Below, piece after piece: positions 1 to 33,809 of a stretch of DNA of 33,809 nt. The DNA lies in assembly GCA_024275565.1 (NCBI GenBank), contig JAJRYY010000232.1:1-33809 (forward strand). The letters run 5' to 3'. The stretch's first letter is position 1. Each line of letters opens with the position of its first letter. Under the pieces are notes generated by a model, which did not search any database, was not told the DNA's origin, and saw nothing but the letters and a program-made list of their open reading frames with translations. Source of the stretch: Planctomycetota bacterium. Its GTDB lineage: Bacteria > Planctomycetota > Phycisphaerae > UBA1845. Position numbers and translations under genes: made by a program.

Positions 1-10
1 GGGTGTTTCC

Positions 11-3000
11 ATGCGATGTCGATCCATTGATTGCCTGTATGTCAGTGTCGCCCTGTGTTGGGGGCTGGTTGTTCCATTGCTTGCCAGTGTTCCGGAAATC
101 GAACCCAATGATTCGCTTGAGCTAGCCAATGATCTTGGACTGTCCGATGTCGGAATCGCGGGTGTTTCAGGAGCAGTTGAGTTCGAGGGTGGGCGGGATA
201 TATTTCTGTTCAGGGTCACGGATGAGGCGCCGCTTCCGATGTTGCTGATTGCTGGTGTTGACGCCGTGGACACGTTTGACCCGTATGTGCGTCTCTTCAA
301 TGCAGTGGGGAAGGAAATAGGTCGCGATGATGATGTGTCTGAGTCCAATCTGGACGCGCAGTTACAGACCTATATTCTCGCGCCGGGCCTTTATTATCTC
401 GGCGTCAGTCAGATGGAACATCGATCGTATAGTCCGTTGAACTCCGCAAGTGACCCTGATACGGGTAATATGCTTGCCTATGACCTGGTTGTTGTGACGT
501 CAGCGTTGCTCAGCCCCGTCGGACAGTTTGAACCAGATGACGACATTCCGACCATTGTTTCTGATGCACATTTCGAGGCGAGCGGGGTGTTCATTGGTGA
601 CGGGGTGTTTTTCGATGGCAGTGGGGTGAGCGACAGTGAGACAGCCATGCTGGATATCGATCGGTATCGCGTCACGGCGGAAGGGCCGGTGGGGCTGACG
701 GTCGAGGTAACGCCGACGTCGCTGGGCGTGCTGGACCCGATCCTGCAGGTGGTGACGAGTGAGGGCGCATTGAATGCGGTCGGTTCGTTGCGACAAGGCA
801 GCAAGACGCAGCGACTGGACATTGCGGTGTTTGAGGCTGGCGATGTTGATATTATCGTGAAGGGAACATTCTCTGCCCCCGACCTGCCGGGTGGAACCCT
901 CGGGCCATACGGAACGGTGGGATATTATGACATTGTGATCGACGTGACCCCGGCGACCGCAGGGGGAGGACTCCTGGAACCGAACGATTCGATCCTGGAG
1001 GCGACACCTGTTGATCTCGTGGCTGGCGACCCCGAACAAACACTGTTGGCTGTCGTGGGTGATGGAAGATACGCGTCCTTTCGGGGGGATGTTGATTTTT
1101 TTGAATTCGAGCAGGGTATCGGCGAAAAAGTCAGTTTCCGCGTGGCTCCAACCGAGGTGAGTACCCTTGATCCTGTGGTATACCTTTACGATTTTTACGG
1201 TCGGCGACTGAAGATGTGGACGGCGACGGGTGATGGCAGTGTCGAGGGTGCGTGGGTGCGTCGCTGTGCAGATGGGGTAGATGGGAACCTGCAAGATGGC
1301 GAGGAACCCGTCGAGCGGTATACCCTTGCGATCATGGGAGCTGGCGATCGTCCCAACATCGATCCACTGTCACCCAACCCTGACCAGTCTGCGATCGTGG
1401 CGAGTCAAGCGAACTGGGGTGTTGACGGTGGCCCGGGATCGACGGGAATGTATGAGCTGCGCATCGAATCTGATGCGACAGATACCTGCACGTTTGAACC
1501 GGATGACACGCTCGACGATGCTTCCGAACCTGTGGTTGTTGATGGCGGAGAATTTCTCTGCACGGGAGGTGAGCTGAATTCAACTGTATGCGCCAACATC
1601 GAGAGAGATGTGGATCTGTATCGCGTGCGGGTTTTGAATTCTCCGGTTCGATTCGAGGCAGCCGTGACATCGTGCCTGCATGATCGGACCATGCGTATCT
1701 TCGACGCTACGGGCGCGGAGATCACCGAACAATTCGCCAGGCATGTCGGCCCGAGGCTTCAAACTTTATACATGGGCGAATTCACGGAGGCTGGCGATTA
1801 TTTCTTCGGCATTTCCATCGAGGATAATACGAATTACAACCCGATGGTGTCGTGCAGTGGCAGCGGGAGTGAGAATGTCTACAGTGAAAGACCTGGGTAT
1901 GAAGTGGAACTGAGGCTGATCCGCGAGCCCGATGCGAGCGACGCTTCCATCGATACTCCGTTCAGCTCAGGTCAGCCTGATCGACTGTTCGCCCTGGATA
2001 TGACGGTCGACGATGTTGTCATCGAGATCGATTCTGTCACGGGGGCGGAGATCAACGCGTTTCTATTGCCAGAAGCCCCACTGGGCGGTGGGCATGGGAT
2101 GGCGCTTGCACATGATGTGCTGTACATCCTCGGCGCGGACCGTAACTATCCATCGATGTACAGGATCAATCCCGACACGGGTGACGTCATCGAGCGGCGG
2201 AATACATGGTTCGGATCGGGACATTATGGCGGGCTGGCGATCCACGGGGCTGACCTGCTCTTTGGCGATCTTGTCGAAAACGCCATATATCGCGTTCCGA
2301 TGGACGGTGTAGGGCCGGTACGACGGGTAGATAACCTGCGCGACCGGGGCGTCAGGCTGCTGGGACCGATGGTCGCTCGAAACAAAACCAGTCGAATCCT
2401 GGTGGTTGACGCATCGGATCCGTCGCTGCTTCACGAGATCGACGGATTCACCGGGAGGCGGTTCGATACGATGTCCCTGTCCTCCCCCTGTCAATGCACT
2501 GCTGACCTCGATGGAGACGGCGATGTCGATGATGACGATCGTGCGTTATTCGATGCCTGCGATGAGATCACCTTTGTATCATTCGGGTGTGAACCGTCCG
2601 ACTTCAATTGCGATGGCGATATCAACGGTGAGGATGTTGCCATCATCGAATGCCAGCATGCTGGTCCGGGAAATCCACCTGAGGAAGAATGCTGTCTGGG
2701 AGGACTTGATCCCATCAGACGGCGCGCAACGAGCCTGGCTGCTGTGGGCTTCAACCGGTTGCTGGCGGGCGACTGGACGGAGTCCATCCTTCAAACGTTC
2801 GATATGCAGGGCGGATTCTTGAATGAAGTGATACTGGAGACGCCACTGCGAGGTCTGAGCGGCGGATCGCCACTGGCTGTCTTCGCCGATGCCGATTTTG
2901 ACGGCGATATCGATCTCCACGACTGGGCGCGTTTGCAATCCTGCTTTGGGGTTTCCGTGGGAGTGGATGATCCGGACGGTTGTCTCATCTTCGATCTGAA

Positions 3001-3070
3001 TGCCGACGGAACGATAGATCTCGCCGATTTCGGTGGATTCGATCAGGCCATCGCTGGAGCAACCCCATGA
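11..3070 (+). CDS. Secreted PPC-repeat protein with dockerin-like calcium loops
   Basis: Predicted exported 1019-aa protein. The N-terminus has a hydrophobic signal-peptide-like stretch (about residues 8-26, ending PLLAS). At least four PPC-like units follow, each opening with an E(P)ND/EPDD motif (about residues 29, 172, 322 and 495) and carrying a DIFLF/DIDRY/DVDFF/DVDLY strand. From about residue 655 the sequence resembles a propeller-like repeat region. It contains two dockerin-like EF-hand pairs rich in DxDxDGD: one near residues 830-875 and one at the C-terminus (about 958-1015). This layout is typical of planctomycete surface proteins. No catalytic domain is recognised, so the role is probably adhesion or matrix. 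There is no PEP-CTERM tail. No clear ribosome site precedes the ATG and the frame stays open to the window edge, so the true start may lie upstream. The stop overlaps the next start as ATGA, suggesting translational coupling to the prepilin gene. Confidence 0.8.
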   Translation: MRCRSIDCLYVSVALCWGLVVPLLASVPEIEPNDSLELANDLGLSDVGIAGVSGAVEFEGGRDIFLFRVTDEAPLPMLLIAGVDAVDTFDPYVRLFNAVGKEIGRDDDVSESNLDAQLQTYILAPGLYYLGVSQMEHRSYSPLNSASDPDTGNMLAYDLVVVTSALLSPVGQFEPDDDIPTIVSDAHFEASGVFIGDGVFFDGSGVSDSETAMLDIDRYRVTAEGPVGLTVEVTPTSLGVLDPILQVVTSEGALNAVGSLRQGSKTQRLDIAVFEAGDVDIIVKGTFSAPDLPGGTLGPYGTVGYYDIVIDVTPATAGGGLLEPNDSILEATPVDLVAGDPEQTLLAVVGDGRYASFRGDVDFFEFEQGIGEKVSFRVAPTEVSTLDPVVYLYDFYGRRLKMWTATGDGSVEGAWVRRCADGVDGNLQDGEEPVERYTLAIMGAGDRPNIDPLSPNPDQSAIVASQANWGVDGGPGSTGMYELRIESDATDTCTFEPDDTLDDASEPVVVDGGEFLCTGGELNSTVCANIERDVDLYRVRVLNSPVRFEAAVTSCLHDRTMRIFDATGAEITEQFARHVGPRLQTLYMGEFTEAGDYFFGISIEDNTNYNPMVSCSGSGSENVYSERPGYEVELRLIREPDASDASIDTPFSSGQPDRLFALDMTVDDVVIEIDSVTGAEINAFLLPEAPLGGGHGMALAHDVLYILGADRNYPSMYRINPDTGDVIERRNTWFGSGHYGGLAIHGADLLFGDLVENAIYRVPMDGVGPVRRVDNLRDRGVRLLGPMVARNKTSRILVVDASDPSLLHEIDGFTGRRFDTMSLSSPCQCTADLDGDGDVDDDDRALFDACDEITFVSFGCEPSDFNCDGDINGEDVAIIECQHAGPGNPPEEECCLGGLDPIRRRATSLAAVGFNRLLAGDWTESILQTFDMQGGFLNEVILETPLRGLSGGSPLAVFADADFDGDIDLHDWARLQSCFGVSVGVDDPDGCLIFDLNADGTIDLADFGGFDQAIAGATP

Positions 3071-4110
3071 GAGAGTTCTCGAACCCAAAGGGAGTATTGC
3101 GGCTGCGACAGCGCGCGATGACTCTGACCGAAACCGCCACTTCGACAGCCTGCGTCGCAATCTTGCTCGCGGTCATAGCGACCTCAGCAGCAGAGTTCCG
3201 CCGCGAAGCAAAGGAAATCCGCTGCCTCTCAAACCTCGGACGCATCGCAGCAGCAAGCATGGCCTACGCACAAACCGACCCCGGAGAGCTTGCCGTCCCC
3301 ATCCATGCTACGATCGATTCAACCACTTTGTATATGCTTCAGCGAGGATATGGCGGCAAAAGCGGAATCGGCGAACCCTTCGCCGGCGGAGACCCGCTCT
3401 CCTCGAAGCATGGTACGCTCGAAGGCATGGGACCAGCCACCAGACCACTCAACCAGGTACTCTACAAGAATCCATTCCCGGAACACGCCAAAAACCCCGG
3501 CACATTCGGGCAGAACTGGCTCGACGATACCAATCTCGACCTCGACGTCTACCGCTGTCCGGGGGATATAGGATATACGGGACGCAACTATCTCCCCTTT
3601 AGAGATAGCGGTTTGTCCGCATACGACCATTACGGTACGAGCTATATTCCCTTGTTCAGCTTTGTTTTCATTGGCGGTAATCCCTTGAGATCAATCTCGT
3701 CCTTCGCACGCCCGATCTCCCGCATTCCCGTACCTTCCGAAACGCTCCTGTACATGGAGACCAACGGTCAATTTGCACCGTCCATCAACTATGCAACCGA
3801 GGGATGCTATTCCGTCTCTCCACCACCTCCAGCGGATACGGTGATCGAAGGTTGGCATGGTCGGGCATGGACATTCTCCTCAACCTTTGCCGACGGACAC
3901 GTCCGCCCCGTTCGCATGGAGGGCCACATCAGCCCGTCACCATTTCTCGGACGCTACCCGAATTGCAGTGATGATGACCTTGACTACTGCCACTGGTATT
4001 GGCGATGCGTGATCTATCGCGGACCAGACTGGCGTCTCGATACGCTTCCAGCGCCACCGGTGCAGACCAATATCAATTGGAATGGTTCGTCAGGCATACC
4101 GATCGGATAG
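3067..4110 (+). CDS. Type IV prepilin-like protein, DUF1559-type (copy 1)
   Basis: About 347 aa, starting at the ATG that overlaps the previous stop. A short basic leader (ending RLRQRA) is followed by MTLTE and a hydrophobic helix (ACVAILLAVIA). This is the class III prepilin signal, with Glu at +5 of the presumed mature protein. Just after it, RCLSNLGRIAAASMAYAQ matches the conserved region after the helix in planctomycete DUF1559 proteins. A WHGRAW...FADGH segment near the C-terminus corresponds to the family's H-X9-DG tail, here with 11 residues between His and Asp-Gly. The protein would be processed by a prepilin peptidase, which is not in this window, and displayed as a pseudopilin or surface protein. 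It is a close paralogue of the gene immediately downstream. Its substrate or partner is unknown; the flanking PPC proteins are the obvious candidates. Confidence 0.8.
   Translation: MREFSNPKGVLRLRQRAMTLTETATSTACVAILLAVIATSAAEFRREAKEIRCLSNLGRIAAASMAYAQTDPGELAVPIHATIDSTTLYMLQRGYGGKSGIGEPFAGGDPLSSKHGTLEGMGPATRPLNQVLYKNPFPEHAKNPGTFGQNWLDDTNLDLDVYRCPGDIGYTGRNYLPFRDSGLSAYDHYGTSYIPLFSFVFIGGNPLRSISSFARPISRIPVPSETLLYMETNGQFAPSINYATEGCYSVSPPPPADTVIEGWHGRAWTFSSTFADGHVRPVRMEGHISPSPFLGRYPNCSDDDLDYCHWYWRCVIYRGPDWRLDTLPAPPVQTNINWNGSSGIPIG
3865..3944 (+). repeat. 80-bp perfect direct repeat, copy 1 (copy 2 at 4947-5026)
   Basis: Bases 3865-3944 are identical to 4947-5026 by direct reading. The block begins at GCATGGACATTC and ends at CCGTCACCATT. 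It codes for the conserved C-terminal part (AWTFSSTFADGHVRPV and beyond) of both prepilin-like proteins. The two genes differ at many synonymous and non-synonymous sites outside it, so the identical block suggests recent gene conversion or strong local constraint. Confidence 0.85.
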
Positions 4111-4117
4111 CCATGAT

Positions 4118-4124
4118 AAAGGAG
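4118..4124 (+). promoter_or_regulatory. Ribosome binding site of second prepilin gene
   Basis: AAAGGAG lies six bases before the ATG at 4131. This decides the start in favour of 4131 over the in-frame ATG at 4113 and earlier in-frame starts. Confidence 0.7.
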
Positions 4125-4130
4125 TGCGAA

Positions 4131-5189
4131 ATGAGTAAATCGAATTTGAATCTCCTCCTGAGCGACGCTGGCAGTACGACCCGCCGCCAGGCCATGACGA
4201 TCGTCGAGGTCTCCACAAGCACTGCCTGCATCGCAATCTTGCTCGCGGTCATGGCCATCTCAGCAACAGAGGTGCGACGAGAAGCCAAGGAACTCCGCTG
4301 CCTCTCAAACCTCGGACGCATCGCAGCAGCAAGCCTGACCTACGCACAATCAGATCCCGGCGAAATCGCAGTCCCCATCCATGGCAGGGTCGATTCAGTA
4401 AATATACTCCCAAGGTTGCGCCGTGGGTATGGAGGCAAAAGCGGAATCGGCGAACCACTCGCTGGCGGCGACCCTCTCTCCTCGAAGTATGGAACCCTCG
4501 AAGGCATGGGACCAGCCACCAGACCGCTCAACCGTGTCCTCTACAAGCATCCATTCCCGGAACACGCCAAAAACCCTGGCACATTCGGGCAGAACTGGCT
4601 CGACGACACAAATCTCGATCTCGACGTATACCGCTGCCCGGGGGATACGGGATATACGGGGTACAATTACCTCCCGCTTCGGGATAGCGGCTTGTCTGCA
4701 TACGACCATTACGGGACGAGCTATGTACCCATCACGAGTTTTGTGATCACCGGTCCTGGTTCTCCGCTAAGATCCAACTCGGCATTTGCTCGCCCCATAT
4801 CTCGCGTCCCGGTACCCTCCGAAACAATCCTCTACATGGAGACCAACGGCCAATTTGGATGGCGCATCAATTATGCAACTGAGGGCTGTACATCCAGTGT
4901 CTCACCTCCACCGGGGGGGACGGTAATCGAAGGCTGGCATGGTCGAGCATGGACATTCTCCTCAACCTTTGCCGACGGACACGTCCGCCCCGTTCGCATG
5001 GAGGGCCACATCAGCCCGTCACCATTCCTCGGGCGCTACCCGGATTGCACTGACAGCATCAACAACTGCCACCAGTTTTGGCGATGCGTGATCTTCCGTG
5101 GTCCAGGCTGGCGTCTCGATACGCTCCCAGCGCCACCGGTGAACATCGGTATCACTTGGAATGGCTCGGTATACATACCGTTTGGATAG
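4131..5189 (+). CDS. Type IV prepilin-like protein, DUF1559-type (copy 2)
   Basis: About 352 aa, with a good ribosome site. The leader ends TTRRQA, followed by MTIVE and a hydrophobic helix (ACIAILLAVMA), a prepilin signal with Glu at +5. Downstream are RCLSNLGRIAAAS and the C-terminal WHGRAW...FADGH motif. It is strongly similar to the preceding protein throughout, including EGMGPATRPLN, NPGTFGQNWLDDTNLDLD and GHVRPVRMEGHISPSPFL. Differences concentrate in the leader, a loop near residues 85-95, the segment around TSFVITGPGS and the last 40 residues. It lies 20 bp from the first copy's stop and 21 bp before the next PPC gene, so all four genes probably form one operon. The function is inferred from the family; the true role could be a minor pseudopilin or a scaffold protein. 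Confidence 0.8.
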   Translation: MSKSNLNLLLSDAGSTTRRQAMTIVEVSTSTACIAILLAVMAISATEVRREAKELRCLSNLGRIAAASLTYAQSDPGEIAVPIHGRVDSVNILPRLRRGYGGKSGIGEPLAGGDPLSSKYGTLEGMGPATRPLNRVLYKHPFPEHAKNPGTFGQNWLDDTNLDLDVYRCPGDTGYTGYNYLPLRDSGLSAYDHYGTSYVPITSFVITGPGSPLRSNSAFARPISRVPVPSETILYMETNGQFGWRINYATEGCTSSVSPPPGGTVIEGWHGRAWTFSSTFADGHVRPVRMEGHISPSPFLGRYPDCTDSINNCHQFWRCVIFRGPGWRLDTLPAPPVNIGITWNGSVYIPFG

Positions 5190-5210
5190 CGAAAAAAGGA
5201 GACGCCAATC

Positions 5211-8200
5211 ATGTACAAGAACATACGCAGTGACAGGAATGCGGTTCGCATCGCGATCCTCGCAAATCTCATGCTCGTCACGATCACATACGCCGACGCA
5301 GTGACGAGCTATCCGCATATCGATTCCCAACTGCTCCAGGCCGACCCCAATGCTCAGAAGTTGTATTCCAACCTGGACGCCTGCCCCAACGGTGTAAAAG
5401 CGATCGCCGTCGGCGGGCGAACTACCATCAATGGTCCATCGCTTCAGGTGTTGGACTGGTTCCAAACCACAGGTGGACAGCTTTCAGCCGTTGAATTCTA
5501 CGCCGTGAACGGTTCACCCGGCGCAATCCCGACACATCTTAGCACACGCTATCATTCGGGCGCCAACGCGACGAATCTCGGGACGGAGATATTTGGTACA
5601 TTATTCCGAACGCATGCACAATCTTTCGGAGCTCCTCCACTAAGCATGTTACCAGTGCATGTCGATGCCGAGACCGGCGAGGCGCGGCTCATGAAAATTC
5701 GCATCGACTACGAGACAAAGCGTTACACCATTGTCGATGCAGAAACAGGCGAGTACCTCATCGACACAAATGGTGAGGGTCAGGACATCGGTACACGCCC
5801 TATTCCCATCCTACCGCCCGGTCCGGTCGGAATCCGCATACGATTCGCATCACAGTTCAACATCTGCGGCGGTGGAAATCCAACGGCTGGGATAGTTCTG
5901 GCAGGCGGTGGAACCGGAAACGAAGATGGCCTCCACATCGTCAACGCCGACGATTCCAACTGCGCACAGGAACTTGACGAGCTTTGCGACCTGCCCGGCT
6001 GGGATCCCTCCGACGGTTTCGGTAACGGCGAACCCTGCCCAGGCCGATCCGTCTGCTGGCAGCAGCGACCCCATTACGGACTGGCTCTGACCCTCTACGG
6101 TTCTCCCAGCAACGAAGACCCCGACGGCAACAATGAAATCGCAACGTCCGACGAAATCGTCGCCCCCGCACCCGATTCCGGAAACCGCGTCACCATCGCT
6201 GGATATCTCGGCGACAACGATCGACCATCGGGTTTTGGCCCACTCGCCCCCGCATTTGACGAAGATGCCGACGGAGATATCGACCTGCTCGATTTCGGAG
6301 TTTTTCAGAGTTGCTTCAACGACGATCTACAACCAGGTTGCTTCCGTCATGATGCAAACTTCGATGGTCTTGTGGATATCGTCGACTTCGGTGGCGAGAT
6401 CGACGCGGAACCCAACTTCTTCGATTGTGCAACGGGTGACATTTCCGCCCCCAACTTCACCGCCCCAGGTGTCGAATGTCAGACGGCTGTCCTGTCGGAC
6501 CCAGACATTCTGAAGGACGTGGACATCTATCGCATCACGAACCTCACGCAGGGCAACGTCCTCTCCATACTCGTTCAAGCCCAAAAGACCGCCACCGGGC
6601 AATCCCTCTGGAACCCCTATCTCCACATCTACACCAACAAAGGATTCCTCAACATACCGCTCGCCTTCTCCGATGATTTCCTGCCCGGAAGCTCCGACGC
6701 GTTCACAACCATCGAGATCCCGGATTCCACCACTGAAATCTTCGCCATCGTCAGCAACAGGGATCAGGCGATCTTCGGATTCGACCTGCAAACCCCCACA
6801 ACCATTCCCCCGATCTCCTCATTTGACGAGGGTGGCGACTACACCCTCACCATCGCTACGACTGATCCGCAATCTGTCCAGGACGATGAGAGCGGCGGAC
6901 CGCTCGACTGCTACCTCACCAAGCACGAACCCGACGACACCCTCGACGACGCCGACGCCCGAGGCGCTGCCCCATCATTCAACATCCGCGGCGCCATCGG
7001 CGATGGTGCATTCGCACCCATCGGGCAGGACGTCGATATCTACCGAATCGACCTTACAGGTGACCTCGCCATTGCAAAAAGTCTCACTGCAAGAATTGCA
7101 GTGTCAGCCTCGGGCTATCAGGCCGTCATCGACCTTGCATTGGCACTTTACGACAGCAACGGAATTCTCATCGCCTGCGCAGACCAGTCATCGACCTTCC
7201 CAAAAACCGAGGACACACGATCCCTCCCCCAGCTCGCAGCCAACGTGTCTGGCGAAGGTCCGGACGGGGATGGGGTATATTACTTAGCCGTCTTCGGAAC
7301 CAATCGAACCCTGTTCGTTTTCGACCCGCAGCATGAGCACTACCATCCGGTATCGCCAGCCACGCCGCCGACGATTCTGAGCTTCCCCCACGATAGCGGC
7401 CTGACCGGCACCGAGACGTCCGATAATCGGCCCCTGGTCGGAGGGCGCGCCAATATCCCCATGAATCGCCTCCAAGGCCGCACTCCCCCCAGCGATGGTC
7501 CGCCCGCCAGCTCCACCATCCAGTGCTACCGCCTCATCATCTCCCCGCAGATGACATCGATCCCGTCAGTGGGGATGAGCGACGAATCCGAACTCGTCAC
7601 TCCCGATGGCAACGACGCCATACCGCTCGCAACCCCCCTCACGACCCCATCCGACCGCCCGGCAACAGCCTCTGTCATTCAGGGGGTTTTAGGGAATGGA
7701 CCCTACGGCGGGTGGCAGGGTGATGTCGATTTCTACGAAATCGACGCTCAGCCCGGACAACTTCTTACAGCGTTCATCGCCGATAACGAGCAGCCGCCCG
7801 CGACCGAACACGGAATCCGCTCATACATGGCTGTCTATGATGGGGAGGGTCGAATCCTGGAAACTCAGGCATATTCCCTAGAAGCACCATACGATCACCC
7901 CGGACTGGTGGACGATGGGATTGCGAACGAGTTGGCAGCAAATATTGCAGTGTCACTTCCAGAGTCGCTCGACGGACCCGTCTACCTCATGGTCGGCATC
8001 GACGCGGGTAATCTCGAAGCCGGGGAAAACACCCCGTATGACCCCAATCGTCCTGGAACGACGCTCGTGCGGCGATTTGGGGCGGATATCTGGGCGCCCC
8101 GTACCTACAACCTAGCTGTCAGTCTGATCGACCCTGTTCTGCCGTCGCCAGACCCCCCTCGCCTTTTCGTCGTTCCCATCCACGGCGTCGATGACGACCA

Positions 8201-9041
8201 TACGGTCACCTGGCTGGAGGATCTCGAGCAAAGTACCTCTGAGCGTTTTCCACCGATCATGGAAATTGACCCCGTGACTGGCGACACGATTCGTGTTCTG
8301 CCTGGGTATCCATTTCTGTTTACAACGCGTGGCTGGTCTGTCACCCTTGATGGTTTCGACCAATTTACCCCCTCGTCTAACCCTTCCATCGCATACGACG
8401 GTCAGACGCTGTTTGTAACAACCGAGCAATGTATGGCCAACTGTTTAGAACTAACCCACCCACTATTTGCCATCAATCCCGACGTTCCTCGCAGCGACCC
8501 CGGCTATCTTCAGGTGGTCTCAAATGATATTGATGGATTTGAGAGCAATGCCACTGTCCGGGGTATGACAGAAATCGACGGTTACCTGTACGCCCTTGAT
8601 GATACGAACGAGACGCTCCGCTACTGGGACAAGACGCTGCCACCATTTGAGACCAATGGCGGGACACTTTCAATCGTACCGGCTGAAGGTTTCTTCAACG
8701 ATGTGTATGGTGATATCGGTTCCAGCAACGGGTCGATTTATGTTGCCTGCTCGCTGGATGGAATACCTGCGGGGATCTGCGTTTTCACTCCGGACCCAGG
8801 GGGTATTTTGGATGGTGAAACAGGGGCGCTCGAATTCACGGGTCTTTTATATGACCCAGTCAGCAATCCGATGCTGATCCCCGGTCCGCGACTGTCCGGG
8901 CTGGACTTCTCCCAGCTCAACCGCATGGTGGGCGCTGATGCCAATGGCTCGCTCCTGTATCATTGGAATCTCGATGACGACACGGTTTCCGCGTCCAGGC
9001 TGCCGCGCGGATACACCATCAAAACGCTGACAGCGCGATAG
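5211..9041 (+). CDS. Large secreted PPC/dockerin-like repeat protein
   Basis: Predicted 1276-aa exoprotein. AAGGAG lies nine bases before the ATG, supporting this start. An N-terminal signal peptide is likely (AILANLMLVTITYADA, about residues 14-29). The N-terminal third (about 30-330) is an unassigned beta-rich region ending in a Cys-containing segment. A dockerin-like calcium-loop pair follows at about 350-395 (DEDADGDIDLLDF and HDANFDGLVDIVDF). Three PPC-like units are marked by DVDIYRI near residues 435 and 605 and DVDFYEI near 836. The last 280 residues resemble a propeller-like region (FATNPSI/LYALDDTN-type strands) related to that in the first gene of the window. There is no PEP-CTERM tail and no recognised enzyme domain. 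As the last gene of the PPC/prepilin cassette it is probably displayed at the cell surface or assembled with the prepilin-like proteins (inference). Confidence 0.8.
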   Translation: MYKNIRSDRNAVRIAILANLMLVTITYADAVTSYPHIDSQLLQADPNAQKLYSNLDACPNGVKAIAVGGRTTINGPSLQVLDWFQTTGGQLSAVEFYAVNGSPGAIPTHLSTRYHSGANATNLGTEIFGTLFRTHAQSFGAPPLSMLPVHVDAETGEARLMKIRIDYETKRYTIVDAETGEYLIDTNGEGQDIGTRPIPILPPGPVGIRIRFASQFNICGGGNPTAGIVLAGGGTGNEDGLHIVNADDSNCAQELDELCDLPGWDPSDGFGNGEPCPGRSVCWQQRPHYGLALTLYGSPSNEDPDGNNEIATSDEIVAPAPDSGNRVTIAGYLGDNDRPSGFGPLAPAFDEDADGDIDLLDFGVFQSCFNDDLQPGCFRHDANFDGLVDIVDFGGEIDAEPNFFDCATGDISAPNFTAPGVECQTAVLSDPDILKDVDIYRITNLTQGNVLSILVQAQKTATGQSLWNPYLHIYTNKGFLNIPLAFSDDFLPGSSDAFTTIEIPDSTTEIFAIVSNRDQAIFGFDLQTPTTIPPISSFDEGGDYTLTIATTDPQSVQDDESGGPLDCYLTKHEPDDTLDDADARGAAPSFNIRGAIGDGAFAPIGQDVDIYRIDLTGDLAIAKSLTARIAVSASGYQAVIDLALALYDSNGILIACADQSSTFPKTEDTRSLPQLAANVSGEGPDGDGVYYLAVFGTNRTLFVFDPQHEHYHPVSPATPPTILSFPHDSGLTGTETSDNRPLVGGRANIPMNRLQGRTPPSDGPPASSTIQCYRLIISPQMTSIPSVGMSDESELVTPDGNDAIPLATPLTTPSDRPATASVIQGVLGNGPYGGWQGDVDFYEIDAQPGQLLTAFIADNEQPPATEHGIRSYMAVYDGEGRILETQAYSLEAPYDHPGLVDDGIANELAANIAVSLPESLDGPVYLMVGIDAGNLEAGENTPYDPNRPGTTLVRRFGADIWAPRTYNLAVSLIDPVLPSPDPPRLFVVPIHGVDDDHTVTWLEDLEQSTSERFPPIMEIDPVTGDTIRVLPGYPFLFTTRGWSVTLDGFDQFTPSSNPSIAYDGQTLFVTTEQCMANCLELTHPLFAINPDVPRSDPGYLQVVSNDIDGFESNATVRGMTEIDGYLYALDDTNETLRYWDKTLPPFETNGGTLSIVPAEGFFNDVYGDIGSSNGSIYVACSLDGIPAGICVFTPDPGGILDGETGALEFTGLLYDPVSNPMLIPGPRLSGLDFSQLNRMVGADANGSLLYHWNLDDDTVSASRLPRGYTIKTLTAR

Positions 9042-9198
9042 CCTTCAGGTTTGGGCTGGGCATGTTGTAGGCTGCCTGTATTGCGTGTCATTGCGACGCC
9101 CCGGTTGTTGTTCGTGTGGCGTGCTTCCTCTTTCCTCACCGGTCCGAATCGGTTAGCGTCCCGGGTGTAAGGATTGATATCAGGGAGTGACGTTTATT

Positions 9199-9203
9199 AA
9201 GGA
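9199..9203 (+). promoter_or_regulatory. Ribosome binding site of pyrE
   Basis: AAGGA lies ten bases before the ATG at 9214. leuS has the same AAGGA at the same spacing. It favours 9214 over the in-frame GTG at 9187. Confidence 0.55.
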
Positions 9204-9213
9204 CCGGCCGACC

Positions 9214-9738
9214 ATGGATCGAGAAAAACTGGCAGCACGCATCAAAGAGACAGCCTACCTCGAAGGCGAATTTACATTGCGCTCGGGCAGAAAGAGCAAT
9301 TATTATCTCGATAAATATCGCTTTGAAACGCGTCCCGACATACTGGCAGAGCTCGGAAAACGGTTCGCAGAGTTCGCCGGCGACACCACAACCCTGATCG
9401 CGGGCGCAGAACTCGGTGGCGTCGCACTGGCAGCCGCTACCTCCCTCGCGTCCGACCTCCCATTTATCATCGTCCGCAACTCGAAAAAGGGATACGGTGC
9501 TGACAACCTGTTCGAAGGCGTACTGGAGCAGGGAGCGAGCGTTCTGCTGGTTGAGGACATCGCCACCACCGGCTGACAGGTCCTCGAAGCCGCAAAAGCC
9601 CTCACTGAAAACGGTGCCACCATCGAGCGCATTGTGGCTGTTATCGACCGAGCAGAGGGTGCCCGCGAGAACATTGAATCCGCCGGATTCTCCTTCGACG
9701 CGCTCTTCACGAAAGCCGATCTCGGCATCGGAGCCTGA
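9214..9738 (+). pseudogene. pyrE: Orotate phosphoribosyltransferase, interrupted by in-frame TGA
   Basis: The frame reads as a 174-codon orotate phosphoribosyltransferase of the short (about 175-aa) type. This enzyme converts orotate and PRPP to OMP in pyrimidine synthesis. Visible family signatures are FTLRSGRKSNYYLDK (residues 20-34), a hydrophobic AGAELGGVALA segment (63-73), the flexible-loop region IVRNSKKGYG (86-95) and the PRPP-binding loop VLLVEDIATTG (110-120). The next codon (121, bases 9574-9576) is TGA where the family normally has Gly or Ser. The same frame then continues as convincing OPRT sequence (QVLEAAKALTENGA...VIDRAEGARENIESAGF) to a second TGA at 9736-9738. One substitution (for example GGA to TGA) explains it. 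Translated as read, the product stops at 120 aa and lacks the last third. It could be a true pseudogene or a sequence error. I consider genetic-code change unlikely because neighbouring genes end in TGA. Confidence 0.85.
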
Positions 9739-9751
9739 TGGGCGGACACTT

Positions 9752-9841
9752 ATCGATCACTCGTTGCTCGACCCGTCATCGCTCGATCACTCGTCGCTTG
9801 ATCGCTCGCCGCTTGACCACTTGCCGCTCGACCGTGCGCAG
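9752..9841. repeat. Degenerate 15-bp tandem repeat, six units
   Basis: Six consecutive 15-bp units of the form CTCGAtCactCGtcG run from 9752 to 9841, just after pyrE and before the convergent cytochrome gene. Units 3 and 4 are the closest match. In one plus-strand frame they would code for a SLDHS-like pentapeptide repeat, but no credible gene carries that frame. The function is unknown. Confidence 0.7.
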
Positions 9842-9856
9842 CGACTCCTGTTCGAT

Positions 9857-10285
9857 CTACTGGTACTTATCGTGGCAGGAACCACAGGTGGTATTGATAG
9901 AGCGCAGGGTCGATTTAATGGTCGCCAGGTCTTTGGTTGAGGCGGCTTTGCTGAGTGCGAGCGCCTGTGCTTTCAGCGTGTTTGTGAACCCGAGATAATC
10001 CGCATTTTTTGCACGTTCATGGTAGGTATTGATATTCGCCAGTTCCGCGAGGACGAGAGCGTCATGCCCCATCTTCTCGAACCGCTCCTTGTCGTCATCG
10101 GCCCGGAACAGTGCGCGCAGGCTTCCGAATACCCGATCCTGCTCCACCATAAGGTGGTGGGTTTCCATGACCGGGGTGTAGCCATTGGCTGCTGCGGACG
10201 TTTTTTCGTCGCCGACAGCCGTGGAAAACGCAACTCCAACCGAACACACAAGCATCAGCAATATCGCGACGGGTTTCTGTGACAT
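9857..10285 (-). CDS. Cytochrome c'-like haem protein (class II c-type)
   Basis: A 142-aa exported protein. The N-terminus is a signal peptide (VAILLMLVCSVGVAFSTAVG, cleavage near residue 25). The mature part is helix-forming. The only haem site is C-terminal, TCGSCHDKYQ, with CxxCH at about residues 134-138. A C-terminal CxxCH after a four-helix region is the hallmark of cytochrome c'/class II cytochromes, which act in the periplasm as electron carriers or gas (NO) binders. The start has a good ribosome site (AAAGGAA about nine bases upstream). It follows the CYTH gene by 33 bp on the same strand, so the two may be cotranscribed downstream of leuS. Electron-transfer partners are not visible in the window. 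Confidence 0.75.
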   Translation of the reverse strand: MSQKPVAILLMLVCSVGVAFSTAVGDEKTSAAANGYTPVMETHHLMVEQDRVFGSLRALFRADDDKERFEKMGHDALVLAELANINTYHERAKNADYLGFTNTLKAQALALSKAASTKDLATIKSTLRSINTTCGSCHDKYQ

Positions 10286-10318
10286 AGTATTGTGTTCCTT
10301 TGTTATTGTTTCGATGGA

Positions 10319-10879
10319 TCAAAAAGTGACATCCAGTGGCATGCGGGACAGATCGCTGCACGCTTCGGAGATCATTCGTACATAGCTGGAGGTGATATGT
10401 TCATGCCCCGCCAGCCCCAGGGTATCACAAACGCTGTCGATGTCCGCTTCAGTACTGCCTTCGATTTCAATGAAGCGTCCAATCAGCGGCGCTTCGTCAA
10501 GCTCGATCGTACAATCTCCCAGTCGCCATGTCTCGCGCCGTTTTTCGTATGAAACGGTCGTGACAAATTCGATACGTTGCAGGAGATCAAGCGCTGCATC
10601 CGCATCATTCACGGCGGTCTCGATTTCCTCGCGGTTTTTATACGCTCCCGGCTGACGTGGTCCTTTGTAGGTTATTGTGGCCGGTTTAGCTGCTCCTTCA
10701 AGCGTGGTCATTTGTCGCACGCGGAGTCCCGATCCGATCGCGCGCAGCGCTCCGTCCCGACGGTCCAGAATGGTGTTCCATTCGAGGTATTTTCCGACAA
10801 ATTCCGCCCCGGATTCGCGCAGTCTCGCTCGCAGGGTGTCATGATCGTCAACGCGAAATTTCGCTTCCAGCTCTATCAT
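10319..10879 (-). CDS. CYTH-domain protein, CyaB-like (class IV adenylate cyclase family)
   Basis: About 186 aa from the ATG at 10879. The protein opens with MIELEAKF, giving the ExExK signature of the CYTH triphosphate-tunnel fold at residues 3-7. It continues with the expected charged strands: LRVRQ, ITYKGPRQPGAYKNREEIE, YEKRRETW, CTIELDEAP and RFIEIEGS. The C-terminal SYVRMI resembles the SY-x-x-x-L end of CyaB proteins. Members bind organic triphosphates with divalent metals and act as class IV adenylate cyclases, thiamine triphosphatases or inorganic triphosphatases. The sequence does not say which. Alternative starts exist at an ATG (10885) and a GTG (10897). GGAG lies ten bases before 10879 and four bases before 10885. 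The gene lies 74 bp downstream of leuS on the same strand. Confidence 0.8.
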   Translation of the reverse strand: MIELEAKFRVDDHDTLRARLRESGAEFVGKYLEWNTILDRRDGALRAIGSGLRVRQMTTLEGAAKPATITYKGPRQPGAYKNREEIETAVNDADAALDLLQRIEFVTTVSYEKRRETWRLGDCTIELDEAPLIGRFIEIEGSTEADIDSVCDTLGLAGHEHITSSYVRMISEACSDLSRMPLDVTF

Positions 10880-10953
10880 GGACATGCTGCTCCACACGGC
10901 GTCAGTACGGGCTCTCAGTGTGAGCGATGAGAACGATCGATCTGCGCGGGCTG

Positions 10954-13900
10954 TCAGTTTGCTACGATATTGACCAGTCGCCCTTTCACCGTAATCACTT
11001 TTCGGACCGTCTTGCCTTCGATTGCTTTTTTGACGGCTTCGTCTTCCATCGCGACCCGCTCGAGCGTTTTGTCGTCCGCGTCTGCTGGTACGATAATACG
11101 AGCTTTGACCTTTCCCATCACCTGGACCGCGATCTCGACGGAATTGTCTTTGGCAAGCTCAGGGTCGTAGGCAGGCCACGTCTGAAGGGAGGCTGGACCC
11201 TCATGCCCAAGCCGCCCCCAAAGCTCATCGGCCATGTGCGGTGCGAAGGGTGAAAGAAGAAGCACAAAAGGTTCAATCACCTCGCGTGGTCGGTCTTCCC
11301 GAGGCGTTAATTCGTTTACAAATTCGAATAGCAGCGCGATGGCAGTGTTGAATTTCATCGACGAGATGTCTTCGGTGACACCCTTGATGGTTTTGTGCAG
11401 CAGGCGGCGTGTGTCGTCATCCGGCGTGGTCGTGGTCAGGGCTGCTGAAATGTCGCCAGTATGCTCATCCACAACGAGTCGCCAGATTCTCTGGAGCAGT
11501 TTGTGCAAGCCAGGGACATCGCGTGTGTTCCACGGTTTCGAAGACTCGATCGGTCCCATGAACATCTCATAAAGTCGGAACGTGTCTGCCCCGTATTGGC
11601 TTATGATGTCGTCCGGATTGACGACGTTTTTCAGGGATTTGCTCATTTTGGCGACGATCTGAACCGCTGGATCTCCGCTCTCGGTCACGATGTATTTACC
11701 GGGCGAGGTCTCCGTGACGCGTTCATCGTTCAGGATGCGACCGGCTGGGTCGCGATACGCAAAGGCTTGCACCATCCCCTGGTTCAAGAGCTTCTGGAAT
11801 GGTTCCGGCGTCGTGATATGTCCGAGGTCGTACAGAACCTTATGCCAGAACCGTGCGTAGAGCAGATGGAGTACCGCATGTTCCGCACCGCCGACGTAGA
11901 GATCGATCGGCATCCAGTACTTTTCCGCCTCCGGATCGCAGAAGCGCTCTGTGTTGTTCGGGCTGAGGTATCGGAGGTAGTACCAGCAAGAGCCAGCCCA
12001 TTGTGGCATTGTATTTAATTCGCGGCGAAACGCTGAACCTTCCCGCGATACGATTTTCCAGTCATCACCAGATTTGGAAAGCGGCAGGGTGATCGGTGCA
12101 TTGGGGTCGGGGTCAACCATTGGCGAAAAGTCATCCAGATGGGGCAGCGATACTGGTAAATCTGCCTCATCCAGCGGGATCATCCGGCCAGCGTTGTCGT
12201 GCAGGATGGGGATAGGTTCTCCCCAGTACCGCTGGCGACTGAACAGCCAATCACGCAGTTTATAATTCACCGCTCGACGCCCGGTCCCGCAGGATTCCAG
12301 CCAATCGCCGATGGCAGTCATGGCCTGTTCGGTTGAACGCCCGTTCAGGTCGCACACATCATCGCCAAGCGTGTGGTCGCCTCCCATCGGTGAGTTTATG
12401 GCGACGCTGGGTTGGCAAAATGGTACCGCGAAGACGCGCGGCGTGAGGCAGTACAGATTCCGGATGGATTGTGCATCAAGCTGCATGTCCCCGCGATCGG
12501 ATTTGAGATAATCTTCGGCGAAGGCGATATGCTTCCCGCGATCCTCGCTTCCCTCGTGCTTCCATCGCTCGATGCTCTCAGAAATTCGACGTCGGGCTGC
12601 TTCACGAATTTCCGAGAGTGTACCTTTCGGCAGGCGTGCAACCTGCTCTGCCCATGCGGTTGTGGGTTCGACCACAGTTACAATGTCCAGGTCGAAGGCT
12701 TTGGCGAACGCGAAATCACGGGTGTCAGACCCTGGCACTGCCATGATCGCGCCCGTTCCGTATCCCATCAGCACATAGTCCGCCACCCAGATCGGAATTT
12801 TGTGGCCATTCGCGGGGTTGTACGCGTAGGCACCGGTAAATGCCCCCGTTTTTTCCTTTGCGTCCGCAGTTCGGTCGAGGTCCGATTTGTGGCCCGCTGC
12901 CTCCACATACGCCAAAACCGCATCGCGATGCTCCGGTGTGGTGATCTTCGAGACGAGCGGATGCTCCGGTGCGAGAACCATGTATGTCGCGCCGAACAGC
13001 GTGTCAGGGCGTGTTGTATAAATTCGGATGCAGGCAGCGTCGGGCTTGACGGGGAAGCCAGATTCTTTGCGCGCATTTCGCCACGCTTGAAAATCATCAA
13101 TGCTCGACGCGTCAGAACCAGAGCTTTCGGAGGCTGGTGCAGATCCGGACGCAATCGGAAAATCGACCTCCGCCCCGGTGCTCTTCCCGATCCAGTTTCG
13201 CTGCATGATTTTAACGGATTCCGGCCAGTCCAGCGTTTCGAGATCGTTCAGAAGCCGATCAGCATAATGCGTGATGCGCAGCATCCACTGCTTCAAAGGA
13301 CGACGCGTGACGGGATGGTTTCCGCGATCGCTAAGACCCTCGTTGGTGACCTCTTCGTTGGACAATACCGTACCAAGGGCAGGGCACCAGTTGACCGGAA
13401 CCTCGTAGACGCCCGCCAGCCGGGCACCATCCAAAACCGTGCGGCGGTCCGCATCACTCAGATCGGAATAGGCAACGCCTTCGCCGTCGGACGGGGCATG
13501 CATGACCTGCATGGCGTCATCAACACGACGCTCGCCACGCTCAAGCGCAGTGACAAGCTCCTCGATCGGTCTTGCACGCTCGCCGATCGGGTCATACCAG
13601 CAATTGAAGAGTTGCAGGAATATCCACTGCGTGAATTTGTAGTACTCCGGTTCACACGTCGAAATCTCACGGTTCCAGTCGTAGCTGAACCCAAACATTT
13701 TGAGCTGCCGCCGCATGTTGTCGATGTTGGTTTTCGTCGTGACGGCTGGGTGGATGCCATGCTCGACAGCGTACTGCTCTGCGGGGAGACCAAACGCATC
13801 AAAGCCAATAGGGTGCAGCACGTTGTAGCCACACATACGCTTGAAACGGCTGATGATGTCCGTGGCGCAATACCCGATCGGGTGCCCGACGTGCAGACCC

Positions 13901-14079
13901 GCACCGCTGGGGTATGGAAACATGTCGAGGACGTAGAGCTTCGGTTTAGAGGCGTCGAAACCATTTTCGCCGGGATTCAGCGTTCGGTAGGTTGCATGCT
14001 CCTCCCAGTAAGCCTGCCACTTTTGTTCAATGGCAGCGAAGTCGTAAATCCCACGCCGAACGGTATCAGTTGTTTCCAT
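10954..14079 (-). CDS. leuS: Leucyl-tRNA synthetase
   Basis: A 1041-aa class I aminoacyl-tRNA synthetase that charges tRNA-Leu with leucine in the cytoplasm. The HIGH motif appears as HVGH (63-66) after FPYPSGAGL. The KMSKS motif is at 811-815, followed by SLKNVVNPDDIISQYGADT. The CP1 editing domain is recognisable (TTRPDTLFGATYMVLAPEHPLV). The protein is about 180 aa longer than the E. coli enzyme. Two extra segments are visible: about residues 163-226, before VNWCPALGTVLSNEEV, and about 480-545, before RAVNYKLRDWLFSRQRYWG. In the editing site the usual AVP(A/G)HDxRD reads AVPGSDTRD, with Ser451 where His is normally found. AAGGA lies ten bases before the ATG. It is probably the first gene of a leuS-CYTH-cytochrome series. 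Confidence 0.97.
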   Translation of the reverse strand: METTDTVRRGIYDFAAIEQKWQAYWEEHATYRTLNPGENGFDASKPKLYVLDMFPYPSGAGLHVGHPIGYCATDIISRFKRMCGYNVLHPIGFDAFGLPAEQYAVEHGIHPAVTTKTNIDNMRRQLKMFGFSYDWNREISTCEPEYYKFTQWIFLQLFNCWYDPIGERARPIEELVTALERGERRVDDAMQVMHAPSDGEGVAYSDLSDADRRTVLDGARLAGVYEVPVNWCPALGTVLSNEEVTNEGLSDRGNHPVTRRPLKQWMLRITHYADRLLNDLETLDWPESVKIMQRNWIGKSTGAEVDFPIASGSAPASESSGSDASSIDDFQAWRNARKESGFPVKPDAACIRIYTTRPDTLFGATYMVLAPEHPLVSKITTPEHRDAVLAYVEAAGHKSDLDRTADAKEKTGAFTGAYAYNPANGHKIPIWVADYVLMGYGTGAIMAVPGSDTRDFAFAKAFDLDIVTVVEPTTAWAEQVARLPKGTLSEIREAARRRISESIERWKHEGSEDRGKHIAFAEDYLKSDRGDMQLDAQSIRNLYCLTPRVFAVPFCQPSVAINSPMGGDHTLGDDVCDLNGRSTEQAMTAIGDWLESCGTGRRAVNYKLRDWLFSRQRYWGEPIPILHDNAGRMIPLDEADLPVSLPHLDDFSPMVDPDPNAPITLPLSKSGDDWKIVSREGSAFRRELNTMPQWAGSCWYYLRYLSPNNTERFCDPEAEKYWMPIDLYVGGAEHAVLHLLYARFWHKVLYDLGHITTPEPFQKLLNQGMVQAFAYRDPAGRILNDERVTETSPGKYIVTESGDPAVQIVAKMSKSLKNVVNPDDIISQYGADTFRLYEMFMGPIESSKPWNTRDVPGLHKLLQRIWRLVVDEHTGDISAALTTTTPDDDTRRLLHKTIKGVTEDISSMKFNTAIALLFEFVNELTPREDRPREVIEPFVLLLSPFAPHMADELWGRLGHEGPASLQTWPAYDPELAKDNSVEIAVQVMGKVKARIIVPADADDKTLERVAMEDEAVKKAIEGKTVRKVITVKGRLVNIVAN

Positions 14080-14226
14080 GATGCACAGGTCCTTAAAGCA
14101 ATGCTCCGGGAGGGCGCGGCTGGCGGGCAGGTGTGGCTACTGTCAAGCCGCGTTATCAGAATTGGGCGATCCACCTCTTCAGCGGTGGGGGAGACGATGA
14201 CAGAAAATCCGAGTTGCACAATCATG

Positions 14227-14262
14227 CTGTTGTGACTGTTGTGACTGCTGCGACTGCTGTTC
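14227..14262. repeat. Short 9-bp tandem repeat in leuS upstream gap
   Basis: CTGTTGTGA occurs twice in a row, followed by CTGCTGCGA and CTGCTGTTC. It lies in the 281-bp gap between leuS and the HEAT gene. Nothing else convincing was found in this gap: no tRNA, and no stem followed by a T-run. Confidence 0.55.
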
Positions 14263-14360
14263 GGGGCATCATCGATGTCCACGCGTCTGAAGGCATGGGC
14301 ACCCACGCGGCCAGGTACGTTAAAACGCGATTGTTCAAGGGAGCAACCGCGTCCACAGGA

Positions 14361-14753
14361 TCAGCGAGACCGATACCGCAGCACCACATCGCCAACATTC
14401 GCAGCCGTCAGATTCAACGCACCAAGCGCCTTCCCCGCAGCCGTCCGCAGGGTAAGGTCCGGTTCATCAAAAGCAATCACGCCAAGACGCTGCACGCGCT
14501 CTTCGCCAAGCGTATTTCCATACCGCCGTGCGGATGAACTCAGGGCAACAAAAGCAGCAAGACGCATCTCCTCAGATTCCGAATCTGAAAAGGCGATGTC
14601 TGCGATTGCGCCCTGTGCATACGCACCCGGAATCAGTGACAGAACGTCGAGAGCAGCAAGTCGTAGGTCATCATGCTGAGACTTGCTTGCCTCGGCGAGA
14701 CCTGTACTGACGATCTGCGAATCCAGCGGCGAGACGCTCGCGATGACCCGCAA
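14361..14753 (-). pseudogene. C-terminal HEAT-repeat fragment separated by in-frame TAA
   Basis: This open frame of about 130 codons is in exactly the same frame as the HEAT-repeat gene that ends at 14766, separated by one TAA and four sense codons. It reads like continuing HEAT helices (SKSQHDDLRLAALDVLSLIP, EEMRLAAFVALSSSARRYG, DLTLRTAAGKALGAL). The only possible start near its beginning is a TTG at 14753, with no ribosome site. It is most simply the severed C-terminus of one gene spanning 14361-16649. A separately translated small protein is less likely. Confidence 0.7.
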
Positions 14754-14765
14754 CGCACCGGCTGC

Positions 14766-16649
14766 TTAAATGGCAAGGGCATGGGCGACATCTTCGGAGA
14801 TGGTAGACTGCCCGATGCGTCGATTCACATCGTCCAGATGTTGCAGCAGAATGTCCCCGGGCGATCCCGTATCAACAATTTCAATGGCATCGTCATTTCC
14901 AGCGACACGCTCAGCTGCCAACCGGTCGTCTGCTCCAAGCATGACCACGATCGGAACACGCGACGTATCCACGACGCGGCGAATGGCAGCCACCACATCT
15001 TTCAGCGATGGGTTCATGACATCCGCGGCGATGAAAATCCCGGAAATCCGCGGCAACTCAGCCCGCGCACGCTCCAGAGCATTCATCGCGTTCGCCTCCC
15101 CGATCACGGTGGACTGACCATCACGCAATTCGTTGATCGTGGCATTGAGGCGATTCTGATCGTTGTCGATCACCACGATGTTGCGGCTGGCGGTGAGTGC
15201 AGCCGCACGACCAAGTATCGGCGTTACCAGGTGCGAACCCTCAAAGTGAACCCCAGGCAAGGCATGGGCGAGTGCAACGGCAGCCCGGATGCGAACCATG
15301 GTGTCAGGGTATCGGAGTGCGCCCACCAGTGGCGAGTCGTGCGACATCAATGTGGCTGGTCCTGCGATGCTGCGGAGTGCAGCGATTGCTCCAAGTGCCA
15401 GCTGCGTATCACCACTGTCCAAAGCACGACGCAAGGACATCTGAGCATACCGAGCGCCAGCCGCCCGTGTGAAATACAACGCACGCGGGAAATCTGCAGG
15501 ACGCGAAGGGTCTGCCATAGCAGTCTCACCCGCATCGTCACTCTCTACATTCATGCCCAGCCGGGCTTCACGTCGGATGTTCGATGCCAACCAGAGACCA
15601 ATCGCGTCAGGCCTGTCAGATTCGAGCGACAACGCCCGCTCTGAGCATCGCATCCCCATCACCGCGCCGAAAATCTGCGTGGGGACACTCACAAACTGGA
15701 GCAACTGCGTAGCCTTGTCCCAATACCAGATGTTCGCTTCTGCGAGACGGTCGTCAGCACGAACAGCACCGGTTTCGTCAAAATAGTACCCGCCAAGCGC
15801 GACGAACCCTGCCGCAGATGAAGCGTTCGATGTCCGACCCGAAGATAGCTCAATCCGTGCGATGGCAGCCATCGCAGCGGACCTGGATTCTGCACTGCTC
15901 TCAGGAGCTTCCACAACAGACTGCAGATAGGGGATCGCGTGGGCATATCCGAGGTCGCCAAGGGCACCTGCCACAATCTGTACGACCCGGGCATTCTCGT
16001 GCTGGAGACTCTCAGCCAGCGGTCGAACCGCCGGAAGACCGATCTTTGGCAATGCTCGAATAATGCGAGGCCAGAGTGCCTGACGACGATCGTCGTCCAA
16101 CGCCTGGACCATCGGGGGGATGGCGTATTCGCCGGAATCGGTCAGGGCGATAATGGCGAAGTGCTCTTCCTGGGGCGATCCCACCAGTTTCTCAATATTC
16201 GCACGAATACGATCACCATCCTTGCGGAGCAGGTGTTCGCCTTCACGGATTAGGTCCATGACACGACCTGCACTGTCCGCAATCGACGAATTCCGGATGA
16301 GCACCAGAAGCGTTTCGACGCTGCGATCGTTTTCCAGAGATAGACGGTGGATTTCGACCGGGTCCAGATCTGGATGGTTCAGAAGCTGACGGGCGTACCC
16401 ATCTGCAACCTCAAAGCGACCAAGTACGCTGTAGTGGAGAAAATCCACAAATAGCGAACCTGGCGTCGCATCAGCCGTCGGACTGCCAGCCTGAGCAAGC
16501 GCACTCTGCACCATGGCAGTGGGGGCGAACAGAGCAGCAGGAGCGATCAGGGCAGCAATGTAAAGCGACACTGAAACAGTGGTCGCCGCCAGCCCTTTCG
16601 CCTCATGGTTCCTCTTGGCCCTGTTTCCGGTCGTAAAATATCCCATCAT
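14766..16649 (-). CDS. Exported HEAT-repeat protein with embedded receiver-like domain
   Basis: As read, 627 aa from the ATG at 16649. GGAAA lies about eight bases upstream; a GTG at 16652 and a TTG at 16682 are alternatives. The N-terminus has a long signal peptide or anchor (LYIAALIAPAALFAP...SALAQA). The middle contains HEAT-like helical pairs, for example LWPRIIRALPKIGLPAVRPL followed by NARVVQIVAGALGDLGYAHAIPYL. Residues about 490-605 resemble a CheY-like receiver fold: NIVVIDNDQNRL at strand 1, GIFIAADVMNP at the phospho-acceptor strand, and VPIVVMLGADD at strand 4. The usual conserved Lys after strand 5 is not evident, so it may be a pseudo-receiver. HEAT arrays usually bind proteins; the partner is unknown. 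The frame then stops at TAA (14766-14768) inside what looks like a helix (ALAI, stop, AAGALRVIAS), and HEAT sequence continues downstream. Confidence 0.7.
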   Translation of the reverse strand: MMGYFTTGNRAKRNHEAKGLAATTVSVSLYIAALIAPAALFAPTAMVQSALAQAGSPTADATPGSLFVDFLHYSVLGRFEVADGYARQLLNHPDLDPVEIHRLSLENDRSVETLLVLIRNSSIADSAGRVMDLIREGEHLLRKDGDRIRANIEKLVGSPQEEHFAIIALTDSGEYAIPPMVQALDDDRRQALWPRIIRALPKIGLPAVRPLAESLQHENARVVQIVAGALGDLGYAHAIPYLQSVVEAPESSAESRSAAMAAIARIELSSGRTSNASSAAGFVALGGYYFDETGAVRADDRLAEANIWYWDKATQLLQFVSVPTQIFGAVMGMRCSERALSLESDRPDAIGLWLASNIRREARLGMNVESDDAGETAMADPSRPADFPRALYFTRAAGARYAQMSLRRALDSGDTQLALGAIAALRSIAGPATLMSHDSPLVGALRYPDTMVRIRAAVALAHALPGVHFEGSHLVTPILGRAAALTASRNIVVIDNDQNRLNATINELRDGQSTVIGEANAMNALERARAELPRISGIFIAADVMNPSLKDVVAAIRRVVDTSRVPIVVMLGADDRLAAERVAGNDDAIEIVDTGSPGDILLQHLDDVNRRIGQSTISEDVAHALAI

Positions 16650-16672
16650 CACTCGTTTCCGATTCCTGCGTA

Positions 16673-16718
16673 TATTCCGCAAGATCTCAAATGTCTATTC
16701 CGAAAGATCTCAATTGTC
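16673..16718. repeat. Two adjacent 23-bp direct repeats upstream of HEAT gene
   Basis: TATTCCG(C/A)AAGATCTCAA(A/T)TGTC occurs twice back to back, at 16673-16695 and 16696-16718, with two mismatches. Each unit contains the palindrome AGATCT. They lie 24 bp before the start of the minus-strand HEAT gene, where an operator or regulator site would be expected. No regulator is known. Confidence 0.75.
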
Positions 16719-16836
16719 CCACGATAACCATAAACCCCGGAAAAGATGGCGCCGTGATCGGGGAGGTCATGGACCCAGACGATCCATATTGGACGCTACT
16801 AGACGTTTTATCAGACGTTTACCAGCCGTTTTTATT

Positions 16837-16894
16837 CTGACGTTGTTGAACAAACGTGCATTATTCAGACGCTGTTGCTCAAGCGTACATTATT
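16837..16894. repeat. 29-bp tandem repeat, two units plus partial third
   Basis: Units at 16837-16865 and 16866-16894 share the pattern C(T/A)GACG(T/C)TGTTGnnCAA(A/G)CGT(G/A)CATTATT. A third partial unit (CAGACGTTTTGG) follows and runs into the end of the small lipoprotein gene, whose stop codon lies at the unit 2/3 boundary. The spread of a sequence that includes the gene's 3' end suggests local slippage or duplication. Confidence 0.7.
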
Positions 16895-17064
16895 CAGACG
16901 TTTTGGAGGATGGCGAGCGCACCAGCAGCCGTGACACCGAGCAAGGCGGTCTGGATAATATCAAAAAACGGGATTTCTCCCGCAGTACAACCGCCCATCT
17001 GCAACATCATTGCTCCACTTGCCAAAGTTACCATGGTACGTGAAAGACGCGCTGCAAACCGCAT
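16894..17064 (-). CDS. Small 56-aa putative lipoprotein or membrane peptide
   Basis: Short gene read on the minus strand. The ATG (17064) has AGGAG six bases upstream. The product begins MRFAARLSRTMVTLASGAMM and has a possible lipobox, LQMGGC, with Cys26. The -3 residue is Met rather than the usual Leu. The presumed mature part is about 31 residues with a hydrophobic, Gly/Ala-rich stretch (IIQTALLGVTAAGALAIL) and a short polar tail. I do not recognise a family. The strong ribosome site, export-type N-terminus and tidy length make it credible. The ribosome site overlaps the stop of the candidate upstream frame, as in an operon. Possible roles are an envelope peptide or an accessory membrane subunit, but nothing fixes this. 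Confidence 0.6.
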   Translation of the reverse strand: MRFAARLSRTMVTLASGAMMLQMGGCTAGEIPFFDIIQTALLGVTAAGALAILQNV

Positions 17065-17070
17065 AACACT

Positions 17071-17075
17071 CTCCT
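17071..17075 (-). promoter_or_regulatory. Ribosome binding site of small lipoprotein gene
   Basis: AGGAG on the minus strand, six bases before the ATG at 17064. It overlaps the TAG stop of the upstream candidate frame. Confidence 0.6.
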
Positions 17076-17389
17076 AGCCATCCGTAGCCGGATCATGCAG
17101 GTGCGTCCCATAAGCTGCCTGCAGCCCTACTACCATATGTGGTGAACCCGTTCCCAGGTGCGACCGTAAGTATTCGGTTACCAGATGGCGAAGTTTATCC
17201 GGCGCGGGGCGATCGTCAAACCCCTCCCCACGGGATCGTCCAACATCGCTGAATCTGGTGAATTCCCCGGCCAGCAGATGATGAGGGATTCATTCGGAAA
17301 TAGCGGTCTATGAAGCGTTTTGGTGTTTTTATCCGGTCATCAAGATAAACCAGTCGGCCGATAACCCTTGACACCGCATCAGGATACAA
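17074..17389 (-). pseudogene. Candidate frameshifted gene, function unknown
   Basis: Two overlapping minus-strand frames each look protein-like. The first, from about 17389 (TTG) or 17374 (GTG), reads SRVIGRLVYLDDRIKTPKRF and then IDRYFRMN. The second, one base out of phase, reads LLAGEFTRFSDVGRSRGEGF, later LRHLVTEYLRSHLG, and ends at TAG 17074-17076. Removing one base from the CCC run (plus-strand GGG at 17285-17287) joins them as FRMNPHHLLAGEF, giving about 104 aa. Its stop overlaps the ribosome site of the small lipoprotein gene. There is no ATG start with a clear ribosome site and no recognised family. The coding claim rests on sequence character and position only and may be chance. Confidence 0.3.
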
Positions 17390-17558
17390 TTACGCCAGAC
17401 CATTCAGCATCGACGGTCGGTGCCGGGGCAGTGGCGACCGGTAAGTATCAAGAGACGGTTTTGCGCGTGCCGATAAGAAGGTCCGATAGTGACGAAGATA
17501 ACGTCAGTACCGGTGTGTTATTTTCTAGACAATATCGCATAAGTGATTGCAAGAGCAT
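17390..17558. other. Gap before the exopolysaccharide operon
   Basis: This stretch separates the minus-strand genes from the first plus-strand polysaccharide gene and should hold the operon promoter. I could not identify a convincing -35/-10 pair, sigma-54 site or terminator. AAGAG three bases before the ATG at 17559 is a weak, close ribosome site. Confidence 0.4.
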
Positions 17559-19598
17559 ATGTTACGACAATATCGAGTCCGATGGCGATCTGCCGGCATT
17601 CTCTGCCTGATCCTGACCTTTTCGGGCGGTTGCAACTCAATTTTGAACGGTTGGCTGACACCGATTGAGCTTGGGCAGTACTATCGGGATGGGGGTACGA
17701 CGGAAATACGTGGTTCCCTGAGCATCCAGGATTCTCCTCGTGATATTCGCGGTTCGGGCGATCCACTTCCCAAGGATCTCATCCCCTCGACGGCTGTGTA
17801 TCGCATCGGGAAGGGGGATGTGATAAATGTGTTCATTTTTGAGCTTCGGTCGCGAGGAGTTGAGTCTGCGCAGCAGGGAATAGTGGATAATCAGGGCAAT
17901 ATTAACCTTCCGGTTGTGGGATGGGTGCAGGTTCTGGGTTTCACCGCGCGTGAGCTTGAGGATGAGCTTCGTCAGGTGCTGGCTGATCGTGACATTATTT
18001 ATAATGCAGACGTTCTGGTGCAATTTGGCGCCAAACGGGGCGAGACGTATACGATTTTCGGGAATGAGTCTCTGGCTGTCCGAATCAATCGTGGACCGGG
18101 TGTTTTCCCTATTCCTCGGGCAGATTTCCGAATTATCGATGCTATGGCGATCGCCGGTGGGTTGTCGGAGCTGGTGAGTGATATTTACATTTTCCGGGAG
18201 GACAAGCCGCCTGTTGAACCTCCTCCATCGAGGCGGAATCATGGATCGCATCATGATTCTGACATGAATCCGGAGGACCGGACTCAGGAGGGCGGGACTC
18301 AGGGGAGTCGGACTCGAGAGGGTAGGAATCCGGGCGATGCGGGCCACATGCCCATGAAGCCGGAGAAGGATGAGAAGGATGAGAAGGATGAGCTTGTTCC
18401 TGCTCCCCCTACGTCTTCCGTTCACTTTAGTGATGGATTTACCTCTGCCGGGAGGCGATCCTCTGCGATGGGGTTCGCTCAGCAGGATGGTGGGGGTCGT
18501 GGCCACGCTTCAGGGAAAGACCATGCCTCAGGGAAAGACCATGCAGCAGGGAAGGAGGGAAGCGCTCAGGGAACAGGGGCTTCCTCGCCCGGAGGATCAG
18601 AACAGCCTGATGAGCATGCAAATCCCATAGTGAACCCCTCTCAGCCAGCGGATGTGCAGGAAATAATGGACCTGATGTTCCCTGAGGGAGAAGGCGACCC
18701 GGTGCCTCCAGTTGCTGGTCAGGTGGATGGTCTGGGCCAGGTGGGCGAACAGGGTCATGTGGATGGGTTGGGCCAGGTGGATGAGCAGGGTCAGTCCGGA
18801 CAGGTCGGCCAGAAGGGTATGCAGGCCGAGAAGGGGCATCAGGGTCATCAGGGTATGCATTCAGAACCGGCTGACCGGCCGTTGCAGGCTGAGCGGTCGA
18901 CGGAATCTGCTGGGGTTCAGACGGATCAGCCTCGATCTCCGACGCAGTGGATCTGGTTGAATGACAAGTATATTGAAGTGACAGCCGAAGATGCTCAGCG
19001 GCTTGAGGTGCCTCCGCCTCCACCGCTTGACGGTGATGAGATTGCCCCGAGTATTGACTGGGAGGCTGTGGCTGGGGCTTATGAGGATATTCGGGTACTG
19101 CGGATACCTGCACAGGCATTGCGGGAGGGTGATCGGCGTTACAACGTTGTGGTTCGTCCTGGCGATATTATTCGGCTGTATAGTGGAAATATTGGATTTT
19201 TCTATGTGACCGGTCATGTACGCCGTCCAGGCGTGTATGCGTTCCGGAGCGGTGCCTCGATCACGCTTAAGACAGCGATCGCTGGAGCGGCTGGTCTTGG
19301 CGCACTGGGCTGGCCTGACCGTGTTACGATTTATCGTCGAATTGGTGAGCGTGAGCAGATGATTCAGGTTAATCTTGATCGGATCTATGCTGGAAAGGAT
19401 CCTGATTTCTACCTGAAGCGTGATGATATTATCAATGTTGGTACTCATCCGTTTGCGCCGTTCCTGTTGCAGATACGGAATTTCACGATTCCTCAGATGG
19501 GTGGATCGATTTCGTATTTTTATCGCTACAGTCGCCAGGAGACGTTTTTCAAGACAGAAAACCTGAATCAACCGAACACGCCAAACCTGTTCCCGTAG
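17559..19598 (+). CDS. Polysaccharide export outer-membrane protein (OPX/Wza-like) with long insert
   Basis: About 679 aa. The N-terminus has a lipoprotein signal (AGILCLILTFSGGC, lipid Cys25). A polysaccharide-export domain follows at about 80-155 (YRIGKGDVINVFIFELR, VDNQGNINLPVVGWVQVLGF). A first SLBB-like region follows at about 160-210 (YTIFGNESLAVRINRGPGVF...IIDAMAIAGG). Residues about 216-463 form a long hydrophilic low-complexity insert. The fold resumes at WIWLNDKYIEV and ends with a second SLBB-type region (about 540-640: VVVRPGDIIRLYSGNIGFFYVTGHVRRPGVYAF). The family forms the outer-membrane exit channel for exopolysaccharide with a Wzc-type partner, which is encoded two genes downstream. 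The usual length is 350-400 aa, so the insert explains the excess. The stop (TAG) overlaps the next gene's ribosome site. Confidence 0.88.
   Translation: MLRQYRVRWRSAGILCLILTFSGGCNSILNGWLTPIELGQYYRDGGTTEIRGSLSIQDSPRDIRGSGDPLPKDLIPSTAVYRIGKGDVINVFIFELRSRGVESAQQGIVDNQGNINLPVVGWVQVLGFTARELEDELRQVLADRDIIYNADVLVQFGAKRGETYTIFGNESLAVRINRGPGVFPIPRADFRIIDAMAIAGGLSELVSDIYIFREDKPPVEPPPSRRNHGSHHDSDMNPEDRTQEGGTQGSRTREGRNPGDAGHMPMKPEKDEKDEKDELVPAPPTSSVHFSDGFTSAGRRSSAMGFAQQDGGGRGHASGKDHASGKDHAAGKEGSAQGTGASSPGGSEQPDEHANPIVNPSQPADVQEIMDLMFPEGEGDPVPPVAGQVDGLGQVGEQGHVDGLGQVDEQGQSGQVGQKGMQAEKGHQGHQGMHSEPADRPLQAERSTESAGVQTDQPRSPTQWIWLNDKYIEVTAEDAQRLEVPPPPPLDGDEIAPSIDWEAVAGAYEDIRVLRIPAQALREGDRRYNVVVRPGDIIRLYSGNIGFFYVTGHVRRPGVYAFRSGASITLKTAIAGAAGLGALGWPDRVTIYRRIGEREQMIQVNLDRIYAGKDPDFYLKRDDIINVGTHPFAPFLLQIRNFTIPQMGGSISYFYRYSRQETFFKTENLNQPNTPNLFP
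18205..18945 (+). repeat. Low-complexity, repeat-rich insert inside the OPX gene
   Basis: This segment codes for a Gly/Gln/His/Asp/Glu-rich stretch made of short degenerate repeats: EKDEKDEKDE, then GHASGKDHASGKDHAAGKE, then several turns of GLGQVDEQG-like units and KGHQGHQGM. The DNA is correspondingly repetitive, with repeated GATGAGAAG, GGGAAAGACCATGC and GGGCCAGGTGG. The length probably varies between strains by slippage. Confidence 0.75.
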
Positions 19599-19606
19599 GA
19601 TGCCTT

Positions 19607-20665
19607 ATGACGACGTCTATGTCTGCTAATTCAGGAGCTTCGCCATCTGCGTCCGGGCAGGATCTGGGTGATTGTCCATCCCTGCTGGAGATCTGGGGGA
19701 AGCAGGCGTTTTTACAGGTTGTTGTTCTGGGTGGTTTGCTTCTGATCACGTTCTGGAACCCGATCCGGATGAATCTCGTGGATCGCTGGATCCACGACCC
19801 GGACTGGTCGCATGGCTGGCTGGTGCCGTTGTTCAGTTTGTATTTTCTGCATACACACCGTGGTCGATTTTTGAGTGCCGAGCGTCAGACGAATTACTGG
19901 GGTCTTGTGGTGATGCTGTTTTTTATCGGTGCGTATATATCGAGTTATCTGCTGTATCCGATCAATTTCATTCGCCCGTATTATTTTCTTGGAACGTCGA
20001 TGGGTGCAGTGCTGTTTATCGGTGGGTGGCGTGTTTTTCGTTTTGCGTGGTTCCCAATTTTCTTTCTGGTTTTTGCGATACCGATCCCAGAGAACGTTTA
20101 TGTTCAGATGACGATGCCTTTGAGGCAGCTGGCGTCTATGGTTGGTGGGTCTCTTCTGCCGTTGATCTTGCCTGGTCTTCACGCAGAGGTTCAGGGCGTT
20201 GTGATTGAGTACAGCTATCGTGGTGGTCTTCCTGGTGTATTGAACGTTGAGCAGGCTTGTAGCGGTATGCGGTTGATGATGGCGTTTGTGACGCTTGGCG
20301 TTGCGATGGCTTATCTTGGTAACCGGCCTCTGTGGCAGCGACTTGTGATGGTTCTAAGTTGTGTGCCGATTGCTGTTTTTTGCAATGTTATTCGTGTGAC
20401 GATCACGGGCGTCCTGCATATTATGAAGGACGAACCGCTTGGTGAAGCGTGGAATTTCGATGCATTGTCGCGTGGGACGCCCCATGCTCTTCTGGGTATA
20501 TTGATGCTGCCGATCGCGTTCGGTCTTTTTGCGCTGGTTGGCTGGGTGCTGTCCAATTTATATGTTGAGTCGTCTGTATCTGTTGAGGCCGATCTGAGTT
20601 CCGTGGCCGATTTGTCAGTTGAGGAATTATCCGAGCGATCTGGGGCGAAGGACCAACCGTCATGA
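19607..20665 (+). CDS. xrt: Exosortase (EpsH/Xrt family)
   Basis: A 352-aa polytopic inner-membrane protein with about eight hydrophobic segments after a Ser/Ala-rich N-terminus. It carries the three exosortase active-site motifs: Cys218 in EQACSGMR, Arg263 in NVIRVTITGVL and His293 in TPHALLGI. Exosortases are cysteine transpeptidase-like enzymes that recognise C-terminal sorting tails (PEP-CTERM or variants) on exported proteins, cleave them and hand them to the surface. They are commonly encoded within exopolysaccharide clusters. AGGA lies six bases before the ATG, overlapping the end of the OPX gene, and the stop overlaps the next start (ATGA). No recognisable sorting tail was found on proteins in this window, so substrates must be encoded elsewhere or use an unfamiliar tail. 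The subtype cannot be decided by eye. Confidence 0.92.
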   Translation: MTTSMSANSGASPSASGQDLGDCPSLLEIWGKQAFLQVVVLGGLLLITFWNPIRMNLVDRWIHDPDWSHGWLVPLFSLYFLHTHRGRFLSAERQTNYWGLVVMLFFIGAYISSYLLYPINFIRPYYFLGTSMGAVLFIGGWRVFRFAWFPIFFLVFAIPIPENVYVQMTMPLRQLASMVGGSLLPLILPGLHAEVQGVVIEYSYRGGLPGVLNVEQACSGMRLMMAFVTLGVAMAYLGNRPLWQRLVMVLSCVPIAVFCNVIRVTITGVLHIMKDEPLGEAWNFDALSRGTPHALLGILMLPIAFGLFALVGWVLSNLYVESSVSVEADLSSVADLSVEELSERSGAKDQPS

Positions 20666-22923
20666 CCACATTACCGACCACCGTTCGCGAACGGATTGAT
20701 CTTCCATCTCCACCTCCGACAGCGTCCGCCTCCGGACCTGGTGATGCGAGTGTGTCGTTTCAGGATATCATGTCGATTGTCAAACGGCGGATGTTTCTGA
20801 TTACGTTTTTGTTTTTGTTTTTCAGTTCTTTGGCGGTAGGTGGATGGCTTGCTGCCTATTTTTATGCTCCTTTGTACCCTGGTGAGGCGTTTGTGAAGTG
20901 TGTATCCAATCAGCCGAAGGGTACAACGATTTATGATCGCGAGTTGAGTGAGCGTGAGTTTGAGCGTTTTATCATGACTCAGGCGTTGTTCGCGAAGAGT
21001 CCGGATGTTTTGTTCGCAGTGCTTCAATCGGCAGAAGTTCGCGCTACGGAGTGGTATAAGAATACGCCTGGTGATCGTCGTGAGATTGAGATTTTTGATC
21101 TCGTGCAGGCTGCTCCGCAACGTGGTACGAATCTATTGAAGATATCTGTTGAGACGAGTTCTCCTGCTGATCCGCACGTTATCGCGAACCAGGTTGTGCG
21201 TCATTATCTACAACGTGTGAAGGAACATAATACTGACGAATTTCGCCATGAGCGTGAAGTGTATCAGAAGGAGATTGAGGCGGTTCAGGGCCAGATTGTT
21301 GACCGTCAGGAACAGCTCGGGAATGTTCAGACGAAGTTGCCACCGGGGTGGGTGAGTGGTGCGGGGAATACGTCGGCGGACGAGTATCGTGAGATATTGT
21401 CTGTTGTGACGCAGTATGAGCAGATGACGCTGGAGCTTGAAGGGTTGCACAAGATGTACACGAATCCTTCCCGTCCTGCACTGTCGCCCGAGGATACACA
21501 GCTTGTGGATATGGATCCCAAGGTTGCGACGCTTTCGAATCAGTATTTTCAGCTTGCCCAGAATCTCAAGGTGATGAAAAAGCAGCTTGGTGCTCGACAT
21601 CGGAGTGTTGGTCAGGCTGAGGATTTTCTTCAGGTTGTGAATGAGCAACTTGAGAAGGAGCGTGAGAGCAAGCTCGCTCAAATATTGGCCTATCGTCAGC
21701 AGCAGGTTGAGACGGCGTTTAACAATATGCAGTATGCCTTGATTCTGGCGAAAGAGCAGCTTGCCGATAGTGAAGCGAAGATGGCTGACATGGATCAGGT
21801 TGCGTCTCAGTATCTGACGCTGCAGGAAGATATTGATGTTTTGAAGGAGAATCGCGAAGTGCTTGGCGGTCATCTCCGTGAGCTGGATCGTATTATTCAG
21901 GAGCGTACTGCTGTGCGTATCGAAGTACAGCAGACCGCCATCGAACCGCTCCAGCGCAGTTTTCCACAGAAGTTTTTGATTCCTGCCGGTGTTGCGCTGT
22001 CGATGGTGTTTGCGGTTGGTATCGCGTTGCTGCTTGAGCTGATTGATACGTCTCTGCGGACGCCGCAGGATGTCGTTCGTTATCTGCGGATACCGCTTCT
22101 GGGTGCGATACCAGATGCTGATGATGAGGAAGTTGATATCGATCCGATTGAGATGGCAGTTCGGGACGCTCCGCATTCGATGTTCGCGGAAGTGTTTCGT
22201 TCCATCAGGACGAATCTTCAGTTTGCTGCACCTGCTGACCGTCAGCGTACGGTTGTGATTACGAGTCCTCGTCCTGAGGATGGCAAGACGACAGTTGCGT
22301 GCAATCTTGCGATGATGGTTGCTCAGGGTGGACGTCGCGTGTTGCTGGTGGATGCGAATTTCCGTCGTCCGGCGATCCATCGTTTCTTCGAGTCTCAATC
22401 TTCCCGTGGGCTGAGCAATATTCTTGTGGGCGATGGGAAGTTGTCCGAGTTGGCTGTGACCACGAATGTCACGAATCTTGAAATCCTGGGTGCAGGTCCG
22501 TTGCAGCCGAACCCTGCGGAGTTGCTTGGAAGTGAACAGATGGTTGCTTTCCTGGCCGAGGCTTCTGAGATGTACGATCAGGTGATCTTCGACTGTCCGC
22601 CTGTGTTGCTTGCGTCAGACGCATGTGTTCTCGCATCGAAGACGGATGGTGTCATTCTTGTGTGTCGTGCTAAGACGAATTCTCGCGGAATTGGCAGCCG
22701 TGCCGCTCAGTTGCTGACGCGGATGGATGCTCATGTGTTCGGTGCGGTGCTGAATGCTGTGCAGACGCGACGCGGTGGATACTTCCGCGAACAGTTGAAG
22801 ACCTTCTATGACTACAGTGCCGATGAGAAAGATACCTATCAGGCGTACCGGGCTGAGTTGCCCGCTGGTGAGGATATATCCGAAAGGTCTGACGGTGATG
22901 GTAGTGGTGGGGGTGTGGCGTGA
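20662..22923 (+). CDS. Wzc/GumC-like chain-length regulator with BY-kinase domain
   Basis: A 753-aa fusion of a Wzz-type polysaccharide co-polymerase and a bacterial tyrosine kinase, acting in the inner membrane with the OPX channel. Transmembrane helix 1 is at about residues 48-72. A periplasmic domain with long coiled-coil helices rich in Glu/Gln (about 170-425) follows, and helix 2 is at about 437-460. The cytoplasmic kinase has Walker A SPRPEDGKTT (535-544), Walker A' RVLLVDANFRRP (Asp564) and Walker B VIFDCPP (Asp644). A C-terminal tyrosine cluster (Tyr707, 716, 718, 726 and 729) is the usual autophosphorylation site. The ATG overlaps the exosortase stop by four bases. It ends in a Gly/Asp-rich tail. 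All expected catalytic motifs are present, so it is probably active. Confidence 0.93.
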   Translation: MTTLPTTVRERIDLPSPPPTASASGPGDASVSFQDIMSIVKRRMFLITFLFLFFSSLAVGGWLAAYFYAPLYPGEAFVKCVSNQPKGTTIYDRELSEREFERFIMTQALFAKSPDVLFAVLQSAEVRATEWYKNTPGDRREIEIFDLVQAAPQRGTNLLKISVETSSPADPHVIANQVVRHYLQRVKEHNTDEFRHEREVYQKEIEAVQGQIVDRQEQLGNVQTKLPPGWVSGAGNTSADEYREILSVVTQYEQMTLELEGLHKMYTNPSRPALSPEDTQLVDMDPKVATLSNQYFQLAQNLKVMKKQLGARHRSVGQAEDFLQVVNEQLEKERESKLAQILAYRQQQVETAFNNMQYALILAKEQLADSEAKMADMDQVASQYLTLQEDIDVLKENREVLGGHLRELDRIIQERTAVRIEVQQTAIEPLQRSFPQKFLIPAGVALSMVFAVGIALLLELIDTSLRTPQDVVRYLRIPLLGAIPDADDEEVDIDPIEMAVRDAPHSMFAEVFRSIRTNLQFAAPADRQRTVVITSPRPEDGKTTVACNLAMMVAQGGRRVLLVDANFRRPAIHRFFESQSSRGLSNILVGDGKLSELAVTTNVTNLEILGAGPLQPNPAELLGSEQMVAFLAEASEMYDQVIFDCPPVLLASDACVLASKTDGVILVCRAKTNSRGIGSRAAQLLTRMDAHVFGAVLNAVQTRRGGYFREQLKTFYDYSADEKDTYQAYRAELPAGEDISERSDGDGSGGGVA

Positions 22924-23030
22924 GTCGCCCGTCTGATACTGCTGCGTTTTGTGGTGTATCCCCTGAAGCGGGTGCATTGTCCCGGGTGACTGGTGCGGTT
23001 GTGTCTTTGACCGGCTTGATGGGGGGGTGA
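22920..23030 (+). CDS. Possible 36-aa coupled small ORF
   Basis: A GTG-started frame overlaps the wzc-like stop as GTGA and ends in TGA one base before the next gene's ATG (TGAgATG). It would code for SRPSDTAAFCGVSPEAGALS followed by RVTGAVVSLTGLMGG. Nothing resembles a known family. The exact fit between two genes in an operon full of overlaps is the only support; it may simply be spacer sequence. Confidence 0.25.
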   Translation: MSRPSDTAAFCGVSPEAGALSRVTGAVVSLTGLMGG

Positions 23031-23031
23031 G

Positions 23032-24231
23032 ATGGCTCCTGTGCTGGTGGCGATCTTGTTCCTGTTTGTCATACCTTTCTTGATGAGCAGAGGGTTTTCG
23101 GGGATTTTTCGTGTCTCGGTCGTGATGGTTATCGGGATTAAGCTGATTCTGATCCTGATGTTTCATGCGCAGACGGTGAAAACATACGGTATACCGATCC
23201 AGCTTGATGCCTCCGTAGATGCCAAGAAATATTACGATTTTGGGGAAGCATTTTCGCAATATCACTTGTGGGAGATCTCACCGAGCGATCTGATTCGTGA
23301 GCGGGGTGGGAAGTCGCACCTTGGTTATCCGTACCTCAATACGCTTGCATTTCAGTTTTGCCCTGACCACCCGATCCTGTTTCTGCGGATCATGAAGCTG
23401 TTGTTTTTTCATGTTGCTCTGGGGATGCTTGCCGTGACGTGGCGTGACAAGCTGGGTGAGCGTCTGGCGTATGTGGGCTATATGATCCTCGGTGTGGTGA
23501 TGTATCAGTTTTTGTATTATCACTTCCGAAATTTGAAGGATGATGTGATTCTGTCGCTGTTTATGGCGGTGATGGCGCTTGCTGACCGGACGCTGGGTGC
23601 GGGTGGGATTGAGAAGAACAGCGGTACCCATCAGCAGGCGGTTCTGAGGTGGTTGGCGATCGGACTCTTTCTGTGGTTTATCTGGACCATACGGTTGTAT
23701 CTTACGGCGATCATACTATGTGCTTTCGGGGCGAATCTTGTCACGGGGCGAAACATCAAGCTTATTTATCGGGCGCTGCTGATGGGTGTGATTGGTGTCG
23801 GGTTCCTTGTGATGACGGGGGCTGAGGGGTGGCGGATGGTGGAGATGCGCGGCGGGGCGGGTGCGGTGACGGGGGCTGCCGGGAACCTCTATGGACTGTT
23901 CAAAGTGTTTGTCTCTCCCCTTCCCTGGCAGCATGGGAACTGGTTTCTCGCGATACCGCATACGTTTTATCTGCTTGGGTTACCTATCGTGGCGTGGGCG
24001 TTTTTCAGTAATTTACGGAACAATCTGGACTGGAAGGTGTACGTCGTCATCGTGGTCGCGCTGGTCGTTGGGGCACTGATGGAAGACTTCGAGCCGCGGA
24101 AACGCTATGTGATGTACCCCATTTTTCTGAGCTGGGTTCTGACCGCGCTCGCCAAACGCCGTGAGGCAGCGTCGACCGAGGTGTTTGATCCAAATGCTTA
24201 TTTTGCCCAGGCCAGAAATATTTATGCGTGA
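23032..24231 (+). CDS. Polytopic membrane protein, possible polysaccharide polymerase (Wzy-like)
   Basis: A 399-aa integral membrane protein with about nine to ten hydrophobic segments, for example LVAILFLFVIPFLM at the start, VVMVIGIKLILILMF, LLFFHVALGMLAVTW, VGYMILGVVMYQFLYY and VYVVIVVALVVGALM. A larger extracytoplasmic loop (about residues 50-115) contains DAKKYYDFGEAF and LGYPYLNT. The motif HFRNLKDDVILSLFMAV resembles conserved segments of membrane polymerases or GT-C type glycosyltransferases. It sits between the Wzc-like and Wzx-like genes, where a repeat-unit polymerase would be expected and is otherwise missing. No family is certain. A lipid-linked sugar transferase is the alternative. 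A GGGGTGAG sequence directly precedes the ATG. Confidence 0.55.
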   Translation: MAPVLVAILFLFVIPFLMSRGFSGIFRVSVVMVIGIKLILILMFHAQTVKTYGIPIQLDASVDAKKYYDFGEAFSQYHLWEISPSDLIRERGGKSHLGYPYLNTLAFQFCPDHPILFLRIMKLLFFHVALGMLAVTWRDKLGERLAYVGYMILGVVMYQFLYYHFRNLKDDVILSLFMAVMALADRTLGAGGIEKNSGTHQQAVLRWLAIGLFLWFIWTIRLYLTAIILCAFGANLVTGRNIKLIYRALLMGVIGVGFLVMTGAEGWRMVEMRGGAGAVTGAAGNLYGLFKVFVSPLPWQHGNWFLAIPHTFYLLGLPIVAWAFFSNLRNNLDWKVYVVIVVALVVGALMEDFEPRKRYVMYPIFLSWVLTALAKRREAASTEVFDPNAYFAQARNIYA

Positions 24232-24246
24232 TCCGGGTGGTCCGTC

Positions 24247-25752
24247 ATGACTGCCGAGCGCGTCCAATCTCGTGTCAGTCGCGTCGCATCACAAGCCAGG
24301 CGCGGTGCTGCAATATCCCTGATGATTGCCGGAATCGCATTACCGCTTGCATACGTCCGGAACTGGTTTTTCAGCGAAATTGATGAGACCAAGGCAATCG
24401 TTGGGGCCTTCGCGGTATTTTCGACTGTTTATGTACAAGGGATCAGCACATTTCTTTTTCCCGGCGGGCGAAATGTTATGCCTGCGTTTTTTCCGAAAAT
24501 TGACGAGTCAGAACGGCAAGCTCAGTTTGTCGCCGGGTATACCTATCTTGTGCTGGGGGTCGCATTGTTGGGGTTCATTGTGACGCTCGTGTTTCCGGGT
24601 GTGTTTGAGTGGATTCTGGATAAGGAGGTTCCTGTTCGGACGCAGTGGTTGATGCGTTTGTTGATACCGCTCACTTTGTTGCCGAATTTGACCACATCCA
24701 TCCTGATGGGAGGGATGGCGTTTGGGTGGGCATCGTTGCTGTTGCGAAGTCAACTGTTCTTCGTTTCGGGGATGGCTGTGTACGTTTATTGCACGGGTGC
24801 GCCTGGTTTTTTTGCGAACCCGGAGGAGTGGTTTGCTGTTGTTGTCGGTGTGTCTGCCAGTGTCAGTCTGCTCGTATCGGTGGTGATTCTGTCGCGACGG
24901 ATTCGTTGGACGTGGAAGCCAGCATTTCCGAGCGGCGTGTTTCGATTTGGGTCGTTCTCCTATCTGGACACTGTGATGGTATTCGCATACGCAACGATTG
25001 ATGTGATCATCATCAATCTCTGGTTTGGGAAGGAATCTCTCGGGGCATACTTTCTGTTGTTTCAGATTACGAAAATGATCCCGATGGCTGCCCGTGAGTT
25101 GGGACATTTGATCTTGACGACATTTTCGAAGCTGCTGGGTACTGACGGTGGCGGCGAGGTTGCGATCGCATATCGGCGTGTCTCCCGGTTGACGGTCGGG
25201 ATGTACGCGGTGCTGTCGATCGTACTCATTGCATTTTCGAGACCGATTTCGAGTATTTTTGGTGAGGCTTGCGAGGTACAGCATCTCTGGTTGCTGCTGT
25301 TGGCGATCGTGATGAATGTGGATGCGACGCGTACGGTGAACAGTATGACGTTGATGGCGCATGAGCGGATGCCAACGGTGTTTTGCAGCAAGCTGGGGCA
25401 AAATGCGATTCAATTGTTCCTGACCCTGGTTCTGGTCGCACCGCTCGGTATCGTGGGGGTGATCGCTGCGAAGGGGATCGGACATGTTGTGAACTCGGTC
25501 ATTCTGTTTATCGGGCTTGGACGACTTGGAGAAACGGATCGGATACTTCCACCCCGGATCATGTTCGTCGGACAGGTGGTTGTGGTGTTGACGGGTGTGG
25601 TGGCGTATTGGCTTGATGGTCCTTCATTGTGGATTTCCTGTGCGGTCGTAGTGGGAGGGTTCATTGCGTTATGGATTGGGGGCGGATACCGTCTTGAGGA
25701 ATTGCAATCGCTGGTGCCGTGGCGGCGGATGAGGAGGGCGTCAGTCGCATGA
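24247..25752 (+). CDS. Wzx-like polysaccharide flippase (MOP superfamily)
   Basis: A 501-aa protein with about 12-14 hydrophobic segments. It has the layout of oligosaccharide flippases that move undecaprenyl-linked repeat units across the inner membrane. Features include an N-terminal amphipathic basic stretch (RVSRVASQARRG), a first helix ISLMIAGIALPLAYV, paired helices through residue 180, and a second half beginning RFGSFSYLDTVMVFAYATIDVIIIN. This is typical of the two-bundle MOP fold, in which RFG-x-x-x-Y-L/D is common. It starts 15 bp after the previous stop, and its stop overlaps the following glycosyltransferase start (ATGA). The identity of the transported sugar cannot be told. Confidence 0.8.
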   Translation: MTAERVQSRVSRVASQARRGAAISLMIAGIALPLAYVRNWFFSEIDETKAIVGAFAVFSTVYVQGISTFLFPGGRNVMPAFFPKIDESERQAQFVAGYTYLVLGVALLGFIVTLVFPGVFEWILDKEVPVRTQWLMRLLIPLTLLPNLTTSILMGGMAFGWASLLLRSQLFFVSGMAVYVYCTGAPGFFANPEEWFAVVVGVSASVSLLVSVVILSRRIRWTWKPAFPSGVFRFGSFSYLDTVMVFAYATIDVIIINLWFGKESLGAYFLLFQITKMIPMAARELGHLILTTFSKLLGTDGGGEVAIAYRRVSRLTVGMYAVLSIVLIAFSRPISSIFGEACEVQHLWLLLLAIVMNVDATRTVNSMTLMAHERMPTVFCSKLGQNAIQLFLTLVLVAPLGIVGVIAAKGIGHVVNSVILFIGLGRLGETDRILPPRIMFVGQVVVVLTGVVAYWLDGPSLWISCAVVVGGFIALWIGGGYRLEELQSLVPWRRMRRASVA

Positions 25753-26987
25753 GTCGCGTTCTGCATTGTATCAATTCGCTTGCGATCGGTGGTGTGGAGA
25801 CGCAGGTTCTGGAGACCCTCCGACATTGGGCGGAGCATGGGAGTGGTCACGAGCATGCCTTGTGCGCTTTTCGCCATGGTGTTCTTGAAGAGGGACTGGA
25901 ACCGCTTCGTGAGGCTGGGATTTCCTGTTTCGTGCTGGGACGATCGTCTCGGTATAGCCTGCGGTTCTGCAGAGCATTGATCGACGTTGCCAATGAGTTT
26001 CGACCGGACATTGTTCATGCACACAATTCGGGTGCGGGGATGTGGACTCGGGCGTTGCTTCGGGGGCGGGGGAATCGAAGTGGTCAAAGCAAACGCAAGC
26101 TCATCGTACATTGTCGTGGGGTGGGTGTATTCAAGCAGTTCCGAGGGCGGACCATTGAGCGGTTGCTGTTGGGTCGCACGGATGCATTTGTGTTCAATTC
26201 GCATTCGACCCTGGCTGTCTGGACGAAATTTCTCTCGCCAGAATGTCGTAAGATTGTGATTTACAATGGGGTTCGGACAGATCGTCGCCTCGACTGTATT
26301 GCTCCGGATGACTTTCCCATATCACCTTTTACGATGATGACGGTTTGCCGGATGGTTCCGATCAAGGCCCTCTCGACGCAGATTCGCACCGTGAAAGTGT
26401 TGCACGATCGGGGGATGCGTGACGTTCAGCTGATTGTGGTGGGGGATGGACCTGAGCGGGCGGCGTGTTCGGCGGAAGCAGAGCGACTGGGCGTGGCGGA
26501 GGCGGTGCATTTTGAGGGGTATCAGCCCGACCCGAGGTTGTATCACGCGAAGGCGCATGTGTATCTTTGTACGTCGTACAATGAGACGTTTAGTGTGACG
26601 CTTGCTGAGGCGATGCTGGATAAGATGGTCGCAGTCGCGGGGCGTGTTGGTGGACCTTCTGAGATTATCGAAGATGGTGTCAGCGGTTTTCTTGTGCCCT
26701 GTGAGGATGCGTTGCCGGAAGGATTGCGACGTACCATGCCACCGCTCGTGTACGATTATACACAGGGGGCGCTTCGGCCGCCGTTGGCTGTCAATCCTGA
26801 GTCGCTTGCTGATGTGATTGAAGATGTTCGATTGCGATGGGATGAGCTTCGGGGGTTGCGATCTGCTGCACAGGATCGGATCGTGGATGATTTCAGTGTG
26901 GCGGCGGATTGTCGCGCTCTTGAGCGGTTTTACGATGAGCTTGCTGGCGATTCGGTTGCGCGGGAGGGGGCGATTCTGCATGAATAG
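25749..26987 (+). CDS. GT4-family glycosyltransferase
   Basis: A 412-aa GT-B glycosyltransferase starting at the ATG that overlaps the flippase stop. The N-terminal Rossmann half begins VLHCINSLAIGGVETQVLE, with the Gly-rich acceptor loop of GT4 enzymes, and contains DIVHAHNSGAG. The C-terminal half shows MMTVCRMVPIKAL, LIVVGDGPER and the EX7E retaining-transferase motif ETFSVTLAE (279-287), followed by GGPSEIIEDGVSGFLVP. An insert near residues 325-360 (GLRRTMPPLVYDYTQGALRP) is unusual in position. It would transfer a sugar from a nucleotide donor to the lipid-linked repeat unit at the cytoplasmic face. The last 8 bp overlap the next gene. Confidence 0.88.
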   Translation: MSRVLHCINSLAIGGVETQVLETLRHWAEHGSGHEHALCAFRHGVLEEGLEPLREAGISCFVLGRSSRYSLRFCRALIDVANEFRPDIVHAHNSGAGMWTRALLRGRGNRSGQSKRKLIVHCRGVGVFKQFRGRTIERLLLGRTDAFVFNSHSTLAVWTKFLSPECRKIVIYNGVRTDRRLDCIAPDDFPISPFTMMTVCRMVPIKALSTQIRTVKVLHDRGMRDVQLIVVGDGPERAACSAEAERLGVAEAVHFEGYQPDPRLYHAKAHVYLCTSYNETFSVTLAEAMLDKMVAVAGRVGGPSEIIEDGVSGFLVPCEDALPEGLRRTMPPLVYDYTQGALRPPLAVNPESLADVIEDVRLRWDELRGLRSAAQDRIVDDFSVAADCRALERFYDELAGDSVAREGAILHE

Positions 26988-28311
26988 CACTCTGGGGCGG
27001 ATCATCTGCGGGACGGCTTGTGCGATGGGTGCGCGCGATGTGATTCGAGCGGGGCGTGAGATGCAGTCAGTAGCGCGTCTGGATCGCGATGGTCTTGTGG
27101 CGTTACAGATTGATAAGCTGAATGAATTGCTGAAGCATTTTCGGGGCGTTACATTTTATCGGAAGCTTCTGGATGATGCTGGAGTGACAGAGGGTGGCAT
27201 TCGAGATATGGCGGATGTTGCCCGGATTCCGCCTGTGAGCAAAGCCATGATCTCGGAACATCTGAGTGAGCTTTCCGGGCGGGCGGAGGCGTATCGGTCT
27301 GGATCTACGAGTGGATCCACGGGTGTGAATTTTCGGTTTTTTCAGAGCAGGGAGATGGCTGTCCAGCGGACTGCTGCCGTGCGTAGATGCCTGGCGAGTG
27401 TGGACGTTGAGATGTGGGGCGATTGCAGCGTTTCGGTGTGGGGCGTTGTGCAGCGAGGTGGCGTGAAGACGAATTTTGTGCGGGCTGTGAAGCGTTTTCT
27501 GCTCAATACGGATGTGTGGCAGGGGGTGGGGATGGATGACGGGATGGCTGTTGACTATCTGCGTCGTCTTGGAAAGGTTAAGCCCAGAGTGTTGATGGGG
27601 TATCCGAGTTATTTGCGGCGTCTTGCGGAGGTTGGGCGAGATCGGGAGATTGAGACGCACGCGCCACGGGCGATCATCTGCTCCGGTGAGGCGATGCTGG
27701 ATACGGATCGATCGTTGATCGAAGGGTACTTTGGCGGGCCGGTGTACAATCGGTATGGGTCGTGCGAATTTGGGATCATTGCTCAGCAGTGTCGCGAGCG
27801 GGGGGAGATGCATATTCCGCCAACACGGTTCATTGTTGAGCGGGGCGATGAAGGTGAATTGTTGATTACGGATCTGGACAATCGGGCGACGCCGTTCATT
27901 CGGTATGCGGTGGGCGACGCGGGGACGCCTGGTTGGGGTTCGTGTTCGTGTGGGCATTATGGGGCGGACCTGTTGACCTTGGATGGTCGGATGCATGATG
28001 AAATTCGGACTGCCTCTGGACGGATGCTGCCGGGGCAGTTCTGGACAATCGTGACGAAGACGGTCGAGGGGATCGAAGAATTGCAACTGGTGCAGCGATC
28101 GCTGTCGCATTTTGAGCTTCGGGTTAAGGTGAATGAGTCTTATCGGGATGAATCTGCGGGGGTGATACAGAAAAAAGTGTGTGAGGCGGCGGGTGAGGAT
28201 GTGCGGGTGGATGTGGTGCGGGTGGATGAGATTGAGGTGACCAGCGGCGGGAAGCGGAAGTTCATTATCAATGCGATGGAGGACGGTGGGGTTGAGGGAG
28301 ATGGGCATTGA
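26980..28311 (+). CDS. PaaK/CapK-like adenylate-forming enzyme
   Basis: A 443-aa member of the phenylacetate-CoA ligase/CapK group. The ATP-binding signature is SGSTSGSTG (107-115). Later family segments are APRAIICSGEAML, NRYGSCEFGIIAQQC, GELLITDLDNRATPFIRYAVGD, and a C-terminal subdomain starting near DGRMHDEIRTASGR. Such genes recur in capsule and exopolysaccharide loci (CapK). There they are thought to activate an acid for attachment to, or modification of, the glycan; the substrate is unknown. The ATG at 26980 lies inside the end of the preceding glycosyltransferase (8-bp overlap), with a GGGAGGGGG tract upstream as ribosome site. The stop shares one base with the next start (TGATG). Confidence 0.85.
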   Translation: MNSTLGRIICGTACAMGARDVIRAGREMQSVARLDRDGLVALQIDKLNELLKHFRGVTFYRKLLDDAGVTEGGIRDMADVARIPPVSKAMISEHLSELSGRAEAYRSGSTSGSTGVNFRFFQSREMAVQRTAAVRRCLASVDVEMWGDCSVSVWGVVQRGGVKTNFVRAVKRFLLNTDVWQGVGMDDGMAVDYLRRLGKVKPRVLMGYPSYLRRLAEVGRDREIETHAPRAIICSGEAMLDTDRSLIEGYFGGPVYNRYGSCEFGIIAQQCRERGEMHIPPTRFIVERGDEGELLITDLDNRATPFIRYAVGDAGTPGWGSCSCGHYGADLLTLDGRMHDEIRTASGRMLPGQFWTIVTKTVEGIEELQLVQRSLSHFELRVKVNESYRDESAGVIQKKVCEAAGEDVRVDVVRVDEIEVTSGGKRKFIINAMEDGGVEGDGH

Positions 28312-29465
28312 TGGGTGATATTCCGATTGTCATGTATCACGCGATCAACAACCATCCGGAGGCATCGCCGCTTGGATTTTTGGCGCATCGGTCGGAAGAA
28401 CTTCGCGAACATTTGCGCTATTTTGTACGAAATGGCTATACATTTGTGACCCTGTCGGAGCTATGGGGGATGGCGGAAAATGGTTCGTTGGGCGATCGGC
28501 CTGTGGTGGCGTTGACGTTTGATGATGGATATCTGGACAATTTACTGATCGCCGAAAAGGTGCTGGAAGAGTTCAGGGCCAAGGGGACCGTGTTTGTGAC
28601 GTTGGATTTTGTCGGGAAGGGATCGGTCCGGACGCTCGAAGAAGTACCAGATGCGTGGGGGTACCTGAATGAAGCTGAGATTCAGAGCATGGCTGACAGG
28701 GGGGTGTTCGAGTTTCAGTGTCATACGATGACGCATGATCGTGAGTTTTGCTCCGATCGGGTGATTGATCTTTATCGGCGGGAAAGGTTCGATAAGTATC
28801 ACTGGTTGGCGTGGCGGTTGGATCCTGAGGGTAAACCAGACTGGTTAGCGCGGCAGGTAGAGTATAAGGAGTCGCTGCCGGCTGGATATCCGATTTTTGA
28901 GAGTGATCGAGCGATTCGGGCGTGGCGATTTATCCCGGATGAGGCATTTATAGACGTGGCGAAGGAGCGGTTTGAACGGGAGGGTCTGCAGTGTATCGAG
29001 TCGTTGAATGCGATCAAAAAGAAGGGTGAGTTTGAGAGTAAGGATGCATGGCGGGAACGCGTCACCTATGAGCTTGCCGAATCCAAGCTGCGCCTGGAGA
29101 AGCTGGTACGTCGTCCGGTTGATTTTCTTTGCTTTCCGGGGGGCGGGTATGATGAAGAGGCGGTGGGGATCGCTCGGGCGTGTGGATACAGGGCGTATAT
29201 TGTGAATTCTGAGGATCGATGCAATGGGAATTTACGACGTTTGAGGGAGGGTGTGAAGGACTCGGAAATGGTTGCGCTGAGTCGGGTTACATTCAGCAAG
29301 GACTTTCCAGCCATGCTGCGGGGGCGAGTGTCTGCCTACCTGAGTTGCAAGGTGGGTGTTGAGCGGTTTCTGGACCGTCCCTGGGCGAAGGTGGTGAACT
29401 GGGGGGTGAAGCTCACACGGGATGGATTGCGTCTGCTCGGGTGGGGGAGGCGTAACGATGGATAG
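28311..29465 (+). CDS. Polysaccharide deacetylase-like protein (CE4 fold)
   Basis: A 384-aa protein. The NodB-type domain begins at about residue 6 with IPIVMYHAI. Metal and catalytic motif 1 is TFDDGYLDN (69-77, Asp71 and Asp72). Motif 2 is HTMTH (138-142). A later motif, FLCFPGGGYDEEAV, matches the R/FxPxG region. A roughly 90-residue insert (about 150-240, rich in Arg, Glu and Trp) separates motifs 2 and 3 and makes the protein longer than a minimal CE4 domain. These enzymes remove N- or O-acetyl groups from sugars using a divalent metal. No signal peptide is visible, so it may act on cytoplasmic lipid-linked intermediates. It starts at the ATG sharing one base with the previous stop, and a TTG three bases upstream is a weak alternative. 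Confidence 0.85.
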   Translation: MGDIPIVMYHAINNHPEASPLGFLAHRSEELREHLRYFVRNGYTFVTLSELWGMAENGSLGDRPVVALTFDDGYLDNLLIAEKVLEEFRAKGTVFVTLDFVGKGSVRTLEEVPDAWGYLNEAEIQSMADRGVFEFQCHTMTHDREFCSDRVIDLYRRERFDKYHWLAWRLDPEGKPDWLARQVEYKESLPAGYPIFESDRAIRAWRFIPDEAFIDVAKERFEREGLQCIESLNAIKKKGEFESKDAWRERVTYELAESKLRLEKLVRRPVDFLCFPGGGYDEEAVGIARACGYRAYIVNSEDRCNGNLRRLREGVKDSEMVALSRVTFSKDFPAMLRGRVSAYLSCKVGVERFLDRPWAKVVNWGVKLTRDGLRLLGWGRRNDG

Positions 29466-29474
29466 GCTGGTTGG

Positions 29475-30587
29475 ATGAGAATTCTTCAGTTGATGGGACA
29501 TGGGGGAGTTGGCGGTACAGAGACGTTCGCCATTTCTCTGGGGAAAGGGCTTGTCGAGCGGGGGCATGATGCGGTTCTGGTGAATACGTGGACGGACAGT
29601 CCGATGAATGCCATTGCAGAATCGAGCGGTATTCCATTTGTTGCGTTGCGAGGCGGTGGGCGGCGGATCGGGGCTTCGTGGTTTGCGAAGGTGTATGGAT
29701 ATTTACGACGGAATCGGTTCGATCTTGTTCAGACGTATGGTTTGCGGTTGAGTCTTGGTTTGCGGTTGATGCAGCGGACGCTTCGTGTACCACACCATGT
29801 CACCGGGGTACGCGGACTGGATCAGCAGCGGACGGGATTACAGGCCAGGATCGATCGGAAAACAGAGCATTTTCTGGATCTTCTGATTTGCAATGCACAA
29901 GCTGTCGCAGATCGGCGTGCGGATGTAGTGGGTACGCCAGCCTCGCGGTTGCTCGTGATACCCAATGGCATTGATACGAAGGTCTTCTCGCCAGCAATCC
30001 TGCCCGCCTCACGGGAATCGATCGGGCTTCCTGATGGATTCCTGTTCGTTATGGTGGCGAGTTTTCGGGCAGAGAAGGATCACACCGGGTTACTGCAAGC
30101 CATGGCACGGGTCAGTGCGGAAGTTGAGGGTGCGAGGCTGGTCCTGGTCGGCGGGGGTGATGGTCGCGAGCAGGTTGAAGCGGAGGTGCGGCGGATGGGT
30201 CTCGAGGATCGCGTGCTATTTCTCGGACCTGTGGACAACGTAGCAGCAGTGGTGCGATGCTGTGATGCATTCGTGCTTTCTTCGTACAGCGAAGGCATGC
30301 CGCGCGCATTGATGGAAGCCATGGCATTGGGGATGGCTGTGGTGAGCACGCGGGCGGGGGGCGTCCCGGAAGTAGCGAGAGACGGTCAGGATGCCTTGCT
30401 GGTATCGACGCGCGATCCTGCATCGCTCGCGGATGCGATGATGCGGATTTATCGGGATGAGTCGCTTCGAAAGCGGCTGGGTGCGGCTGCGGTCGAGAGG
30501 ATTCGGGACGAGTTCAGTCAGGATTCGATGTTTGATCGATATGAGAAGGTCTACGAGAATCTGATTGCGGGAGTAACAGTCTCTTGA
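29475..30587 (+). CDS. GT4-family glycosyltransferase
   Basis: A 370-aa GT-B enzyme. The N-terminus MRILQLMGHGGVGGTETFA is the acceptor-side Gly-rich loop of GT4 proteins. The linker VIPNGIDTKVFSP is typical. The donor half has MVASFRAEKDH, LVLVGGGDGREQ and VLFLGPVDNVAAVV. The EX7E motif is EGMPRALME (273-281), followed by GGVPEVARDGQDALLV. It is predicted to be a cytoplasmic retaining glycosyltransferase extending the repeat unit. It starts nine bases after the deacetylase stop; TTGGATG offers only a weak ribosome site. Its stop overlaps a TTG start of the next gene. Confidence 0.9.
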   Translation: MRILQLMGHGGVGGTETFAISLGKGLVERGHDAVLVNTWTDSPMNAIAESSGIPFVALRGGGRRIGASWFAKVYGYLRRNRFDLVQTYGLRLSLGLRLMQRTLRVPHHVTGVRGLDQQRTGLQARIDRKTEHFLDLLICNAQAVADRRADVVGTPASRLLVIPNGIDTKVFSPAILPASRESIGLPDGFLFVMVASFRAEKDHTGLLQAMARVSAEVEGARLVLVGGGDGREQVEAEVRRMGLEDRVLFLGPVDNVAAVVRCCDAFVLSSYSEGMPRALMEAMALGMAVVSTRAGGVPEVARDGQDALLVSTRDPASLADAMMRIYRDESLRKRLGAAAVERIRDEFSQDSMFDRYEKVYENLIAGVTVS

Positions 30588-31822
30588 CGCACTCAGTGAA
30601 AGATCGCCCGAAGATTCTTGTGGTTGCGTCGATTGACACGACGCTGGTCGTGTTGTTGTGGGCACAGCTCCGGGCATTTCAGGTTGCAGGTTATGAGGTA
30701 CATTGCGCCTGTTATCCAGGTCCGAATCGGGACTGGCTTGAGAAGCATGGCGTCCGATATGCGGGGTTTGATATCCGGCGGTCGATTTCGCCCTGGGCTG
30801 ACCTTTGCGCGTTGTTGAAATTGTTCCGATATATGCGTCGCGAGCGTATTACGATTGTCCATACGCATACGCCCAAAGCTGCACTTCTGGGTCAGGTCGC
30901 AGCCAGGTTGGCGCGTGTCCCGATCGTTGTGAATACGATCCACGGTTTTTATTTTCACGACGATATGCCCAGGTTGTCGCGATGGTTTTATGTGGCCATG
31001 GCGTGGGTAGGGGGGCGATGTGCAGATTTCACTTTAAGCCAAAACAGTGAAGATATAGATACCGCAGTGAGTCTTGGTATCTGCAGGCGTGACCGGATCC
31101 GCTTTATGGGCAATGGTATCGACCTTTCGCGGTTTAGTCCGGACCGATACGACGCAGCATTCCGGGTGTCGAAACGGCGTGAGATAGGGGTTCCTGAAAA
31201 AACGCTGATCGTCGGGATGGTTGGCCGGCTTGTGGCGGATAAAGGATATGTCGAGTTGTTCGAAGCAGTTAAAGTGTTACTGGACGAACGGCAGGATTTC
31301 CACCTCCTGATAATCGGCCCGGAAGAAGAGCACCGGGCAGGTCGGTTGGAAGTCGACGAGTATGAGAAATATGGGATTGGATCGTGCGTGCGTTATCTGG
31401 GTCCCCGGGACGATATGGCAGAATTGCTGGCGTGCATGGATGTGTTTGTGTTACCGAGCTGGCGGGAGGGTTTTCCGCGTTCAGCGATAGAGGCCTGTGC
31501 GATGGGATTGCCGATTGTGACCACGGATGTTCGGGGGTGTCGGGAAGTTGTGGATGATGGTGTGAACGGTGTGTTGATACCACCGAGAGACCCTCACGCG
31601 CTATGCGATGCGATCAGATGTTTTCTGAATGATGGGGATCTGCGGGTGCGGATGGGAGATGCTGGGCATCGGCGAGCAGTCCGTGATTTTGACGAACAGA
31701 TGATTTGCGGGCGAGTGGTGGCGTGTTACGCTGAACTGCTCAACTCTCGGTGCTTGAGTGTGCCGGAACCCCGGTCCGATTTGGACGTGTTACTGCCACA
31801 TCGGGGGCCTTTCGTCTGGTGA
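30584..31822 (+). CDS. GT4-family glycosyltransferase, TTG start
   Basis: A 412-aa GT4 enzyme. The acceptor half contains VHTHTPKAALLGQVAARLA and VNTIHGFYFHDDMP. It is followed by FMGNGIDLSRFSPDR, VGMVGRLVADKGYVELFEA, and the EX7E motif EGFPRSAIE (295-303) with RGCREVVDDGVNGVLIPP. This HTHTPK/HGFYFHD subgroup is common in polysaccharide loci. The best start is TTG at 30584, which overlaps the previous stop as TTGA; GGGAG lies 12 bases upstream. The alternative GTG at 30596 has no better site. It is closely related to the partial gene at the right edge of the window. A 105-bp gap follows before the WecA-like gene, with no clear promoter or terminator. Confidence 0.9.
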   Translation: MTHSVKDRPKILVVASIDTTLVVLLWAQLRAFQVAGYEVHCACYPGPNRDWLEKHGVRYAGFDIRRSISPWADLCALLKLFRYMRRERITIVHTHTPKAALLGQVAARLARVPIVVNTIHGFYFHDDMPRLSRWFYVAMAWVGGRCADFTLSQNSEDIDTAVSLGICRRDRIRFMGNGIDLSRFSPDRYDAAFRVSKRREIGVPEKTLIVGMVGRLVADKGYVELFEAVKVLLDERQDFHLLIIGPEEEHRAGRLEVDEYEKYGIGSCVRYLGPRDDMAELLACMDVFVLPSWREGFPRSAIEACAMGLPIVTTDVRGCREVVDDGVNGVLIPPRDPHALCDAIRCFLNDGDLRVRMGDAGHRRAVRDFDEQMICGRVVACYAELLNSRCLSVPEPRSDLDVLLPHRGPFVW

Positions 31823-31927
31823 CTTGCTGAATTTGAAGGATGGTCGAGAATAGTGTCGATGAGGAAGTAATGGTGGATTCTGAAGACATCGGCTATTGAG
31901 TTAAAGTGTGAATTTGGGTCGCATGAT

Positions 31928-33103
31928 ATGAATACGACGTTGCCGGAAATCGTAATGGCGTATTGGCCGATCCTGGTAGGTTCGTTCGTGGTATCGCTCG
32001 CGCTCACGCCGGTCTGTCGAATCTTCGCACTTCGATACAAAATTGTGGACCGCCCGGACGACTGGTTGAAGACTCACAAGAAGCCAATCCCTTACCTGGG
32101 TGGCGTTGCGATCCTTGGTGGTTGGCTGGCGGGGTTGTTGATTGCATTTTTCATGTTTGAAAATGCGGATTCACCCGGCTATGTGGCGGGCGATGGACCG
32201 TCGATGTTCAGAATGAAGATGATTGGGGTGGTGATTGCTGGGACGCTTATCACGCTTTTAGGGCTTGTTGACGACATTCGCTCCTTACCCCCAAAACTCA
32301 AACTTGCAGCAGGGGTCGTGATTGCATTGGTTGTGGTGGGGTTTGGGATTGGCACTGACATTGTTGGGGTCATATTTGATTCGGTACGATTGCGGCTGGA
32401 AGCATCAGATCAATGGCTGGTCGTTGTCTACTCTCTTCCGGTTAGCGTGTTCATTATCGTTGGGTCATGTAATGCGACCAACCTGATTGACGGTCTCGAT
32501 GGGTTGTGTTCCGGGGTGCTGGGGATCATCTCAATCGGATTCCTCGCGCTGGCAGTTCATTTGCATATGCACAGCAACTGGAATCCGGAAGAGGTTCAGC
32601 GCGTCGTATTGTCGTTGGCGCTCCTGGGCGCATCGTTTGGTTTTTTGCCATTGAACCGGAATCCGGCGCGGATTTTCATGGGCGACGCGGGTTCGATGTT
32701 GCTCGGCATGAATGCAGCCATTCTATTGCTCATGTTTGCAGATGAGCAGCGTATCCGGTGGATGGTAGGTTCGATGATGGTGTTTGGATTGCCCGTGACT
32801 GACATGGTGTTGACTTTGGTCAGGCGATGGCGTGCACAACGACCTTTGATGGCTGGGGATCGGAGTCACTTTTACGATCAACTGATTGACCGGGGGATGA
32901 GTGTTCGACGTGTCGTGCGCATCAGCTATCTGCTGGCGGGCGGATTTGCCTTACTGGGGATGATGGCGATTCAGGTCCGCACTCGACATCTCTTCCTCCT
33001 CTATGGCGTCGCATATGGCGTACTGCTCTACGCGGTACACAGGTTCGGAATGGTCCGTGTGGATGATCCTCCTGCACCATCGCCCAAAGAGTCGGCAGAG
33101 TGA
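31928..33103 (+). CDS. WecA/MraY-type UDP-sugar:undecaprenyl-phosphate transferase
   Basis: A 391-aa polytopic membrane enzyme of the GlcNAc-1-phosphate transferase family. It places the first sugar-1-phosphate on undecaprenyl phosphate and so initiates repeat-unit synthesis. Family motifs are seen in order: DRPDDWLKTHKKPIPYLGG near the N-terminus, LVDDIRSLPPKLKL (Asp-Asp, metal), NATNLIDGLDGL (NxxNxxDGxDGL), FMGDAGSMLLG, and RSHFYDQLIDRG in the position of the His motif near the end. About ten hydrophobic helices are present. The sequence before the ATG has no strong ribosome site. Its stop overlaps the next glycosyltransferase start (TGATG). It could serve this locus or, less likely, another envelope polymer. 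Confidence 0.92.
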   Translation: MNTTLPEIVMAYWPILVGSFVVSLALTPVCRIFALRYKIVDRPDDWLKTHKKPIPYLGGVAILGGWLAGLLIAFFMFENADSPGYVAGDGPSMFRMKMIGVVIAGTLITLLGLVDDIRSLPPKLKLAAGVVIALVVVGFGIGTDIVGVIFDSVRLRLEASDQWLVVVYSLPVSVFIIVGSCNATNLIDGLDGLCSGVLGIISIGFLALAVHLHMHSNWNPEEVQRVVLSLALLGASFGFLPLNRNPARIFMGDAGSMLLGMNAAILLLMFADEQRIRWMVGSMMVFGLPVTDMVLTLVRRWRAQRPLMAGDRSHFYDQLIDRGMSVRRVVRISYLLAGGFALLGMMAIQVRTRHLFLLYGVAYGVLLYAVHRFGMVRVDDPPAPSPKESAE

Positions 33104-33809
33104 TGGCTGCAGTGGGTCAGAATCACGATACGATACGAGTCGCGAAGGTGGCTGCTGTCGATGTAAGTTTCAAGGCGTTGCTCGCAGCTCAGGTGGATGC
33201 CCTGATGGACGCGGGATATGACGTTCGCTGTGTGAGTACGCCGGGGTCGGAGCGTTCCTGGCTGCTGGAGAAGGGTTTTCAGATGGTGGATGTCTCCATT
33301 CCGCGACGTATATCACCCTTTGCAGACCTCGTCGCGGTCTGGCAGATGACGCGCTATTTCAAGCGTGAGCGCATCACGGTTGTACACACGCACACGCCGA
33401 AACCAGGATTGCTCGGTCAGCTTGCCGCGTGGCTGGCGGGTGTTCCGATCATCATCAACACTCTGCACGGGTTCTACTTTCACGATCATACTCCCCCGCT
33501 GAAGCGGTTCATATTCATCAGCATGGAGAAAGTGGCCGCTCGGTTTTCCACCATCATTTTCAGTCAGAATCCAGAAGATGTTGAAACTGCTGTTCGTGTT
33601 GGAATCGCGCCGCGTGAGAAGCTTCGTTTTCTCGGAAACGGCATCGATCTCTCCCATTTTGATCCCGGGCGGTTCACGGTTGAAGATCGATCCGAAACGC
33701 GACGAAAACTCGCTCTCCCGGAGGACGCGGTCGTCGTCACAATCATCGCGAGGCAGGTACGCGAAAAGGGGTTCCTGGAATTGTTTGAAGCCATGAGTCG
33801 GGTCATGAA
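33103..33809 (+). CDS. GT4-family glycosyltransferase, truncated by window end
   Basis: The open frame starts at the ATG overlapping the previous stop (TGATG) and runs off the right edge; about 235 residues are visible. It contains RISPFADLVAVWQMTRYFKR, VVHTHTPKPGLLGQLAAWLA, NTLHGFYFHDHTPPLKRF, FSQNPEDVETAVRVGI, FLGNGIDLSHFDP and IIARQVREKGFLELFEA. This is the same order as in the gene at 30584, so the two are paralogues of one GT4 subgroup. The EX7E motif and C-terminal half lie beyond the window. Confidence 0.88.
   Translation, partial: MAAVGQNHDTIRVAKVAAVDVSFKALLAAQVDALMDAGYDVRCVSTPGSERSWLLEKGFQMVDVSIPRRISPFADLVAVWQMTRYFKRERITVVHTHTPKPGLLGQLAAWLAGVPIIINTLHGFYFHDHTPPLKRFIFISMEKVAARFSTIIFSQNPEDVETAVRVGIAPREKLRFLGNGIDLSHFDPGRFTVEDRSETRRKLALPEDAVVVTIIARQVREKGFLELFEAMSRVM

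Follow-up and report, generated by a model that had tools for sequence, protein, structure and literature searches.

An in-frame TGA in the PRPP loop of a planctomycete pyrE gene is probably a consensus error of a metagenome-assembled genome

Introduction

A lone stop codon in a conserved gene of a metagenome-assembled genome (MAG) may be mistaken for a pseudogene, an auxotrophy or UGA recoding. More than 110 prokaryotic selenoprotein families have been reported, and the bacterial SECIS hairpin follows a rule that combines a loop of 3–9 nt, a G in the first two positions, a spacing of 16–37 nt and a folding energy of −7.5 kcal/mol or lower (PMC13188914). The words "orotate" and "phosphoribosyltransferase" are absent from this selenoprotein review, and our open literature search returned no paper joining orotate phosphoribosyltransferase (OPRT), selenoprotein, UGA and SECIS. 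The G>T change through ex vivo oxidation of guanine is a known artefact (PMC12390751).

Here we analyzed a stretch of 33,809 nucleotides (the window), which carries a pyrE gene for OPRT that is interrupted by one in-frame TGA. The window is contig C199 of an assembly of 4.40 Mb in 236 contigs with 95% completeness, and its nearest relatives identify the host as a Phycisphaerae-type planctomycete MAG. No other genome of the same genus was present among the relatives listed.

Results

The interrupted pyrE gene lies on the forward strand at 9214..9738 (174 codons plus stop), with an ATG start at 9214 and a terminal TGA at 9736-9738. In a profile search, TIGR00336 matched this frame with 126.4 bits, over its cut-off of 106.8, covering model positions 6-172 of 173 and spanning 9247-9720 with the single TGA within, and the Pribosyltran profile also matched. 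Furthermore, the 29 best relatives share 65-77% identity with the gene over almost the full length, and full-length homologues align both 5' and 3' of the TGA, which bears out the claim of the preliminary description that the OPRT frame is conserved around one TGA. The translation, together with alignments with relatives and solved OPRTs, also confirmed its placement of the TGA at the PRPP loop: the loop reads LVEDIATTG* (9547..9576, forward strand), and the TGA itself (9574..9576, forward strand) is codon 121, the final position of the TTG(G) motif, in the protein context VEDIATTG*QVLEAA. The gene thus departs from a complete ORF with an intact PRPP loop, as expected of PyrE, by the TGA at this codon. 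Imperfect 15-bp tandem repeats (9753-9842) occur immediately 3' of the pyrE stop codon. Among the other genomes, two near-complete members of genus g4, G003 and G033, lack this pyrE: G033 gave no match, and the sole match in G003 is a 523-aa frame with 31% identity. G047 has a full pyrE and, roughly 0.8 kb further downstream, another match (C211:8250-8426) that corresponds to the last third of the gene.

For every stop surrounded by an open frame, we scored the hexamer coding signal on both flanks. The pyrE TGA ranked first for a two-sided coding signal, with a score of 0.55 among 9,396 stops in 1.19 Mb of the genome, and in an enlarged scan that covered 1.93 Mb and 19,776 stops, none of the newly added stops scored above 0.47. 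The TGA is inside a coding frame and is not a chance stop.

We aligned the codon-121 column in 85 distinct relatives, mostly MAGs of Phycisphaerae and other Planctomycetota, and found Gly in all 85, encoded by GGG in 32, GGC in 20, GGA in 17 and GGT in 16 of them. GGA>TGA is the sole one-base route from Gly to this stop, in agreement with the earlier proposal of a single base change from a Gly codon. The accompanying statement that the residue is normally Gly or Ser came close: the relatives have Gly throughout, and the more distant solved OPRTs have Asn or Ser at this position.

The TGA had been taken as marking either a sequence error or a real loss. This pair of alternatives holds, but the side of genuine decay is weakened by the state of the gene and of the pyrimidine pathway. 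Of the 60 near-invariant columns of pyrE, no more than one deviates besides the TGA position (T96A), so that the gene either still works or lost its function very recently; judged from its sequence, it is not decaying. A second pyrE, which the preliminary description had suggested looking for, was not found in this 95% complete genome. The search for uracil salvage, which addressed UPRTase as distinct from uridine kinase and other salvage routes, gave no UPRTase over the cut-off in this genome, although it scored above that limit in 12 of the 14 genomes used as controls, and pyrF (OMP decarboxylase) is intact and without stops. Since there is a single pyrE, no UPRTase over the cut-off and an intact pyrF, a true null would need another salvage route. 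A real nonsense mutation that the sampled strain acquired very recently, either fixed or a population variant, is a possible but rather unlikely origin of the TGA; the cell would then rely on salvaged pyrimidines, or on a pyrE copy within the 5% that the assembly lacks. One base change would suffice for it, the 95% complete assembly may lack a second copy or genes for salvage, and the two g4 relatives suggest that a lineage can manage without this form of pyrE; against these points stand the lack of a second copy and of UPRTase over the cut-off, the retained pyrF and the absence of further decay in pyrE. It would also require several simultaneous losses in the same MAG, including GlmU, EF-G and others.

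Indeed, in the 1.93 Mb of the MAG that were scanned, lone stops interrupt no fewer than seven further conserved genes, partly judged by eye. A Peptidase_S9 gene has a TGA (L126:2394-2396, G000:C83) where six of six relatives have Gly, an EF-G gene has a TAG (L198:1690-1692, C54) where six of six have Ser, an MBL-fold hydrolase has a TAG (L234:10069-10071, C56) where six of seven have Glu, and a PstC-like permease has a TAA (L183:11730-11732, C7) where two of three have Ser. TAG codons further interrupt GlmU at a variable position (L121:11010-11012, C173), a lipid A acyltransferase-like gene (L261:12679-12681, C203) and a protein kinase (L267:16587-16589, C209). GlmU, PstC and EF-G were counted irrespective of second intact copies. 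In a control scan of 1.03 Mb from contigs of 80 relatives, which differ in composition and were scored with a pooled model, no clear interrupted gene was found, and the candidates were read by eye as adjacent genes or non-coding frames. Conserved genes of this assembly are thus interrupted by lone stops more often than those on the relatives' contigs, although the numbers are small and were judged partly by eye.

In all cases with an inferable lost residue, pyrE included, the stop is explained by a one-base G>T or C>A change, as reconstructed from the presumed ancestral codons of these few genes: GGA>TGA twice, GAG>TAG, TCG>TAG and probably TCA>TAA. Gln, Arg and Trp codons are the usual targets of transitions to stop, and no clear case of them was present among the lost residues. 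A MutY-deficient mutator was rejected: mutY, the gene covered by the mutator check (as distinct from Fpg (MutM) and MutT), is intact. The defect that classically produces a G:C>T:A mutator is thus absent, although a genuine mutator of this type may still be at work.

Taken across the genome, these similar lone stops speak for a sequence error, and we infer that they are sequencing or assembly errors rather than mutations in living cells. For pyrE, a consensus error of the damage type is the probable explanation, favoured because one base is involved, because the only copy of the gene shows no decay, and because changes of the same kind occur across the assembly. A single wrong base in the MAG consensus, a G read as T, would convert GGA into TGA; it may have arisen from guanine oxidation or from thin coverage in this short-contig metagenome-assembled genome, and in the living cells pyrE would be an ordinary, uninterrupted gene that encodes Gly at this position of the PRPP loop.

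Reading of the stop by the ribosome was considered in two forms. A leaky UGA, at which a near-cognate tRNA such as tRNA-Trp would read UGA-C at a low rate and still provide enough enzyme, is very unlikely. The next base is indeed C, a context generally considered leaky, and the downstream pyrE frame is fully conserved; however, no relative has a stop at codon 121, the inserted residue would fall in the PRPP loop, only a normal tRNA-Trp(CCA) was found in the scanned part of the genome, and since TAG and TAA also interrupt genes of the MAG, UGA readthrough provides no general answer.

Since the genome contains a selenocysteine machinery, the second form, UGA as selenocysteine with OPRT as a selenoprotein, had to be tested, although it was absent from the preliminary description. 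selA, selB and selD are all present, with selA and selB adjacent on contig C91, near the contig end. selD (L134:1531-1533, G000:C180) has its own in-frame TGA at the active site, YASCAGUAGK, followed by a hairpin that satisfies the SECIS rule with seven pairs, a GUU loop, a G at +34 nt and −11.9 kcal/mol. However, 16 of 60 codon shuffles of selD gave an equally good hairpin, so that the rule lends little weight to a hairpin that passes it and serves chiefly to reject candidates. In pyrE, no hairpin in the scanned stretch 3' of the TGA (9577..9648, forward strand) obeys the rule: the best candidate has a loop of 12 nt and reaches −3.8 kcal/mol, and it was equalled or surpassed by 57 of 60 codon shuffles. 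Folding in this stretch is weaker than in the shuffled controls (positive z-scores), and an Rfam scan of the region gave no SECIS, with matches at chance level only.

Furthermore, none of the 85 relatives, all with Gly, has Cys or Sec at the codon-121 column, and OPRT is not a redox enzyme. No selC was detected over the cut-off in this 95% complete assembly, nor any match to the selC of a relative, whereas the gene scored over the cut-off in 14 of 16 relatives and is highly conserved; it may well lie in the 5% that the assembly lacks. A tRNA-like gene at L129:7850-7933 (reverse strand, G000:C76), with anticodon TTA and a G replacing U33, is labelled tRNA-Stop by ARAGORN and lies directly upstream of another tRNA-like match (7786-7848); the Rfam tRNA-Sec model matches the former weakly (31.6 bits). 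Despite the selA, selB and selD genes and the rule-compliant selD hairpin, a selenoprotein OPRT is the least credible of the readings weighed here. General recoding of UGA was rejected, as TGA is common as a stop and the interruptions in other genes include TAG and TAA.

Discussion

The most likely ranking of the explanations places a consensus error first, a recent nonsense mutation second and translation of the UGA as a remote third. We hold it to be highly improbable that the pyrE UGA is translated, whether as selenocysteine through an atypical signal or by programmed readthrough, with OPRT output dependent on UGA decoding; if it were, a core biosynthetic enzyme would provide a selenoprotein or readthrough case. 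The selenocysteine system makes the wrong reading tempting in this genome, but the SECIS test and the genome-wide spectrum of lone stops argue against it. We favour a wrong letter in the assembled sequence, or at most an ordinary mutation of very recent origin, over a new reading of the code.

In comparison with known systems, the window gene resembles the PyrE described by TIGR00336 in its full-length match over the cut-off, its PRPP motif and its Phycisphaerae-type homologues, and differs by one in-frame TGA at the last Gly of the PRPP loop. It shares with a bacterial selenoprotein gene, represented here by selD, an in-frame TGA and a genomic background of selA, selB and selD; in contrast to such a gene, it has neither a SECIS nor a Cys homologue, and its TGA occupies a Gly position. 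With a G>T base error in a MAG, the gene has in common an isolated one-base change, intact flanks and several similar cases with the same change elsewhere in the assembly.
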